64,000 nucleotides of DNA from Paraglaciecola hydrolytica (lineage in GTDB: Bacteria > Pseudomonadota > Gammaproteobacteria > Enterobacterales > Alteromonadaceae): NCBI RefSeq assembly GCF_001565895.1, contig NZ_LSNE01000015.1, positions 127,397 through 191,396 on the forward strand. The letters are read 5' to 3'. Of the stretch, positions 1-64,000 are shown in pieces. The notes under the pieces are model-generated. The model saw only the letters and a program-made list of their open reading frames with translations. It was not told where the DNA came from and ran no database searches. Every line of letters begins with the position of its first letter. The first letter of the stretch is position 1. The translations under genes were made by a program, and so were the position numbers.

Positions 1-48
1 CATGTAAAGCTCCCAACAACGATTTAACGTACATTTAATCCTTCATCC

Positions 49-146
49 TTGAAACTGTACATTTGTTGGCTGCATTCATTCGCTCTAATCACTTAAGGGA
101 CTAAGCTCATGGGTTTTATTCTTTTGCCGCCGTCGTACAATTCCAA
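49..146. repeat. Dispersed inverted-repeat element, copy A
   Basis: The element starts with TTGAAACTGTAC (49-60) and ends with GTACAATTCCAA (135-146). The reverse complement of the right end, TTGGAATTGTAC, matches the left end at 10 of 12 positions, so the ends form an inverted repeat. The interior shares blocks such as GTTGGCT, CATTCGC, AATCACTT, TAAGCTCATGGG and GCCGCCGT with copy C at 58464-58563 and, in part, copy B at 24952-25036. It resembles a small non-autonomous (MITE/REP-like) element. No coding capacity is seen. Confidence 0.7.
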
Positions 147-201
147 TGACAAGGGGTATATTTATCTAAGGGAGCGAACTATACACAAACTTTTAACATT
201 A

Positions 202-215
202 ATGAAAACGTTTGC
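202..215. promoter_or_regulatory. LacI-family-like operator palindrome
   Basis: TGAAAACGTTTGCA is an almost perfect palindrome centred on the CG that LacI/PurR-family operators favour. It sits in the intergenic region left of the window's first gene, so it would most likely control a leftward gene outside the window. No LacI-type regulator is encoded in the window, so the assignment rests on the palindrome alone. Confidence 0.3.
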
Positions 216-273
216 ATTTATTTTTTAGATTAATTATCTCTGCTGTATAAAATCAAATTTCTAATATATTTGC

Positions 274-1086
274 TTACGGCTGAGTAATAGCGCGTAAAAA
301 TAATTCGTCAATATTTTGCTTTTGACCGCTTTTTTCTAATGTTGCAAAGGCCTGATTAAATTCATCAATCCATTGCTGGGCGTTGGGGTAGGTTTTACTA
401 ACTAAAAAATACAGCGGTTCAAAGGAGAGTTCTTGGGGGAATATTATTATGGGTGCTTCCCCATTTTTAGACTGACTTATTTTATGCGCGGCGATATAGC
501 CGTTGGTTAAACCAGCATCACTCCAGCCTCGTTGTACTTGACCGACACAACCAATCGCATCTTTAGCGCGGTTAACTGTCATGGCGTATTGCTCAATTAT
601 CCGTTGTTCTGCTTGTCCAATGGTATACCCATGCGGAATGCACAGGCGTTTACCCTGAATTTGTTCGATTTTTTTAAATGCGGAGTCTGTAGCAACATAC
701 ATGCGGATTGGCACTTGATTAATCGCTTTTGAAAACAAAAACTGTTCTGCACGCTCAGCAGAATAAACGTAGGGAAAGGTACCTAAAAACTTACCTTCCA
801 AGGTCCACTTTAGGCCCCGAGCCCAAGGTAATATTTCAACACTAAGCTCATGTCCCATAGTTAAAAAGGTTTGTTGTACTAAGGCCCGTGACCAGCCACC
901 CAACATAAAATTATTATCAACATAAGGGAAATAACCCTCGCCTGTAGTAACGTTGATTTCATTCTGTAATGTTATAGGGGCTTCAATTGCATCAACACTG
1001 CAAACACTCGCAATACTCAGACAAAACAGTGTGTTTAAAAAAGTTCGGTTTATGCGTTTTTTTGCGTTATCGCTTAGCAGGCCCAA
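274..1086 (-). CDS. Orphan periplasmic solute-binding protein (family 3)
   Basis: 270 residues. An N-terminal signal peptide (about 1-33) is followed by a bilobed family-3 binding fold: a 'TGEGYFPYV' start, a central 'GKRLCIPHGYTIG' hinge-like segment and a late 'EPLYFLVSK' strand. No permease or ATPase gene is adjacent, so this is probably an orphan periplasmic ligand-binding protein rather than part of a complete ABC importer. The start is TTG at 1086, supported by AAGGA seven bases upstream; there is no in-frame ATG before the mature domain. The ligand cannot be told from sequence. Related orphan proteins are encoded at 23874 and 50267. Confidence 0.75.
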   Translation of the reverse strand: MGLLSDNAKKRINRTFLNTLFCLSIASVCSVDAIEAPITLQNEINVTTGEGYFPYVDNNFMLGGWSRALVQQTFLTMGHELSVEILPWARGLKWTLEGKFLGTFPYVYSAERAEQFLFSKAINQVPIRMYVATDSAFKKIEQIQGKRLCIPHGYTIGQAEQRIIEQYAMTVNRAKDAIGCVGQVQRGWSDAGLTNGYIAAHKISQSKNGEAPIIIFPQELSFEPLYFLVSKTYPNAQQWIDEFNQAFATLEKSGQKQNIDELFLRAITQP

Positions 1087-1316
1087 TTCAGAATCCTTAT
1101 CTACTGCTAGTTTGTCTTAATACCAATCCGTACTAATGAGTAACCATTTTACTAAAAATGGGAAATTTCACAGCGAGTGTAAACGTATTTATGCTGCGTG
1201 GGAAATAAGTCAAGGTTAAGCGCCCCACCCAGAACTTGCGAGATTACTTGACGGCTTGTATAAATTCTCCAACACTATGTACTTCAAGCTTTTATTCCAA
1301 AATATGAGATTAAATA

Positions 1317-2489
1317 ATGCTAAAAGTGATTGATATAACAGAGTTACAACCGGGAATGTTTGTGACTCAAGTAACCAAACAAGCAGGTGTGTATCGGGTT
1401 ACTTCTGGCGGCATTATACAAAGCGACCAAGAGATCGCTAAACTCGTTGATAAAGGCATATTACAAATCGAAATAGATCTGAATCGCAGCCTACAAAATC
1501 AGCTTAGCGATTCTGCCCTTCCCCTCGACCAAGTCAATGAACAAGGTCTGAATTACCAACAACAGTTAGATCACGCACTGAAAGTTTACGAGCAAATTAA
1601 AACCGTACATAGCCAGTTAATGACGAGGATAAGAACCGCCAAAGTAGCGGATATTGCCAGTGTTAATGCGGTGAGCCAGCAATTAATGGACAAGGTTTTT
1701 GAATGTGACGATGCCATTAATATCGTGACCTTAATCAGTGAAAATGATCAATATTTTCTAGAACACAGCCTCAATTGCGCCATTTTAATTATCGTATTTG
1801 CGCGCCATATGGGCTTTGATGAAACCTTAATGCGTCAATTGGGAGCGGGTGCCTTATTAATGGATATTGGCATGATAAAACTGCCATTGCTACTCACCGA
1901 AAAACCCGAGTGTTTTAATAAGGCTGAAACTAAAAAGGTGCAAAACCATGTCAATATCGCCTTAAAAATGATCAGCAGCATAGATACTATTTCTGAGGTA
2001 AGCCGTGAAGTCGTTCGTTTACACCATGAACGACTCGATGGCTCTGGTTATCCTCAGGGTTTAATGGCAGAAGATATTTCAATTTACGGACGTATGGCCG
2101 CAATTGTTGATGTGTATGACTCATTAACCAGCGTCAGACCCTATCGTAGTGCCTACAAACCGGCTGAGGCGCTGCATTATATGAGCGAGCAACTTCAAGG
2201 TTTTGATAACGAGCTTATAGAGCAGTTTATCCTGTGTATTGGCGCTTTTCCCATAGGCTCACTGGTAAAACTCGCCAGTAACAAACTCGCCATTGTCATG
2301 CGTTTAAATAAAAAACGTCCTTTGCAACCTGTGGTAATGGCTTTTTATGACTTAGACAGCAGACAGCATGACACCGTCACTCAGTTGGATTTGGCAGTGG
2401 TTGATGATGTTATTGTAGGCAGCGTAGATCCAGCCGACTTTGAATTAAATCTAAAACAGTTTTTACATCAAACCCTATTAGCCCACTAA
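1317..2489 (+). CDS. HD-GYP domain protein with degenerate HD dyad (DUF3391 N-terminus)
   Basis: 390 residues. Residues 1-60 form a DUF3391-like N-terminal domain ('LQPGMFVTQVT'). The HD-GYP domain spans about 140-310. HD-GYP proteins normally hydrolyse cyclic di-GMP through a metal centre. The GYP part is intact ('HHERLDGSGYP', His236-His237, Gly244-Pro246), as are His150 and His211. The namesake HD pair reads Met182-Asp183, and the usual following Lys is Met186 ('ALLMDIGMIKLP'). Catalysis may therefore be lost or altered, leaving a binding or scaffold role (inference). The gene is convergent with gspB, whose N-terminus carries a similar domain. Confidence 0.85.
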   Translation: MLKVIDITELQPGMFVTQVTKQAGVYRVTSGGIIQSDQEIAKLVDKGILQIEIDLNRSLQNQLSDSALPLDQVNEQGLNYQQQLDHALKVYEQIKTVHSQLMTRIRTAKVADIASVNAVSQQLMDKVFECDDAINIVTLISENDQYFLEHSLNCAILIIVFARHMGFDETLMRQLGAGALLMDIGMIKLPLLLTEKPECFNKAETKKVQNHVNIALKMISSIDTISEVSREVVRLHHERLDGSGYPQGLMAEDISIYGRMAAIVDVYDSLTSVRPYRSAYKPAEALHYMSEQLQGFDNELIEQFILCIGAFPIGSLVKLASNKLAIVMRLNKKRPLQPVVMAFYDLDSRQHDTVTQLDLAVVDDVIVGSVDPADFELNLKQFLHQTLLAH

Positions 2490-2568
2490 GTGTAAATAGG
2501 CTAGCTAACCGCGGTAAGTGAGAGCAGCTAAGATGGCTGCAATTTCAAAGGTGAAGCAAAGCAAGACC

Positions 2569-3768
2569 TTACCAGTCGGTCATAGCCTGCATGCTAAACT
2601 CATGACCAGCATAATTTAAGATCACATGCTGAGGCGCGATTTGTAGGATCTGCACTTTATTATCGATTAACTCACCTTCTCCTCTATTTTGCCCATTCAC
2701 TCGAACCCAGCGCTCAGATGGTACTGAGGCATACATATGGGCAGAAAACGCCATGCTGGGTAACTCTTTCATCAGCCAGTCTGGCAACTGATCGATGCGT
2801 GGCACATCTTGCACAATGCGTTCTTTGGCTACTTGCGTCAACATATTTTGTTTCGCGATTAACTCACCTTGCTCTGATACTTTTTGCTCATTTAGGTTTT
2901 GTTCAACAAGAGCTTCACCCTGCTCGTTTAAAATCGGAAACTCATTCAGATCCACTATGGGCCCGTTATTATTAGCTAATGACTCAGCTTCGCTATTTTT
3001 ACTGGCATAACGCTCTTCCCTTTCCATTTGTTGGATAACTTTTTCAAAACGTTTTAATAATTCGGGCGAAGCGGGCTGTGGTTTTTCTGCCGTTCTTGAC
3101 TGTGTTACTTCTACTCCCTTGCTTGGCTCTTTAACTTCATATTGTTCTGTTTCAGGCTCTTGCTCTTGTTGCGCAAGTTTAGGCTGCTGAATCTCAACTT
3201 GAGCTGGAGTATTTTCCGGTGGATTTTGGCTGGTAGCCGGGGGGGTATTGGCCAATATTGGCTCTTCTACATTATCAGTTGTTGAGTTTTTTTCACTTAC
3301 CTCTGCAACTGGCTCAGCAAGCACTAAAGGACTGCGTAGCGCCAGCACACTGGGTAAATATGCGGCGCCAAAACCCAGGGTTAAACCCACTATAACCAAT
3401 GCAGCCAAGATGGCGGCACGTTTAGTGTAAAACTGCCACTGTGACGGAATATCCTGCACTGAAGGTAAAAACAAACTGCGATTAAATTGATCATGTAAAT
3501 GGTGGTCAGCTTTAGGCACAGTAGCACTATGACTTTGCAGCAGTTGCATGGTGGCGGAGTTTTGTATCACAGGTGCAGAGGCTTCGATCTCGACGGTTTG
3601 ATTAGGATCTATTTGCACTTCTTGAATGCCCATTTCGAGCAAACCTTGGATCATCTCTATACTGGTTACCAAACCCGCTTTACGGATTTTGATGGGACCA
3701 TTTTGTTGAGTGACCTGCACTATCACCATGCCCGGTTTGAGGTTTTGTGTTTGAATACAATTATGCAT
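2569..3768 (-). CDS. gspB: GspB-like general secretion pathway protein with DUF3391-like N-terminus
   Basis: 399 residues. Residues 1-58 ('LKPGMVIVQVTQQNG', 'GIQEVQIDPNQ') resemble the DUF3391 N-terminal domain of the neighbouring HD-GYP protein. A single membrane segment lies at about 118-144, followed by a long Pro/Glu/Gln-rich periplasmic linker. The C-terminal 75 residues form a T2SSB/GspB domain ending in 'FSMQAMTDW'. GspB works with the ATPase GspA to place the type II secretin in the outer membrane or peptidoglycan. The start is ATG at 3768, overlapping the end of gspA by 8 bases, so the two are translationally coupled. The cytoplasmic N-terminal domain is longer than in classical ExeB/OutB. 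Confidence 0.8.
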   Translation of the reverse strand: MHNCIQTQNLKPGMVIVQVTQQNGPIKIRKAGLVTSIEMIQGLLEMGIQEVQIDPNQTVEIEASAPVIQNSATMQLLQSHSATVPKADHHLHDQFNRSLFLPSVQDIPSQWQFYTKRAAILAALVIVGLTLGFGAAYLPSVLALRSPLVLAEPVAEVSEKNSTTDNVEEPILANTPPATSQNPPENTPAQVEIQQPKLAQQEQEPETEQYEVKEPSKGVEVTQSRTAEKPQPASPELLKRFEKVIQQMEREERYASKNSEAESLANNNGPIVDLNEFPILNEQGEALVEQNLNEQKVSEQGELIAKQNMLTQVAKERIVQDVPRIDQLPDWLMKELPSMAFSAHMYASVPSERWVRVNGQNRGEGELIDNKVQILQIAPQHVILNYAGHEFSMQAMTDW

Positions 3769-4672
3769 ACAGTCTTCCTAGCCAAAAACCTACAGTGACT
3801 GCCACAACAAAACTCGCCACTAACAAATACGTCCAGCGTTTACCTACCCGTTGTTTAAGCACATCAGCACCGAGAATTTGCTCAGCCGCGGCATAAAAAA
3901 TATGCTTTTGTACTACCGGTAACTGCTTGGTAAAGGTCAGGGTTAAGGCTCTATCACACAGTAAATTGATCACTCGTGGAATACCGCCGGTAATACGAAA
4001 CGCCGCGTTAATAGTGCCTTGACTAAAGGTGCTGATATCACCGTTAGCTACACCAAGACGATGGGCAATATAAGATTTAACCTCAGCCGCGGTTAAAGGC
4101 AATAAATGATAACGAGCAGTAATGCGTTGGGCGAGTTGGCGTAATTCGTTGCGTTTTAATAATTGCTGCAACTCAGGTTGACCTATTAATACCACTTTAA
4201 GTAATTTTTCACGATTGGTTTCAAGATTAGTCAGCAACCTGAGTTGCTCCAGTACTTCGGGCTGTAAGTGCTGAGCTTCATCAATAATGAGCACCGTATT
4301 AATGCCCAACTGATGGTTAGCAGCAAGTTTGCTGAGGATCAAATCGGTAAAATATTTAAGGCTCAGCTGTTGAGTTTGATGCTCTATCGCCAGCTCATCA
4401 CAAATTGTCGCCAATAATTCAATCGCCGACAAACTCGGATTTAAGATCATCGCCACCTGAGTATTGTGTGGTAACTGTTGCATTAATTTACGGGATACCG
4501 TGGTTTTACCCGTGCCGACCTCGCCAGTTAACATCACAAATCCACCACTTTCACGCAAGCCAAAAATCAAATGAGCTAAGGCTTCTTTGTGGCGTGGACT
4601 CATATACAAATAGTCAGGGTTTGGCGCGATAGAAAAGGGATTATCAGATAATCCAAAATAACTCAGATACAT
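3761..4672 (-). CDS. gspA: GspA/ExeA-family AAA ATPase
   Basis: 303 residues. It opens with the family signature 'FGLSDNPFSIAPNPDYLY'. Walker A is GEVGTGKTT (about 50-58), and Walker B/DEAQ is 'VLIIDEAQHL' (about 128-137). The C-terminus has one membrane segment (about 283-300) with only a short tail, so the periplasmic peptidoglycan-binding domain of Aeromonas ExeA is missing. ExeA-type ATPases couple ATP use to secretin assembly and are related to MSHA-type MshM. The gene is first in a two-gene minus-strand operon with gspB. MshM is an alternative name, but the GspB partner favours GspA. Confidence 0.82.
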   Translation of the reverse strand: MYLSYFGLSDNPFSIAPNPDYLYMSPRHKEALAHLIFGLRESGGFVMLTGEVGTGKTTVSRKLMQQLPHNTQVAMILNPSLSAIELLATICDELAIEHQTQQLSLKYFTDLILSKLAANHQLGINTVLIIDEAQHLQPEVLEQLRLLTNLETNREKLLKVVLIGQPELQQLLKRNELRQLAQRITARYHLLPLTAAEVKSYIAHRLGVANGDISTFSQGTINAAFRITGGIPRVINLLCDRALTLTFTKQLPVVQKHIFYAAAEQILGADVLKQRVGKRWTYLLVASFVVAVTVGFWLGRLYA

Positions 4673-4849
4673 AGTTTTACTGTGCTCAGCCTTTTAAAAA
4701 GTTGCGCTGCTAAACTAACCAGTAAGCCAATTATTGTCAAAGGCACTGGCACGCTAAAACACAACTTTTTGGGCTTAATTATATGAATTATTTAGCTTTA
4801 AGGCATAATACATGCAGTTACTTACCTAAGGCATACCATAACAGTACAA

Positions 4850-6088
4850 ATGCAAATATACCTAGTGGGTGGAGCAGTGCGCGATACGCTGTTAGGCCTA
4901 AGTGTTAAAGATCGCGATTGGGTAGTGGTAGGTGCCACACCTAAACACATGCTGGACTTAGGTTATCAGCAAGTGGGCGCGGATTTTCCGGTATTTTTAC
5001 ATCCCAAAACCAAAGAAGAATATGCCCTCGCCCGTACCGAACGTAAAACAGGCAGCGGTTACAGCGGTTTTGTCTGTGATGTCTCACCCGATGTTAGCCT
5101 TGAAGATGATTTAATGCGCCGTGACTTAACCATTAACGCCATCGCCATGGATGAGCATAATCAGCTCATTGACCCTTACCACGGCCAGAACGATTTAGCC
5201 AAAAAAGTACTACGTCATGTATCTGATGCCTTTGTCGAAGATCCACTCAGAGTATTGCGCGTCGCGCGTTTTGCTGCTCGTTACCACGGACTAGGTTTTA
5301 CTATCGCGCCAGAAACTCTCACCTTGATGCAACAAATCTGTGGTAGTGGCGAACTAGAGTACCTCAGTGCCGAGCGGGTTTGGCAAGAAACCGCTCGCAG
5401 CTTAGAGGGCGCCAACCCCGATATCTATATAGAGGTATTGCGTGCAAGTGGTGCCTTAACTATTTGGTTCAAAGAACTCGCGATACTTTGGGGCATCCCA
5501 AATCCAGCGCAGTGGCATCCAGAAATTGACACCGGCATTCACACTATCATGGTGTTGCAACAAGCCGCTAAATTAAGCGACAAACTCACTGTGCGTTTCG
5601 CCGCACTCGTTCATGACTTGGGTAAAGGACTCACCCCAGAACATCGTTGGCCCTCACATCCCGGCCATGAAAAATCTGGTTTAGCGGCCATTAATAACTT
5701 ATGTGACAGACTTAAAGCTCCGAATGACTGCCGTGAACTCGCGCTACTCATGAGTGAATACCACACTCATGTGCATAAGGCCTTTGAGTTGAAACCTGCC
5801 ACCATATTGAAAGTACTTAATCACTGTGACGTATGGCGCAAACCCCAACGTTTTGCCGATTTATTACTGTGTTGTGAAGCCGATGCCCGTGGCAGGACCG
5901 GATTTGAAGAGCGTGAATATCCTAATAGCCACTATTTTTGGCAGGCTTATCAACGCGCCTTGCAAGTAGATATCAAAGCCATAGTAGCCAGTGGCCTGCA
6001 AGGCCAAGCTATAAAACTGCGTTTAAATGAGTTAAGACTCCAAGCCATTAAAGACTTGAAAATGAGTCAACAAACGACTGAAGATTAA
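4850..6088 (+). CDS. cca: CCA tRNA nucleotidyltransferase / multifunctional CCA protein
   Basis: 412 residues, the usual length for the bacterial multifunctional enzyme that adds or repairs the 3' CCA of tRNA. The class II head shows 'GGAVRDTLLG' (7-16), catalytic Asp21/Asp23 in 'KDRDWVV', and 'RRDLTINA'. A C-terminal HD phosphohydrolase domain is present ('FAALVHDLGKG'). It starts with ATG at 4850 and is divergent from gspA. Its 3' end overlaps that of the acetyltransferase by a few bases, tail to tail. Confidence 0.95.
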   Translation: MQIYLVGGAVRDTLLGLSVKDRDWVVVGATPKHMLDLGYQQVGADFPVFLHPKTKEEYALARTERKTGSGYSGFVCDVSPDVSLEDDLMRRDLTINAIAMDEHNQLIDPYHGQNDLAKKVLRHVSDAFVEDPLRVLRVARFAARYHGLGFTIAPETLTLMQQICGSGELEYLSAERVWQETARSLEGANPDIYIEVLRASGALTIWFKELAILWGIPNPAQWHPEIDTGIHTIMVLQQAAKLSDKLTVRFAALVHDLGKGLTPEHRWPSHPGHEKSGLAAINNLCDRLKAPNDCRELALLMSEYHTHVHKAFELKPATILKVLNHCDVWRKPQRFADLLLCCEADARGRTGFEEREYPNSHYFWQAYQRALQVDIKAIVASGLQGQAIKLRLNELRLQAIKDLKMSQQTTED

Positions 6089-6504
6089 ATGTTCAGAGAA
6101 AAATACTTAGCCTCATATTTCATGCCCTTACCCAGATAAAATCGATGGGCATCCTCACGTTGTACCCCTGATACCAGCCTAACTTGTTTACAATCATGTT
6201 GTTTTGCGTAATGACACAACCAATCAAATAATGTGCTGCCATAACCTTTTGAGCGCGCATTCGTAGCAGTGACCAAATCCTCAATTTCTAAATATTTACC
6301 CCTATACAACCATTCTGCCATACGAATACCGGCTACCGCTTTCACATCGGGAGCGCATAAATACACCAAGCAAAAACCATGGGATTGATGCAACCGAGTA
6401 ATTGTACTGACAAACTCCGTCGCAACTAAATGCGGGCGCAATTCCTTTAATACAGCAAAACAAGACTCGATTTGGGCGGATGTTGTAGCTATTTTAATGT
6501 CCAA
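6085..6504 (-). CDS. GNAT-family N-acetyltransferase
   Basis: 139 residues with a GNAT fold. The acetyl-CoA loop is seen as 'ATNARSKGYGSTLFDWL' (Q/RxxGxG/A type), followed by 'CKQVRLVSGVQREDAHRFY', the beta5-alpha4 region with the conserved late Tyr. Substrate unknown. The start is TTG at 6504 with AAGGAG five bases upstream. It ends inside the cca stop region, so the two genes are tail to tail. Confidence 0.85.
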   Translation of the reverse strand: MDIKIATTSAQIESCFAVLKELRPHLVATEFVSTITRLHQSHGFCLVYLCAPDVKAVAGIRMAEWLYRGKYLEIEDLVTATNARSKGYGSTLFDWLCHYAKQHDCKQVRLVSGVQREDAHRFYLGKGMKYEAKYFSLNI

Positions 6505-6604
6505 AAATACTCCTTAGTGGCAGCTTCAAAACAAGTGAATAAACACGTTTTGTTGCAGCCTGAGATAAATCGGCTAGGTTTTTTAATAGGTATGGGATTA
6601 ATTT

Positions 6605-6898
6605 TTATAAAGCAGCGGTGCGCTTGTCGATTTCTTTACGATATTTACGCTCTGAATAAAACCATGTAGCAATACCAAATAATAAACCGCCAACCGTCCA
6701 AGCAACTGCATTGATTAATACATAAGAAAGGATAATACCTGAGTCATCAAAAGCATCGTTTGCTACAAACGTCATAATAATAAACATAGGTACACCCCAC
6801 GCTAATAAACCATTCACTAGGGTGAATTTCAACTTGCCCTTTTTGCGTGTTTCAGACCACACACTAAACTCTTTTTCTTTCATCTTTGCCTTTTCCAT
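6605..6898 (-). CDS. Small two-helix membrane protein
   Basis: 97 residues, not recognised beyond a general resemblance to small 'FGIATWFYSERKY'-ending membrane proteins of marine gammaproteobacteria. A charged N-terminus (MEKAKMKEKEF) is followed by two hydrophobic stretches, about 30-52 and 58-82, and a basic C-terminus. ATG start at 6898. The gene stands alone between the acetyltransferase and a gene relic. No function is proposed. Confidence 0.65.
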   Translation of the reverse strand: MEKAKMKEKEFSVWSETRKKGKLKFTLVNGLLAWGVPMFIIMTFVANDAFDDSGIILSYVLINAVAWTVGGLLFGIATWFYSERKYRKEIDKRTAAL

Positions 6899-7006
6899 AT
6901 CAATGATTTATCTAGCAAATTTAAGCACATTCATAACTGACTGTCAGCATTGCACCAGAACGGAAATTCGATATAAAAAATGTCAGATAAATTTACAATT
7001 AATTAA

Positions 7007-7174
7007 CAACAAAAATACATTAAGAATAATGCTGTTATATCAGGTACCGAAGCTGATGGTAGTTATGATTTTGAGGCGAAAGATGTTTCTGCCCCTGCTA
7101 CTGGTTTGTTAATGCTTACCAGTCTGGGCTTTTTAGCATTTCACCGCCGTCAGTTATTACAGACTAAGCTTTAA
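7007..7174 (+). pseudogene. Relic 3' end of a PEP-CTERM protein gene
   Basis: One frame is open from 7007 to the TAA at 7172-7174, with no plausible start codon. It encodes a tail of the type 'DFEAKDVSAPATGLLML' followed by 'TSLGFLAFHRRQ': a PEP-like motif (SAPAT), a hydrophobic helix and a basic end. This is the tripartite layout of exosortase-sorted PEP-CTERM proteins. The rest of the gene is absent. The tail matches the layout of the intact PEP-CTERM proteins at 18480 and 44085, so this is probably a deletion remnant (inference). Confidence 0.6.
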
Positions 7175-7251
7175 GTCGTAAGCATAGGGTATTGGATAAA
7201 TCGAATACCCATTTTTAAAAAATCTTCACTTTCCGCAGTAATTTTACTGAT

Positions 7252-7277
7252 AAAAAAGCCCGGTCTTCCGGGCTTTT
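7252..7277. terminator. Bidirectional intrinsic terminator after the arabinose cluster
   Basis: A perfect hairpin: AAAAAAGCCCGG, loop TCTT, CCGGGCTTTTTT. It has a U-tract in both directions. On the minus strand it lies 25 bases past the GH43 gene and closes the arabinose cluster; on the plus strand it follows the PEP-CTERM relic. Confidence 0.9.
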
Positions 7278-7302
7278 TTCCTTAGATAGCGAAAACCTTG
7301 GC

Positions 7303-9195
7303 TTATTTCGTCGCTCGTAAATGGAAGACCTGACAGTTGTTATTCAATACTGGAGCTTGAGCAATATTAGTACCTTGCGCTAAGCCACAATTGGCAAAGT
7401 TCAACGCCTGCTTGCTATAACGATTAATAAAATTAAAGCCTCCACCATTAACCGGCTGCATACGCCATTGGGCGGTTGGCGCCGTACATTGCTGTAACTC
7501 AACGTTAGCGCCTGGCACTACAGCATTTTCTGCAATGCCCACACACAATTCTGCTGCATTTTTGTTTTTAAGCTGCATAAAACCAAATTCTGTGGCCGTC
7601 ATCTGCCAGATTTGATTGGTGTTATTGGTCCAAGCACTTTGTTCAACATTACGCGCAAATTTAGCTGGGCTTAGTTCTATGGATAAGGCCTTACCACTTT
7701 GCTGACTAAGTATCGCCACGTCACCCGTCGGCTGTAAACGCCATTGTTGGCACTCAGTATTGGTATTTTGTTGCACTGCTTGACCAAGGTCACTTGAGCA
7801 ATTAGCCAGCGACAAATTTAAACCTGTGGCGCGATTGATAATAGTGACTAAACCATCGTCCGCGGTTTTAAGCTGCCATTGCTGACAATAATTGTTATGC
7901 CAAGGTGAGAGTTGGGTATTCACCCCCTCTTTAGCCTTACATTGGGCAAGGTCTAAAAATTGTCTGCTATCACGTTTGGCTAAACGGTAAAAGCCTTCTG
8001 TAGTTGAGTCCAGCACCCAGTCGTTATTACTGGCAGCACATTGGGCTTGCAGGGCAAAGCTCGGACCAACATCCAAACACTTTTGTGATGTAGCGTTAAC
8101 TAAGGAGTAGGTCTGACCCTGTACTATGGTTTCCAGGGGGCCATCTTCACCAGAAGGAGGGGCGACTATGACACCCGGTGTAATGGGTTTGCCAAAGTTA
8201 GGAGTACCGTCGTCATGCCATGTAAACTTTTGCGCGCGCAGGGAGCGTGAAGCGCCACAACCTTCGGTTTCCAGTGCATTAGCATGATAAACCAACCAGT
8301 CTTCCGTGCCGTCCGGCGAGGTGAAAAAGCCATTATGACCTGGGCCAAACACGGTTTCGGTGCGCTCAAATACTGGCGTCTCTGACTTGTGCCAATTGGC
8401 TGCAACCATAGGATCATCGCCCACCAATTCTAACAGACCTAATTTATAGTCTGGAGTATCACAAAAACTACCTGAGTAGGTCATAAAGGTGCGGCCTTTA
8501 TGCTGCAAAATTTCGGCACCTTCAGTGACTTTGCGTTCACTCACTTCCCACTCTAATACAGGTCTGGTTAATACCACGTGTTTGGTATCTGCCTTGAGAC
8601 TCCAAGGTGTATCCATTTCTGCAATCAAATTACGCTGCTCATCACCCTGCCACTGGGAATAAATCAGGTAAAGTTTGTCTTTTAATTGCAGGTAATTACC
8701 GTCGATGTTCCATACATCCGGCATCATGGCACCTTTGTATTCATAAGGGCCCATGGGGTCGTCACCGGCACTTTCGAGCACATTAAGATGTTGATGATCT
8801 AAGGTACCGTCTTGACCTGCGGTGTACATCATGTACCAGCGATAACCATTGGGACCTTGCAAACGATGAAATTCAAAGGCCCAAAAATTACAACAACGCT
8901 GGGCTTCGGTGGCCGACCATACGTTAATAGGAACGGCTGAGACAAGGCCAGCTAAGGTGGGCGATTTACGCATGACCAATTCTGAGGTCCAGGTGGTGGT
9001 AGTCAGATAATAATTACCATCCCAATATTCCAACCAAGGATCGGCCCCATTAGGAAACAACGGATTAGTAAAGCTGCCTTTTTGTGGCGCCCCCGCCTTT
9101 TCAGCGTGTTTGCCCTCATTAATACTACAGGCAGTCACAGCAAGTATGAGTGTTATTATGGCCAACTGACTAAAGGTTTTCATGCAATTTCTCAT
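7303..9195 (-). CDS. GH43 arabinosidase lipoprotein with ricin-type (CBM13-like) repeats
   Basis: 630 residues. A lipoprotein signal ('ILAVTACS', Cys near 23) precedes a GH43 five-bladed propeller (about 40-350). It opens with 'NPLFPNGADPWLEY' (catalytic base Asp), has 'WNIDGNYLQL' (pKa-modulating Asp region) and 'VTEGAEILQ' (general acid Glu). Residues about 360-630 form two ricin-B/CBM13-like units with QxW repeats (CQQWQL, CQQWRL, NQIWQM, AQWRM). It probably releases L-arabinose from arabinan or arabinoxylan side chains at the cell surface, feeding the araBAD genes upstream. Two starts compete: ATG 9195 and ATG 9183; both keep the signal peptide. Confidence 0.85.
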   Translation of the reverse strand: MRNCMKTFSQLAIITLILAVTACSINEGKHAEKAGAPQKGSFTNPLFPNGADPWLEYWDGNYYLTTTTWTSELVMRKSPTLAGLVSAVPINVWSATEAQRCCNFWAFEFHRLQGPNGYRWYMMYTAGQDGTLDHQHLNVLESAGDDPMGPYEYKGAMMPDVWNIDGNYLQLKDKLYLIYSQWQGDEQRNLIAEMDTPWSLKADTKHVVLTRPVLEWEVSERKVTEGAEILQHKGRTFMTYSGSFCDTPDYKLGLLELVGDDPMVAANWHKSETPVFERTETVFGPGHNGFFTSPDGTEDWLVYHANALETEGCGASRSLRAQKFTWHDDGTPNFGKPITPGVIVAPPSGEDGPLETIVQGQTYSLVNATSQKCLDVGPSFALQAQCAASNNDWVLDSTTEGFYRLAKRDSRQFLDLAQCKAKEGVNTQLSPWHNNYCQQWQLKTADDGLVTIINRATGLNLSLANCSSDLGQAVQQNTNTECQQWRLQPTGDVAILSQQSGKALSIELSPAKFARNVEQSAWTNNTNQIWQMTATEFGFMQLKNKNAAELCVGIAENAVVPGANVELQQCTAPTAQWRMQPVNGGGFNFINRYSKQALNFANCGLAQGTNIAQAPVLNNNCQVFHLRATK

Positions 9196-9281
9196 GGGAT
9201 CCTTATCTATTATTTATTAAAAACGACGACAAACCCTGCCAATGCGGACAGAGTAAAGTGTGTTGCTTTTAGCACTCATTG

Positions 9282-10520
9282 TTATTGCGTCGCAAAGCGA
9301 TAAACAATGCGAGTCTGATAAGTATCTTCTGGCAACAAAGTGGTAGTCGGAAATTGTGGCTGATTAGGCGAATCTGGATTGTGCTGGGGCTCTAAACAAA
9401 AACCACTACGATGGCCAAAAGTACGACCTTTGCCTTGCAAACTGCCATCCAAAAAATTTCCTGAGTAAAATTGTACCGAGGGCTCTTCACTCCACACTTC
9501 TAATACACGGCCAGTAGTGGGCTCACTTACCGTTGCTGCTAACACTAACTCTTCACTTGGCTCAGCTTTGACTACATAGTTATGGTCATAACCCAAGCCT
9601 AAGGCCAGTTGCGCATCTTCTACGCGAATATCTTTACCAATGGCTTTAGGCTGACGAAAATCAAAAGGTGTACCCTCAACTGAGCTTAATTCACCAGTAG
9701 GGATCAAACCCGCGCCAACGGGAGTGAGAGTTGCGCTATTGATTTGCATTTGATGAGCAAGAATGTCGTCTTTGCCCGCCAAATTAAAATAAGTGTGTTG
9801 GGTTAAATTAACCACTGTGGCTTTATCAGTGTTGGCTTTAAAGCGCATATCTAACTGATTGTCAGCAGTCAGTTCATAGGTCACTTCGACGGCTAAATTA
9901 CCGGGGTATCCTTGGTCGCCATCGGGGCTAAGTAAGGTCAATACAATGCCAGCGCTGTTGTCGGTGGTAAAAGGCTGCATAGCCCATACTTTTTTATCAA
10001 AACCTTGCACTCCACCGTGTAAATGGTTAGCTCCGTCATTAGTATCTAGTTGATAGGTTTCACCATTTAGCTCAAAACGGCCATTGGCAATACGATTTCC
10101 ATAACGACCAATCAAAGCGCCAAAATAGGGGCTGGCACTCACATAATCGTCAAGATTGTCAAAACCTAAGACGATATCGCCCAACTGGCCTTGTGCATCA
10201 GGGGTTAATAAACGCGTAATAATCCCGCCATAACTGATAACGTCAACTTCAATGCCATTAGGATTGCTTAACGTGATCATGTCCACTTGGGTGCCATCGG
10301 CCAATTGCCCATAGGGCTTGCTATCAGCGGCAAATTTTGTACTTTTCATTGTTTGTTCCGTTACTGCTGTTTTTTCACTTGATGTCTGGCTGGTACTTTG
10401 CCCAGCAGGATTGCAAGCACTTAGAAATAAAGCCGCCAGAGCGACAGTAAGTGCACGTATGCACAATGTTTTTGAAACAAGAGGGCTAGTGTGCTGTTTG
10501 CTTAATAAGGTCTGAGACAT
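9282..10520 (-). CDS. galM: Aldose 1-epimerase (galactose mutarotase), lipoprotein form
   Basis: 412 residues. GalM enzymes interconvert alpha and beta anomers of aldoses. Family markers are 'YGGIITRLLTPD', 'GRYGNRIANGRF', 'NHLHGGVQGFDKKVW' (substrate His), 'TQHTYFNLAG' (catalytic His) and 'FCLEPQHNPDSPN' (catalytic Glu). Unlike cytoplasmic GalM, it begins with a long lipoprotein signal whose lipobox 'LFLSAC' places Cys near residue 36, so it should act on the periplasmic side. It lies between the HAD phosphatase and the GH43 arabinosidase, which suggests mutarotation of freshly released arabinose before uptake (inference). Confidence 0.92.
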   Translation of the reverse strand: MSQTLLSKQHTSPLVSKTLCIRALTVALAALFLSACNPAGQSTSQTSSEKTAVTEQTMKSTKFAADSKPYGQLADGTQVDMITLSNPNGIEVDVISYGGIITRLLTPDAQGQLGDIVLGFDNLDDYVSASPYFGALIGRYGNRIANGRFELNGETYQLDTNDGANHLHGGVQGFDKKVWAMQPFTTDNSAGIVLTLLSPDGDQGYPGNLAVEVTYELTADNQLDMRFKANTDKATVVNLTQHTYFNLAGKDDILAHQMQINSATLTPVGAGLIPTGELSSVEGTPFDFRQPKAIGKDIRVEDAQLALGLGYDHNYVVKAEPSEELVLAATVSEPTTGRVLEVWSEEPSVQFYSGNFLDGSLQGKGRTFGHRSGFCLEPQHNPDSPNQPQFPTTTLLPEDTYQTRIVYRFATQ

Positions 10521-10612
10521 AATTTATCCTGTAGTAAGGTTTTTATAATTTAGTAAGGCCATTAATTAGTCTTGATAAAAATAAAACCAACAGACCAGTC
10601 AATAGCGTGTAA

Positions 10613-11221
10613 TCAAGCCAAGAGCAGACTTTGCCCCTCTTGTTGAATTTGTCCATCTAATACCAAAATGCAATCCATTCCGGCACGAGTAGCAGCTTCT
10701 TTGCCAATTAAGGTATCTTCAAACACCACGCACTTAGCAGGCTCAACACCCAATAACTGAGCCACCGTTAAAAAGGTTTCGGGATGGGGTTTGCCGTGAG
10801 TAACATCGCTGGCAGTAACCAAGGTAGTAACTAGTTGATCAAGCCCCGTTTTATTGAGTAAATCAACAGCGTGTGCGCGTTCTGCGCCGGTACCAATGCC
10901 CATCTTTAGTTTGCCGTGATAATGCTGTAGTACCTGATGAGTTTGTTCAATAATGCGTGGGGTATCGTCCAGCGTTAACCAAAATTCACGTTTTTTGGCG
11001 GCTACGTCATCAGGCGAATGCTGAAGATTGAACTTTTCATTTAACAAAACCACGGTTTGCCGCGTGGGCACCCCACCCAAACCATGCATAAAATCCCCAT
11101 CAAAGGGATAAGAAAAATGTTCACAGGTCATGCGCCAGGCCTGTATATGGGCGCCCATTGAATCAATTAGGGTGCCATCCATATCAAAAATAATGGCGCT
11201 GTAAGAAGATAGATCTAACAT
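10613..11221 (-). CDS. HAD-superfamily sugar phosphatase (YqaB/beta-PGM-like)
   Basis: 202 residues. A HAD hydrolase with motif I 'FDMDGTLIDS', a small helical cap, motif II-like 'MGIGTGAERA', motif III Lys in 'THGKPHPETF' and motif IV 'CVVFEDTLIG'. Size and cap match the YqaB/beta-phosphoglucomutase subfamily, which dephosphorylates small sugar phosphates. Its place after araA suggests detoxifying or recycling a pentose phosphate (inference). A strong terminator lies between it and araA, so it may depend on readthrough or its own promoter. Confidence 0.85.
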   Translation of the reverse strand: MLDLSSYSAIIFDMDGTLIDSMGAHIQAWRMTCEHFSYPFDGDFMHGLGGVPTRQTVVLLNEKFNLQHSPDDVAAKKREFWLTLDDTPRIIEQTHQVLQHYHGKLKMGIGTGAERAHAVDLLNKTGLDQLVTTLVTASDVTHGKPHPETFLTVAQLLGVEPAKCVVFEDTLIGKEAATRAGMDCILVLDGQIQQEGQSLLLA

Positions 11222-11242
11222 TTTTTACCTTGTTTAATCGTT

Positions 11243-11272
11243 GAAAAAGCCAATCCGCAGATTGGCTTTTTC
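11243..11272. terminator. Intrinsic terminator after araA
   Basis: A perfect stem: GAAAAAGCCAATC, loop CGCA, GATTGGCTTTTTC. It sits ten bases after the araA stop and before the HAD gene. It should attenuate transcription out of araBDA, so the downstream HAD-galM-GH43 genes would be expressed at a lower level or separately. Confidence 0.88.
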
Positions 11273-11281
11273 CAAGGGCTT

Positions 11282-12784
11282 TTACAAGCCGCGATTGAGG
11301 TGGTAATACGCCGCACTTTGGCGCAACTCGTTTTTAAAGCTACGGATAGTGGTATCGGCATCTATGACCACAGTTTCAACCCCGGCCATTTCTGCATAGT
11401 CAATGATCATGTCGGTGGTGACTGTCTGACTGTAAGCCGAGTGATGAGCACCACCAGCATGGATCCAAGCTGCAGAGGCAACCGATAGGTTGGGTTTTGG
11501 CTCCCACACTGCACCGCCCACAGGTAACTTAGGCAGCTCAGCCGGAGGGATAACAGTGTCAGCTTCGCTCACGATAATACGGAAACGATTACCCATATCG
11601 ATAGGTGAAACATTAATTGATGGGCCTGGCGACGCGGTAAACAACAAACGCGCCACATCACATTTAACGCCTATGGTATGACGGTGTACTTCAAGACGGG
11701 CTTTGGCTTGCGAAATAGTTGGACAAATTTCTAACATGTGAGCGCCTAATACTTGGTCAACAGCACCGAAGTTGTAGGTGTAGTCTTCCATAAACGAGGT
11801 GCCGCCTGTTCGGCCCTCACCCATCACTTTCATGATGCGTACCATGGCCGAGGTTTTCCAGTCACCTTCGCCGCCATAACCAAAACCTTGTGACATCAAA
11901 CGCTGAGTGGCCAAACCGGGTAAACCCGTCATGCCCGCGAGGTTTTCAAAACAGTTAGTAAAAGCTTTGTATTTACCGTCGTTTAAAAACTTCAACATGC
12001 CCAGTTCTAGGCGGGCTTCGTTTTCAAACATTTTATATTGATAACTATCATTCAAGGCATCAGCGCTGATGATGTAGTCGTTTTTATATAATTCGATTTG
12101 GTTTTTAATGTCGCTGGCGCTGACCTGATTGACCACATCAACCAGATCTTGGATACCGTAGGCATTGACTTCGTAGCCAAACTGGATTTGAGCTGAAACT
12201 TTATCACCTTCGGTGACTGCCACTTGACGCATATTATCGCCAAAACGCGCGACCTTTAGATGACGACTTTCATGCCAGCCACTGGCGGCACGGCACCAAT
12301 CATCCATTTGTTTCTGCACGTCTTTATTGCGCCAGTAACCGGCAACCACTTTGCGTTCTATACGCATACGTGTACCAATATGACCAAATTCACGATCACC
12401 ATGGGCACTTTGATGTAAGTTCATGTAGTTCATGTCGATGTCAGCCCAAGGTAGGGCCGCGTTGAACTGAGTATGTAAATGTAACCAAGGCTTGCTCAAA
12501 GCATTTAAGCCTTTGATCCACATTTTGGCGGGTGAAAAGGTGTGCATCCATAAGACCAGACCCACACAGTTAGGATCAGTATTTGCCGCTTGGCACACCG
12601 CATAAATCTCTTCCGGTGATTTCACCGTGGGTTGCCACACCAAATTGACGTTTAACGCTGCGGTTTCATTTAACTCTTTAACCATGGCTTGGCTGTTTTC
12701 AGCCACGGATGCAAGGACTTTGGGCCCGTATAAATCTTGTGATCCGGTAACAAACCAGACGTTTTTAATGCTGTTAGTAGGCAT
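11282..12784 (-). CDS. araA: L-arabinose isomerase
   Basis: 500 residues, exactly the family length. Converts L-arabinose to L-ribulose in the cytoplasm. It opens with '[16 protein letters not shown]' and shows '[14 protein letters not shown]', the metal-ligand regions '[16 protein letters not shown]' and '[17 protein letters not shown]', and the C-terminal '[13 protein letters not shown]'. ATG start at 12784, 36 bases after araD. It is the third gene of the araB-araD-araA unit and is followed by an intrinsic terminator. Confidence 0.98.
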
Positions 12785-12820
12785 AATAATGTTTAAACCT
12801 CGTAATAAATAAATTTGTGG

Positions 12821-13516
12821 TTAGTTGCTTTGGCCGTAATAGGCGCCACTACCGTGTTTTCTTTGATAATGTTTGTTTAAAATCGCCGCACTTAATAACG
12901 AACCTGTTGGGTTTAAGGTACGAGTCAGATAGGCCATTTTGGCAATTTCTTCTAATATCACCGCGTGATATACCGACTTGGCAGCATCTTTGCCCCAGGT
13001 AAAGGGCGCATGTCCCGCCACTATCACCATGGGTGCTTCATTAGGACTACGCTGTTTGAAACAGTCAGTAATTTGCACACCGGTTTCTTCTTCGTAATCT
13101 CGTTTGATTTGTTCGTCACTCATTTCTGCTGTGCAAGGAATTTCACCAAATACAAAGTCAGCGTGAGTAGTACCTAAACAAGGGATAGATAATTTCGCCT
13201 GCGCCCAGGCTGTGGCATAAGTGGAATGGGTATGAGTCACACCACCGATATCAGCAAAATGGCGATATAGATGAGTATGAGTTTTAGTGTCTGAAGAAGG
13301 ACGCATGCTGCCCTCAACTATCTTGTTATCTAAATCCACAATCACCATGTCGTCTGCCTTCATATCGGCATAAGACACACCACTGGGTTTAATGGCAATC
13401 ACCCCTGCATCACGATCAATTTGGGACACATTACCAAAGGTATAAACCACTAAATTACGGGTTTGCAGCTCTAGATTGGCTTCATAAACCTGGCGTTTTA
13501 ATTCACGATATTTCAT
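12821..13516 (-). CDS. araD: L-ribulose-5-phosphate 4-epimerase
   Basis: 231 residues from the chosen start. A class II aldolase-fold epimerase converting L-ribulose 5-phosphate to D-xylulose 5-phosphate. Visible markers are 'NVSQIDRDAGVIAIKPSG' and the zinc histidines in 'GVTHTHSTYATAWAQ' and 'VAGHAPFTWGK'. The ATG at 13516 is preferred over the in-frame start 24 bases upstream, because it forms an ATGA overlap with the araB stop and has GAGAGG a few bases upstream. The pair is thus translationally coupled. Confidence 0.97.
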   Translation of the reverse strand: MKYRELKRQVYEANLELQTRNLVVYTFGNVSQIDRDAGVIAIKPSGVSYADMKADDMVIVDLDNKIVEGSMRPSSDTKTHTHLYRHFADIGGVTHTHSTYATAWAQAKLSIPCLGTTHADFVFGEIPCTAEMSDEQIKRDYEEETGVQITDCFKQRSPNEAPMVIVAGHAPFTWGKDAAKSVYHAVILEEIAKMAYLTRTLNPTGSLLSAAILNKHYQRKHGSGAYYGQSN

Positions 13517-15180
13517 GCTACCTCTCCACTTTCGTAACAACCTAAAGCTTGATATTTGGCGTAGAGTTGTTCGTACACCGGCACACGCTCTGGATTAGGC
13601 AGATAACTTTTATAGACAGGGGAGGCTAAGCTGGCTTGCGCCTCACTCACCGTGGCAAAAACGCCGGCAGCAACAGAGGCAAATATGGCGGCACCCAGAG
13701 CGCAGCTTTGTTCGCTTTTAAGTACATCTATTTGGCAATTCCAAATGTCAGCACAGGTTTGCATCACATAATCAGATTTTTTCGAAATACCCCCTATCAC
13801 CACAATGGAATTAACCGGCACACCTTGCTGGGTAAAACAGTCGGTGATGGCTTTAGAGCCAAAAGCCGTGGCTTCCACTAGGGCTTTAAAAATATAACTC
13901 GCATCAGTACCCATCTTGATACCCTGAATGGCCATGCTCACTCCTTGATTGGCAACCGGAGTACGACGACCGTTGATCCAATCAAGGGCCACAACATCAG
14001 TGGCTTTAGGCATTATTTGACTGGCTTTGTCAGACAAGGCCCGCAAGGTTTGTTGTTCGATATATTGTTTTATCGCCGCAGCCGCATTGGCATCAACTCC
14101 AGCAATATTGAGTTTGATATTTGCCATAGGCCAGTTGAGGACGTTTTTAAACCAGGCATACAAATCACCAAAGGCCGACTGACCTGCTTCAAGGCCGATC
14201 ATGCCAGGAATAACCGAGCCTGTTACCTGACCACAAATACCCTTAACGCTGGCACCCGCTAATTGCTGTGGCGCAACGACGGTAATGTCGCAGGTCGAGG
14301 TGCCCATGACTTTGGTTAATACACCGGGTTTAACATTGGCCGCTACCGCGCCCATATGGCAATCAAAGGCGCCATAACCCACGGCAATGCCTACCGGCAA
14401 ACCGAGTTTGGCAGCCCATTCTTGGGTCAAGCGGCCAGCCACTTGAGCAGAGGTCTGAGTGTTAGGATTGAGGGTATCTACCAAACCGTCTAATAAGGGA
14501 TCGATAGCCACAAAAAAATCATTCGGAGGAAAACCGCCCCACTGTTCGTTCCACATGATTTTGTGGCCAGCAGCACAACGGCCCATTTTAAATACCGAAG
14601 GATCAGTAGTATCTGTCAGTACCGCCGTTAACCAATCACAATGTTCTACCCAGCTATAAGCCGCTTTACGCACTTGTTCATCACTGCGTAATACATGTAA
14701 GGCTTTGGCCCAATACCATTCAGAGGAATACACACCACCCATATTACTGATGTAATTAATTGAATTGGCAGTGGCTTTTTGGGTTATTTCAGCCGCTTCT
14801 TTAATGGCCGTGTGATCCTTCCACAATACAAACATCGCATTGGGATTGTCACTAAACTCAGGGGTCAAGGCCAAAGGTACACCTTGTTTATTTATCGCCA
14901 CCGGGGTCGAGCCTGTAGTATCGATACTCAAACCCACAACTTTATCGACAATACCTGCTGATACCTTCCACCACAAACCAGCCATCACTTCTTCAAGACT
15001 GTCTAAATAATCTTGAGGATGTTGTCTGAACTGATCGCGCTCAGGCGCGCAGTACAAACCTTTATTCCAACGTGGGTAAACCACCATGTGATCAGCTATT
15101 TCAGCACCATTACTGGTATCTACCAGCAAAGCTCTCACTGAATCTGAACCGTAATCTAGCCCCAAAACATAGCGTGACAT
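13513..15180 (-). CDS. araB: Ribulokinase
   Basis: 555 residues. FGGY-family kinase phosphorylating L-ribulose. It shows 'GLDYGSDSVRALLVDT' at the N-terminus, 'LWKDHTAIKEA', 'GYGAFDCHMGAVAAN', 'KVMGTSTCDI', and 'DWINGRRTPVANQ' plus 'VVIGGISKKS' in the C-terminal ATP-binding half. The ATG at 15180 is chosen over TTG at 15186: AAAGG lies six to seven bases upstream. First gene of the arabinose unit; its stop overlaps the araD start. No ara regulator gene is found in the window. Confidence 0.97.
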   Translation of the reverse strand: MSRYVLGLDYGSDSVRALLVDTSNGAEIADHMVVYPRWNKGLYCAPERDQFRQHPQDYLDSLEEVMAGLWWKVSAGIVDKVVGLSIDTTGSTPVAINKQGVPLALTPEFSDNPNAMFVLWKDHTAIKEAAEITQKATANSINYISNMGGVYSSEWYWAKALHVLRSDEQVRKAAYSWVEHCDWLTAVLTDTTDPSVFKMGRCAAGHKIMWNEQWGGFPPNDFFVAIDPLLDGLVDTLNPNTQTSAQVAGRLTQEWAAKLGLPVGIAVGYGAFDCHMGAVAANVKPGVLTKVMGTSTCDITVVAPQQLAGASVKGICGQVTGSVIPGMIGLEAGQSAFGDLYAWFKNVLNWPMANIKLNIAGVDANAAAAIKQYIEQQTLRALSDKASQIMPKATDVVALDWINGRRTPVANQGVSMAIQGIKMGTDASYIFKALVEATAFGSKAITDCFTQQGVPVNSIVVIGGISKKSDYVMQTCADIWNCQIDVLKSEQSCALGAAIFASVAAGVFATVSEAQASLASPVYKSYLPNPERVPVYEQLYAKYQALGCYESGEVA

Positions 15181-15494
15181 ATGCAACCTTTAACTTGTGT
15201 AAATGATAGCCAAATAGCATTCATCAATTATTTGTATGACAATAATACCAATAGATGAATGTAAAGCCAATGTAAAAACACAATAAACTAAGCATAATTC
15301 ACTATGAATCTTTATAATTTGGTTGTTAATTACGATTTATCAGAGACTTATAGCTATTTTTAACTAAGTAAAAGTGATTAAAATGAGTCGTATAAAGAGA
15401 CGTAGAAGACAGAACAATTGAATTTTATATTACAAATAAACAGAGGAAATAGAAGATCGCTTAATAATTAGGCGATTTAAATGCTCTCTAGCCA
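15181..15494. other. Upstream region of the arabinose operon
   Basis: About 310 bases without a gene between araB and a broken gene. Nearest araB, AATGTAAA occurs twice (15258-15265 and 15269-15276) with an 11-base period. On the minus strand these read TTTACATT and could be -35 elements or half-sites for a regulator. The rest is AT-rich and shows nothing else I can name. Confidence 0.35.
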
Positions 15495-16300
15495 ATGACC
15501 CTCATTGGTAAAGATCTTGTTATTCTTGAAGCACAAATCATAGGAGCGACTTGGGGCCTGAATGTCGCCGTGAATTGCCCAGTTTAGAAAAAACTTGTCA
15601 GCAATATCATAATGCTATTGCCATGTTTGCGGTTATTTTAAATATCAATGGAACAGACGATGCAATTTGTCAGTTACAGCAAGAAAGCGCGTTAAGCATA
15701 CCCATAGTGATGGACCAACATGGCTCAATCGCCAGCAACTTTAACTTTGTGGGTACACCTTTTCATGTGCTGATCAATACCAGTGGTGAAGTGGTTTACA
15801 CCACTTATCACGATGAAGCCAAACTGGCTTTTAAACTTGAGCAGTTAGCTAACGGACAAGCTGTTGAGGTTAATATTGAAAAAGCAAATGAGCAGCTGGC
15901 GCAGGCAGTGAATAATGTTGTACCAAAGACAGGAACAAACTTGTTGTATTGCTCGGCGGCGTGGTGGACACCTATATACTGGATGTTGACGCAAGTATTG
16001 CGGCTAATTACTTGAACGCCACTAAGACTATCAACCCATTATTCACTGCTGAACCTCAGCTTAACTTTCAAGCCTACGTCACCCATTTATGGACCCACGA
16101 CAGCGATCTAGCTGAGTATCAACAGGGTTTAAAAAATTTCCTATGCGGTAAAAATGGAAAGACAAAACAAACTGTTTCCACACTATCAAACTAAGGACTA
16201 ACCAACGTTGATTGCATGAAAACAAGGCGAAGAAGTCCGTCGATTGAGCGACTTTGCTAAGCAGCAAAATGTGCTAGGCAAACTAAAAAGTTATTATTAA
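15495..16300 (+). pseudogene. Broken TlpA-like thioredoxin-fold protein gene
   Basis: Pieces of one protein are spread over several frames. 'MTLIGKDLVILEAQIIGATW' starts at ATG 15495. The frame then shifts at about 15553, where the expected first Cys of the CxxC active site should be, and continues as 'GPECRRELPSLEKTCQQY' up to about 15950. It shifts again near 15950-15990 ('YILDVDASIAANYL'), hits TAA at 16192-16194, and a last in-phase segment 'RRLSDFAKQQNVLGKLKSYY' ends at TAA 16298-16300. The redoxin-like middle ('IPIVMDQHGSIASNFNF', 'VGTPFHVLINTSGEVV') is clear. With this many lesions it is a decayed gene; a sequencing error would not explain all of them. Confidence 0.8.
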
Positions 16301-16324
16301 TTAATGAGGGGGCAATCAGAGGTT

Positions 16325-16345
16325 GATTCACCGGTAAAGTGAATC
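16325..16345 (+). terminator. Weak hairpin after the broken thioredoxin gene
   Basis: GATTCAC, seven-base loop, GTGAATC. A perfect 7-bp stem without a clear U-run, located between the pseudogene and the convergent membrane protein gene. It could be a weak terminator. Confidence 0.3.
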
Positions 16346-16382
16346 CCTGTGACTAATCCAAGCTAAGCGTTGCTCACTTTAA

Positions 16383-17057
16383 TTAATTCGAACTGCCGTT
16401 GTTACGTTCAGTAATCGTATTTCTCCAAATAACCAAAGCTAGCATAATAAAAATTGACCCTATCATTTCAAGTGTTTCTTCTACAATAATCTCTATGTCC
16501 CACAGCCACTGTAAATTATCATGATTCAAATAATTTGTGGTGCTTTCCAAAACTATCCCACCAAGAATGATTGAAGCAAAACCTAACACCAAATAAGTTA
16601 AACTTTGCGGTACCAAGAGCAAAAACTGGCGTAATCGAAAAGTAACTAAAGTGAAAACAATCACAGCGATAGGCCCACCGACGAATACCCAACCGGCATT
16701 TGAAGGCTGGTCTTGACTAGCAAGACCCGACTGTTTAGATAAGAATTCCCCTAACGTTTCATGGATCCTCGCAATTTCATCAGCAGATAGTGCAAACAAA
16801 AGTAGTGAGAATAATAGAAGTGAATAATGCCCCTGAGTCTTGTATTTTTTAGCTACATGAAAACATTGATATGCTAATAATCCCGCCAATGCCAACAACA
16901 TCGACGAAAACCAAGCTGGAAAGTTAGTGTCTGAACCAAGATTCATCATTTTGGTTATGATCCAAAAAGGCTTATCTAGTAATAAATCGATAATATTGAC
17001 GATAGCCAAACTAAAAACACCAAACAAACAATAATTAATTTCTGTTCTATCTATCAT
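16383..17057 (-). CDS. Multi-pass membrane protein, function unknown
   Basis: 224 residues. About six hydrophobic segments: near 10-30, 48-66, 78-92, 122-142, 150-172 and 196-214. Between the third and fourth segments is 'ALSADEIARIHETLGEF', an acidic/His motif of a kind seen in a family of uncharacterised bacterial membrane proteins (SADE...HE). ATG start at 17055-17057. It stands alone. I do not assign a function; the Asp/Glu/His cluster could bind a metal (inference). Confidence 0.7.
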   Translation of the reverse strand: MIDRTEINYCLFGVFSLAIVNIIDLLLDKPFWIITKMMNLGSDTNFPAWFSSMLLALAGLLAYQCFHVAKKYKTQGHYSLLLFSLLLFALSADEIARIHETLGEFLSKQSGLASQDQPSNAGWVFVGGPIAVIVFTLVTFRLRQFLLLVPQSLTYLVLGFASIILGGIVLESTTNYLNHDNLQWLWDIEIIVEETLEMIGSIFIMLALVIWRNTITERNNGSSN

Positions 17058-17190
17058 AAACTGTTCTTACAGCAATTTTATTTGTAATAAATCTGTCATA
17101 AAAATGACTTAAATGGCAAGCTTTTTTATTGATTACTCATTTTTACTTACGTGAGTGGAGTAATGCCCTTTATGATAATTAAAGACCACC

Positions 17191-18081
17191 TTAATTTTTA
17201 TCTAACTCGGCCATAGGTTTAACCCGCAGAAAGCTGGCAAAACGTGGTATGCCTCTGGCCGTCAAACCATAATGTTTAAAAGTAATGATTGTTCCTACCT
17301 GTGGGGGGGCTAATCTTTGTAAGTCAGAAAACCCAGAGCCAATTTTAAATTGCAGGCCGTTATCCAGCTCAACCAATAATGAACCCAACATACTTTGGTA
17401 TTTACCTTTACCGAGAATATGGGCAATGACTCTTGCTTCGCCATCCTGATACTTTTTTAATTTGAGTAAGTCAGCGCTACGACCATCCTGATAATATGCA
17501 TCTTGGTGATGTAACATCAGGCCCTCTGCACCTTGTGCAGTTGCTCCATCTAACTTTGTCAGAAGCTGAGTGTGAGTAGCCAATTTAAATTGCGGGATAA
17601 GCTGCAAATAGGGGCTGGCGGTGGTATCGACCAAAAGCTGTAATTCAGCTAAACGCTCGCTAAAGGTGCCTTTATGTTCGGGCAAATCAAACAACATAAA
17701 CTTGATGTTTTGCCATTCTTGATTGGGATTATCACGTAACACAATAGAGGCAGTTTGCTCAAAACTGTTACGCGCCAACCATAACTCACCATCCAATACC
17801 TGAGGTGGTAATTCCTTAATAAACCAAGTAGGAGCCTTAATAACATTACCATTGCGGGTAATAAGCTCAGCCCCTGTCCAGCGAGCTCGAATGCCATCAA
17901 GTTTTTCGCTTATCCAGTATTCTGCGACTACGATGTCATCATGATACAAGCTGGACAACTGCTGAGGTTTAACCGTTTTACTTGCTTGAATTGAGTTGGG
18001 ATCATTGGCTGCACACAGCATAAAAACGCTGCACGAGCATAAAAAGATCAGTAAATAAAAGGGGCGGATAGGCAATAACAT
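17191..18081 (-). CDS. Periplasmic ATP-dependent DNA ligase (Lig E type)
   Basis: 296 residues. A minimal ATP-dependent ligase with a signal peptide (about 1-25, ending near 'LCAAND'). Ligase motif I is 'SEKLDGIRARW' with the AMP-accepting Lys, motif III is 'LDGELW', motif IV is 'AEGLMLH' and motif V is 'LLKLKKYQDGEARVI'. A short OB domain follows. Lig E enzymes of gram-negative bacteria are exported and are thought to seal nicks in extracellular or incoming DNA. The length is normal for Lig E, with no extra DNA-binding domain. ATG start at 18081. Single gene. Confidence 0.9.
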   Translation of the reverse strand: MLLPIRPFYLLIFLCSCSVFMLCAANDPNSIQASKTVKPQQLSSLYHDDIVVAEYWISEKLDGIRARWTGAELITRNGNVIKAPTWFIKELPPQVLDGELWLARNSFEQTASIVLRDNPNQEWQNIKFMLFDLPEHKGTFSERLAELQLLVDTTASPYLQLIPQFKLATHTQLLTKLDGATAQGAEGLMLHHQDAYYQDGRSADLLKLKKYQDGEARVIAHILGKGKYQSMLGSLLVELDNGLQFKIGSGFSDLQRLAPPQVGTIITFKHYGLTARGIPRFASFLRVKPMAELDKN

Positions 18082-18479
18082 ATTCGGTGCATTCCATGTC
18101 GGTGAATATCTTCAAGCCTAGTGCAAAAATAACAATCTTTGGTAATTTATTAACGAAACACCTTTTATCCCCATTAAACAAGGAGTCAAAAAGTAAAATA
18201 AATGGCATACATTACATTTAATGTGAATGTAAATGCCTACTCCCCCCAAAAAAAGTGTCCAATTTTTATACACATCTCAAATGGCAAAATTACACCCCAG
18301 ATATAACCAACTGTAATATATCGCTATTTAATTCATGGCTAGATATATGCTAACCAAAAAACGTTGCAAGAACCTCAGTAGTTAAGCACCTCTTTTATAA
18401 ATATCGAAGGGACTACTTACTGAAAGTGTAATACCAACACATAAAACTTAATTCTATTAATACAAAGAAGGAATTTTAC
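18082..18479. other. Intergenic region before the cohesin-like/dockerin pair
   Basis: About 400 AT-rich bases upstream of the PEP-CTERM gene. It includes a short imperfect palindrome around ACATTTAATGTGAATGT (near 18211-18229) and a run of C's then A's at 18242-18255. AAGAAGGA just before 18480 is the ribosome-binding site. No ORF or known operator is seen, and no convincing sigma-54 -24/-12 pair. Confidence 0.4.
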
Positions 18480-19097
18480 ATGAGAATAATTAAAAGCCTT
18501 GTTTTCACTGTCGCCTTGATGTTTGGCAGTGTGGCTAATGCCAATATAATGTTGTGGCTCGATCCATCAGTGCAAACCGACATAACAACTGGTGACGATA
18601 TATCTTTAAAAATAATGATTAGTGGCTTAGGAGATAATTCACCTTTGTCCTTAGGCGCCTTTGATTTAGACGTTCTTTTTGATGAAAGTCAGTTGTCATT
18701 TACTGGCTATAATATGTTCGATGGCTTAGGTGATCTCAGTCTGTTTGAAGCCGACGATTTTAGTGGTGGTGAATATGCAGCAGGTAAAATCAACTTGTTT
18801 GAGATCAGCTATTTATTCGATTGGGAACTCGATACGTTACAAGCAGGTACCTTCGCTTTAGCTGAACTGTTTTTTCATGTCGACGCTTTGAGCAGCGGTG
18901 AATCGAGCTGGTTATCATTATTAGGCTATGATTTTGCTGATGCCGAAGGATTATCTTTAGATGTTTCAATGGGTGACGACGCCGTTATTTATGGTAAAGC
19001 CCTAGTTTCAACCCCTAGCCCTGCCCCTCTTGCATTATTAGGCATCGCTTTAATCGCAATGTTTATCAGATCAAACAAAACTCAATTTGTTGCATAA
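18480..19097 (+). CDS. PEP-CTERM protein with cohesin-like domain
   Basis: 205 residues. Signal peptide 1-21 (ends 'GSVANA'). Residues 22-165 look like a cohesin-type beta-sandwich: 'TTGDDISLKIMISGLG' then 'LGAFDLDVLFDESQLSF', and later 'GTFALAELFFHVDAL'. The C-terminus is a PEP-CTERM-like sorting signal: STPSPAP (177-183), the hydrophobic helix 'LALLGIALIAMFI' and a basic tail (RSNK). Such signals are processed by exosortase and leave the protein at the cell surface. No exosortase is in the window. The next gene ends in a dockerin, the natural partner of cohesins. The cohesin call is from strand pattern and motif; sequence similarity within this fold is low. Confidence 0.78.
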   Translation: MRIIKSLVFTVALMFGSVANANIMLWLDPSVQTDITTGDDISLKIMISGLGDNSPLSLGAFDLDVLFDESQLSFTGYNMFDGLGDLSLFEADDFSGGEYAAGKINLFEISYLFDWELDTLQAGTFALAELFFHVDALSSGESSWLSLLGYDFADAEGLSLDVSMGDDAVIYGKALVSTPSPAPLALLGIALIAMFIRSNKTQFVA

Positions 19098-19128
19098 ATT
19101 TACAACTTTACAAAAACGGAATTTACTC

Positions 19129-19156
19129 AAACGGACTAGTTCATATCCGTCCGTTT
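19129..19156 (+). terminator. Hairpin between cohesin-like and metalloprotease genes
   Basis: AAACGGAC (19129-19136), 12-base loop, GTCCGTTT (19149-19156). It is followed by an A-rich rather than U-rich stretch, so it is more likely a processing or partial-attenuation hairpin than a full terminator. A second imperfect hairpin (ATACCCCTTA / TAAGGGTAT, about 19190-19214) lies just before the protease ribosome-binding site. Confidence 0.4.
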
Positions 19157-19238
19157 AGAATAAAAAAACATGTCTACCAAATGTCTGTCATACCCCTTAC
19201 ATCGATAAGGGTATGCCGTTCAACTCAAGGAAATTAAC

Positions 19239-22200
19239 ATGCGTCATGTCAGTAAACTTGTAGTATTGATATCTTGTATTTTAAACACATCGGCAGCCTT
19301 AGCTGAAAAACCAGAGGGAGTCACTCAACTTCTAAGCGACACCTCTGGCACCGCTAAGATTAGTGTTGATAACAACACCGGTCATGCTCGTTTTATTAGG
19401 CTTGCACCTAACTCACAACTCAGTCCTTTACAAAGTAGAAGCAGAACCATCCCAAATAAAGCCGACATTACCAAGGCGTTTTTACGCAGCTATGGTAGTG
19501 CCTTTGGTGTACAGGATGTAGATACAGAACTATCTGTAATAGGTACTACTCGCGATGCATCGGGTACCGAACATAGTACTTTCAAACAACTCTATAAGGG
19601 CATACCGGTATTTGGCGGTGAACTGCGGGCTCACTTTAATTCCCAAGGTGAGATGGTTGTCGTTAACGGTAACTTTTTGTCTAATATAAAAGTTGCTACC
19701 ACCCCCAAATTAAGCTCAACTCTTGCTGCCAAAAAAGCTATTTTTTGGGTAAGCCGTGACCCAGCACAAGAAATTACGGCTGAAACTCTGAGTAAAGGCA
19801 ACCGAGAGCAACAACAAATAAACGGTACAGAACTTAGCGCACTATCAACTAAATTGATGGTATTCCGCGCAGGACTATTAAAAGGTGCGCCTAGCGTAGA
19901 TCACTTGGTTTACGAAGTTGAAGTAGCTAATAAACAAGGTAGTGTACGTGAATTTGTTTATGTTGATGCTCATACCAGCGACGTTGTTGATCAAATAACA
20001 GGCATTCATGATGTACTAAACCGCAGAGCATATGATGCAGAATTAAATCCACATCCAGGTCCTAATTACCCAGCCAGTCCTTTTTGGATAGAAGGAGATC
20101 CCCTTCCTACAGGCAATACTGAAGCCGATAATATGATTTATGCCTCAGCTGAAACCTTTGATTTTTTCTTTAACGCTTATGGGCGCGATTCATTCAATGA
20201 CACTGGCGCAACCATGGATGCCATTTTCAATCGTGGGGATGCCTGTCCAAATGCCTCATGGAATGGCACCTATATCTCTTTCTGTGCAGGTTTAACTAGT
20301 GATGATGTTACTGCCCATGAATGGAGCCATGCCTATACCGAATATACCAACAATTTGATCTACCAGTGGCAATCTGGTGCCCTAAATGAATCCTATTCAG
20401 ACATCTGGGGAGAAACAATCGATCGAATTAACGGCCGAGATGAATTAGCAGCACCTGATGTACTGCGTTCCAACGGCAGTTGCTCAACTTACGGAGCCGG
20501 CGCACCTAGCGTTGATAACAGTGTTCGTTGGTTAATGGGTGAAGATTCTACCGGTTTTGGTGGTGCTATTCGCGACATGTGGAATCCAACTTGTTATGGA
20601 GATCCTGGCAAAGTCAGCGATGCCCAATATTATTGTGCCGCTAGTGACCAAGGCGGTGTGCACACTAACTCCGGCGTGCCTAACCATGCTTACGCACTAA
20701 TGGTGGATGGCGGCTCGTACAATGGGTATTCAGATACAGGTTTAGGTCTCACAAAATCTGCTCATATCCATTGGGCAGCGCAAAACCTACTGACGTCATC
20801 AAGTAATTTTGCCGATCATGCTGACGCATTAGAAGCCGCTTGTAGTGTCCTGTCTGGAACTGATTTATTAGGTCTAACGGATGGATTAGCTACTGGAGAA
20901 ATAATTACTGCAGGAGATTGTCAACAAGTCGCGCAAATCATTGACGCTGTTGAATTACGCACGCCACCTGTGCAATGTGGATTTGTGCCGCTACTTGCAG
21001 CCAATGCCCCCGCTTTGTGTGAAAACCAAGGCAATGTACAAACCTTCTTTAGCGAAGACTTTGAAGGCAATGGTCTGCCTGCAGGTTGGGCAGTTAGTCA
21101 ACACAGTGTCGCTAATCCAGCTACCTTTGACAGCCCAGGTTGGGACGTTGTTGGAAACTTACCCAGTGGCGCAAACGGCAGTTTCGCAGCTTTTGCTCCT
21201 GACCTTATTGCAGGAAATTGTGCTGCCGATACTGAAGCAGGAGCGGTAGCATTAGATAGTCCAATCATTGTTTTACCTGTGGGTGAAGTACCTCATGTGG
21301 CTTTCACACACTGGGTAGCAACAGAGGCAGGATGGGATGGTGGTAACCTCAAAATAAGTGTCAACGGGGGCGCATTTACTCTTGTGCCCGCTGCAGCTTA
21401 TTCGTTTAACGCTTATAACAGCACCCTGCAAACTGTCGGTGCAGGCAATGACAATCCTCTTGCGGGTCAAGCCGCATTTACCGGCACGGATGCAGGGGGA
21501 CTGAAAGGAAGTTGGGGCCAATCTCAGGTCGATTTATATGGTTTAGCGCTACCTGGCGACAACATTAAACTGCGCTTTGATTTAGGTACTGATGGTTGCA
21601 ACGGTGTAACTGGCTGGTATGTAGATAGCGTTGAGGCTTATTCTTGTTCAGCTGAAGTTGCACCAATCTGTGGTGATGGTGCACTGGATATAGGTGAAAT
21701 GTGTGATGACGGCAATTCAAATAATGGCGACGGTTGCTCCAGCAGTTGTCAAGTAGAGAGTGGTTTTAGTTGCACTATCCCTACAGGACCAGTAAACAGC
21801 ACCAACCTAGTGTCTGATTGGAGCTTTGAAGGTGGAGTACCTAATGCTGATTGGTTACTTAATTCAAGTTTTTCTGGATTAACTGGCTTCCCACTATGTG
21901 GCGCTGGCAATGGTTGTCCTGCAGCGGGTGTGGCCAGCACCGGAAATTGGGCGGTATGGATTGGTGGTCTGTCTGCAGGCGTAACCAGCAGTGTTGCACA
22001 AAATGTTACTATTCCTGCAACGGCCACAGAATTAACCGTAAAAACCTTGCGGGGACTTTGTGGAACACCTGGTGAATCTATAGAGATAAGCCTTGATGGT
22101 AGCACCATTGGCAGCATAATGTGTGATAGCACCGATGGCGTTTTTGTAACACGAAGTTTCCCTATTGCGCCCTTCAACGATGGGCAAGTTCACAGTCTTA

Positions 22201-23042
22201 AAATTGGTGGAACTGTCGGTGGTATCAATGGCAATACTAACTTCTTTGTTGACGATGTCATCATTGAAGACAACATTGCAAGACCTGCAATGCCCAGTGT
22301 GTGTACCTCAGAGGTTACTGAAGTAGCCTGCAATACTGGAATTGTAGGCTTTGACGCGGGCATAGCACCAAGTTGGAATGTGGTAGACAATGCTGGCCAG
22401 GGTATAACCTGGACAAACATTGCAAGCTCAGGAATAGGCGGTAACTTTACCGGTGGAAATGGTGATGCAGCCTCTGTATCGAGTGATGCAAACCCTGGCG
22501 AGTTTGATACTGAACTGCACAGCAACTCATTCAGCTTAGCTGGCTGGACATCTGCCAATCTAGAATATCTGGTGAATTATCAAAATTTTGCGGGCTTAGA
22601 CTTCCTTAATTTAGATATAAGCACTGATGGAGGTAGCAGCTGGGCTAATTTGCTAAGTTGGAATGAAGATCACCCTGTTGGCGGTACATTTGCATTACCT
22701 GGAGAGCAAGTATCGGTTGACTTGTCGAGCTATGCAGGCCAGGCGGATGTGAAATTACGCTGGCATTATTTTGATCCCAACAGTGATGACTGGGATTGGT
22801 ATGCGCAGGTTGATAACGTAACGTTAAGCTGTGAAAGCCAACCACAAGCTCTACAATGTGACATCAACCAAGATGGATTTGTTGATCGCAACGACATTGC
22901 TTTAATTAGTGCCGCGCGCAACCAAGCTGCACAACCTGGTGATCCACGTGACAACGATGCAAATGGTGTTATTGACGCATCTGATGCGCGTCAATGTACT
23001 CTATTGTGTACATCAGCACGCTGCGCACCTCAAGCTCCTTAA
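19239..23042 (+). CDS. Secreted M4 (thermolysin-like) metalloprotease with dockerin tail
   Basis: 1267 residues. Signal peptide 1-22. FTP/PepSY-type propeptide (about 35-260; 'TFKQLYKGIPVFGGELRAH'). M4 catalytic domain with the zinc motif HEWSH (360-364), third ligand Glu384 in 'GALNESYSD' and the active-site region 'GGVHTNSGVPNHAY'. Two jelly-roll-like segments flank a DUF4215/Myxococcus Cys-rich repeat ('CGDGALDIGEMCDDGNS', about 810-840). The last 61 residues are a type I dockerin with two EF-hand loops: DINQDGFVDRND (1208-1219) and DNDANGVIDASD (1238-1249), then a Cys-rich tail ending 'CTSARCAPQAP'. Secreted protease, probably docked on a cohesin partner such as the upstream protein (inference). 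Confidence 0.93.
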   Translation: MRHVSKLVVLISCILNTSAALAEKPEGVTQLLSDTSGTAKISVDNNTGHARFIRLAPNSQLSPLQSRSRTIPNKADITKAFLRSYGSAFGVQDVDTELSVIGTTRDASGTEHSTFKQLYKGIPVFGGELRAHFNSQGEMVVVNGNFLSNIKVATTPKLSSTLAAKKAIFWVSRDPAQEITAETLSKGNREQQQINGTELSALSTKLMVFRAGLLKGAPSVDHLVYEVEVANKQGSVREFVYVDAHTSDVVDQITGIHDVLNRRAYDAELNPHPGPNYPASPFWIEGDPLPTGNTEADNMIYASAETFDFFFNAYGRDSFNDTGATMDAIFNRGDACPNASWNGTYISFCAGLTSDDVTAHEWSHAYTEYTNNLIYQWQSGALNESYSDIWGETIDRINGRDELAAPDVLRSNGSCSTYGAGAPSVDNSVRWLMGEDSTGFGGAIRDMWNPTCYGDPGKVSDAQYYCAASDQGGVHTNSGVPNHAYALMVDGGSYNGYSDTGLGLTKSAHIHWAAQNLLTSSSNFADHADALEAACSVLSGTDLLGLTDGLATGEIITAGDCQQVAQIIDAVELRTPPVQCGFVPLLAANAPALCENQGNVQTFFSEDFEGNGLPAGWAVSQHSVANPATFDSPGWDVVGNLPSGANGSFAAFAPDLIAGNCAADTEAGAVALDSPIIVLPVGEVPHVAFTHWVATEAGWDGGNLKISVNGGAFTLVPAAAYSFNAYNSTLQTVGAGNDNPLAGQAAFTGTDAGGLKGSWGQSQVDLYGLALPGDNIKLRFDLGTDGCNGVTGWYVDSVEAYSCSAEVAPICGDGALDIGEMCDDGNSNNGDGCSSSCQVESGFSCTIPTGPVNSTNLVSDWSFEGGVPNADWLLNSSFSGLTGFPLCGAGNGCPAAGVASTGNWAVWIGGLSAGVTSSVAQNVTIPATATELTVKTLRGLCGTPGESIEISLDGSTIGSIMCDSTDGVFVTRSFPIAPFNDGQVHSLKIGGTVGGINGNTNFFVDDVIIEDNIARPAMPSVCTSEVTEVACNTGIVGFDAGIAPSWNVVDNAGQGITWTNIASSGIGGNFTGGNGDAASVSSDANPGEFDTELHSNSFSLAGWTSANLEYLVNYQNFAGLDFLNLDISTDGGSSWANLLSWNEDHPVGGTFALPGEQVSVDLSSYAGQADVKLRWHYFDPNSDDWDWYAQVDNVTLSCESQPQALQCDINQDGFVDRNDIALISAARNQAAQPGDPRDNDANGVIDASDARQCTLLCTSARCAPQAP

Positions 23043-23067
23043 TGGAATTGAAGTGAAATAAGCAAAT

Positions 23068-23093
23068 AAAGCTCGGCACCTGCCGAGCTTTTT
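23068..23093 (+). terminator. Intrinsic terminator after the metalloprotease
   Basis: AAAGCTCGGCA, loop CC, TGCCGAGCTTTTT. A perfect 11-bp stem with a U-run, 25 bases after the protease stop. Confidence 0.92.
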
Positions 23094-23110
23094 ACTTAAT
23101 GAAGGTTTAA

Positions 23111-23566
23111 ATGTTAAAACTAATTTTTATATTATTAATGACACTATCAGCTTGCGCTGGAAGTTCGACAAAAACAGTCAACACTACCGATATTGCTTCT
23201 CAATCGATAAAACAACATCCCGCTGCCAATGCAGAAGAAACGACAGAAACTCTTGAGCTGCATTTTGCACAAGTGATTCAGTTTCAAAATATAAACTTAC
23301 GTTTAATTGATATTGAAGACTCTCGTTGTGCGATTGGTGTTACATGTATTTGGGCAGGCCAAATGGTAGTTAAGCTTGAAGTGAGCAATGGCAAGGGTGA
23401 ACCAACGCAAATTAAACTCATTCATAAGCGTGAGCCAGTAGTTGTTGATGTCTTCGGCTATAGCATGGGTTTATTAAATATTGATCCTCACCCTAAAAAG
23501 GACAAAGTAATTCAGGCAAGTGAGCAAATTGTGCAATTAGAAATTACAAGCGCAAACAACAATTAG
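23111..23566 (+). CDS. Small lipoprotein with DSRC...CIWAG motif
   Basis: 151 residues. Lipoprotein signal with lipobox 'LMTLSAC' (Cys about 15). After a short linker the body carries 'LIDIEDSRCAIGVTCIWAGQ', the hallmark of a family of uncharacterised small secreted beta proteins (usually DSRCP...CxWAG), in which the two cysteines probably form a disulphide. The usual Pro after the first Cys is Ala here. Function unknown. It follows the protease terminator by 17 bases and has its own ribosome-binding site (GAAGG). Confidence 0.75.
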   Translation: MLKLIFILLMTLSACAGSSTKTVNTTDIASQSIKQHPAANAEETTETLELHFAQVIQFQNINLRLIDIEDSRCAIGVTCIWAGQMVVKLEVSNGKGEPTQIKLIHKREPVVVDVFGYSMGLLNIDPHPKKDKVIQASEQIVQLEITSANNN

Positions 23567-23873
23567 ATTGTAGATAGCGCATAAGCAACTATTTTATTTG
23601 TGTAAATATTAAGAACTCAGCCAAAACCGAGTTTATTGTTTTCAAATCATTGGTAAAAAACACATGAGCATTGCCCCATCTAAATATTGGTCATATGTTA
23701 TTTGCTTCCAAGTGCTCCCTCGTCATGTTTTGTAAATGTCTATGAGTAATCTGCAATTTTATGTTCAAATAAACTAATGCCTTTTTACCTAGTTTAATCT
23801 CATTAATTTGAACTTTTCAGGGTATATAGTATTGTGTAAGTGCAAATAGCGAACATCCAACTCCTAGGATTGA
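23567..23873. other. Intergenic region
   Basis: About 300 AT-rich bases between a lipoprotein gene and a solute-binding protein gene. No ORF, hairpin terminator or recognisable operator was seen. Confidence 0.4.
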
Positions 23874-24794
23874 TTGTTGATAAACATGACAAAATTTGGC
23901 ATGTGGCTAGGCTACATATTTTACAGCACGGTTTGGTTTGCAAACCCACAGCAAGTTTATGCATCAGATAATCTTGAGCAACATAACATTCGTTACCCAC
24001 AAGTTGTAGGCTCTTCACTTTATCAAAATCAGTCTAATTATTTTGTAGATGTACTAAAACTCGTTTTAGAACGATCACCGGTAAATTATCAGATAGAGTT
24101 TGTTGATATCCCTACTCTGGCACAAAGTCGTAGCCAGTCATTAATTATCCAAGGCTTTTATGATATCCATTGGCTCACAACAAATACTGAGCGTGAATCA
24201 ATTCTTAAACCGATTCGCATCCCTCTTTATAAAGGTTTGTTAGGGCTGCGTATTGCTTTTGTCAATGCCAGTAAAGCCAACCAATTTGCTGAAACAAACT
24301 CACTAGAACAATTAAGAAAATTTTATGTTGGCCAAGGACGTGATTGGGTCGACAGTAAAGTATTAAGGTCTCACGGATTTAGAGTAGAGGAAGCAAGCAC
24401 AACAATAGCGTTATTCGAGATGTTACAAATCAATCGCATAGACTATTTTCCGCGCTCTGTCTTGGAAATTTGGTGGGAAGCAGAGCAACAAGAAGCTTTG
24501 GGGCTGAGTGTTGATCCGCATATTGCCTTGTATTATCCAGCGGCCGTTTATTTTTTTGTACGTAAAGACGACACCATACTCTACGACCATGTGCTCAAAG
24601 GGCTGAATAAAGCCATAGCAGATGGCTCTTTTGAACAAAACTTTATACGCTATTTTGGCGAGGCGATTAAGCGAGCTAATGTAGATAAACGCAAAATATT
24701 CAATTTAACTAATCCCTTTATTCCAACTGAAACGCCTTTAGAACAAAAACAACTGTGGCAGCAACTGCCTTTTCAAACAAATGCAAAAGATTAA
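23874..24794 (+). CDS. Orphan periplasmic solute-binding protein (family 3-like)
   Basis: 306 residues. Signal peptide-like N-terminus ending near 'QQVYASDN', then a bilobed binding-protein fold with 'SYQIEFVDIP'-type first-lobe strands and 'LEQLRKFYVGQGRDWVDSKV' at the hinge. The C-terminal extension after about 270 is polar. No transporter genes lie beside it. The start is uncertain: TTG 23874, TTG 23877 (AGGA seven bases upstream) or ATG 23886. Ligand unknown. Confidence 0.7.
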   Translation: MLINMTKFGMWLGYIFYSTVWFANPQQVYASDNLEQHNIRYPQVVGSSLYQNQSNYFVDVLKLVLERSPVNYQIEFVDIPTLAQSRSQSLIIQGFYDIHWLTTNTERESILKPIRIPLYKGLLGLRIAFVNASKANQFAETNSLEQLRKFYVGQGRDWVDSKVLRSHGFRVEEASTTIALFEMLQINRIDYFPRSVLEIWWEAEQQEALGLSVDPHIALYYPAAVYFFVRKDDTILYDHVLKGLNKAIADGSFEQNFIRYFGEAIKRANVDKRKIFNLTNPFIPTETPLEQKQLWQQLPFQTNAKD

Positions 24795-24927
24795 GTTTTT
24801 GCCTGCTAATATAATTGATATTTACTCACCTAACACACATTCAAGACAAGCAGCAAAAGACGCTGGCAATGTTATGGCTAAAAAGCTGATGCAGGCTTCA
24901 GCCACAACAGTAACTGAAACCTTGTGA
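24781..24927 (+). pseudogene. 48-codon ORF, probable 3' gene relic containing a repeated segment
   Basis: ATG 24781 to TGA 24925, overlapping the end of the preceding gene by 14 bases in another frame. The encoded segment 'SRQAAKDAGNVMAKK' is echoed at 27382-27423 as 'TRQAVKDSGNVRTKI', and most differences between the copies are at codon positions that preserve or mildly change the residue. That suggests both derive from a once-coding sequence. It may be a small gene or a fragment; no family recognised. Confidence 0.35.
24842..24883 (+). repeat. Direct repeat, left copy
   Basis: Starts CAAGACAAGCAGCAAAAGAC. It matches 27382-27423 over 42 bases with a few substitutions. The two copies flank the GC-rich orphan fragment and the GlpD-like gene. 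Confidence 0.65.
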
Positions 24928-25271
24928 TACTAGGGCTTATAGCCTCCATCCTTGAAACTGCAGCGTTGTTGGCCGCGCGCGCTCACCATAATCAGTGTTC
25001 AACATTGCACTTATACAGTTAAGCTCATGGGCTGAGCCTAGTTTAGCTGTCTACACTATCCTTAGATCCCCTTGAACGGGGGAATATGAGCATTTATCGA
25101 ATCATTTAAAACTAAAGCGGTCGCCAGAAAATCTATTAGCTTAAACTTGATATGATTTTTTAAGGTGAAAGCTTTTGACCTAATATGATATTCAACCTAG
25201 TGCTAGCGATAGTAGTTGTGACTAGGAAAAACAGATTTTGAAGGTCTGCGCTGTCACCCAATCAGAACTTT
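24928..25271. other. Rearranged intergenic patch
   Basis: No gene is supported. It contains the partial inverted-repeat element (copy B, 24952-25036), then about 240 bases with no recognisable structure up to the orphan fragment. Confidence 0.45.
24952..25036. repeat. Dispersed inverted-repeat element, copy B (truncated)
   Basis: The left end TTGAAACTGCAG matches copies A and C, and blocks GTTGGC, CGCTCA and TAAGCTCATGGG recur in order. The right end (GTGTAATTCCAA-type) is missing, so this copy is truncated and more diverged. Confidence 0.55.
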
Positions 25272-25664
25272 TCATCGGCTCTGCCACCGTAGATTTTTCC
25301 GAGTACGCCAAAGGGCCCAACAGATCAGTTGCAAAAGCTGAACTGCCGCAGAGATACTGTCTTGCGATCTCGATATCCGCGAGGCAACCACTTTTTCCTG
25401 ACCCGCATCGAGCGCGCGTACCACTGTCTTATATAGGTCGCGCTGGGGAAGTTTAAGCCGCGCGATGTGCATCGCCAGCCAGTAATTGCCATCGGCCAAT
25501 GCCTTGGCTTGCGCGGTACGAGCGGCTTGTTGATTGGCGGCAGACATCGCGGCAATATCGGCCAGCTTCTGCTGCATCTCACGCGTCTGCTGGTCCCTGA
25601 ATGCCTGTTGATCGGCTTTACTTTGTAATAACTGGTAATAACTGGGCGTAGTAAAGTTAATTTG
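25272..25664 (-). pseudogene. GC-rich orphan coding fragment, unrecognised
   Basis: A frame open from 25664 to the TGA at 25272, about 130 codons, with no good start before ATG 25577. The translation is rich in Ala and Gln: 'YYQLLQSKADQQAFRDQQ', then 'NYWLAMHIARLKLPQRDLY' and 'VVRALDAGQEKVVASR'. This looks like a real helical protein rather than a shadow. The DNA is visibly GC-richer than its surroundings. It begins 13 bases after the GlpD-like stop. The last 30 residues look out of phase or random, so it may be a 3'-truncated relic. I do not recognise the family. Confidence 0.45.
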
Positions 25665-25679
25665 CTATTAGTAAGAAAC

Positions 25680-27287
25680 TTAACATTGGCTGTCGATATA
25701 TTCCTGCAATTTAGCTTCTGCTTCATCACCAAATAAGATCTGACAGGCTTCTTTTAATCCCGGAGCCGCAAGGATGTCTTCTTTACGTACCACCAAAGAT
25801 ATCTTAGAGCGGCGGCGTAAAAAGTCTTCTAACTTGGTGATCATCTCACGCTCAGCAGCATGTTCAATTTCTACCCGCAGATATTCTGAGTTTTCGATGA
25901 GTAACTCGGCTTTTTGTGGATTTTCACGAATGTTTTCCAGCATGTTAATAGCGTTACGGCCATAACGTCGCCAGAATCGTTTGCTCAGTGGCTCAGATGA
26001 AGTCGCTGGGGTTAAGTCATCAAAATTCATCAGTTTAGCTCTATGCATAAACTCATTTTTGACACTGTCGTCGGGTTCGCCATACCACTTAAAATCCTCG
26101 TATGGCAGTTCGATGCCTAAATCTTTAATCAGACCCGCAACTTCTTCACCCACATTAATACAGTCGGTCAGTTTACCGCCGAAGATAGACAGGTAAGCCT
26201 CAGCCTGATTGCAATCAATGGCGTGTTTACGGGAGAGTTGTACCCAATCGGCTTTACCACCTTGGCCTTTAATGGCCAAAGGTCGCACGCCACAACGCTC
26301 GGCAATAATGTCTTGCTCGGTTAATGGGCTGTCCAGTGCCAGTAATTGATTTACATTGTTTAGCACAAATTGGCGGTCCGCTTCTGTTACTTCTGCATAA
26401 GGACTTTCCACTTGCGTGTCGGTGGTACCAATACAAGTCACGGGGCCCATAGGAATGACAAAAAACAAACGGCCATCACTGGCAAAAAAAGTCAGTACTT
26501 TGTTGCTGCGAGTCAACCTATTAACAACCAAGTGAATGCCTTTAGAAAAAACATGGTGGTGCTCAGTGTTTTGCTGATTAACCTTATTAAGCCCATCAAC
26601 AAAAGGTCCCGCCGCATTGATAATAACCTTGGAGCGAATGTTCAAGCGCTCTCCACTGATCACATCTTTCGCTGCCGTGAGCCACAATCCACCTTCACGT
26701 TTTGAGCCTAAAGATTCAACATAGTTAGCCGCTATACAGCCATAACTCATACTGGAGCGGATAAAATTAAATACAAAACGTGCATCGTTGTCGTACAGAT
26801 AAGCATCGGAGTATTCAAAGCCGCCCTTCACCTTATCGGTATTCACCACGCCTTCCATTTGTTTGATTTTTTTGGCGTTAAGATAAACCGGCATTTTGGT
26901 TTTAAAACGGCCCATCAACCAATACAACACAGTGCCTAAATAAATAAAAAAGGGTGGGAAACGAAAACCCTGTTGAATGCTGGTAAAAAAACGAATTTCT
27001 TTGACGGTAGAAGGGTAACTGCGCATAAGATGATTACGACTCAGGCAGAGTTTATTCACTAAGGCGAATTCATAACTCTCGAGATATTTAATGCCGCCCC
27101 AAGCTAAATTAGAGGAGTTGGAGCTAGTAAAACCAGCAAAGTCGCCTTTATCGATGAGCGCCACTTTAACGCCTTTGGCTGCCAGTGCCGCCGCTGATAC
27201 TGCACCATTGATGCCTCCACCCACGATAAGTACATCAAAAGTAGTGGCAGGTAGTTTTTTAATATTACTGGATCGCAGACTAGTCAC
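25680..27287 (-). CDS. glpD: FAD-dependent glycerol-3-phosphate dehydrogenase family protein
   Basis: 535 residues. DAO/GlpD-family flavoprotein with the Rossmann dinucleotide motif 'VLIVGGGINGAVSAAALAA' at 20-38, 'LIDKGDFAGFTSSNSSNL', the substrate region 'GIHLVVNRLTRSNKVLTFF' and 'AERCGVRPLAI'. A C-terminal helical domain like that of aerobic GlpD is present. It would oxidise glycerol 3-phosphate at the membrane, passing electrons to quinone. No glpF/glpK nearby, so the exact substrate is less certain. GTG start at 27287. Divergent from the dipeptidase gene. Confidence 0.85.
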   Translation of the reverse strand: MTSLRSSNIKKLPATTFDVLIVGGGINGAVSAAALAAKGVKVALIDKGDFAGFTSSNSSNLAWGGIKYLESYEFALVNKLCLSRNHLMRSYPSTVKEIRFFTSIQQGFRFPPFFIYLGTVLYWLMGRFKTKMPVYLNAKKIKQMEGVVNTDKVKGGFEYSDAYLYDNDARFVFNFIRSSMSYGCIAANYVESLGSKREGGLWLTAAKDVISGERLNIRSKVIINAAGPFVDGLNKVNQQNTEHHHVFSKGIHLVVNRLTRSNKVLTFFASDGRLFFVIPMGPVTCIGTTDTQVESPYAEVTEADRQFVLNNVNQLLALDSPLTEQDIIAERCGVRPLAIKGQGGKADWVQLSRKHAIDCNQAEAYLSIFGGKLTDCINVGEEVAGLIKDLGIELPYEDFKWYGEPDDSVKNEFMHRAKLMNFDDLTPATSSEPLSKRFWRRYGRNAINMLENIRENPQKAELLIENSEYLRVEIEHAAEREMITKLEDFLRRRSKISLVVRKEDILAAPGLKEACQILFGDEAEAKLQEYIDSQC

Positions 27288-27381
27288 GGCGGCTCTTTAA
27301 TACTCGACTATTGATGCCATAACTCTAGCACCCAAATAAGTCCAAGTCTGAAAAATTAAAACTCTCCCAGACCATTCAAAA

Positions 27382-27423
27382 CAAGACAAGCAGTAAAAGA
27401 CTCTGGTAATGTTAGAACTAAAA
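27382..27423 (+). repeat. Direct repeat, right copy
   Basis: CAAGACAAGCAGTAAAAGAC and onward; partner of 24842-24883. It lies between the divergent GlpD-like and dipeptidase genes, about 50 bases before the dipeptidase start. Confidence 0.65.
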
Positions 27424-27472
27424 TTACAAGGTGCCCACAAGCACTGTTTTACATTACAGACAGGGAATTACT

Positions 27473-28675
27473 ATGTTTAAAAAATCCTCCATATCATTAG
27501 TGGTCGCCACACTATTACTGAGTACAACAGCTTCAGCGGCCAAAACTTACAGCGCCAGCGACAAAGCCATTAAACTGACTCAAGACACTATTTTAATTGA
27601 TACTCATATTGATGTGCCCTTTCGTTTAAACAAAAAATGGGAAGATGTAAGCCAAGCCACCGCAAGTGGCGATTTTGATTATCCTCGCGCTAAACAGGGC
27701 GGTTTAAATGCCCCCTTTATGTCGATTTACATCCCCGCCAGTTTGGATAAATCAGCCGAATCAACAGCCCTAGCCGACAAGTTAATTGACTATGTAGAGG
27801 CTATTGTTGGCCGTGCCCCCGACAAGTTTGCCATTGCAAAATCTGCCGACGATGTAGAAAAACAATTTAAACAAGGTTTAATTTCTTTGCCTATGGGCAT
27901 GGAAAACGGCTCACCCATTCAAGGCAGTATGGACAACCTGAAGCATTTTTATGAACGAGGTATTCGTTACATCACCTTGGCCCATTCCATGAGTAACCAT
28001 ATCGCCGATTCATCTTATGATTTACGCCGCCAGTGGAAGGGTTTAAGTCCCTTTGGTAAAGAGCTAATTGTTGAAATGAACAAACTTGGCATTATGGTGG
28101 ATATCTCGCACGTATCCGACGATGCCTTTTATCAAGCCGTGGCTATTTCTAAAGTACCTGTCATCGCTTCCCATTCATCCTTACGTGCCTTTACCCCAGG
28201 TTTTGAGCGCAACATGGATGACGACATGATAAAAGCCTTAGGCAAAAATGGCGGCGTAGTACAAATCAACTTCGGCTCTACCTTTGTCAGCAAAGTGGCG
28301 CGCAGTTGGAGTGATACTTTAAGCAACAAACGTAAAGAAATTGAAGAAAAAGAAGGTAAAGACAGCGACCTAGCCAAGAGTTTTGAGAAAAAATATACCG
28401 ATAAAAACCCTATGCCCTTTGCCACTGTCGATACTGTACTCGATCATATCGACCATGTGGTTAAACTTATCGGTATCGATCATGTAGGCATTGGTTCGGA
28501 TTACGATGGTGTAGGTGATTCGCTACCTGAAGGCTTAAAAGATGTGTCGACCTATCCAAATTTAGTGCAAGGATTGTTAGATCGTGGATACAGCGACAAA
28601 GACATAACTAAAATACTCAGTGGCAACTTGTTACGTGTATGGCGCGCCAATGAGGCCTACGCTGCTAAACATTAA
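27473..28675 (+). CDS. Membrane-type dipeptidase (peptidase family M19)
   Basis: 400 residues from the chosen start. Signal peptide 'LLLSTTASAA' (about 1-22), so exported. M19 zinc dipeptidase motifs: 'LIDTHIDVPF' (HxD metal ligands), 'LPMGMENG' (bridging Glu region), 'LGIMVDISHVSDD', 'VIASHSSLRA' and 'GIGSDYDGVGD'. The family hydrolyses dipeptides and some D-amino-acid-containing peptides in the periplasm. ATG 27473 is preferred because AGGGAA precedes it and the signal peptide starts there; the longer GTG start at 27431 adds 14 residues without signal character. Followed by an intrinsic terminator. Confidence 0.92.
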   Translation: MFKKSSISLVVATLLLSTTASAAKTYSASDKAIKLTQDTILIDTHIDVPFRLNKKWEDVSQATASGDFDYPRAKQGGLNAPFMSIYIPASLDKSAESTALADKLIDYVEAIVGRAPDKFAIAKSADDVEKQFKQGLISLPMGMENGSPIQGSMDNLKHFYERGIRYITLAHSMSNHIADSSYDLRRQWKGLSPFGKELIVEMNKLGIMVDISHVSDDAFYQAVAISKVPVIASHSSLRAFTPGFERNMDDDMIKALGKNGGVVQINFGSTFVSKVARSWSDTLSNKRKEIEEKEGKDSDLAKSFEKKYTDKNPMPFATVDTVLDHIDHVVKLIGIDHVGIGSDYDGVGDSLPEGLKDVSTYPNLVQGLLDRGYSDKDITKILSGNLLRVWRANEAYAAKH

Positions 28676-28680
28676 TGATT

Positions 28681-28710
28681 AACTAGGGTAAGGGTTTCTT
28701 TACCCTAGTT
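28681..28710 (+). terminator. Intrinsic terminator after the dipeptidase
   Basis: AACTAGGGTAA, 8-base loop, TTACCCTAGTT, then TTAATAAAAAT. An 11-bp perfect stem a few bases after the stop codon. Confidence 0.8.
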
Positions 28711-28827
28711 TAATAAAAATCGGTAGCACAAAAGCGCTAAGAGATTATAAAAAGCGACTCACATAGGATGTTAATTTAATCCCTTATTTAACTGCTACTC
28801 GCCACGGTTTTAGGCCCCATTGACGGG

Positions 28828-28865
28828 ATTTTTGTTAGCTTGAGCAAATTCTAGCTAACAAAAAT
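28828..28865. promoter_or_regulatory. Perfect 13-bp inverted repeat upstream of the histidine kinase
   Basis: ATTTTTGTTAGCT (28828-28840), 12-base spacer, AGCTAACAAAAAT (28853-28865). On the minus strand it ends in a U-run like a terminator. On the plus strand it lies 35 bases before the kinase start and could be an operator or leader hairpin. Confidence 0.5.
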
Positions 28866-28900
28866 ATAACATTCGTATAGAATTAACCTCAATAGACTTA

Positions 28901-30628
28901 TTGCCATGGCTAGCTCTTTTGCATAGACAACAATACCAGCAAGATAATGAATCGATGGAGCTACTAAGGCCAGTTGCCTACTTTCTTGCCTCGCTTTATT
29001 TTCTTATCACCTTGGCACATTTTTTTCTTCTGCAAGAAGCATTCAAGTGGAATTTGATTACTACGGCCTTATTAACTGCGATTATTTGTGTTGCCATTGG
29101 ACTAACGGCCTCTAAGATTGCGTCTGCTCGCCACAGCCTACTTATTCTATTGATGCTGTTGTTGGCCAGTTCCAACAGCCAACTACATTTATGGTTTTCT
29201 CAAGCGTCTGAACAAACTACTAATATATTTGTGACTATTATTGCCTCAGGCATTGTGTTTTCTAATCGCACTCACTGGCTAGCCTCAATTTTGTTCAATT
29301 GGATTGCTTGGCTCACTATCAGTTTCACCCTTGAACTGGCCTTAATTCAACACTACTTCTTCGCCATGGCTATGAGTACCCTACTTAGTTGGTTTGCCCA
29401 TTTAGCCCGCAGAAAGCTAGTAGAAAAACAACAGGCACTAAAGCAGGAGCGAGATCTTGCCATTCTCCATGAGCAAGAGGCAAAAGCGGCAACCGAAGCA
29501 AAAAGTGCATTTTTGGCCAACATGAGTCACGAAATCCGCACTCCAATGAACGGGGTAATAGGCATGATTGAGCTGGTATCTCGCACTAAACTAGATGAAG
29601 TACAACAGGATTTCATCACAACGGCTAAACGCAGCGCCAATTCATTGTTAATGGTCATCAATGACATCTTAGATTTCTCTAAAATAGAGGCAGGTGAACT
29701 GACTCTCGAACAAGTGGAATTTGATGTAGAGCAGTTATTTTCCGAGTTGACTCATGATCTGCAGTTTCAAGCTAATAAAAAAGGCTTAAAACTTAGACTC
29801 GTCACAGAAAATATTGAGCACACAAAAGTACTCGGCGACCCTCACCGTATTACCCAAATTTTTAACAACCTATTGGCCAACGCCATTAAGTTTACCCATA
29901 CAGGCATTATCAGTATCGAATACGGTTTAACAGCACTCGACCAGCACTTCCAATTGAAAGTGGCAGTCACTGACACAGGTATTGGCATCAGTGAAGCGGC
30001 CCTACCTCACCTGTTTGACTCTTTCTCTCAGGCTGATATGTCTACCACCAGAAAGTTTGGTGGCACTGGTTTAGGCTTAGCCATCACCAAGCAATTATGT
30101 AAACTAATGAGCGGCGACATAACAGCAAAAAGTGAATTGGGAAAAGGCTCGGTTTTTGAATTTTCAGTAAAGTTGCATTTACCCCATCCCGCTGCGAGCC
30201 CTACAGAACAAACAAGTCATGACGAGACTAACGTAAATTTCGCTAGGCTTAGTGTACTGGTGGTAGAAGACAATCTCATTAATCAGGAGGTAATGCGCGC
30301 TATCTTGAACGATCTAAACATTGAGGTAAAAGTCGCCAACGATGGTCTTGAAGCACTAAATATACTAGCCGATCCTGAGGCAATGACCTTTGATTTGATC
30401 TTAATGGATTGTCAGATGCCTAATCTCGATGGCTATGAAACAACACGCCGTATTCGAGCCGGTGAGGCTGGTAACATGTTTAGAAAAATTCCTATTGCCG
30501 CACTCACCGCTAATACCATGAATAGTGATCGAGAAAAGTGTTTTGCCGCTGGCATGAACGAATACCTCAGCAAACCAATAGACCACCAAGCACTGCGGCT
30601 AATGCTCAAGAAATACTTGCCTCTTTAA
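28901..30628 (+). CDS. Orphan hybrid sensor histidine kinase
   Basis: 575 residues. Five to six membrane helices (about 25-165), a short coiled coil, then HisKA with the H-box '[19 protein letters not shown]' (His210), and HATPase_c with N-box '[11 protein letters not shown]', G1 'DTGIGIS' and G2 '[10 protein letters not shown]'. It ends with a receiver domain ('[13 protein letters not shown]', phosphorylatable Asp503 in '[13 protein letters not shown]', 'LSKPI'). No periplasmic sensor domain, HPt domain or partner regulator is nearby, so the signal may be sensed in the membrane and passed on by phosphorelay. Start uncertain: TTG 28901, or ATG 28955, which would trim 18 residues. Confidence 0.9.
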
Positions 30629-30751
30629 GGCAAGCATCAGTAAACATATGAGGCTTGATTACTGGTAACAAAATCTCAGCTGTTGCTCAGCCTCTGGGTT
30701 TATCTGGCGGTTACCAAGATTACGAAATAAGCCCAGAGTACCCTTAAGTCA

Positions 30752-33700
30752 TTAATTCTGATATTCACTTTGCAAATGTTCGGCTTTGCTGTGATCTTTA
30801 GCCAACAACATATACACCGAGGGTAATACGTAGAGCGTGAATATCGTGCCTATGGCCATACCACAGACCAAGACCAAACCAATGGCGTTACGGGCACCAG
30901 CGCCAGCGCCGTCAGCAAATATCAAGGGAGTATGCCCGGCGATAGTGGCTATGCTGGTCATCATCACCGGGCGTAAACGGATAATGGAAGCTTGTTGTAC
31001 CGCTTCTAATTTCGACTTGCCTTGTTCTTGCAGTTTATTAGCAAATTCCACCACCAAAATACCGTTACGGGCGATAAGACCCACTAAGGTTACTAAGCCA
31101 ACTTGGGAATAAATATTTAAGGTGGTTGTCCAGCCATCAGTCCAATAAGGCATAGGTGCGGGGATTTTTAAAAAGGTAAAAACCATGGCACCAAACAAAG
31201 CCAAAGGCACAGAGCCGCCGAGTATCACTAAGGGATCACGGAAACTATTAAACTGCGCTGCCAAGACTAGAAATATCATGGTAATGGCCATTAAAAAGGC
31301 TGGTAAAAACGAGTTCCCTTCCAAACGTAATTGCCGTGACTGGCCCGTATAGTCAATGCCATAACCTTGCGGCATGATCTTTCGTGCTTCGTCCTCCATA
31401 TAACTTAGGGCTTCGTCTAAGGAGGTAGTAGGCTGACCACTAATTTTAACTGAGTTCATTTGCTGGGTGCGATTAAGACTACGTGGCACAGTATCAATTT
31501 CGATTTCTGCAATATCGGCAACCCTTATCATATTGCCGCCCAATCCGGTTACGTAGAGATCTTCTATATCACTGGGATTAAGCCTAGCGCTACGTTTCAC
31601 CTGAGGTATGACTTTGTAACTGTAACCCTCCATATTAAAGCGGTTTACATAGTTACCACCCAGTAATACCGCCAGGTCGCGAGTGACTGTTTGCATATCC
31701 AAACCCAGTTCAGCCACTTTTTCACGGCTCACTTTTAAACGTGCATTGGGTTGGTCAATTTTTAAATCGATCATAGGAGGGAAGGCAAACATGCCACTTT
31801 CCATGGCTTTACTCACTAGTACCTGGGATATCTCATAAATCTGTTCAGGATCGGCTTGTGAGGTCAATACAAACTCAAAAGGAAAACTGCCACCACCGGG
31901 TAATGCAGGCGGTGTCACCGGAAATATACGCACACCACTAATACCCGCGAGTTTTTCTTGCACCTCTGGCAAAATTTCAAATACGCTGCGCTCACGTTGC
32001 TCCCAAGGTTTAACCACCATGCCGGAAAAGCCACCACTGGGGAAGGTTAACAAAAAGGTAAAATCGGTTTCCTCTATGCTTTGATAAACATCATTGGCCT
32101 GATTAACATAAAACACCGACTGATCAATCGTACTATTAGCGGGTGCTTCGGTAATGCCAAAAATAACCCCTTGATCTTCATTGGGTGCCAATTCAGTGGG
32201 AGACATTATGTACATCAGCACAGCTAAAAACGCGATTACCACCCAAAACAAATAAACCGCTGGGCGATTTTGTAAACTACCAGTTAGACTGCGAGTATAA
32301 AATTTTTGAAATCTATCGAAAATGGGACCTAGTGGGGCTTGCACTTTTTTATGGGTTTTGAGCCAACGAGAGCCCAACATGGGCGACAAGGTTAATGCAA
32401 CAATGGCCGAAATACTCACGGCCCCAGCCAAGGTAATAGCAAATTCTCGGAATAAAGTACCTGTTAGTCCACCTTGAAAACCAATGGGCACATATACCGA
32501 CACTAAGGTCACTGTCATGGCAATAATAGGCCCAGCTAATTCACGAGCACCTATCAGCGCAGCCTGAATAGGGCTTTGGCCTTCTTCAATGTGTCGTTCG
32601 ATGTTTTCTACCATCACGATGGCATCATCCACCACCAAACCCACACTCAGCACAATGGCTAATAAGGTCAGCAGATTTAAGGTAAAACCAAACATTTGCA
32701 TTAAAAACAGCGCGCCAATTAGCGACAAAGGAATAGCAAAAACGGGGATCAATACAGAGCGGCTGAAACCTAAAAATAAAAAAATCACTATGATGATAAT
32801 GAGCAAGGTCTCGGACAGGGTCTTGATCACCTCTTCGATGGCAGATTCTATATATTCGGTAGAATCATAAGACACCATGGCATCTAAGCCGGTGGGTAGT
32901 TTTTCGCGAATTGCCGCCATATCTTCCCGCACAGCCTTCATCACATCTAGGGCGTTGGCGGTCGGCATGACCCATACGCCCATAAATACCGCTGTCTGGC
33001 CCGAATAACTGACCACCGTATTATAATCTTCTGCGCCTAACTCCACATCGGCCACATCAGCTAAACGCACAGTACCTTGAGCTGTGCGCCGGATAATAAG
33101 TTGCTGAAAATCTTCAACGGAATTTAAGTCGGTATCAGCGCTTAAATTAACCTGGGTTAACATGCCCCGAGTTTGCCCCAAAGTGGCTTGTACATTATTG
33201 GCCGCTAAGGCCTGACGTAGCTCACTGGGCGTAACATTCATGGCTTCCATGGCTTGGGGTTTAAGCCAAATACGCATAGCAAATACCCTACCACCTAAGG
33301 TTTCAGCTTTTTGCACACCATCGATAGCCGCCAAACGTGGTTGAATACTACGGCGCAAATAATCAGTGATTTGATTTTGAGTTAAGATGTCAGAAGTAAA
33401 ACTCAAATAAGCGGCGGCAAATTCACTGTCAGCAGAGATAATACTCAAAGCAGGCACTTCAGCTTCAGGTGGTAATTCTCCCCGTACCGCATTCACTTTG
33501 GCATTAATTTCTGACATGGCGCGGATGGGATCAAAGTTTAGTTTTAAGTGGACTTTGATATCAGAAAATCCCAAGGACGAACTCGATTCCACGTAATCAA
33601 TTCCCTCTGCAGAAGCAACGGCTCGCTCCAAGGGGCTGGTGATAAAACCTTTGACCAAGTCAGCACTGGCACCAATGTAGACGGTTTGGATGTTGATCAC

Positions 33701-33829
33701 CGAAACATCGCTTTTAGGATATTGGCGCACGGTCAAACTAGTGGCAGCTTGGAACCCAGCCAGCAAGATCAAAATACTCACCACAATAGATACAACAGGG
33801 CGTTTAATAAATAAATCGGTAAAGTTCAT
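30752..33829 (-). CDS. RND-family efflux permease (AcrB/MexB-like)
   Basis: 1025 residues. Inner-membrane proton/drug antiporter of the HAE-1 RND family, with 12 membrane helices and two large periplasmic loops. Signatures: N-terminal 'FIKRPVVSIVVSILILLAG', the proton-relay helix 'GLVVDDAIVMVENIERH' with its two Asp residues, and C-terminal 'GLIARNGILVVEFANKLQE'. It follows its membrane-fusion partner by 14 bases on the minus strand. No outer-membrane factor gene is present, so it probably borrows a TolC-type channel. Substrate range unknown. Confidence 0.95.
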   Translation of the reverse strand: MNFTDLFIKRPVVSIVVSILILLAGFQAATSLTVRQYPKSDVSVINIQTVYIGASADLVKGFITSPLERAVASAEGIDYVESSSSLGFSDIKVHLKLNFDPIRAMSEINAKVNAVRGELPPEAEVPALSIISADSEFAAAYLSFTSDILTQNQITDYLRRSIQPRLAAIDGVQKAETLGGRVFAMRIWLKPQAMEAMNVTPSELRQALAANNVQATLGQTRGMLTQVNLSADTDLNSVEDFQQLIIRRTAQGTVRLADVADVELGAEDYNTVVSYSGQTAVFMGVWVMPTANALDVMKAVREDMAAIREKLPTGLDAMVSYDSTEYIESAIEEVIKTLSETLLIIIIVIFLFLGFSRSVLIPVFAIPLSLIGALFLMQMFGFTLNLLTLLAIVLSVGLVVDDAIVMVENIERHIEEGQSPIQAALIGARELAGPIIAMTVTLVSVYVPIGFQGGLTGTLFREFAITLAGAVSISAIVALTLSPMLGSRWLKTHKKVQAPLGPIFDRFQKFYTRSLTGSLQNRPAVYLFWVVIAFLAVLMYIMSPTELAPNEDQGVIFGITEAPANSTIDQSVFYVNQANDVYQSIEETDFTFLLTFPSGGFSGMVVKPWEQRERSVFEILPEVQEKLAGISGVRIFPVTPPALPGGGSFPFEFVLTSQADPEQIYEISQVLVSKAMESGMFAFPPMIDLKIDQPNARLKVSREKVAELGLDMQTVTRDLAVLLGGNYVNRFNMEGYSYKVIPQVKRSARLNPSDIEDLYVTGLGGNMIRVADIAEIEIDTVPRSLNRTQQMNSVKISGQPTTSLDEALSYMEDEARKIMPQGYGIDYTGQSRQLRLEGNSFLPAFLMAITMIFLVLAAQFNSFRDPLVILGGSVPLALFGAMVFTFLKIPAPMPYWTDGWTTTLNIYSQVGLVTLVGLIARNGILVVEFANKLQEQGKSKLEAVQQASIIRLRPVMMTSIATIAGHTPLIFADGAGAGARNAIGLVLVCGMAIGTIFTLYVLPSVYMLLAKDHSKAEHLQSEYQN

Positions 33830-33843
33830 AGTAGGACGAATCC

Positions 33844-34962
33844 TCAGGAGTCAGTAGGCTGAGGATTAAGGCTGCGTGGTGGTTCAGGATTATCGGTTTG
33901 CACCACCGCCATGCCATTAAACAGTTTGAACGCTCCGGCACTGACCACTTGTTGACCAAGCTCTAGACCATCTTCTACGGCTACAAAATCACCTCGCGCA
34001 AAACCGAGTTTTACAAACTGCTGTCTAACCGTATCCACTTGCCCTTTTTGACCTTTTTCAATGACAAACACAGTGTCACCATAGGGCGCGTATAATACCG
34101 CGGTATTTGGAATAACCAGTACGTGTTGTTCATCAGGTAAGGTAATTTCTAGTCCTACCGACATACCCGGTAATAAGGTGTGCAGCGAATTATCTATTTG
34201 GGCTTGCACGTGCAAGTTACGCGACTGGCTATTAATTTCAGCAGCAGTGGCGATGATTTCACCACTGACTCTGTCACCTTGCTGAGTGCCCACCAGCACA
34301 GGATAACCGGCTTTAACTTTGTTTACCCATTGCTGTGGAATGCGAAAATTCACCCGCAATTGCTCAATAGATTGCAAAGTGACAACTTCAGACCCTATAG
34401 GCAAGTCTTGACCTAAATAGACTTTGCGGATCCCCAAGCGACCATCAAAAGGCGCAACAATACGTTTTTTCGCCAAAGTAATCTTAAGACCATCCACTTC
34501 CGCTTGAGTAGAATCAAGCAGTTGGGCTGCCTCGTCTAAGGCACTTTGTGATACGGATTGTTTGTCACGCAATGAATGCAGACGTTTAAGATTATTTTTA
34601 GCCAGTTCAAGTCGTGCCGAGGAAGCTCTGAGCTGTGCTTGTTCGTTACCGGCTTCTTGTTCGATTAACAAGTCACCTGCTTTTACTTGTTGGCCAGAAT
34701 CAAAGTGAATTTTAGCAATACGCCCTTCAACTTCTGCCGTCACGGTTAAGCCCTGCCATGCCTCAAGTGAGCCTACGGCAGTAAGAGTATTAGGCCAGGT
34801 TTGCTGCTGGACTTCACTCACACTAACGGTTTCAGGCGGTGGCGCAAAAGCAGCACCACTGTCCATCATAAACTCAATTTGTTTGGCTTTGATACCACCT
34901 ATAACTAGTATGATGACAGCTAAAACAGCCACAGAAAATAAAACGGCAACTCGGCGTGACAT
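33844..34962 (-). CDS. RND efflux periplasmic adaptor (membrane fusion protein)
   Basis: 372 residues. N-terminal membrane anchor/signal (about 5-24), then a lipoyl-type barrel half 'VEGRIAKIHFDSGQQVKAGD' and its partner 'KRIVAPFDGRLGIRKVYLG', enclosing a short alpha-hairpin. A beta-barrel and membrane-proximal domain follow. It connects the RND permease to an outer-membrane channel. ATG start at 34962. First gene of the two-gene efflux operon. Confidence 0.93.
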   Translation of the reverse strand: MSRRVAVLFSVAVLAVIILVIGGIKAKQIEFMMDSGAAFAPPPETVSVSEVQQQTWPNTLTAVGSLEAWQGLTVTAEVEGRIAKIHFDSGQQVKAGDLLIEQEAGNEQAQLRASSARLELAKNNLKRLHSLRDKQSVSQSALDEAAQLLDSTQAEVDGLKITLAKKRIVAPFDGRLGIRKVYLGQDLPIGSEVVTLQSIEQLRVNFRIPQQWVNKVKAGYPVLVGTQQGDRVSGEIIATAAEINSQSRNLHVQAQIDNSLHTLLPGMSVGLEITLPDEQHVLVIPNTAVLYAPYGDTVFVIEKGQKGQVDTVRQQFVKLGFARGDFVAVEDGLELGQQVVSAGAFKLFNGMAVVQTDNPEPPRSLNPQPTDS

Positions 34963-35197
34963 GACAATTCCTTTTTTAAAACGCTAAAAGTAGTAAGCTA
35001 AAAATGCTGAGCACAAAGGTCAGTAAAAACAAGCCAAACACTGTATATAAACACAACAAAAAGTAAAGTATTTAAGCTTGATCTTTTGTCTATTATTTTG
35101 ATTTTTGATGTTTAAGGCATGTCTATCGTTGTCTAGCTGCTTAAAAGATCATGCTCTTTATATTAGCTGCCATACAAACTTGCCACTGAGTCGTCTT

Positions 35198-35551
35198 TTA
35201 CTCATCCACTATCATTTCAAAACCGCCATAGATCATACGTTTTCCATCAAAGGGCATGGGATTTTTTTCCATATCAAACCCCGGATCTTGCATGATTTTA
35301 GGATGAGCTAGATCACGTACTTCTTTTGATGGCCACATTACCCACGAAAAAACCACGGTTTCATCTGGTTGGCATTTGACCGCCATGGGAAAGGAGGTAA
35401 TTTTGCCTTCTGGCACATCATTGCCCCAGCACTCCACCACGTTTAACGCGCCATGTTGTTTGAATACTGCGGAAACTTCTTGTGCAAACTTTCGATATTC
35501 TTCACGATTTTTTGTCGGTATCGCCAATACAAAACCATCTACATACTTCAT
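35198..35551 (-). CDS. DUF1428 family protein (YbaA-like)
   Basis: 117 residues, full length for DUF1428. A dimeric ferredoxin-like (alpha/beta barrel) fold is expected. Conserved signature: 'YVDGFVLAIPTKN', 'VECWGNDVPEGK', 'VVFSWVMWPSKEVRD' and 'PFDGKRMIYGGFE'. Biochemical role unknown. It is the last gene of the sigma-factor-linked cluster, after a VOC protein, and this company (DGPF, PhnB-type and DUF1428 proteins) is typical of ECF42 operons. Confidence 0.92.
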   Translation of the reverse strand: MKYVDGFVLAIPTKNREEYRKFAQEVSAVFKQHGALNVVECWGNDVPEGKITSFPMAVKCQPDETVVFSWVMWPSKEVRDLAHPKIMQDPGFDMEKNPMPFDGKRMIYGGFEMIVDE

Positions 35552-35609
35552 ATTATTTCTCCTGTTAATGACAACAACATGTCTATTTAAGTATTAAAGA
35601 CTTCTTTTT

Positions 35610-36095
35610 CTAATGATCAGCTAGCGCTGCTTCAAGCTTTGCTATATCGATTTTGGTCATCTGCATCATTGCTGTGAAAGCCAGTTTTGCTTCGTTTGGA
35701 ACCGTACTGGTCATCATTTCAAGCAATCGTCCTGGGGTAATTTGCCAAGAAAAACCCCAACGATCCTTGCACCAACCACATGCGCTCTCGCTGCCACCAT
35801 TACCAACAATCGCCTGCCAGTAGTGATCGGTTTCTCGCTGGTTTTCGGTCACCAGCATAAAACTCACCGCTTCGTTGGGTGTGAAATACGTACCACCATT
35901 CAAACCAACAAACTTGCGTCCCAATAGGGTAAATTCCACCGTCAGTTCGCTACCTTCTTGACCACCACCCGGATAGTCACTGGGTGCGATATTGATACGA
36001 TCCACATGGCTATCTGGAAAAGTAGCGGCATAAAACTCCGCAGCTTTGCGAGCTTCTCCATGGTCGAACCATATGCAGGTCACCAGCTCTGTCAT
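35610..36095 (-). CDS. VOC-superfamily PhnB-like protein
   Basis: 161 residues. Glyoxalase/bleomycin-resistance (VOC) fold of the PhnB / '3-demethylubiquinone methyltransferase-like' type: '[20 protein letters not shown]', '[15 protein letters not shown]', '[16 protein letters not shown]'. It is probably a small-molecule or metal-binding protein; the methyltransferase name attached to this family is not supported by catalytic residues. ATG start at 36095. A member of the ECF42-linked cluster. Confidence 0.9.
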
Positions 36096-36143
36096 GTTTA
36101 TTCTCCTTTGCTGTGCTCAATACTGTGTCTAAAACTGTTGTCA

Positions 36144-36242
36144 CTATTGCTTAATGTCAGGCTCAACCAGTTTGGCAAGTTTTAACAAACTGTGCTGCCA
36201 GCCGAGATAACAGGCCTTCAGGTTTGCAAGTAAAAACGTTAA
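36144..36242 (-). pseudogene. Relic 3' end of an SRPBCC/AHSA1-type gene
   Basis: A 32-codon frame ending at TAG (36144-36146) encodes 'ACYLGWQHSLLKLAKLVEPD', closely matching the last helix of AHSA1/SRPBCC proteins (pattern C..GW..SL.KLA.LVE). The frame is blocked upstream by TAA at 36243-36245 and has no start. AHSA1-type genes often accompany DGPF/VOC genes in ECF42 operons, so this is probably a decayed operon member. Confidence 0.55.
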
Positions 36243-36282
36243 TTACCGGCTGATGATCACGCTTGTCGGCTGTAATCGAGTG

Positions 36283-36639
36283 TCAATTTGTGAGTCTCTC
36301 TGGCAAAGGAAACAAAGGTCTAACCTCGACAGTGCCTTTTTGTGCTGGCGGTAAACGACTGGCTATCTCCAACGCTTGATCCAAATTATCTACATCCACA
36401 ATGTAATAACCGCCAAGTTGTTCAGTGGTTTCGGCAAAGGGACCATCGGTAATGTGGCGTTTGCCATTTTTAATGCGCAAACTGGTCGCCGTAGTGACGG
36501 AGTGTAGGGGAGCGGCGGAAATCAATTTCCCCTCGGCTGCTAACTCAGCACTTATGCACATGGACTTTTGAAAGCAATCTTGGCGCTCATCTTCTGTCCA
36601 GTTTTGTTCATCACTGTAAATCAATAACATATATTGCAT
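36283..36639 (-). CDS. YCII-related (DGPF) domain protein
   Basis: 118 residues. A YCII-type ferredoxin-like fold with the name-giving DGPF motif in 'ITDGPFAETTEQLGGYYIVD' and a conserved 'MQYMLLIYSDE' start. DGPF proteins are near-universal partners of ECF42 sigma factors, but their molecular role is not established. It lies 10 bases after the fused YCII-VOC gene. Confidence 0.93.
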   Translation of the reverse strand: MQYMLLIYSDEQNWTEDERQDCFQKSMCISAELAAEGKLISAAPLHSVTTATSLRIKNGKRHITDGPFAETTEQLGGYYIVDVDNLDQALEIASRLPPAQKGTVEVRPLFPLPERLTN

Positions 36640-36649
36640 ACATTACTCC

Positions 36650-37498
36650 TCAGTTACTGTTTGCTTCAGGCAACATCACCATCCACGCCACACCAAATTG
36701 ATCAACCAATTGACCATAAAGAGGCGACCAAAAGGTCTCTGCTAAGGGCATAGTCACCTGCCCACCTTGCGACAATGCGGCAAATACCCGCTGGGCATCG
36801 TCAGCTGTAGCCACTGTCAGTGCCAAACTAAAACCGCTGAGTTTTGAGCCATCACCACAACCATCAGAGGCGAATACTTTGCTATCACCTAAGGTAAATT
36901 CACAGTGCATGACTTTATTTTCAAAGCCTGGGGCTAACATACCTTCAGGCAAGGGATCAGGGCTGTCACTAAAGCGCATTAATATGCCAATTCTGGCACC
37001 AACATGCTGCTGATAATAATTAAGAGCTTCTTCACAACGCCCACCAAAAAATAGGTAGTTATTGAGGCTAGCTTTTTGCAAAGCAAGTTTGTGCTGCATT
37101 TCTTGTTCTTGGGCTAACACCCCTGCACTGCCAACGATCTCAGCAAAGTCTTCCATGCTGTAAAAAGGTCGAATTTCTATATCAGAATCATCCATCATTG
37201 GATTAGGACATTTTTTCACCCACTCCAGTGCTTCATCCATCGAACTGACATTCCACACCCAATAACCTGCAATCAGTTCATTGGTTTCAACAAAGGGACC
37301 TTGTTGTACCAAGCGCTTTGTTCCACTAAAGCGCACTCGCAAGCCTTCACTACTTGGTTTAAGGCCATCACCGGACTCCATAATGCCTGCGTCGACCAAT
37401 TGTTGATTAAAATTGCCCATAGCCTCCATCAATTCTGCGCTTGGCATCACGCCTGCTTCAGAACTCGCTGTGGCTTTTACCATTACCATGACTTTCAT
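36650..37498 (-). CDS. Fused YCII (DGPF-like) and VOC (PhnB-like) protein
   Basis: 282 residues, a two-domain fusion. Residues 1-115 are a YCII/DGPF domain with 'QQGPFVETNELIAGYWVW' (QGPF in place of DGPF). Residues about 140-282 are a PhnB-type VOC domain ('NNYLFFGGRCEEALNYYQQH', 'GDSKVFASDGCGDG', 'WSPLYGQLVDQFGVAWMV'). These two domains are separate proteins in many ECF42 clusters, so the fusion supports a joint function. ATG start at 37498, 24 bases after the preceding DGPF gene. Confidence 0.92.
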   Translation of the reverse strand: MKVMVMVKATASSEAGVMPSAELMEAMGNFNQQLVDAGIMESGDGLKPSSEGLRVRFSGTKRLVQQGPFVETNELIAGYWVWNVSSMDEALEWVKKCPNPMMDDSDIEIRPFYSMEDFAEIVGSAGVLAQEQEMQHKLALQKASLNNYLFFGGRCEEALNYYQQHVGARIGILMRFSDSPDPLPEGMLAPGFENKVMHCEFTLGDSKVFASDGCGDGSKLSGFSLALTVATADDAQRVFAALSQGGQVTMPLAETFWSPLYGQLVDQFGVAWMVMLPEANSN

Positions 37499-37522
37499 CC
37501 TATCTCTCCTATTAACTTGGTA

Positions 37523-37918
37523 TTACTGATTGAACTGCTTATTACGTTGTGCAATTTGTTGGTTGATTGTTTCATCGGCACAACGTATTTCGAAGGGGCC
37601 GTTTTTAACCCCGGGATGTTTAGACATCAGGCTTATGGCATGATTAAGATCCTTGGCTTCGAGTAACAATATACCGCCCAATATTTCTTTGGTTTCCGTG
37701 AAAGGTCCATCCAACACATCAACACCACCATTTTTCATCCTTAAGGTCACCGCGTTTGCTGCCGCCCCTAAGGCTTCGCCCCCTAAAAAGTGTTTGCCAC
37801 GGCGTAATTCGTCGTCGTAGGCCATACACTCTTCCATTAATGTGGCTTGTTCAGCTTCAGGCAGCGCAGCCCATTTAGCCTCGTCAAAATAACCAAGACA
37901 GATAAATTTCATAAACAT
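37523..37918 (-). CDS. YCII-related (DGPF) domain protein
   Basis: 131 residues. '[14 protein letters not shown]' start and '[20 protein letters not shown]' with an intact DGPF motif. It is the first gene after the sigma factor and the first behind the TGTCGA-type promoter candidate at 37962-37989. Function unknown. Confidence 0.93.
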
Positions 37919-37961
37919 TCCTTAATAAAATAGTTCAGGTCTTTTTTGTTTAGTATTTATT

Positions 37962-37989
37962 AATCGAATGAGTTAAGAGTAAATCGACA
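37962..37989 (-). promoter_or_regulatory. Candidate ECF42-dependent promoter
   Basis: On the minus strand TGTCGA (37989-37984) is followed after 17 bases by CGATT (37966-37962). ECF42 sigma factors are reported to recognise TGTCGA at -35 and CGA/TC at -10. The element sits in the 110-base gap between the sigma gene and the first DGPF gene, about 44 bases before the DGPF start codon. Both the match and the placement fit; activity is inferred. Confidence 0.6.
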
Positions 37990-38028
37990 AACGAGGAGAA
38001 TATTTTTAGAAAATTTAACAACGACGTT

Positions 38029-39273
38029 TTATTGGCTTCTGAGTTGTGCCAGTTTTTGCTGTAAAAAACGCTGTTCGGGCAGTTGCTTAACTAAGTCTAA
38101 TGCCTGTTCAAAGGCAGTAATAGCTGCAGAAGTTTGTCCCAATCGACGTAATAATTCACCACGAGTTGAATGCATTTTAGAATAATCCTGCAATTCACCA
38201 CGCGCGAGGATGCCATCTATGATGTTTAAACCTGCTTGCTCACCATCACGCATAGCAATGGCCACCGCACGATTAAGCTCAATCACGGGAGAGGGCTCCA
38301 CTTGCAACAAAACCGAATACAGGGCGATGATTTGCTCCCAATCGGTAGTACCCTGCGACTGAGCATGTACCGCAGCAATAGCGGCTTGGATGGTATAGGC
38401 ACCAAAACGACGGGTCGCTAAAGCCTGTTGCACTAAGGCACTGCCTTCATCGATATAAGCTCGATTCCATAGGCTACGATCTTGGTCTTCGAGCAAGATA
38501 ATATTGCCCTCGAGGTCGGTACGCGCCTGACGCCGCGACTCGTGTAATAACATCAGAGCTAACAGACCCATTACTTCTGAATCGACCAATAAGGCTAAAA
38601 CCAAACGCGCAAGACGGATAGCTTCACTCGATAAATCAATGCGTAACAGTGAGTCGCCGCTGGAGGCAGAATAGCCTTCGTTAAACACTAAATAAATCAC
38701 CGACAACAAAGCATCAAGTCGCTCGGGCAATTCATTTATCTCAGGAATGATAAAAGGGATTTTAGTTTGTTGTATCTTGTTTTTACCGCGCACTATGCGT
38801 TGTGCCATGGTGGATGGCGACACCAAAAAGGCGCTGGCAATTTCTTCAGTGCTTAGACCACAGACTTCACGCAAGGTTAAGGGAATTTGAATTTGAGGAT
38901 CAATAGCAGGGTGACAACAGGTAAAGATCATTCGTAGTTGATCGTCTTCAATATCTTGCTGGCTTAGGTTTTGATGATGTTCTTCCAATTCATCAATTTG
39001 CTGTTGTATGTCGCTTGCCAGTTCACCAAAACGTTTTTTGCGGCGCAGATTATCAATGGCTTTAAAGCGCCCGGTAGAAATTAACCACGCGGTGGGATTG
39101 GCAGGTATGCCCTGTGTATCCCACGAGCCAAGTGCCAGCGAAAACGCTTCATGCATGGCTTCTTCAGCCAAATCAAAATCACCAAGCAACCTCACCAAGG
39201 TCGCCAGTACTTTACCTGAGTGGTCTTTATAGAGTTGAGAGAGCTGTTGATTAATGCTGCTTTTATTGTCCAT
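38029..39273 (-). CDS. ECF42-type RNA polymerase sigma factor with TPR-like C-terminal extension
   Basis: 414 residues, far longer than a minimal ECF sigma. Sigma region 2 is at about 10-80 ('LGDFDLAEEAMHEAFSLAL', 'GRFKAIDNLRRKKR'), and region 4 at about 125-170 ('LREVCGLSTEEIASAFLV'). A roughly 200-residue extension carries the ECF42/DUF6596 hallmarks 'YLVFNEGYSASSGD' and 'VIELNRAVAIAM' and ends in TPR-like helices. No anti-sigma factor is nearby; in this group the C-terminal extension is thought to control activity. It directs the downstream DGPF genes (inference from conserved context). ATG start at 39273, with no clear ribosome-binding site and an inverted repeat over the start. Confidence 0.93.
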   Translation of the reverse strand: MDNKSSINQQLSQLYKDHSGKVLATLVRLLGDFDLAEEAMHEAFSLALGSWDTQGIPANPTAWLISTGRFKAIDNLRRKKRFGELASDIQQQIDELEEHHQNLSQQDIEDDQLRMIFTCCHPAIDPQIQIPLTLREVCGLSTEEIASAFLVSPSTMAQRIVRGKNKIQQTKIPFIIPEINELPERLDALLSVIYLVFNEGYSASSGDSLLRIDLSSEAIRLARLVLALLVDSEVMGLLALMLLHESRRQARTDLEGNIILLEDQDRSLWNRAYIDEGSALVQQALATRRFGAYTIQAAIAAVHAQSQGTTDWEQIIALYSVLLQVEPSPVIELNRAVAIAMRDGEQAGLNIIDGILARGELQDYSKMHSTRGELLRRLGQTSAAITAFEQALDLVKQLPEQRFLQQKLAQLRSQ

Positions 39274-39339
39274 GCAGTTTGTTTAATACTGGGCGATAAC
39301 ACTTATTTAAACGCTTAATAAACTAACAAGCAAACTGCA
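39273..39339 (-). promoter_or_regulatory. Inverted repeat pairing the leader with the sigma start codon
   Basis: TGCAGTTTG (39273-39281) and CAAACTGCA (39331-39339) are perfect complements about 50 bases apart. In the minus-strand transcript the 3' arm runs into the AUG of the sigma gene, so pairing would partly hide the start. No AGGAG-like site is visible between. Confidence 0.4.
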
Positions 39340-39354
39340 TTTTATGAGAAATGT

Positions 39355-40011
39355 TTAGCGCGGCGGATCAAGCTGGCCTGCAACGGTCGCATTTATTCTG
39401 AACCAACCGGCAATACTAAAACGATCCGTTTGAGTCACTTTCACCTCATGAGGAAAGGTATCACTGAGAAACAAGATACAGTCGTTAAACTTAGGCGCTA
39501 TTTTTAACAACAATTGTTTTTGGTCTTCTGAGTAAAGTAACAACTCGCCGGCATGCTCTGGCTGCCACTCAGGATTTAAATACAATACGGTGCTGAGCAC
39601 CCGATTACTGGCGCCCTTAAACGCATCCATGTGCATTTTATAAAAATCACCAGGTGCATAGTGTGAATAGTGGCATTCAAAATCAAAAAGCCCCATAAAT
39701 AAACGGCGGTTTATGGCGTTTCTAAGCTGCTCCATTACCCCTAAATATTGCTGTTGTACCAAGCTGCGTCCGGTCAACCAATGTAGGGTATTGCTGCGAA
39801 TTTTTTCATTAAGCTGCTGTAAATTATCCCGGCCAATAGCGGCCTGTTTAAAGGCTTGCTCGGACATACTGTGGATTTCTATTAACAAACTTTGCGCTAA
39901 GTGCAGCGGTAAAAATTCAGATAACAAGACATAACCAGACTCAGTTAATTCACTGGCGATCAGGCTTAATTGTTGTTCGCTTAAAGCCTGAAGACTGGCA
40001 GACTCGCTCAT
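39355..40011 (-). CDS. 2-oxoglutarate/Fe(II)-dependent dioxygenase (prolyl-hydroxylase-like)
   Basis: 218 residues. Double-stranded beta-helix oxygenase with the iron triad His-x-Asp in 'YKMHMDAFKG' and the distal His in 'SDTFPHEVKVT', then the 2-oxoglutarate-binding Arg in 'DRFSIAGWFRI'. 'LSTVLYLNPEWQPEHAGEL' matches SM-20/P4H-type enzymes. Substrate unknown; a protein side chain is likely by family. ATG 40011 is preferred; TTG 40026 would add five residues, and neither has a strong ribosome-binding site. Confidence 0.85.
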   Translation of the reverse strand: MSESASLQALSEQQLSLIASELTESGYVLLSEFLPLHLAQSLLIEIHSMSEQAFKQAAIGRDNLQQLNEKIRSNTLHWLTGRSLVQQQYLGVMEQLRNAINRRLFMGLFDFECHYSHYAPGDFYKMHMDAFKGASNRVLSTVLYLNPEWQPEHAGELLLYSEDQKQLLLKIAPKFNDCILFLSDTFPHEVKVTQTDRFSIAGWFRINATVAGQLDPPR

Positions 40012-40166
40012 TGCTGGTTTACTCAAAAGGAAAATTAAAACGACTGGGCTTAGATCGATCAGCTATGTTAATTCAAGGTTTTATTGGCAAGCTGATTTCC
40101 ACCAGCCTTATACCAGCTATTTAGCTAATTACTACTGATTTCTACGCTGTTTTCGCTGGCTAAAGT

Positions 40167-40733
40167 TTAGGAGGCGGTTTGAATAAAGGGTCTGTGTTCT
40201 AAGGCCAGTTTGCGAGTGACTCTAAAAGTGTCTTGAATTAACGCGGCATCATGACTGGCGCGATGTCGGGGCTGGTGATTTAGATCAGCTAACAAACTAT
40301 CTTTGGTGCTATGCCATACCGCCATCTGCCCTTCATTTAATAACATTTCTAGCGGACTAATAGAAAACTGCATTTTTTGCCGAGCGGCATGAAAGAGTTT
40401 GATCAACCACGGCTGATCAACCACCCAACCGTCTGAATAAGCGGTTTGCCCCGCTAAAAACTGGTTAAGCTCGCTACAAACCTCTTGTACTGGACGACCT
40501 TTTTTGGCTAGTAGCTCAGGACTGATGCCGTGCAACGACTGGGCAAAATCATCCCAATGAGTCCAATCTGCTTGCGGTTTAATCAAACTACAAAAACGCT
40601 CACCATTAGCCTTAACCACCCCCACTTCAATAGGATAGCTATGGGCACCAAAACCACTGGCTTCGATATCAATAATGATAGGCACATATTTGGATTTAAT
40701 AATGAACTCACCCTTTCTAATACATTTGTACAA
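40167..40733 (-). CDS. DnaQ-like 3'-5' exonuclease
   Basis: 188 residues. DEDD-type exonuclease: ExoI motif 'PIIIDIEASGFG' (Asp/Glu pair), ExoII region 'AYSDGWVVDQPWL' and ExoIII 'RHRASHDAALIQDTFR' (DEDDh-type His). It probably trims RNA or DNA 3' ends. The start is uncertain: TTG 40733 gives the listed length, but AAGGGTGAG lies inside the reading frame, so a start 10-16 codons further in is possible. Confidence 0.82.
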   Translation of the reverse strand: MYKCIRKGEFIIKSKYVPIIIDIEASGFGAHSYPIEVGVVKANGERFCSLIKPQADWTHWDDFAQSLHGISPELLAKKGRPVQEVCSELNQFLAGQTAYSDGWVVDQPWLIKLFHAARQKMQFSISPLEMLLNEGQMAVWHSTKDSLLADLNHQPRHRASHDAALIQDTFRVTRKLALEHRPFIQTAS

Positions 40734-40908
40734 GCTGATTAGCTATATCAATATAAACACTAGGCACAAGACCAAGCTTACGAATAGATAAACATAACAT
40801 AATAAGTTGCAAGCCAACACTGACTAAAAATCCTTCACATAAACGTCATCACATCGACATAAAGCTTATGCAACCTTAGTGTTTTCTTTCAACTATTAAG
40901 GAAAGGCA

Positions 40909-41142
40909 ATGGGAATGAGTATGTGGCAAATCGTATTGGTGGTGATTTTATTTTTACTGTTGTTTGGGCGCGGCAAAATACCTGCTTTGATGAGCGATTT
41001 AGCGGAGGGCATCAAAGGATTTAAAAAAGGTATGGTCGATGAAAGTGAGCAGCACGGAAAAACAGCCTCAGAGCATAAAAATTCAAATCCCAATATTGCA
41101 GAAAAGCCCAGTGAACAAAGCGTTAAGCCCAACACTTTATAA
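40909..41142 (+). CDS. tatA: Sec-independent translocase subunit TatA
   Basis: 77 residues. One N-terminal membrane helix ('[15 protein letters not shown]'), the FGRGKIP hinge and an amphipathic helix ('[16 protein letters not shown]'), then a charged tail. It forms the size-variable pore of the twin-arginine pathway. Start ATG 40909 with AAGGAAAGG upstream. First gene of tatABC. Confidence 0.95.
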
Positions 41143-41169
41143 ACATATACATCCTATAGGGAGTAAACG

Positions 41170-41568
41170 ATGTTTGATTTAAGCTGGATGGAGCTGCTGT
41201 TTTGTGCGGTCTTAGCCTTAATTGTTATCGGTCCTAAAGATTTGCCTAAATTATTTAAGGCGGTGGGTCAATTCATCGCAAAAGCCCGAAAAATGTATAA
41301 AAACATGCTGGGCAGTGTGCAGCAGCTCGAAAGGGAAGTAGATATTGCCTCAGGTAAACAGCAGGTGAATGAAAATTGGCGCGACATGTTACCCGAAGAA
41401 GTGCGTCATTTACCCTCTGACTTTTTACCTGGCAGCATGACAGCGGAACAGCATCTACAACGTCGTCAGGCTTTAGATTTAGCGCGGGAACAAGCTATTA
41501 GCAATGATGTTTGTGTGCAAAACCCCCAATCCATGGTGCACAAGGCAAGGGCTGATAATGCAAACTGA
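41170..41568 (+). CDS. tatB: Sec-independent translocase subunit TatB
   Basis: 132 residues. Short N-terminal membrane helix preceding 'LIVIGPKDLPKLFKAVGQFI' (the GPKDLP hinge diagnostic of TatB), then a long amphipathic helix and polar tail. It forms the signal-peptide receptor with TatC. 27 bases after tatA; its 3' end overlaps the tatC start. Confidence 0.95.
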   Translation: MFDLSWMELLFCAVLALIVIGPKDLPKLFKAVGQFIAKARKMYKNMLGSVQQLEREVDIASGKQQVNENWRDMLPEEVRHLPSDFLPGSMTAEQHLQRRQALDLAREQAISNDVCVQNPQSMVHKARADNAN

Positions 41569-42349
41569 TGACATGAATCTCTCCAAAGCTCCTTTGCTAA
41601 AGCACCTACTCGAACTGCGTACTCGTTTACTTTATTGCGTTAGTTTTTTCGCACTTATGTTTGGTATATCGTATTTTTTTGCGACCGACATTTATCACTT
41701 TTTACAACAACCTCTCATCAAAATATTTGGCCCAGATAGCGGCAGAAGAATGATCTATACAGGTTTGCATGAGGCCTTTTTTACCTATCTTAAACTGGCA
41801 TTTTTCAGCGCCTTATTTTTTACTTTACCGCTCATTTTAATCCAAATTTGGCGGTTTATTGCACCTGGACTTTACCAACAAGAACAACGCCATTTGTCGC
41901 CGCTATTCTTGTTAACTCCAGTGTTATTTATCATGGGCTCTGCCCTCGCCTTTTACGTGGTAATGCCCCTCGCGTGGGAGTTTTTTATTAGTTTTGAAGC
42001 CCCGGGTGGCAACGATGCTATCAGTGTCGAATTAGAAGCAAAAGTCAGTGAATACCTAGGCTTAGTGATCAAACTCATCATCGCCTTTGGTTTAAGTTTT
42101 GAGTTACCCATATTATTACTGGTCATGGCCAAAGCAGGCCTTGTGACGGTGAAAGGATTAAGAGAATATCGCCGCCATGCCATCGTTGGGATTTTCCTTG
42201 TGGCAGCGCTAATGACACCACCGGATCTTATTTCGCAAATCGCCTTAGGCGTGCCGGTATTTGCATTGTACGAGCTTTCGATTCTATTGATCATGTGGAC
42301 ACAAACCACCTCCAGTGCAGCAAATAAAGCACACACAAACCCACTCTGA
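41558..42349 (+). CDS. tatC: Sec-independent translocase subunit TatC
   Basis: 263 residues from the chosen start. Six-helix membrane protein that binds the twin-arginine signal: 'PLLKHLLELRTRLLYCVSF', 'EAFFTYLKLAFFSALFFTLP' and 'FGLSFELPILLLVMAKAGL'. ATG 41558, eight to nine bases after an AAGG and overlapping the end of tatB, is preferred over the longer frame start at 41504, which would add residues encoded inside tatB. Completes tatABC; a twin-arginine substrate gene follows directly. Confidence 0.95.
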   Translation: MQTDDMNLSKAPLLKHLLELRTRLLYCVSFFALMFGISYFFATDIYHFLQQPLIKIFGPDSGRRMIYTGLHEAFFTYLKLAFFSALFFTLPLILIQIWRFIAPGLYQQEQRHLSPLFLLTPVLFIMGSALAFYVVMPLAWEFFISFEAPGGNDAISVELEAKVSEYLGLVIKLIIAFGLSFELPILLLVMAKAGLVTVKGLREYRRHAIVGIFLVAALMTPPDLISQIALGVPVFALYELSILLIMWTQTTSSAANKAHTNPL

Positions 42350-42359
42350 GACTGATGTG

Positions 42360-42384
42360 CACTTATACCCAAGTGGTATAGGTG
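42360..42384 (+). terminator. Hairpin after tatC
   Basis: CACTTATACC, five-base loop, GGTATAGGTG. A 10-bp stem with one G-U pair and no strong U-run; a weak terminator or a boundary before the phoX promoter region. Confidence 0.4.
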
Positions 42385-42398
42385 TCTGTTCAATCAGC

Positions 42399-42475
42399 TT
42401 GTCACCAAAATGTAAGCTAACTGTCACCAAAACTTGGCAAAACTGTAAAGCAAATTAACGACAACTGTCATACGC
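42399..42475 (+). promoter_or_regulatory. Pho-box-like repeat array upstream of phoX
   Basis: Units repeat every 11 bases from 42399: TTGTCAC, ATGTAAG, CTGTCAC, ACTTGGC, CTGTAAA, each followed by a 4-base A-rich spacer (CAAA, CTAA, CAAA, AAAA). A separate CTGTCAT is at 42465-42471. This is the layout of PhoB binding sites (CTGTCAT-like heptamers with 4-base AT spacers). It lies about 100-175 bases before a phosphatase gene, which fits phosphate-starvation control. Confidence 0.7.
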
Positions 42476-42573
42476 CTCTTTTAGCCTTGCTGTGTCAGGG
42501 CGAGGTCATTCACGCAGTTTGCGAATAGGCCCTTAAAACGTAAGTCACTCACTCAACAATTTAAGGAATTCAC

Positions 42574-44016
42574 ATGAGCCAAAATACTATTTTGCCCAAT
42601 GAGCTTAACGAACAAAGTGCTAAACCCTTAGTTAATCGCCGCGACTTTATTAAAGGTGGTTCAATGGTTGCTGCAGGTACAGCCTTTGCTGCAATGTCTA
42701 GTCGTACTGTTGCCGCAAATCTGCCGTATACAGATTCTTACGGTCCCTTAAGTCCAGTCGCTGACAAAGCAACGGGCTTGGAGTTACTAGCCCTACCTGC
42801 AGGATTTGAATACACCTCTTTTGGTTGGACAGGCTCGATGCAGGCGGATGGACAACCTACTCCAGGAGCACACGATGGCATGGCACCTGTTGCAGCTAAA
42901 GGTAATGTTATTTGTTTAGTACGTAATCATGAGCAAGGTAGCAGCGGCCACACATCAGCACCTCGTGGTGGTCGTGGGGTTTACAACTCTGCCCAGCGCG
43001 GCGGCACCACCAATATATTATTTGATACTGTGCAAGGTAAGTTTTTATCTTCTTACAACAGTTTAGGTGGCACCATTCGTAACTGTAGCGGTGGCCCAAC
43101 ACCTTGGGGAACCTGGATGTCGTGTGAAGAAACCTATCAAAATGCCCAAGGTCTTTATCACGGGTTTGTCTTTGAAGTCCCTGGTTTTGGGATGTCTGAT
43201 GGCCAACCTATCGTAGAAATGGGACGTTTCTCCCACGAAGCAGCAGCCGTTGATCCTGCAACAGGTTATGTTTATGAAACAGAAGATGCAGGTAGTTCAG
43301 CCTTTTATAAGTTTGTACCTGCTGGCGCATGGGGAGATTTAAAATCAGGTGGCCGTTTATATGCCATGGTTCTCGACAATACTCCACGAGTTAATCTACG
43401 TGGCGGCTTGACTGAAGGTACAGTTTGGAACGTGAGCTGGCAGGAAGTACCCGAGCCAGAGGCATACAATAGCACTTGTTTTAATCAAGCCTTTGACGCC
43501 GCCATCATTGAACGTGGTGAAGGTTGCTGGTACGACGATGGTAAAATCTACTTCGTTTCAACTTCGGGCGGCGCCGCTAATTTTGGCCAGATCTTTTGTT
43601 ACGATCCGCGCAAAGAAACGCTGACCATTATTTTTGAATCTCAAAGCCGTAATGAAGTTGATGGCCCAGACAATATTGCCGTCAGCCCGCGCGGTAATAT
43701 CTTAATGTGTGAGGATGGAGGCTCCAACCCAAAACGTTTAGTAGGCCTAACGTTAGAAGGTAATACTTTCCATTTTGCTGAAAACCGTATTGCTCTCGAC
43801 CGCGGTGATTTAGCCACTATTGATAACGCCTTTCCCGGCACAGCAGCAAACTTTTTAAGCAGTGTTGGTAACTCAAATGATGGCTCGCAACGTCGTAGTT
43901 TTACCAGCAGTGAATGGGCCGGAGCTTGTTTTCACGACCGCTGGTTATTTGTCAACATCCAAACCCCAGGCGTGACCTTTGCGATTACCGGTCCTTGGGA
44001 AAACGGCGCCCTATAA
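42574..44016 (+). CDS. phoX: Tat-exported PhoX-type phosphatase (DUF839)
   Basis: 480 residues. The twin-arginine signal 'NRRDFIKGGSMVAAGTAFAA' (21-40) directs export by Tat, encoded just upstream. The body is a DUF839/PhoX-like beta-propeller: 'VICLVRNHEQGSS', 'GGTTNILFDT', 'GPTPWGTWMSCEET', 'RFSHEAAAVDPATGYVYETED' region, 'VDGPDNIAVSPRGNILMCED' region. PhoX enzymes are calcium/iron alkaline phosphatases of marine bacteria. Some DUF839 relatives have unproven activity, so phosphatase function is inferred from family plus the Pho-box-like sites. ATG start 42574 with AAGGAA upstream. Confidence 0.87.
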   Translation: MSQNTILPNELNEQSAKPLVNRRDFIKGGSMVAAGTAFAAMSSRTVAANLPYTDSYGPLSPVADKATGLELLALPAGFEYTSFGWTGSMQADGQPTPGAHDGMAPVAAKGNVICLVRNHEQGSSGHTSAPRGGRGVYNSAQRGGTTNILFDTVQGKFLSSYNSLGGTIRNCSGGPTPWGTWMSCEETYQNAQGLYHGFVFEVPGFGMSDGQPIVEMGRFSHEAAAVDPATGYVYETEDAGSSAFYKFVPAGAWGDLKSGGRLYAMVLDNTPRVNLRGGLTEGTVWNVSWQEVPEPEAYNSTCFNQAFDAAIIERGEGCWYDDGKIYFVSTSGGAANFGQIFCYDPRKETLTIIFESQSRNEVDGPDNIAVSPRGNILMCEDGGSNPKRLVGLTLEGNTFHFAENRIALDRGDLATIDNAFPGTAANFLSSVGNSNDGSQRRSFTSSEWAGACFHDRWLFVNIQTPGVTFAITGPWENGAL

Positions 44017-44030
44017 CTCTCAAATTGATT

Positions 44031-44059
44031 ATGTTGGAAGCCTTGATGGCTTCCAACAT
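44031..44059 (+). terminator. Strong hairpin between phoX and a PEP-CTERM gene
   Basis: ATGTTGGAAGCC, loop TTGAT, GGCTTCCAACAT. A perfect 12-bp stem but no U-run, 15 bases after the phoX stop. It may terminate poorly or stabilise the phoX mRNA end, allowing reduced expression of the next gene. Confidence 0.55.
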
Positions 44060-44084
44060 TGATATAACCAGTAAGGAATACAAC

Positions 44085-44660
44085 ATGAAATATTTAAAAA
44101 AATTAGCGGCAATAAGCACATTGTTGATGCTAAGTCATTTTAGCCAAGCGAGTTTGTTAAGCTTGCCTGGCGATGGTAATTACGCAGGGGCGGTAACAAG
44201 TGACAATGGCTGGACCTTCAACATGGGTTCGGACCAAGTGGATTTTTGGACATTCTCATTAGCACAAGATGCCACCATGTCTTTTGACGTAGTGTCCGAT
44301 ATTGTCTTTGGTCTTAGTCTCTATAGCGGCACTTTGTTTACCGATCCTGGTTTTAACTTTTCTAATTTTGCCAGTTTTGATGGACTGTTTGGTGAATCAA
44401 TGAACTATGCCGTTGGCACCGATCCATTCACACCTTTATCAGGTAACAGCTTAACGGATATCTTTCTCACTGCCGGAAACTATACCCTCGCCTTAGGTGG
44501 CAACGATGTGGGATTTGATTTTTTTGGTGAATATCAATATTTAATGAATGTATCCACTCAATCTACACCTCAGGTTTCAGAACCCAAGGTTGCTTTATTG
44601 ATGTTGGTATTAGCCGGTTTAGTCAGTATGAGAAAACGTTTTTATTTAACAAAACGATAG
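44085..44660 (+). CDS. PEP-CTERM sorting-domain protein
   Basis: 191 residues. Signal peptide (about 1-23, 'LSHFSQASLL'). The body has repeated Gly/Asp/Phe-rich strands ('DFWTFSLAQDATMSFDV', 'TAGNYTLALGGNDVGFDFF'), typical of PEP-CTERM proteins with a pre-peptidase-like beta domain. The C-terminus shows 'VSEPKVALLMLVLAGLVS' and a basic end (MRKRF): PEP-like motif, helix, Arg cluster. Probably exosortase-processed and surface-exposed. Start ATG 44085 with AAGGA upstream, not the long upstream extension that overlaps phoX. Confidence 0.85.
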   Translation: MKYLKKLAAISTLLMLSHFSQASLLSLPGDGNYAGAVTSDNGWTFNMGSDQVDFWTFSLAQDATMSFDVVSDIVFGLSLYSGTLFTDPGFNFSNFASFDGLFGESMNYAVGTDPFTPLSGNSLTDIFLTAGNYTLALGGNDVGFDFFGEYQYLMNVSTQSTPQVSEPKVALLMLVLAGLVSMRKRFYLTKR

Positions 44661-44727
44661 CCGCATAACATTTTTAGGGGGTGTTTTGGCTTGTATTGCT
44701 AATATCGGTAAGCAAGACAAACATACC

Positions 44728-45702
44728 CTAACGTTGGGCTAAATCCTCGGAATAGTGCAGTTTACGCTGATTATCCACAATAATGCCGTCATAACCCGGT
44801 GTACGATTGAGTAAGTCCATACCTTGCTGCACACCTAAGACAAATACCGCAGTAGAAAGCGCATCATTTAAAGTACTGCTGGGGCCGATTATCGATACAC
44901 TTTGCACCTCATAACTTGAATGCCCACTTTTAGGTGACAGTATGTGATGGTAACGCTGGCCGTCCTGTTCAAAATAACGTTCATAATCACCTGAGGTCGA
45001 CAAGGCAATATCGGCCAAGGGTAGGATCACCGCCTGTTTATCTGCATGTCTGGGATCCCGTATACCGACCATCCAAGGTTTACCCCGTCTATCGCCTAAC
45101 AAACGGGTATCACCACCGGCCGTAACCAATGCATGTTGAATACCCATGGCCTGCAAAATGGCGATAGCATTATCGACAGCATGACCTTTGGCGATTCCAC
45201 CCAAATCAATTTTCACTTTAGGATGCTGGTAGAAGATAGTTTGTTGTTGGCTATCGAGTAACAAATGCCGAAAGTTAATGGCTTCGAGCAAGGAACTAAC
45301 TTGCTCTTCAGAGGGCTTGTGCTGCTGACGGTAATCATACAAATACCCCACACTAGCAAAAGTAATATCAAAGGCACCTTGGGTTTCTTTGGATAATTCG
45401 ATTGACAGCGCGATGAGCTCAAACAGTTCTTTTGATACTTTAACCGGCCGCTGCGCCGCATTTTCATTAAGTATAGACAGCTCACTGCTGGCGATATAAG
45501 GGCTCATCAACTGGTTAATGCGCTCCATCTCAACCATCACTGCTTGAGTTGCTTGTTGCCCTAATTGGACATCATCACTCCACACTTCAACCTGAATATT
45601 AGTACCCATGATGCCTTGTTTATCTTGATACCAAGCGGCACTGAGCGAAAAACTTAGACTTAAGAATAAAGGATAAAAAACAAGTCGAAGCTGCAAACTC
45701 AT
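44728..45702 (-). CDS. apbE: FAD:protein FMN transferase (ApbE)
   Basis: 324 residues. Exported flavin transferase that attaches FMN covalently to Thr residues of target flavoproteins. Signal peptide (about 1-22), then 'GIMGTNIQVEVW', 'DLGGIAKGHAVDNAI', 'ALVTAGGDTRLLG' and the metal site region 'SSTLNDALSTAVFVLG'. ATG start at 45702 overlaps the rsmI stop (ATGA), indicating coupling. No target flavoprotein (NqrC/RnfG) is encoded in the window. Confidence 0.95.
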   Translation of the reverse strand: MSLQLRLVFYPLFLSLSFSLSAAWYQDKQGIMGTNIQVEVWSDDVQLGQQATQAVMVEMERINQLMSPYIASSELSILNENAAQRPVKVSKELFELIALSIELSKETQGAFDITFASVGYLYDYRQQHKPSEEQVSSLLEAINFRHLLLDSQQQTIFYQHPKVKIDLGGIAKGHAVDNAIAILQAMGIQHALVTAGGDTRLLGDRRGKPWMVGIRDPRHADKQAVILPLADIALSTSGDYERYFEQDGQRYHHILSPKSGHSSYEVQSVSIIGPSSTLNDALSTAVFVLGVQQGMDLLNRTPGYDGIIVDNQRKLHYSEDLAQR

Positions 45703-46538
45703 TGATTAAGATCCAAGCCCATTTGATAAAGAATATTTTTTTTCAACGAATAATGTTCGGCCACTATGGCAGCGGCTTTTTTCAAGGGCAGTTCTTTCAT
45801 TAATAAAGTCAATAAGGCCATGGCTTCGCTAGACACCTCGCTTTGATTGACTTTAACGCCTGATATCATCAAGACAAATTCGCCGCGCTGATGATTAGGA
45901 TCAGCCTCTAGCCACGTATGGCAATCGGCAGCCGTGCCTGAATAAAAGGTTTCAAAGGTTTTTGTGAGCTCTTTGGCTAAAACGATCTCGCGCTCTGCGC
46001 CGAGTACTTCAACGATATCGGCAACAGTTTGCGCGATGCGTCTGGGAGACTCGTAAAATACACTGGTAGCTGATTCCAGTAACAAGGTGGCTAAAGCTTG
46101 ATGTTTAGCCTGCATTTTAACCGGCAAAAAACCTTCAAAACGAAAACGGTCAGTAGGCAAGCCCGCTGCACACAGGGCTGTTGTCGCAGCACAAGGGCCG
46201 GGCAAGGGAATAACCGTAATATTGGCCGCGCGGCACTGATTGACTAAACCATAACCCGGATCGCTAATGAGTGGCGTGCCAGCGTCTGAGATCAACGCGA
46301 CATTCAGCCCCTGCTGAATTTTATTGATTAATTCCAACGCTCGTTGGGCTTCATTATGATCATGTAAGGAAATCAAACGAGTTTGAATATCATAATGTTG
46401 TAACAACTTAAGACTATGCCGAGTATCTTCGGCAGCAATCAAATCAACCTCGGCTAATATTGCCAATGCTCGGTGACTGATGTCAGCCAAGTTTCCAATT
46501 GGCGTGGGCACAATATACAATTTTCCAATTTCACTCAC
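45699..46538 (-). CDS. rsmI: 16S rRNA (cytidine-1402-2'-O)-methyltransferase
   Basis: 279 residues. Tetrapyrrole-methylase fold enzyme that 2'-O-methylates C1402 of 16S rRNA. Signatures: 'LYIVPTPIGNLADISHRAL', 'IAAEDTRHSLKLL', 'ISDAGTPLISDPGYGLV' and 'PLPGPCAATTALCAAGLPTD'. GTG 46538 is preferred over GTG 46544 because AGGAG lies eight bases upstream of it. Divergent from lpoA, the standard gammaproteobacterial arrangement. Confidence 0.95.
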   Translation of the reverse strand: MSEIGKLYIVPTPIGNLADISHRALAILAEVDLIAAEDTRHSLKLLQHYDIQTRLISLHDHNEAQRALELINKIQQGLNVALISDAGTPLISDPGYGLVNQCRAANITVIPLPGPCAATTALCAAGLPTDRFRFEGFLPVKMQAKHQALATLLLESATSVFYESPRRIAQTVADIVEVLGAEREIVLAKELTKTFETFYSGTAADCHTWLEADPNHQRGEFVLMISGVKVNQSEVSSEAMALLTLLMKELPLKKAAAIVAEHYSLKKNILYQMGLDLNQ

Positions 46539-46676
46539 CTGCACTGCTCCTATTCAAGCGCTTAGCCCAATTTGCCATTAAAGCTATTTCCGCCGACTGA
46601 ACCCAATCGCTATGCGGGTAGATATTTCTTTGCGTTACTATAAACTATTCGTCATATTTTTTACTGGGTTTGTGGC

Positions 46677-48638
46677 ATGAGTTTGTATCGTTTTTTATTA
46701 ACATCTTTAGTGGTTTTACTCTTAGCCTCTTGCGGTGGTGCGTCAACTAAGCCTGTTGAGGCACCTACGGTGAATCAAGCTACTCCATCTCGCCCCCCGG
46801 TTATTGATACTAAAAAAGATTATATAAAGATAGCCGAAGAAACCTTTGCCCAAACTGGTTCACTCAGCCAACGCAATGAGTGGTTAATTAAGGCTGCTGA
46901 GGCATTGCAGCAACAAGGTGAGTGCAACAAAAGCCTAAAATTCTTACAAGTTTTACTGCCAGAACTCACAGAACAGCGTCAGATTAATACCGCGCGACTA
47001 ATATACAGTGAATGTTTAGTGACCTTAGGAACACCAGAAGCACTGGACTTAGCCAAACAATCCTTGAGTGATATAAAACTGATCACTGGCTACGAACATC
47101 GAGTTTATGCCCTGCAAGCCACCTTGTTTAGTCAGCAACAAGCCTGGCTAAAAGCGAGTCAGGCCTTATTACGCTCAGATATGCCTGAACCAGCCAAAAG
47201 CCAACAAATTTGGCGTTGGTTGCAAAACCTTGAGCTGAGTGAACTACGCCGTGCGCAAAGTACTCATGGGCAATTACAAAGCTGGCTACAACTCAGTATT
47301 ATTCTGCATCTAAACGGTTTAAAACCACAGCAACTTATCGAGCAAGTGGCCAATTGGCAGAGTACCCATAGCCAACATGCCCTAGCAAGCAACCTGCCGC
47401 CAGAAATTACTAGAGCGTTAACTCAACAAGCCTTACCTGCCGCCAATATTGCCGTATTGCTGCCACTTAGCGGTCGTTTAGCCAGCCAAGGGTTGGCCCT
47501 AAAAGAAGGTATATTGGCGGCCTACTTAGCTAACTTAGCCAAAACGGCATCACAAGACACTACCATGGCAACCAACAATAGAGAGCCTGCCTATAATCTC
47601 TACACTAACAACCAAAACACTCAAAGCATTGCCGATACGCGTTATCGCAAACTACGTTTTTTTGACTCGGCTTTAAAAACCCCTGAGCAACTCAATGCCT
47701 TAGTCGCAGACTACGATTTTGTTTTAGGCCCTTTGTTGAAAGAAAGCATTACCGCCCTAAGTACCCTGCTACCTGAAGATAAAGTGATGCTGGCACTTAA
47801 TCGTACTGACAGTGACTTGGTCAATCCTACTACCAATATCTTTAATCCAGGTTTAAATAGAGAACATTACTTTTTTGCTCTTGCCCCAGAAGACGAAGCC
47901 GAACAATTGGCCTCTTATATCAAACAACAAGGCTATCGCCACCCGATTATATTTACCGCCGACAACAGTGTGACCAGCCGTATGACAGATGCTTTTGTGG
48001 CTCGCTGGAAATCCGGTGGTGAGATACTTAAACAACCTGATATCGCGGTATTCTCTGATAGTAAAGATATGCGTCAGCAAGCCGAATCTCTGCTGGATGT
48101 TGCTCAAAGTAAGGCCCGAATCAGGCAAATGGAAAACGTGGCAGATGTTGAAGTGTTTAGTGTTGAACGTAACCGCCAAGATGTTGATGTGATAGTGCTG
48201 TTTGCCAATCCTGAGCAAACCGAATTACTCAATCCTATTATTGAAGCCAGTTTGAGCCCTTTTGCGGCCAAACCACTCGCAGTATTTGCTTCATCGCGCA
48301 GTTACAGCATGGAGTTAAGTAAAAATAGCCTACGCGATCTGCGTAATCTGACTTTTAGCGATATGCCCTGGATGTTACCAGGTCACCCCTGGAGCAACTT
48401 AGCCAATCAAACTAACGAGTTATGGCCCCAGCGTCAGGACTCTTTATTACGTTTGTTTGCTATGGGTTTTGATGCCTATGAATTGATTGATAACCTACGT
48501 CAGTTAAAAGGTTTACCACAATTATCCAAACAAGGCTTAACAGGTAAACTCAACGTGGCAGACAATGGCGTATTACATCGCCACTTGCCACTGGCTAAAA
48601 TCATTCAAGATAGGGTAACCGTGCTTGCAGTGGATTAA
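46677..48638 (+). CDS. lpoA: Penicillin-binding protein activator LpoA
   Basis: 653 residues. Outer-membrane lipoprotein (lipobox 'LLLASC', Cys about 19) that activates PBP1A from outside. N-terminal TPR-like helices (about 45-245) are followed by a periplasmic-binding-protein-like domain starting 'IAVLLPLSGRLASQGLALKE'. Length and domain order match LpoA. First of lpoA-yraN-diaA-dolP. Confidence 0.93.
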   Translation: MSLYRFLLTSLVVLLLASCGGASTKPVEAPTVNQATPSRPPVIDTKKDYIKIAEETFAQTGSLSQRNEWLIKAAEALQQQGECNKSLKFLQVLLPELTEQRQINTARLIYSECLVTLGTPEALDLAKQSLSDIKLITGYEHRVYALQATLFSQQQAWLKASQALLRSDMPEPAKSQQIWRWLQNLELSELRRAQSTHGQLQSWLQLSIILHLNGLKPQQLIEQVANWQSTHSQHALASNLPPEITRALTQQALPAANIAVLLPLSGRLASQGLALKEGILAAYLANLAKTASQDTTMATNNREPAYNLYTNNQNTQSIADTRYRKLRFFDSALKTPEQLNALVADYDFVLGPLLKESITALSTLLPEDKVMLALNRTDSDLVNPTTNIFNPGLNREHYFFALAPEDEAEQLASYIKQQGYRHPIIFTADNSVTSRMTDAFVARWKSGGEILKQPDIAVFSDSKDMRQQAESLLDVAQSKARIRQMENVADVEVFSVERNRQDVDVIVLFANPEQTELLNPIIEASLSPFAAKPLAVFASSRSYSMELSKNSLRDLRNLTFSDMPWMLPGHPWSNLANQTNELWPQRQDSLLRLFAMGFDAYELIDNLRQLKGLPQLSKQGLTGKLNVADNGVLHRHLPLAKIIQDRVTVLAVD

Positions 48639-48999
48639 ACAGGCACTATCGCCACTTATTGGTCAGCAAGGTGAAAGGCTGGCCAAACGTTATCTCGAAA
48701 AAAACGGTCAAAGCTTTGTTGCGCAAAATTACCGCTGCCGCAATGGCGAGATAGATCTCATTATGCGCGAACAGGGCACCTTGGTATTTGTCGAAGTCAA
48801 ATTTCGCAGTAAGGCTCACTATGGTAATGCGGTAGAATACTTTCATGCGAACAAACGACGTAAATTTGAATCGGCCATCGCCCATTATCTGCATCAAGCC
48901 GGACTGAATCCCAGCATTGTGGCCCATCGTATCGACTTAGTGGGTATTGAACTTAATGCCCAAGGCACGGCGCAATATACTTGGTTACAAAATGTATAA
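48625..48999 (+). CDS. yraN: YraN family (UPF0102) endonuclease-like protein
   Basis: 124 residues. PD-(D/E)xK-type fold: 'GQQGERLAKRYLEKNG', 'CRNGEIDLIMREQGTLVFVE' (Glu...Asp...Glu-x-Lys). Family role unproven. Start TTG 48625 overlaps the lpoA end by 14 bases. Confidence 0.92.
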   Translation: MQWIKQALSPLIGQQGERLAKRYLEKNGQSFVAQNYRCRNGEIDLIMREQGTLVFVEVKFRSKAHYGNAVEYFHANKRRKFESAIAHYLHQAGLNPSIVAHRIDLVGIELNAQGTAQYTWLQNV

Positions 49000-49632
<633 letters not shown>

Positions 49633-49633
49633 G

Positions 49634-50212
49634 GTGTTAAGCATTAAAAAAAGCGTGGCTATTGCCTTGTTATTGGGTGTTACAACGATTCAGGGTTGCG
49701 CAGTATTAGTCGTAGGTGCCGGTGTGGGAGCCGCTTCAGCCGCCCATGATCGCAGAACATTGGGCGCTCAAGTTGACGATAAAACAGCAGCCAGCAAAAT
49801 TTCAGTGGCACTAAATGAAGTAGAGGCCTTAAAAAAACATACCAACATAACCGTGCAGGTTTTTAATGGTACCGCTTTATTAGTTGGTCAGGCACCAAGC
49901 AATGAACTGATCCAATTGGCTCAACAAACGGCCGGTTCAATTAAAAATATTAAAAAGTTACATAATCAAATTCGTCTAGGTAAACCAATTTCTACCAGTG
50001 CAGCAGCCAACGATGTATGGTTGGCGTCTAAAGTTAAAACTCAGTTACTGGCAGATAAACGAGTAGATGGTCTTAATGTCGAGATCGAAGTGGAAAATGC
50101 TGAAGTGTTTCTGATGGGTTTGGTCAGTCAGCAAGAAGCCAACATTGCTGTAGATATCACCCGTAATATTGAAGGCGTTAAACAAGTGGTAAAAGCCTTT
50201 GAATACTTTTAA
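49634..50212 (+). CDS. dolP: Dual-BON-domain outer-membrane lipoprotein (DolP/YraP)
   Basis: 192 residues. Lipoprotein signal with 'TIQGCAVLVVGAGVG' (Cys about 22) and two BON domains (about 45-115 and 125-192) that bind anionic phospholipid. DolP helps keep outer-membrane integrity. GTG start at 49634 with AGGAG upstream, two bases after diaA. Confidence 0.93.
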   Translation: MLSIKKSVAIALLLGVTTIQGCAVLVVGAGVGAASAAHDRRTLGAQVDDKTAASKISVALNEVEALKKHTNITVQVFNGTALLVGQAPSNELIQLAQQTAGSIKNIKKLHNQIRLGKPISTSAAANDVWLASKVKTQLLADKRVDGLNVEIEVENAEVFLMGLVSQQEANIAVDITRNIEGVKQVVKAFEYF

Positions 50213-50266
50213 GTTTGGGCTTATTACGTAGCTTATGTTCTACTTTTAGTACTTGATGTATTTTAA

Positions 50267-51013
50267 TTGTTAGTTGAGTTGTTGAGTTTGTATCAATTTT
50301 TAGCGGGTATTTCCTTGTTAGTTTTTACTCTTTGCTTGAGTAATTCAACACTGGCAAAAGAGCAGATCCAGGTGGTTACCGAAAATTGGTACCCCTATAA
50401 CTATCTGGATGAAAAGCAGCAGGTAGTGGGGCAATCCACTACCTTAGTCAAACAAGTACTAAGGGCTGCCGAAGTGGATTTTACTTTCGATCTATATCCT
50501 TGGACGAGAGCAATGAACCTTGCCAAAACCACCCAGAATGTATTGATCTATACAATTTTACAAACTCCAGAGCGTCAATCCATGTTTCATTGGATTTGTC
50601 CTATTGCCGCTAAAAATCTCCACCAACTTTACCGCTTGAGTAGTAGATCTGATATCGACATAACATCAGAGCAAGACATTAAAAACTACAGTGTGGCAGT
50701 TACCCGCGACACTTTTTTGCACAAATTAATGCTGAAGTTGGGTTTGAAAGAAGGGCAAAACTTGCAGGTCACTGGCGACGATAAAATCAACGCGACATTA
50801 TTGCTGGCAGGCAGAGTGGACATATTGCCGGAATTACAAAGTTCGGTCTATCGGCAACTGGTAACCCAGGGGTTGGATAAATCTTATGTTACGCCCCTGC
50901 TCAGCTTATCAGCCAACCATTACCCCGATTACTGCATGGCCCTAAGCAAACCAACTCCGCTGGAGTTGGTAGAAAAGATCCGTGCAGCTCATCAAAAAAT
51001 TACTGACCAATAA
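50267..51013 (+). CDS. Orphan periplasmic solute-binding protein (family 3)
   Basis: 248 residues. Signal peptide ending near 'SNSTLAKEQ', then the classic opening 'VVTENWYPYNYLDEKQQVVG' and 'LYPWTRAMNLAKTTQNVLIY', seen in many marine family-3 proteins, and 'DIDITSEQDIKNYSVAV' at the hinge. No transporter neighbours. It starts at one of several clustered TTG codons (50267 listed). Ligand unknown. Confidence 0.78.
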   Translation: MLVELLSLYQFLAGISLLVFTLCLSNSTLAKEQIQVVTENWYPYNYLDEKQQVVGQSTTLVKQVLRAAEVDFTFDLYPWTRAMNLAKTTQNVLIYTILQTPERQSMFHWICPIAAKNLHQLYRLSSRSDIDITSEQDIKNYSVAVTRDTFLHKLMLKLGLKEGQNLQVTGDDKINATLLLAGRVDILPELQSSVYRQLVTQGLDKSYVTPLLSLSANHYPDYCMALSKPTPLELVEKIRAAHQKITDQ

Positions 51014-51115
51014 ACTTAAGTCAGTTGCAGTGAATATGTCTTTGCTGAGGATTTTTACTGAGTATATCGGAATGAAAAACAACAAGTTTTACTCCGTTAT
51101 ACATAGGTTTGATTA

Positions 51116-52321
51116 CTATCGACAATCACTCGGCAGTTGAGCACTATCAATATTTTGCCCATAACATGTCCACTGCACACTACCCTCAAGAAATTCTGGT
51201 TCTAAAACAATATATTGCTCATCCCCTGAACTTGTTAAACCCGTTTTAATGCCAATCACACCTTGATCATACATGCCAATATCAAAGTTGTTTTTCTCAT
51301 TAATGATGGACGCGCTTGCATAGCCTAAATCAATCATTGATGTAGGCCATTGCTCATTGCTTAACACATACTCTGTCACTTTACCTTTCACTTCGATTGA
51401 TGAAGAGTAAGCCATGACAATCCGCGATTTTTCGACGTATTCTTGATAAGCAGGAAGTGCTAGCGCGGCCAATACCCCCAGAATAGCAATAGTAATAATC
51501 AGCGAACCTGCGCCTCCAGCGCCGAATCTGGGGATAAAAAAGGCAAGGAACCAGGCAAATTTATGGCGTTTTGGATGCTTAAGCACTTGCCCATTTTTTA
51601 GTGCAATCGCAGCTGCCATTCTTTTTGTTAACCAAGGATAGTCTCCAGTTAGTTCATGGAAAGACATCCAAAAACCACTGGTTTGTTCAACCTGGGTCAG
51701 ATAACTGTTTATATTTAATGTTTTCCATCTGCTATTTCCAGCCGCAATAGCAGCCAAAGCATATTTAATATCATCTTCTGAATCGCAACATGCCACACCA
51801 TAACGATCACAAGTATATTCTTCAGCCCGTCTTAGTGCAGTTCCAAGTACAGGTAAAATGCTGGCAGGAAAAATAAAAGAACTCCAGCTCAGATGTTTAC
51901 GATGTATGTGCCCCAACTCATGACCAATATAAAAATCAATTGCACTAGGATGTTCTTCGAGGGCATCTATAACATCACTAAACAGTACAACAAAATAACG
52001 CCCCAAGAATTTAGTGGCTAGAGCGTTAAAATAATCAGTCCTCAGAATATAGGCTTCTGGTACGTTTTTTAAACCTACTTTGGAGCAACCATTAATCAGT
52101 TTTTCATGTAAATCAGGATATTGGTCGCTGGTTATTTTCACTCCAGTACCTTTAAGATGAGAAATAAATGCTGAATGGGCAAATAAGAAAAATAAATAGC
52201 CGAGCAGTAAATAAAGCAACACTATCCCGATTGTGCCAACAATAATGGCAATCCAGAAAATAGTTGAAATGATGACAGCGATTGAAAACAGCTTTTTTTC
52301 GTTTTTATAGATTAAATCCAT
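51116..52321 (-). CDS. M48-type membrane metalloprotease fused to a pilin-like C-terminus
   Basis: 401 residues. Membrane segments near 12-50. M48 catalytic motif HELGH (134-138) and third-ligand region 'RAEEYTCDRYG' (Glu168). A second hydrophobic part begins at about 272 as 'SLIITIAILGVLAALALPAY' and continues 'QEYVEKSR', which is the N-terminal helix and neck of a type IV pilin. It is followed by a pilin-like globular end with two cysteines (386 and 400) spaced like the pilin disulphide loop. The Glu5 of true pilins is replaced (Thr) and no prepilin leader is free, so it is probably not assembled as a pilus. ATG start 52321. Single gene. Confidence 0.85.
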   Translation of the reverse strand: MDLIYKNEKKLFSIAVIISTIFWIAIIVGTIGIVLLYLLLGYLFFLFAHSAFISHLKGTGVKITSDQYPDLHEKLINGCSKVGLKNVPEAYILRTDYFNALATKFLGRYFVVLFSDVIDALEEHPSAIDFYIGHELGHIHRKHLSWSSFIFPASILPVLGTALRRAEEYTCDRYGVACCDSEDDIKYALAAIAAGNSRWKTLNINSYLTQVEQTSGFWMSFHELTGDYPWLTKRMAAAIALKNGQVLKHPKRHKFAWFLAFFIPRFGAGGAGSLIITIAILGVLAALALPAYQEYVEKSRIVMAYSSSIEVKGKVTEYVLSNEQWPTSMIDLGYASASIINEKNNFDIGMYDQGVIGIKTGLTSSGDEQYIVLEPEFLEGSVQWTCYGQNIDSAQLPSDCR

Positions 52322-52582
52322 TTAAATACCTTAAAAGTGCTTGATACATAAGAAACATTGGACTGTCTTGCAGAGCACAAATTCGTTTAGAAACAGGCCT
52401 TTGATGGCTGTTTAAGTAAAGGAGTTTATGAGTAGCCAGTGTGTGAAAATAAATTGACCGTGTTGTAACACGAAGGTTAAATGCTTGTATAGCTTGAACT
52501 ATATGTTTTTCTGCTCTGAAACCTGCTTTTTAAAGCTCTTGCTCGAAACTATTCACTAGTTTCTAGCGACTAGTTTTGAAAT

Positions 52583-53182
52583 CTAGATAACCCGCCTGCC
52601 ACTAAAGGCATGAGTCAGGGTATTGCCATCGATAAATTCTAGCTCGCCACCTACCGGCACACCATGGGCAATACGGCTTGCTTGAATGGTATGAACTTTA
52701 CACATCTGGGCAATGTAATGCGCCGTTGCTGCACCCTCAACCGTGGGGTTGGTTGCTAGTATCACTTCACTTATACCACCGGCCTGCAAAATCTGTTCTA
52801 GCTGATCCAAACCGATATCCGCAGGGCCAATACCATCAATGGGCGATAAATGCCCCATCAAAACAAAATAACGACCTTTAAACTCAAGAGTTTGTTCAAC
52901 CGCCAGGACATCTTGCGGCGATTCAACCACACACAATAATTCAGAACTTTGACGTTTGGGATTGGCACATATTTCACATAAGGCGTTTTCACAAAAGGTA
53001 CGGCACTGCTCACAGTGTTTAATATGCTCCATGGCATTGTGCAGTACTGAGCTTAAACGCAAAGCCCCATTACGATTGCGCTCAAGTAAATGAAAAGCCA
53101 TACGCTGGGCACTTTTGGTACCCACACCCGGCAATATCTTTAAGGCATCGATCAATTCTTTGATTAAGGGGCTAAATTGCAT
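52583..53182 (-). CDS. recR: Recombination mediator RecR
   Basis: 199 residues. Helix-hairpin-helix '[20 protein letters not shown]', a Cys4 zinc finger (CEQC...CEIC) and a TOPRIM domain ('[17 protein letters not shown]'). Works with RecO/RecF to load RecA at gaps. Last gene of apt-dnaX-ybaB-recR, 20 bases after ybaB. Confidence 0.97.
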
Positions 53183-53202
53183 GTTGAATAATCTGTTACT
53201 GA

Positions 53203-53529
53203 CTAAAACGGCATCTTGAAGCCAGGAGGCATTGGCATACCACCAGTGACATCAGCCATTTTTTCTTTGGTGGTTTCTTGCACTTTGCGCACGGCGTCAT
53301 TAATGGCTGCAGCGACTAAATCTTCGATCATTTCTTTGTCGTCTTGCATCAAACTTTCATCGATTTCGACTCGGCGAGTCGCGTGATTACAAGTCATAGT
53401 CACTTTAACTAAACCAGCACCTGATTGACCAACCACTTCGACCTTAGCTAGCTCTTCTTGATTTTTTTGCATGCGCTCTTGCATTTGTTGCGCTTGCTTC
53501 ATGATATTGCCCATACCACCTTTAAACAT
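53203..53529 (-). CDS. ybaB: YbaB/EbfC nucleoid-associated protein
   Basis: 108 residues. '[20 protein letters not shown]' start, '[20 protein letters not shown]' and the PGFKMPF end match YbaB. Small DNA-binding tweezer dimer. Between dnaX and recR, the conserved position. Confidence 0.97.
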
Positions 53530-53555
53530 AATGTCTCTCTCTCTTTAAATTTTAA

Positions 53556-55952
53556 TTATCTGGCTTGAATGCTGGTTTTATCTACTTTAGCTGCAAACAA
53601 TTCTTCCATTAAGGCTACGCTACTATCACTACTTATCACCTGATGAGCGTAGTCTTGGCGGATCTGTTGAATTTTTTGTTGAATAGCAAAAGGAGTATTT
53701 ATGGGGTTGCCCAGCTCAATTTCAAGTTCGACTGTTTGGCCAAGATGGGCTGACAGTGCATCATTAAGCTGTTTTTGCGCTGAAGGCGTATTTAAGTGTT
53801 GTTTAGATTCGAGTAATACCAAACGGACAACATTGCCTTGCTGGGCAAACGAAGAATGTAAAGCCAGTTGTTTGGTTAAAGCAGTAACATGAATACTGTC
53901 GATAAGCCGGCTCCAATCATCAAGCTGAGTTGCCGATTGCACCTTTTGCTCGTCTTGCAAAAACACTGGGATTTCTAAATTAACTTCGCCTTGTTTATCT
54001 AAAGCGAGATGCCCGTGGGTATCAAAAGGCATATAGACTTCTTGCTGAGGTATGTCAGCAAGTGGTGCCAATACTTCCTCAACCAATTCAGGGCTTGATG
54101 AATGCTCTACTTCTGTCATTGACCAAGGTGGTAGTGTAGCTTTGTCACTTTGTATTGGTGACGCTGCGTCTGCTGTTGGTAAGGCGCCACTAGTTGGAAT
54201 ATCTAAGGGTGGAGACTCTATCCCAGCAGGTTTAGTTTCAACACTAGGCTCGGTAGCAAAGTTGGTGGGGCGTAAAGACGCCAAGTTTGGTACCGCACTT
54301 GGTTCAGACTTTTTTCCCTTTGTCTCACTCTCCTCAACTAGGGCCTGCTCTTGCAACAATTTTTTACGTAAGGCTAACATTGCTTCTGTATTGCTCAAGC
54401 TTGTAGGACTTGATAGTTCTGGCGCAAGATGCTGATTTTGCTGTTTATTATCAACTCCAGCCACTTCATCAGTAGGTACTAAGGCGGTATAACCGTAATC
54501 CTCAATTTGCCTGAAAATCTCTTGCTGTTGTTCAAACAAATCTTGCTCATAGTCACTATTGGCAGAATCTTGCTGTTCATCATCATCGACTGCCGATGCA
54601 TAATAGTCAGCCTCATCTGCTAGGTATTCTGTGTTCTGTGGCTGCTCAATCGCTTGATTTACGAGTTCTTCTGGCGAGGTTTGAGCTTGCAAAGCAGCCA
54701 CAGGTGGAGCTTCTATTGCTGTATGTATCGGTGGATTTTCTGCGCCAACAAGGGGCTGCTTATCCTGTTGTTTATCCTCTGGCTGACGTGGCTCGACCTG
54801 AGGTGCTGTAACAATTGGCACTGGTTGAGGTGCTAATGAAGCCAGATCTAGTGGTGTTAATACCAGCTTATCCGGACAAAAAGCCAACATACGTAACAAG
54901 GTCATTTCGACACCTGAACGGGGATCAGCTGCATGGGCTAAATCTTTTTTGCCGTTTAATACAATTTGATATAGCAGTTGAATGTGCTCGGGAGCAACGG
55001 CTTTGGCTAACTGAAAAATAGCTCTGGCCGCGATAGTTTCGAGCTTACAGGCCTCTGGCACCATCTGAGTTAAGGCGACTTGATGCAACAAGCTCATTAA
55101 CTCGGCGAGTACCTGACTAAAGTCAGCGGCTTGCATCGACATATGCTCAACCAAGTCCATCATCTCAGCGCTATTTTTTTGCAATACCGCGTTGAGTAAT
55201 TTCAGTACCAGGTTTTTATCCATCAAACCGAGCATGGCGGTCACAATGGGTAAACTCACCACACCATTACCTTGGGCAATAGCTTGGTCAGTTAAACTCA
55301 AGGCATCACGCATACTGCCTTGAGCGGCACGGGCTAACTGACTTAAGGCTTCGGCATCAAAGGTGAGTTGTTCTTGCTGCAAGATGAAATCAAGCTGTTT
55401 GGCTATTTGCGTGCGGGATAAGGCTTTAAGATTAAACTGCAAACAACGAGACAAAATAGTTACCGGCAGTTTTTGTGGATCAGTGGTCGCCAGTAAAAAC
55501 TTTACATGGGGAGGTGGCTCTTCCAGCGTTTTAAGTAAGGCATTAAAGCTGTGTTTAGACAGCATGTGCACTTCGTCAATGAGGTAGACTTTATAACGAC
55601 CACGACTAGGACGATATTGCACGTTATCGAGTAATTCGCGGGTATCTTCGACCTTAGTACGTGAGGCGGCATCTATCTCTAACAAATCAATAAAATTGCC
55701 TTGTTCAATCTCCACACAAGTACTGCACTTTCCACATGGAGTGGCAGTCAAACCTGTTTCACAATTTAAGCTTTTGGAAAATATCCGCGCGATAGTGGTT
55801 TTACCCACTCCGCGTGTACCGGTAAACAGATAAGCATGGTGTAAACGATTATTATCCAAGGCATTAGAGATGGCGGTTACGACATGTTCTTGTCCGACTA
55901 ATTCGGCAAAACAGTTGGGGCGCCATTTTCGTGCTAATACCTGATAACTCAT
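53556..55952 (-). CDS. dnaX: DNA polymerase III subunits gamma/tau
   Basis: 798 residues (tau). Clamp-loader ATPase: Walker A 'GTRGVGKTTIARIF', zinc Cys cluster (CETG...CGKCSTC), Walker B 'VYLIDEVHML', sensor region 'LLATTDPQKLPVTILSRC'. A long Pro/Gln-rich linker and a C-terminal tau domain that contacts DnaE/DnaB follow. A dnaX-type frameshift site (54309-54315) would give a shorter gamma of 549 residues. Eight bases after apt. Confidence 0.97.
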   Translation of the reverse strand: MSYQVLARKWRPNCFAELVGQEHVVTAISNALDNNRLHHAYLFTGTRGVGKTTIARIFSKSLNCETGLTATPCGKCSTCVEIEQGNFIDLLEIDAASRTKVEDTRELLDNVQYRPSRGRYKVYLIDEVHMLSKHSFNALLKTLEEPPPHVKFLLATTDPQKLPVTILSRCLQFNLKALSRTQIAKQLDFILQQEQLTFDAEALSQLARAAQGSMRDALSLTDQAIAQGNGVVSLPIVTAMLGLMDKNLVLKLLNAVLQKNSAEMMDLVEHMSMQAADFSQVLAELMSLLHQVALTQMVPEACKLETIAARAIFQLAKAVAPEHIQLLYQIVLNGKKDLAHAADPRSGVEMTLLRMLAFCPDKLVLTPLDLASLAPQPVPIVTAPQVEPRQPEDKQQDKQPLVGAENPPIHTAIEAPPVAALQAQTSPEELVNQAIEQPQNTEYLADEADYYASAVDDDEQQDSANSDYEQDLFEQQQEIFRQIEDYGYTALVPTDEVAGVDNKQQNQHLAPELSSPTSLSNTEAMLALRKKLLQEQALVEESETKGKKSEPSAVPNLASLRPTNFATEPSVETKPAGIESPPLDIPTSGALPTADAASPIQSDKATLPPWSMTEVEHSSSPELVEEVLAPLADIPQQEVYMPFDTHGHLALDKQGEVNLEIPVFLQDEQKVQSATQLDDWSRLIDSIHVTALTKQLALHSSFAQQGNVVRLVLLESKQHLNTPSAQKQLNDALSAHLGQTVELEIELGNPINTPFAIQQKIQQIRQDYAHQVISSDSSVALMEELFAAKVDKTSIQAR
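54281..54335 (-). promoter_or_regulatory. Programmed -1 ribosomal frameshift signal in dnaX
   Basis: The slippery heptamer A AAA AAG occupies 54315-54309 in the correct phase (codons GGA AAA AAG, codons 546-548). A -1 slip leads to GTC then TGA (54306-54304), so gamma would end ...Lys-Lys-Val. An SD-like GAGGAG lies 14 bases upstream (54335-54330). A stem CCAAGT/ACTTGG (54302-54297 with 54286-54281) begins six bases downstream. This is the same architecture as the E. coli dnaX signal. Confidence 0.8.
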
Positions 55953-55960
55953 CTAATTAG

Positions 55961-56497
55961 TTACTCGCCTTCAAATTCACAGATTGAAAAACTAGTCACA
56001 CCATTGTCGAGCAGTCGTTGTTCACCACCCAGTTCAGGCAGTGAAATCACAAAACCGGCATGTTCTACAATGCCACCCAAACGGCGGATCAATGTTGCGG
56101 TAGCGATCATGGTGCCGCCAGTAGCGAGTAAATCATCCAGCATCAACACTTTTTCACCGGGTTTGACGGCATCTTGATGGATTTCTAATGAATCGGTACC
56201 GTATTCAAGTTCGTAACTTTCGCTGATCACGGCTCGTGGCAATTTACGTGGTTTACGTACGGGTATAAAACCAATACCTAACTCAATGGCCAGCGGGGCA
56301 CCAAACAGAAAACCACGGGCTTCGGTGCCAGCAACTTTGTCAAACCCCATAGGTGCATAATGTTTCAGCAATAAGGCAATCGTTTGCGAATACGCTTTGT
56401 GATCTTCTAATACAGAAGTGACATCACGAAACATGATCCCAGCTTTGGGATAATTAGGCACGGTCTTAATGACCGACTTTATATAGGCGGCGGACAC
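55961..56497 (-). CDS. apt: Adenine phosphoribosyltransferase
   Basis: 178 residues. Salvages adenine to AMP with PRPP. PRPP motif '[17 protein letters not shown]', '[18 protein letters not shown]' and '[11 protein letters not shown]'. GTG start 56497 with GGGGAAA upstream. Leads the apt-dnaX-ybaB-recR unit. Confidence 0.96.
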
Positions 56498-56555
56498 AAA
56501 TTTCCCCGTTGTTAACGAAACAAAAAATATTTAAATAAAGTATTTAAAAATGAAA

Positions 56556-56690
56556 TTATAGGTAGTACACAAACCAACCAATGATGGCGTTCATCAAAGG
56601 TAAAGCTAACAAAACCACTAACGCGGCTGCAACATACCCCCAGCTAAAAGGATCATTTTTTGCATTTTCATGTTGCATATCTTGTTGCAT
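56556..56690 (-). CDS. 44-residue single-pass membrane protein of the bufferin operon
   Basis: 44 residues from ATG 56690 (GGAG seven bases upstream; the longer TTG start at 56750 is less likely). Polar N-terminus 'MQQDMQHENAKNDPFSWG', then one hydrophobic helix (about 19-42) ending 'GWFVYYL'. It lies about 95 bases after the DUF2063 gene on the same strand. Not a recognised family; it may take the place that DoxX-type BufD holds in other bufferin operons, or be a separate small gene. Confidence 0.55.
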   Translation of the reverse strand: MQQDMQHENAKNDPFSWGYVAAALVVLLALPLMNAIIGWFVYYL

Positions 56691-56784
56691 AGCGGGACTC
56701 CAAACAGACAATAATGATTGAATCAAATCAGGGGCGAGATGGTAAAACAAAGTGCTGCAAATTGGTAGCTTTTACATTGGCGCA

Positions 56785-57543
56785 CTAAGACTCTGCACAG
56801 GGCAATAGAATCTCTTTTGTTAACATTTGTTGGATAATTTCAGACAGCGCTGAATCCAATTGTACTAATGATAGTTGTGGTAAAATTGGGGCTAAAACAT
56901 CGTGAAGCTCATTAATATTAATACTTTCTTGCTGTTGAATGATATCCAGTAAATGTGCCGTTAGTGGGTTGAGTAGAACAAAATTCACTTCATCTTGTTT
57001 ATCTCGGCAAACCACCAAATAAACAGCTTCACCCTGCTGTTGTGGTTGAAACTCAGGGCTGACCTGATGTACCGGATAGTGATAACTCACCAAGGAAGCT
57101 AAAGGCGAAAACTGCACTGCCTTAACCTCAGATTGTCCATCCCAAAGCACGATATCTTGCTCTGTTTTACGAATACTGACAGACAGCTCTAACCATTCGT
57201 AATGGGCCAGTTCTTTTAGAAAAGGCGGATCATTTGGCTTTAACTCATATTCTTCACTTAAAAATTCAACAAACTCTAAACTGATATCAATAAAGTAGGG
57301 TGAGCGACAATGATGACTGGCCATAAACTGGCGAGCCAAACGCCGCCATTCATTAGTGTTATACAGCGACTCAAGGACAGGAAACCCAGAACTTAAAAAG
57401 CCTAAAATATTATTAAAAAACAGCTCTCGATAAATACTCAGCCTACGCTCTTCTATAACTTGATCTGAGCCTAGCTCAAAAGGATGCTGTTCAGGATCTT
57501 TCAGGTGAGCAACAAAATGATGCTGAATGTTTTGGAAATCCAT
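56785..57543 (-). CDS. bufC: DUF2063 (BufC/HvfC-type) partner of the MNIO enzyme
   Basis: 252 residues. DUF2063 N-terminal helical domain ('ERRLSIYRELFFNNILGFLS', 'RQFMASHHCRSPYFIDIS', 'ELAHYEWLEL'), then a C-terminal domain resembling a RiPP recognition element. In bufferin/HvfA systems this protein binds the precursor and presents it to the MNIO enzyme. ATG 57543 starts two bases past the bufB stop; the longer ORF start would overlap bufB. Confidence 0.88.
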   Translation of the reverse strand: MDFQNIQHHFVAHLKDPEQHPFELGSDQVIEERRLSIYRELFFNNILGFLSSGFPVLESLYNTNEWRRLARQFMASHHCRSPYFIDISLEFVEFLSEEYELKPNDPPFLKELAHYEWLELSVSIRKTEQDIVLWDGQSEVKAVQFSPLASLVSYHYPVHQVSPEFQPQQQGEAVYLVVCRDKQDEVNFVLLNPLTAHLLDIIQQQESININELHDVLAPILPQLSLVQLDSALSEIIQQMLTKEILLPCAES

Positions 57544-57544
57544 C

Positions 57545-58393
57545 TTATGCCAGCCTTTTGCTAACATTTGCCAACGCTGCGGCCTGTTGCAGTTGTTTGA
57601 TATGGGTGACTTCGCTGAGTAACTCAGTCAATGGTGGAATATTAAAATCACGCTCAAGCACTGTTGGAAAAACGCCATGTAATTCATAGGCTTGTTGCAA
57701 TAATTGCCAAACAGGCTCAATGACATCGGCGCCGTGAGTATCGACTTTTAAATCATCGGCTTCATCATAATGCCCGGCAATGTGGCCATAGGCTATTTTA
57801 TCGCTCGGCATCGCTGCTAAAAACTGGCTGGCATCATAACGATGGTTAATAGAGTTTACGTAGATATTGTTCACATCGAGTAAGAGCATACAGCCGGACT
57901 CTTTAAGTATGCTCAAGGTAAACTCTTGCTCGGTCATTTGCTGACCCGGCGCGGCATAATAGGATACGTTTTCTAAGACCAAAGGGCGTTCAAGAATATC
58001 CTGTACTTGCTTAACTCTTTGCACCACATGTTTGACTGCTTCCTCAGTAAAGGGAATTGGCATCAAGTCATAAAGATGGCCATTGCCTGAGCAATAACTT
58101 AAATGCTCGCTATAAAACAGAATATGGTGTTCGTCTAAAAAACCTTTAACGGCCTTAACAAAATTCACATCCAATGGATCGGGGCTACCAATAGATAATG
58201 ACAGACCATGGCAGACAAAGGTGTTTTGCTCGGTAAATTGGCGCAATATTTTTTGATATTTACCGCCCATGGGGATCCAGTTTTCTGGGGCTATTTCCCA
58301 AAAATCCATGCCTTGGGCACTTGGCAAAACGTGGCTAAGCATCTCACGACGCAAACCGAGCCCAGCCCCACTTAAGGTTTTGCTATTTAACAC
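57545..58393 (-). CDS. bufB: MNIO (DUF692) multinuclear non-heme iron oxygenase, bufferin-type
   Basis: 282 residues. DUF692 TIM-barrel enzyme of the MbnB/BufB/HvfB type, which uses a di/tri-iron centre to modify Cys in a RiPP precursor. Family markers with likely iron ligands: 'GLGLRREML', 'EIAPENWI', 'FVCHGLSLSIGSPDPLD', 'LFYSEHLSYCSG', 'LVLENVSYY', 'LLLDVNNIYVNSINH', 'YGHIAGHYDEADD', 'DTHGADVIEPVW'. GTG start 58393. It follows the EGKCG-repeat precursor and precedes the DUF2063 gene. Confidence 0.93.
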   Translation of the reverse strand: MLNSKTLSGAGLGLRREMLSHVLPSAQGMDFWEIAPENWIPMGGKYQKILRQFTEQNTFVCHGLSLSIGSPDPLDVNFVKAVKGFLDEHHILFYSEHLSYCSGNGHLYDLMPIPFTEEAVKHVVQRVKQVQDILERPLVLENVSYYAAPGQQMTEQEFTLSILKESGCMLLLDVNNIYVNSINHRYDASQFLAAMPSDKIAYGHIAGHYDEADDLKVDTHGADVIEPVWQLLQQAYELHGVFPTVLERDFNIPPLTELLSEVTHIKQLQQAAALANVSKRLA

Positions 58394-58424
58394 CGCAACA
58401 CGCCCCCCAATTTCATAAATGATA

Positions 58425-58445
58425 AGGCCAGCATAAGCTGGCCTC
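58425..58445 (-). terminator. Hairpin between precursor and MNIO genes
   Basis: AGGCCAGC and the near-complement GCTGGGCCT enclose a 4-base loop with one bulged G. On the minus strand the following bases are T-rich but broken (TTATCATTT). A plausible attenuator that would keep precursor mRNA above enzyme mRNA. Confidence 0.45.
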
Positions 58446-58463
58446 GTTTATACCCTACCCTCT

Positions 58464-58563
58464 TGAAATTGCACTTTTGTTGGCTTCACTCATTCGCCTT
58501 GATGTGCTCTAGTCACTTGAGCTCAAGGGGTCTCATTTATATGACGCCGCCGTGTAATTCCAA
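58464..58563. repeat. Dispersed inverted-repeat element, copy C
   Basis: The left end TTGAAATTGCAC and right end GTGTAATTCCAA are near-complements (10 of 12). The element sits between the bufferin precursor and the MNIO gene. Interior blocks (GTTGGCT, CATTCGC, AGTCACTT, GCCGCCGTG) match copy A. Being hairpin-forming inside the operon, it may affect transcript processing. Confidence 0.7.
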
Positions 58564-58587
58564 TGGTGTGGGATAAGACCTGTTGAC

Positions 58588-59094
58588 TTAGGCTTGACCA
58601 CCACACTTGCCTTCGCCACATTTACCTTCTTTTTTCATTTTATCTTTGGCTGCATCTTTGGTTTTATCGGCACCACATTTACCTTCGCCGCACTTACCCT
58701 CTTTTTTCATTTTGTCTTTGGCTTTATCGGCGCCACATTTGCCTTCGCCACACTTACCTTCACCGCATTTGCCTTCTTTCATGTCTTTGGCAGCGTCTTT
58801 GGCTTTATCACCTCCGCACTTCCCTTCACCACATTTGCCTTCGCCGCATTTACCTTCTTTCATATCTTTAGCCATGGCTTTGGCTTTTTCTTCACCACAC
58901 TTGCCTTCTTTATCTTTGGCATCTTTGCTTTTGTCTGCGCCACAACTGCCTTCTGCAGCACTTAACATATAACCTGATTCTAAAGACTGCATGCCAAAAG
59001 GATTAGTAGTGGCTTGTGCGCTTAGACTGGCTAAAGAGCCAATCACCACAGCTCCAATAGAACTTGCGATAGTGGTTTTTTTAATTTGTTTCAT
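58588..59094 (-). CDS. bufA: Bufferin-type RiPP precursor with 11 EGKCG motifs
   Basis: 168 residues. N-terminal signal peptide (1-27, 'GSLASLSAQA') as in bufferin/HvfA precursors, whose products are exported. The body is almost wholly Lys/Glu/Gly/Asp/Ala with 12 Cys, at 51, 66, 83, 88, 93, 110, 115, 120, 135, 140, 159 and 164. Eleven are in EGKCG motifs, arranged 1+3+3+2+2 and separated by charged spacers such as 'DKAKDAAKDM'. In characterised relatives EGKCG cysteines are oxidised by the MNIO enzyme to Cu-binding heterocycles. ATG 59094 with AAGGA upstream is preferred over an upstream start. Confidence 0.92.
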   Translation of the reverse strand: MKQIKKTTIASSIGAVVIGSLASLSAQATTNPFGMQSLESGYMLSAAEGSCGADKSKDAKDKEGKCGEEKAKAMAKDMKEGKCGEGKCGEGKCGGDKAKDAAKDMKEGKCGEGKCGEGKCGADKAKDKMKKEGKCGEGKCGADKTKDAAKDKMKKEGKCGEGKCGGQA

Positions 59095-59209
59095 AAGTGA
59101 TATCCTTGAGTTGTAACACAATTACGGGCTTGGTACGTTTACGTTCAGAACAGCAGACCTAGAGTCGCATTTATTTATTTCATCCATAAACACTTTTCAC
59201 ACAAATTAA

Positions 59210-59230
59210 CGATTAATTAACAATTAATCG
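59210..59230. promoter_or_regulatory. AT-rich inverted repeat upstream of the bufferin operon
   Basis: CGATTAAT, 5-base spacer, ATTAATCG, about 115 bases before the precursor start codon. A perfect 8-bp dyad in a promoter-like position; it could be a regulator site. AT-rich palindromes also arise by chance. Confidence 0.3.
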
Positions 59231-59251
59231 AGTTGAATTGCAGTTCGCGAG

Positions 59252-59630
<379 letters not shown>

Positions 59631-60464
59631 TTAATCATAGATAGTGGGAATAGGTACACGTTTATGTTGAGTACGAACAAAGATATTAACTAACTTGTCC
59701 GCAACTTCAGTGGCCACGGCTTTACCTTCTAAAAAGTCATCAATTTGCTCATAACTCAAACCAAGAGCTTGTTCATCGGTTTTTTGTGGTGCCAGAGACT
59801 CAAGATCGGCTGTGGGAGCTTTGTAAATAACCTTATCAGGAGCGCCAAGATAACTCGCCACTTGCCTGACTTGCCTTTTATTCAAACCAAACAAGGGAGC
59901 CAAATCACAAGCGCCATCACCATATTTAGTATAAAAACCGGTAATATTTTCGGCAGAGTGATCCGTACCCAAAACCAAACCATCCAGCATACCGGCAATT
60001 TCATACTGAATGATCATGCGGGTACGGGCTTTGACATTACCTTTGACAAAATCCCGTTTTGAATCGCTCTGTGGCAACAGTCCCAGATCAGCTAAAGCCA
60101 AGCAGGTTTGTTGATCAATTGCATCCGCTCCTGGCTGCACATTGACGGCTATGTTTTGGCTAGGCTGAATAAAATCAATCGATGCCTGAGCATCAATCTC
60201 ATCGGCTTGCACATTGTAGGGCAAACGCACAGCGATAAAACGATAAGCCCCCGCGTGCTGCTCATTTAGTTCATCAACCGCAAGTTGGGCTAATTTGCCT
60301 AGCGTACACGAATCAATGCCGCCACTAATCCCCAAGACCAATGTTTTTAGCCCACTATTTTGGAGTTGTGTTTTGATAAAAGCAATTCGACGTTTCACTT
60401 CAAATACCGGATCAATTTCCGGTAATACACGCATTTGCTCAATTACTGTAGAAGTTAACATCAT
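59631..60464 (-). CDS. nadE: Ammonia-dependent NAD(+) synthetase
   Basis: 277 residues. ATP-pyrophosphatase with the SGGxDS loop ('[19 protein letters not shown]'), '[20 protein letters not shown]' and '[19 protein letters not shown]'. Size matches the NH3-dependent enzyme with no glutaminase domain. Makes NAD from deamido-NAD. Start at ATG 60464 (a second ATG follows at once). Divergent from the fimT-like gene. Confidence 0.95.
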
Positions 60465-60649
60465 TCAACCCTATTATTTTCTTAAACTTCTGGATGCCCA
60501 GTGTTGGTATTAATATTCACATGTCTGCTTAGGATCTGCATTAACAAATAAGCCTATATGTATAGCAATTCTAACCATGACAATACATTTTATACCAAAC
60601 TTTTAGCAAATTAGTTTATGTTATCACTATGTGATGAAGAGGAATGCCT

Positions 60650-61195
60650 GTGAGAATGCAAAAAGGGTTATCCCTGATTGAAATGTTAGTCAGCCTAGCC
60701 ATAGTCTCGATAATAGCTATGGCTGTCAGCCCAAGTATTCAGAGCATTCTGATAAAAAACAGAATTGTATCTGAAATCAATGAGTTAAGCGCGGTAATTC
60801 AGTTTGCCCGCAATAACGCCATCGATGAGCAAATTACCACCGTGGTATGCCCATCAGCAGATTATTTAGCTTGTAACACCAACTGGAACGATCCCAAAAT
60901 AGTCTTTGTGGACAGTGATAACGATGGCGATCGTGGTGCGGCAGAAGAACTCTTAGCAACAACTAGCGCCATATCCGACAACAATATCCTTAGTGGGCCC
61001 AACCTCCCCTTATTTTTTACCCCTAGCGGTGAAGCACTCGCTAATACCATATTATTGTTTTGTCACAAGAGTAAAAAGGCAGATTACGCACGCTCACTGA
61101 CTATCGCCTTACAAGGACGTGTCAAAGTCAGTAGTGACAGTGACAGAAATGGCATTCATGAAGATGCTACAGGTGCGGCCCTTAGCTGCCCTTAG
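60650..61195 (+). CDS. FimT/GspH-type minor pseudopilin
   Basis: About 181 residues from the chosen start. Prepilin leader ending 'MQKG', then 'LSLIEMLVSLAIVSIIAMAV' with Glu5: a type IV prepilin. A GspH/FimT domain follows ('VIQFARNNAIDEQITTVVCP', 'KIVFVDSDNDGDRGAAEELL'-type strands). Minor pilin that helps start the pilus or binds DNA, as FimT does. GTG 60650 is preferred because AGAGGA lies seven bases upstream; ATG 60644 and ATG 60656 are alternatives. Confidence 0.85.
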   Translation: MRMQKGLSLIEMLVSLAIVSIIAMAVSPSIQSILIKNRIVSEINELSAVIQFARNNAIDEQITTVVCPSADYLACNTNWNDPKIVFVDSDNDGDRGAAEELLATTSAISDNNILSGPNLPLFFTPSGEALANTILLFCHKSKKADYARSLTIALQGRVKVSSDSDRNGIHEDATGAALSCP

Positions 61196-61233
61196 ATACT
61201 AAGTTCACATTATATTTATTACCAAAGTTGAAA

Positions 61234-61635
61234 TTAGTTCTCCTTTATTTTTGAACCTTTCAACACCAGCTCTTTTGTACTTTTTATCACTATATCGTTG
61301 CTTGCAGTTACTTGAATATTGCGACCATTAATCTCAATGTCACCGTTTTTTGACAAAACAATCGACGCTTTACCCGCTTGTAAAGTGAGTTTATCGGCGG
61401 CGCTTAGTAAAGTCTTTTTGCCCGACTCGATATGCATATCACGTGATGAACTAAGCACTAAACCACCATCAGAACGGGTTTTAAGCAAGGTTTTTAACTC
61501 AGCCAGCTCTTTTTGTACTTCACTCAGTTGCTTTTGCAGTTTAACAAGCTCGTCATTTTTGAGCTGCTCAGCCGCGGGGCTCAAACCTGACACCAACAAA
61601 AAACATAACAGCACCACTATCCGATTAATACTCAT
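61234..61635 (-). CDS. Secreted coiled-coil protein with VgrG-tail-like beta repeats
   Basis: 133 residues. Signal peptide (1-22, 'GLSPAAEQ'), a coiled coil (about 25-55, 'LQKQLSEVQKELAELKTLL'), then short beta repeats ('LVLSSSRDMHIESGKK', 'IVLSKNGDIEINGRNIQV', 'DIVIKSTKELVLKGSKI') that look like the gp5/VgrG C-terminal needle, where the motif pattern is NGDI.I.G..I.V..S..I.IK....L.LKGSKI. No T6SS genes are near. ATG start 61635 with AGGAG. It sits among pilus genes but convergent to fimT. Function unknown. Confidence 0.72.
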   Translation of the reverse strand: MSINRIVVLLCFLLVSGLSPAAEQLKNDELVKLQKQLSEVQKELAELKTLLKTRSDGGLVLSSSRDMHIESGKKTLLSAADKLTLQAGKASIVLSKNGDIEINGRNIQVTASNDIVIKSTKELVLKGSKIKEN

Positions 61636-61714
61636 AACAAAACTCCTAATTCATAGATTAAGCAAAGTTAAGTATTGATAGTAATGCATTATTAAAGATT
61701 ATCGAGTAGGCAAT

Positions 61715-61755
61715 AAAAAAGCTGAACAGACAGTTTTGAAATTATCGGTTCAGCT
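61715..61755 (-). terminator. Intrinsic terminator after pilE
   Basis: On the minus strand AGCTGAAC, 20-base loop, GTTCAGCTTTTTTATT. An 8-bp stem and U-run 28 bases after the pilE stop, ending the pilY1-pilE unit. Confidence 0.75.
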
Positions 61756-61782
61756 CAGTTTGAAAGCATCAGTTAATTGGGG

Positions 61783-62247
61783 TTAACAACTCCAGCAATA
61801 TTCTGCCGCACTGACTGAGCCGTTATTGTCTTTGTCCCACGCCCGTCTGCCATCACTGTAAAATAATAGACTGCCGTCACCACTTTGCATGCTGCTGGAT
61901 GTGGGCTTGGCTTCCAGTATGTAATTACTACCAGCCGCCTGTTTGATGGTTAAATCATATTTACGGTCAGCATATGGCTCGGCTGAGGGAGAATGTTTGT
62001 GATAGATAGTGGGAGCGCCAGTATCGGCTGCCGACACGGCGGCGGCCTTATATGTAAAACTTGCGGCTTTGTGACGCTCCATCGCCGCAGCAAAAGACAT
62101 CAAATCCGCCTGGGCAGCAGAACGATTACTGCCCTTAATAAATCCTTGATAACTCGGGTAAGCAATCATGGTAAGGATGCCCATAATAGCCACCACTATC
62201 ATCAGTTCAACCAGCGAAAACCCTGTATTGTTTGTTCGTTGATACAT
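61783..62247 (-). CDS. pilE: Type IV minor pilin PilE
   Basis: 154 residues. Prepilin leader then 'FSLVELMIVVAIMGILTMIA' with Glu5, 'YPSYQGFIKGSNRSAAQADL' and a PilE-type globular domain ending in 'AAEYCWSC' with C-terminal cysteines. Minor pilin of the FimU-PilVWX-PilY1-PilE operon. ATG start 62247, two bases after pilY1. Confidence 0.92.
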   Translation of the reverse strand: MYQRTNNTGFSLVELMIVVAIMGILTMIAYPSYQGFIKGSNRSAAQADLMSFAAAMERHKAASFTYKAAAVSAADTGAPTIYHKHSPSAEPYADRKYDLTIKQAAGSNYILEAKPTSSSMQSGDGSLLFYSDGRRAWDKDNNGSVSAAEYCWSC

Positions 62248-62249
62248 GT

Positions 62250-64000
62250 CTATTGCCTTTCAGTTTCGGTTTTCCAGCTACTTTTTTGTACTCGTTCAAA
62301 GTTACTGTAGATATTTTCTGCCAGACAACCAAAATCTGAGGTACAAGCGACTTGGTTGCCATTAGCGTCCAGCTCAATAACCGTGGATGCACATTCGGTA
62401 CCTAAGCATACTATGGGTTTAATAATATCTTCTATTAGGATCTTAGTATCTGGCGCAATCCCAGTTTGTTTCAATTGAGCATAGCGGTCTTGATGATCCG
62501 ATTCACCATTTTTATTCAGATCCGTTACCGCATTACCGTTTATTAACTCCACCAAATACGCGCGGCTATTACCCGAAGGTGGTGCACAAGCGCTTTTACT
62601 GGCTGTGGCAGGTAAATAGGTGGTAAAAATAATCTGATAATCCAAGATCAAAGGTGAGGCGAGAACTTTCTCTCCTCCTTCATCCAGTTTTAAATACCAG
62701 CCAGACAATTGTGCAAACTGATTGGCCTCCACTTGCTGCACTGTGGTATCGCTAGAGGTTAAGAGATGACTAGTGGCATCGTATAAACTTGAGGTACTAA
62801 GTACGGTTGAAGGTAAAGAGTAATCTCCATCAACATCTAGGGTAAATACGCCGGTATCTTTAATCATGTAAAAATGATCTTCAATAACGCTGTTCAGTGG
62901 ATGGGCTCTGAAACCCGAGCCTAAGGCAACAGCGTAATAATGCTCTGCACCTAAGCTAATTTCGGTCACATCTGGGCCATAATAAAAACGACGATTATCT
63001 GCAGCGGTACTGCCACCAAAATCCGCCATTAAACCACCCGTCACCAAATCCGCTAAACTTTCACCGTTATGAATATCTAAACGAAATAATTGCCCGCCGG
63101 TATCAGCAACATACATATGATCAGCAAAACCATCGTTGTCACGGTCTATCACCGAAATCCGTGCAGGGATACTGTATTGCATCGTACTGAGGTTAAAGTT
63201 TGCGCCATTATTACTTGCCGACCAAATTAACTGGCCATTATCAGCATCAACAATATAGACAGCATTACCAACATTGTCGGCACTACGCGTAGCTTTACTG
63301 TCTTGATCTTCATCGTAACCACCACCAAATATCAGTACGTTTTTAGCCGTCGCGCCTAGGCGAATTTTAGTGATTGTAGGTTTTGACCAAGTTTGACCTA
63401 ACTTGGCAAAGTTAGCGCTGCCACCTTCAATTTTAAACAATAACTTAGGTGATGTTTTGCTGGTGATATCAAATGCATAATAGTTTTTGCCACCGCGGCG
63501 CATGCCCACATACAGGTATTTGTTATTACCCACGGTGCGTAACACCATGTCACCATCTAAACCATAAATATGTGAAAAGGTTGAACTATCACGATAAAGA
63601 TCATAAAGATTACCCATCAATTCTCTTGGCATAATGGCAAAGTTTTCAGTGCCGGTATTAGGATCAAAAGAGTGCAGATAACCATGATTGGTGGCCACCA
63701 ATACAGCACTGTCAGTGAGGGTATAATTAACAATCACAGGCTGAGAATGGATCGGATCGCCCATTTGCTGACGAGTATCGTTATACAGTCCGTCACCGTC
63801 ATCATCGCGCACATCAACACCACGGGCCCATTGCAATACCGTTTCACGCACAGTGGCTGAATTCGGTACAGCTGCAATCCCTAAATCATTAACGGTAAAA
63901 TTGCTATTGTTTTCGTGTACCAAATTAGCGGCCGTCAAAATATTACCGCTACCAGAGAAGGCATAAACATTTCGTGGCAAACCCATTTGACTGGCGGTCC
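62250..64000 (-). CDS. pilY1: PilY1 C-terminal region (runs off the window edge)
   Basis: At least 583 codons; the frame is open to 64000, so the 5' end lies outside the window and the Met at 63986 is internal. Type IV pilus tip adhesin / biogenesis factor. Beta-propeller C-terminal domain: 'GDPIHSQPVIVNYTLTDSAV', 'GYLHSFDPNTGTENFAIMP', 'YLYVGMRRGGKNYYAFDI', and a Ca-binding loop 'VIDRDNDGFADHMYV' (DxDxDGxxD). Cotranscribed with pilE. Confidence 0.93.
   Translation of the reverse strand, partial: TASQMGLPRNVYAFSGSGNILTAANLVHENNSNFTVNDLGIAAVPNSATVRETVLQWARGVDVRDDDGDGLYNDTRQQMGDPIHSQPVIVNYTLTDSAVLVATNHGYLHSFDPNTGTENFAIMPRELMGNLYDLYRDSSTFSHIYGLDGDMVLRTVGNNKYLYVGMRRGGKNYYAFDITSKTSPKLLFKIEGGSANFAKLGQTWSKPTITKIRLGATAKNVLIFGGGYDEDQDSKATRSADNVGNAVYIVDADNGQLIWSASNNGANFNLSTMQYSIPARISVIDRDNDGFADHMYVADTGGQLFRLDIHNGESLADLVTGGLMADFGGSTAADNRRFYYGPDVTEISLGAEHYYAVALGSGFRAHPLNSVIEDHFYMIKDTGVFTLDVDGDYSLPSTVLSTSSLYDATSHLLTSSDTTVQQVEANQFAQLSGWYLKLDEGGEKVLASPLILDYQIIFTTYLPATASKSACAPPSGNSRAYLVELINGNAVTDLNKNGESDHQDRYAQLKQTGIAPDTKILIEDIIKPIVCLGTECASTVIELDANGNQVACTSDFGCLAENIYSNFERVQKSSWKTETERQ

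Follow-up and report, generated by a model that had tools for sequence, protein, structure and literature searches.

A probable HvfABC-type captophorin operon in Paraglaciecola hydrolytica and the enzyme-free relatives of its precursor

Operons of the HvfABC kind are widespread and already characterised. All characterised products of an MNIO enzyme with a type 1 partner (MNIO-PME1) are reported to contain 5-thiooxazole and generally to bind copper (PMC13097082). Bulbicupramide is described as having lost four hydrogens per cysteine and as chelating copper (PMC12538549), precursors of the published class carry up to 58 cysteines (PMC12452194), and HvfA without its signal sequence is reported to be poorly modified (PMC13419390). 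The homologous operon of Haemophilus influenzae is given as RpoE2-dependent and induced by hypochlorite (PMC7907618); extracytoplasmic function (ECF) sigma control of related DUF692 operons has already been published (PMC3511200, PMC7907618), so that control by a sigma factor is in itself no novelty. The class is thought to shield many Pseudomonadota from copper, and the locus described here adds one more, ordinary three-gene example; the comparison with its relatives weighs more than the locus itself.

Gene content and family assignment

In the window (the whole 64-kb stretch of Paraglaciecola hydrolytica DNA that was analysed), genes for a precursor, a DUF692/MNIO enzyme and a DUF2063 protein were found in that order, all on the minus strand. 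The precursor gene hvfA (58588..59094) encodes 168 amino acids from an ATG preceded by AAGGA, with a signal-like N-terminus and 12 cysteines. It is followed by hvfB (57545..58393; 282 amino acids, GTG start) and by hvfC (56785..57567; 260 amino acids), which overlaps hvfB by 23 nt and encodes a DUF2063 protein with an RRE-like C-terminal domain (PME type 1; NF050145, PF09836 and PF22106). The Pfam profile search gave matches far from chance for HvfB (MbnB_TglH_ChrH, PF05114, 349 bits) and for HvfC (DUF2063, 88 bits; NGO1945_C, 85 bits), and the two proteins matched the structures 3BWW (E 9e-66) and 3DEE (E 4.6e-8), respectively. The NCBIfam cut-offs were passed by HvfB (NF003818, 439 bits against 360), by HvfC (NF050145, 270 bits against 142) and, in five stretches, by the precursor (KCGExKCG_twice, NF050137, 88.3 bits against 19.5), which scored 57.6 bits with the narrower HvfA equivalog NF050188, under its cut-off of 95. 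The first-pass annotation had described an exported-looking cysteine-repeat precursor, a DUF692 enzyme and a DUF2063 partner in this order on one strand, which the open reading frames and profiles bear out, and the profile check that it proposed places the enzyme inside the MNIO family and matches the partner to DUF2063.

The same annotation had called the locus a bufferin-type operon. An MNIO/DUF2063 operon for a ribosomally synthesised, modified peptide it is, and a true bufferin system (Buf1/DUF2282 or Buf2) would use the same enzyme and partner superfamilies; the enzyme does match MNIO_BufB (NF050167), but at 268 bits, under the cut-off of 310. As it stands under the BufB cut-off and over that of HvfB, the enzyme belongs to the HvfABC (oxazolin/captophorin) branch and not to bufferins proper. 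The precursor had no Pfam match at E 0.1, hence no DUF2282, which speaks against Buf1; it carries EGKCG repeats, and the enzyme has two residues of the Lys-Cys class, R16 and F250, so that a bufferin identity appears very improbable.

Methanobactin-like chemistry (oxazolone-thioamide) coupled to copper uptake is equally hard to credit. Oxazolin was indeed first assigned an oxazolone-thioamide structure, and the NCBIfam name is unchanged, but the assignment was revised to 5-thiooxazole by alkylation-assisted NMR (PMC13097082). The MbnB model gave just 40.6 bits, under its cut-off of 325, and there is no evident uptake gene among the neighbours of the operon, which were read as glnB, nadE, apt and dnaX. 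The locus is very probably an HvfABC-type captophorin (oxazolin) operon, for which a course from expression through modification and export to copper(I) is proposed.

Precursor, specificity residues and product

The precursor begins with a presumed Sec signal peptide, MKQIKKTTIASSIGAVVIGSLASLSAQA (59011..59094, minus strand), read by eye from its basic N-end, hydrophobic core and AQA. A leader box, LESGY (58969..58983, minus strand), follows; it is proposed as the recognition element for HvfBC from its conservation in enzyme-linked precursors. The expressions for both features were written after the precursor sequences had been read, and with them the leader box ([LM]xx[GA][YF]) was found in 66/66 near and 16/16 farther enzyme-linked precursors, and the GAVV-like signal core in 57/66 and 11/16. 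The farther precursors come from a re-check set of 20 loci, chosen afterwards from 93 family genomes above the HvfB cut-off; 16 had complete precursors, while three (L295, L296 and L298) had no KCG reading frame in the stretch and one (L301) was a fragment. PF was scored in 10 of these 16.

The core (58591..58953, minus strand) consists of one EGSCG and eleven EGKCG sites joined by Lys/Ala/Asp linkers, and all 12 sites read E-G-[KS]-C-G. Glutamate stands three residues before the cysteine at 770 of 773 cysteines across 66 loci and at 189 of 192 in the farther family loci, where the other three sit in the over-extended start of a single precursor (L290). In FonA, sites with arginine at this position are reported to stay unmodified (PMC13097082). 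The description of the precursor as unusually repeat-rich was not upheld, as it has 11 KCG against a median of 12 (range 5-24; 66 complete precursors, window included).

Residues R15, R16, D249 and F250 are described as serving in contact with the substrate glutamate, catalysis and Lys-Cys selectivity (PMC13097082). The window HvfB carries all four, the residues of the Lys-Cys class, and over 81 loci R15 was conserved at 98.8% and the other three at 100%. Thiooxazole chemistry, copper binding and dependence on HvfC are known from homologues, as is sigma-factor control, the latter from the Haemophilus operon; by analogy with them, the product of this precursor is probably copper-binding.

Promoter-like element, hairpin and downstream genes

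A promoter-like element, TGAAAT-N17-GGTCT (59155..59182, minus strand), lies 60 nt before the hvfA ATG, and by its -35/-10 shape it is ECF-like. In its strict form it has a single match in the 64-kb window, both strands included, and it was present in 58/66 near loci (window included) compared to 0.04 expected from dinucleotide shuffles. Among the farther family loci the strict form was found in 9/16 (7/16 were without it) and a loose form ([TC]GAAA[TG]-N15..18-GGTC[TAG]), devised after the strict misses had been seen, in 11/16. This conservation points to control by an extracytoplasmic sigma factor rather than by a dedicated copper regulator. No earlier report of the element was found in the literature on ECF sigma factors, DUF692, DoxX and copper, which was covered partly by title, so that absence is not proven; the element offers a DNA handle for studying the regulation of hvfABC operons. 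In the gap between hvfA and hvfB lies a terminator- or attenuator-like hairpin (58424..58445, minus strand; 9-bp stem with 6 GC, T-rich tail), and similar hairpins were found in 26 of 51 such gaps of at least 30 nt, against 0.1 expected.

Gene content, family membership, specificity residues, the conserved promoter-like element, the hairpin and the leader box are directly supported at the locus. In the proposed mechanism, an ECF-type stress sigma factor would start transcription at 59155-59182 and the hairpin would let only a fraction of transcripts reach hvfBC, so that the precursor would be in excess of the enzyme. The signal peptide and LESGY box would act as leader for the RRE domain of HvfC, and HvfB, using its iron cluster, would remove four hydrogens per cysteine, one EGKCG unit after another, giving up to 12 5-thiooxazoles. 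Sec would export the modified product, the signal would be cleaved after AQA, and the periplasmic protein would bind copper(I).

Downstream of hvfC the next genes on the same strand are a 44-amino-acid, single-TM-like reading frame (56556..56690, minus strand) and then apt. The small frame was considered as a new fourth operon gene and rejected, as it is tied to apt and occurs in genomes without MNIO. It was present in 67/81 loci, all 67 with apt, in 0/13 loci without apt (one of which, L015, is incomplete) and in 163/196 family genomes, some lacking any MNIO; in 18 of 20 chosen loci that have it without an adjacent MNIO, apt was still nearby. Searches of NCBIfam and Pfam with 20 of these small frames, and of PHROGs with two, gave no confident match. 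The first-pass annotation had extended the operon down to 56556, which is the stop of this separate frame, outside the operon. It had also remarked on the missing BufD (DoxX) gene: there is no DoxX in the operon, but its absence is typical, as DoxX was detected in 6/81 loci (a count from three queries, one in the wrong frame, with some loci shortened by contig ends). DoxX matches occur at three other places of the Paraglaciecola genome, and the idea that these are remote members of the same regulon was dropped, no strict or loose element being found in the 14 kb that surround each of these DoxX genes.

Enzyme-free relatives and comparison with known systems

Of 144 family genomes bearing the precursor, 28 had neither an MNIO nor a DUF2063 match. 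EGKCG genomes without MNIO are given as 67/2583 in a published survey (PMC12452194); no report of this enzyme-free branch was found in the literature on MNIO precursors and EGKCG or on copper in Paraglaciecola and Alteromonadales. The reverse case, an hvfB without hvfA (in G010), was dropped because the hvfB match in that genome has just 142 nt of contig before it and the absence is therefore not real.

In the 26 complete enzyme-free precursors, 316/316 cysteines lie in KCG, and the promoter-like element was found in 13/26 loci in its strict form and in 24/26 in the post hoc loose form. LxxGY was present in 0/26 (scored with Y only; no F form was seen in the leaders inspected) compared to 82/82 enzyme-linked precursors, the signal core remained in 4/26, and about half of the glutamates before GKCG were missing. 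This pattern suggests that the enzyme-free branch uses its cysteines without thiooxazole. The wider proposal, on which our judgement is evenly divided, is that EGKCG repeat proteins serve a purpose independent of thiooxazole: in one branch of the family hvfBC, once lying between hvfA and the next gene downstream, would have been lost, with the cysteines still selected, the element largely kept and the features read by the enzyme (LxxGY, signal core, glutamate before GKCG) decayed. If true, unmodified thiols would be the basic metal or oxidant buffer and MNIO chemistry an upgrade. The enzyme-free relatives form a natural experiment that distinguishes the needs of the enzyme (leader box, glutamate at position 1) from those of the cell (cysteines), and a directly testable control for what thiooxazole adds.

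The cysteines and the element kept by these relatives, the ECF-like element before hvfA and the hypochlorite-induced, RpoE2-dependent Haemophilus homologue would also fit a main role as periplasmic thiol or oxidant buffer within an envelope-stress regulon, with copper secondary. Against this, the published members bind copper and bufferins aid growth under copper (PMC12452194), and we regard such a role as possible but rather unlikely.

As an HvfABC-type captophorin operon, the locus resembles the H. influenzae oxazolin operon hvfABC(X) in its EGKCG precursor with a presumed signal, HvfB and HvfC, and sigma-factor control is likely here too; it differs in having 12 cysteines compared to 6 and in lacking the DoxX-like HvfX. 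With the captophorin operon fonABC of Fontimonas thermophila (fontiphorin) it shares the minimal set without DoxX and a coinciding numbering of R15, R16, D249 and F250, although it has 12 sites compared to 7 and a product that is predicted. The mmrABC operon of Microbulbifer (bulbicupramide) likewise has EGKCG cassettes and A-B-C only, with 5-8 cysteines compared to 12. Bufferins 1 and 2 (BufABCD) have in common with it an MNIO, a PME type 1 partner and, as predicted here, an exported precursor and copper, whereas their precursors come from other families (DUF2282; 6/12-Cys).

Operon structure and family assignment

Three genes were identified on the minus strand in the order precursor, DUF692/MNIO enzyme and DUF2063 protein: hvfA (58588-59094; 168 aa, ATG at 59094 with an AAGGA site upstream), hvfB (57545-58393; GTG start) and hvfC (56785-57567). 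The precursor's N-terminus resembles a signal peptide, and its 12 cysteines all stand in E-G-[KS]-C-G (11 EGKCG and one EGSCG). On the same strand, glnB and nadE lie upstream and a 44-aa ORF, apt and dnaX downstream (names read from the sequences). Type IV pilin-like genes (GspH/FimT-like and PilE-like) and a PilY1-like protein were recognised by eye near the window's end (60644-61195, plus strand; 61783-62247 and 62250-63986, minus strand).

The enzyme matched Pfam MbnB_TglH_ChrH (349 bits) and NCBIfam HvfB (439 bits, cut-off 360), its partner matched Pfam DUF2063 and NGO1945_C as well as NCBIfam HvfC (270 bits, cut-off 142), and the precursor matched the NCBIfam KCGExKCG repeat (88 bits, cut-off 19.5), staying under the cut-off of the narrow HvfA equivalog (57.6 bits, cut-off 95). 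These matches bear out the first-pass annotation of a DUF692/DUF2063 operon with a 12-Cys precursor and place the enzyme inside the MNIO family. The label 'bufferin-type' was right as to the MNIO/DUF2063 class, but the enzyme is above the cut-off for HvfB and below that for BufB (268 bits, cut-off 310); MbnB was far under its cut-off (40.6 bits, cut-off 325). The solved-structure relatives were 3BWW (enzyme) and 3DEE (partner). R15 of HvfB was conserved in 98.8% of 81 loci and R16, D249 and F250 in all 81; their numbering coincides with that of the FonB residues which the available text of PMC13097082 links to the substrate Glu, to catalysis and to the Lys-Cys class. Due to the HvfB, HvfC and KCG-repeat scores and these four residues, the locus was assigned to the oxazolin/captophorin class, and it is very probably a standard HvfABC captophorin operon. 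In the same text, 5-thiooxazoles are reported for all characterised MNIO-PME1 cluster products, with copper generally bound, and an oxazolone-thioamide is said to have been assigned to some by other groups; for bulbicupramide, PMC12538549 leaves the two structures undecided.

The related loci were the best 80 of 567 fetched by enzyme, a sample which leans to near relatives. Complete precursors were available at 66 of the 81 loci, window counted, the other 15 having a contig end, masked bases or no recognised precursor. The first-pass description 'unusually repeat-rich' did not hold, as the window's 11 KCG units compare with a median of 12 (range 5-24) in the 66 precursors; cysteines also had a median of 12 (at least 12 in 39/66), and up to 58 are reported in the class (PMC12452194). 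DoxX (BufD) is indeed missing from the operon, with three matches elsewhere in a genome holding one MNIO match and one KCG-repeat gene, but it is hardly 'usual', being found in only 6 of 81 loci; fon and mmr have the same minimal A-B-C set. The window locus is not unusual.

In the same genome, a 203-aa DoxX (L284 on C2, 6858-7466), apart from the operon and without the promoter element, resembles the DoxX that certain Arsukibacterium loci (L037, L051, L072) carry after hvfC. Three HvfB loci (L298, L295 and L296, from genomes G056, G168 and G202) have no KCG ORF alongside; these genomes do hold a KCG-repeat match, and precursor and enzyme may be located apart there.

Promoter-like element, hairpin and downstream ORF

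Alignment of 15 upstream regions gave the element TGAAAT-N17-GGTCT, which occurs once in the window (59155-59182, minus strand). Of 66 upstream regions, 58 carry its strict form, against 0.04 predicted by dinucleotide shuffling; for the 51 regions outside the discovery set the figure is 43. It was also found in 9 of the 16 farther family loci with HvfB that served as a check; the element is thus common, not universal. In shape it presumably matches the promoters read by ECF sigma factors. Induction by hypochlorite and dependence on RpoE2, an ECF factor, are reported for the homologous operon of H. influenzae (PMC7907618), which would fit such an element. The stretch between hvfA and hvfB contains a GC hairpin followed by T-rich sequence (58424-58445, minus strand), which would likely give more precursor than enzyme; comparable hairpins were found in 26 of 51 hvfA-hvfB gaps of at least 30 nt (0.1 expected).

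The 44-aa single-TM-like ORF (56556-56690, minus strand) has 39-44-aa relatives at the equivalent place in 67/81 loci. It was rejected as an operon member because each of the 67 also has apt (and the ORF is in 0/13 loci without apt), and because it is found near apt in 163/196 family genomes, including some without MNIO; it is an apt neighbour, outside the operon. The protein carries a motif resembling DPFNxxYFLA and had no confident match in Pfam, NCBIfam or PHROGs. In many enzyme-free-branch loci (L178, L182-L184, L186-L188, L194-L197) a CheY-like receiver of ~130 aa (by reading) lies between this ORF and apt.

Precursors in genomes without the enzyme

The KCG repeat family was found in 144 of the 196 family genomes, MNIO (PF05114) in 146 and both in 116, leaving 28 genomes from 11 genera (ten single contigs; four <90% complete) with a precursor and no MNIO match. 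DUF2063 was not matched in any of the 28, while two control genomes do match. In 27 more precursor-bearing family genomes the MNIOs were all below the HvfB cut-off. Outside the family, 95 genomes of the class had a precursor, and MNIO was present in 79 of the 80 tested (absent in G346), so its lack is concentrated in the window's family.

The enzyme-free EGKCG repeat proteins (L255-L282) gave 26 complete precursors, L267 (contig end) and L276 (masked) being left out. All 316 cysteines (8-19 per protein) were in KCG, a count favourable by design since the search model asks for KCGE repeats and misses decayed copies; no GKxGE unit without Cys was seen among the 26. Both TGT and TGC were used in every gene (102 minority codons). 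Spread of the repeat by duplication weakens the argument from cysteine retention.

The leader box [LM]xx[GA][YF] was present in 66/66 near and 16/16 farther enzyme-linked precursors and 0/26 enzyme-free ones, and the signal-core expression in 57/66, 11/16 and 4/26, respectively; PF after the signal was kept (65/66, 10/16 and 26/26). Glu stood three before Cys at 770/773 near and 189/192 farther sites (the three exceptions all in the over-extended start of L290) but at only 152/316 enzyme-free sites, another 139 of the 316 having Lys. The lost features are what the enzyme should read, since FonBC is reported to be unable to process Arg at that position (PMC13097082) and signal-less HvfA to be poorly modified (PMC13419390). 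The strict element was found upstream of 13/26 enzyme-free precursors (0.02 expected), and a looser one, defined post hoc, upstream of 24/26.

Probable loss of hvfBC and its possible meaning

At 12 of 26 enzyme-free loci the small TM ORF follows the precursor at a distance of at most 450 nt, in the place of hvfBC in the window's relatives, making in-place loss of hvfBC the simplest history. Two fast Apt + DnaX trees were built, without outgroup and with long-branch warnings: a quick one of 99 loci and a second of 67, for which duplicates were dropped, the near loci reduced to 22 and 18 farther loci with HvfB included. In both, the 15 usable enzyme-free loci (of 28) formed one group (SH-aLRT 100) containing no HvfB locus; in the second it included seven other loci (three from further enzyme-free genomes, one with neither gene and three with other MNIOs). 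Loss of hvfBC was therefore probably one old event, which makes the sequence contrasts one comparison, not 26.

At the level of the class, this branch hints at a use of exported cysteine repeats that needs no thiooxazole, a reading given about an even chance, since the precursors could instead be modified by an unknown enzyme or have changed function. Sections 13-15, 18, 20 and 21 of PMC12452194 hold no description of this branch; the paper does report 67 of 2583 EGKCG genomes without MNIO, for which its discussion supposes that the precursors either act unmodified or have lost their function.
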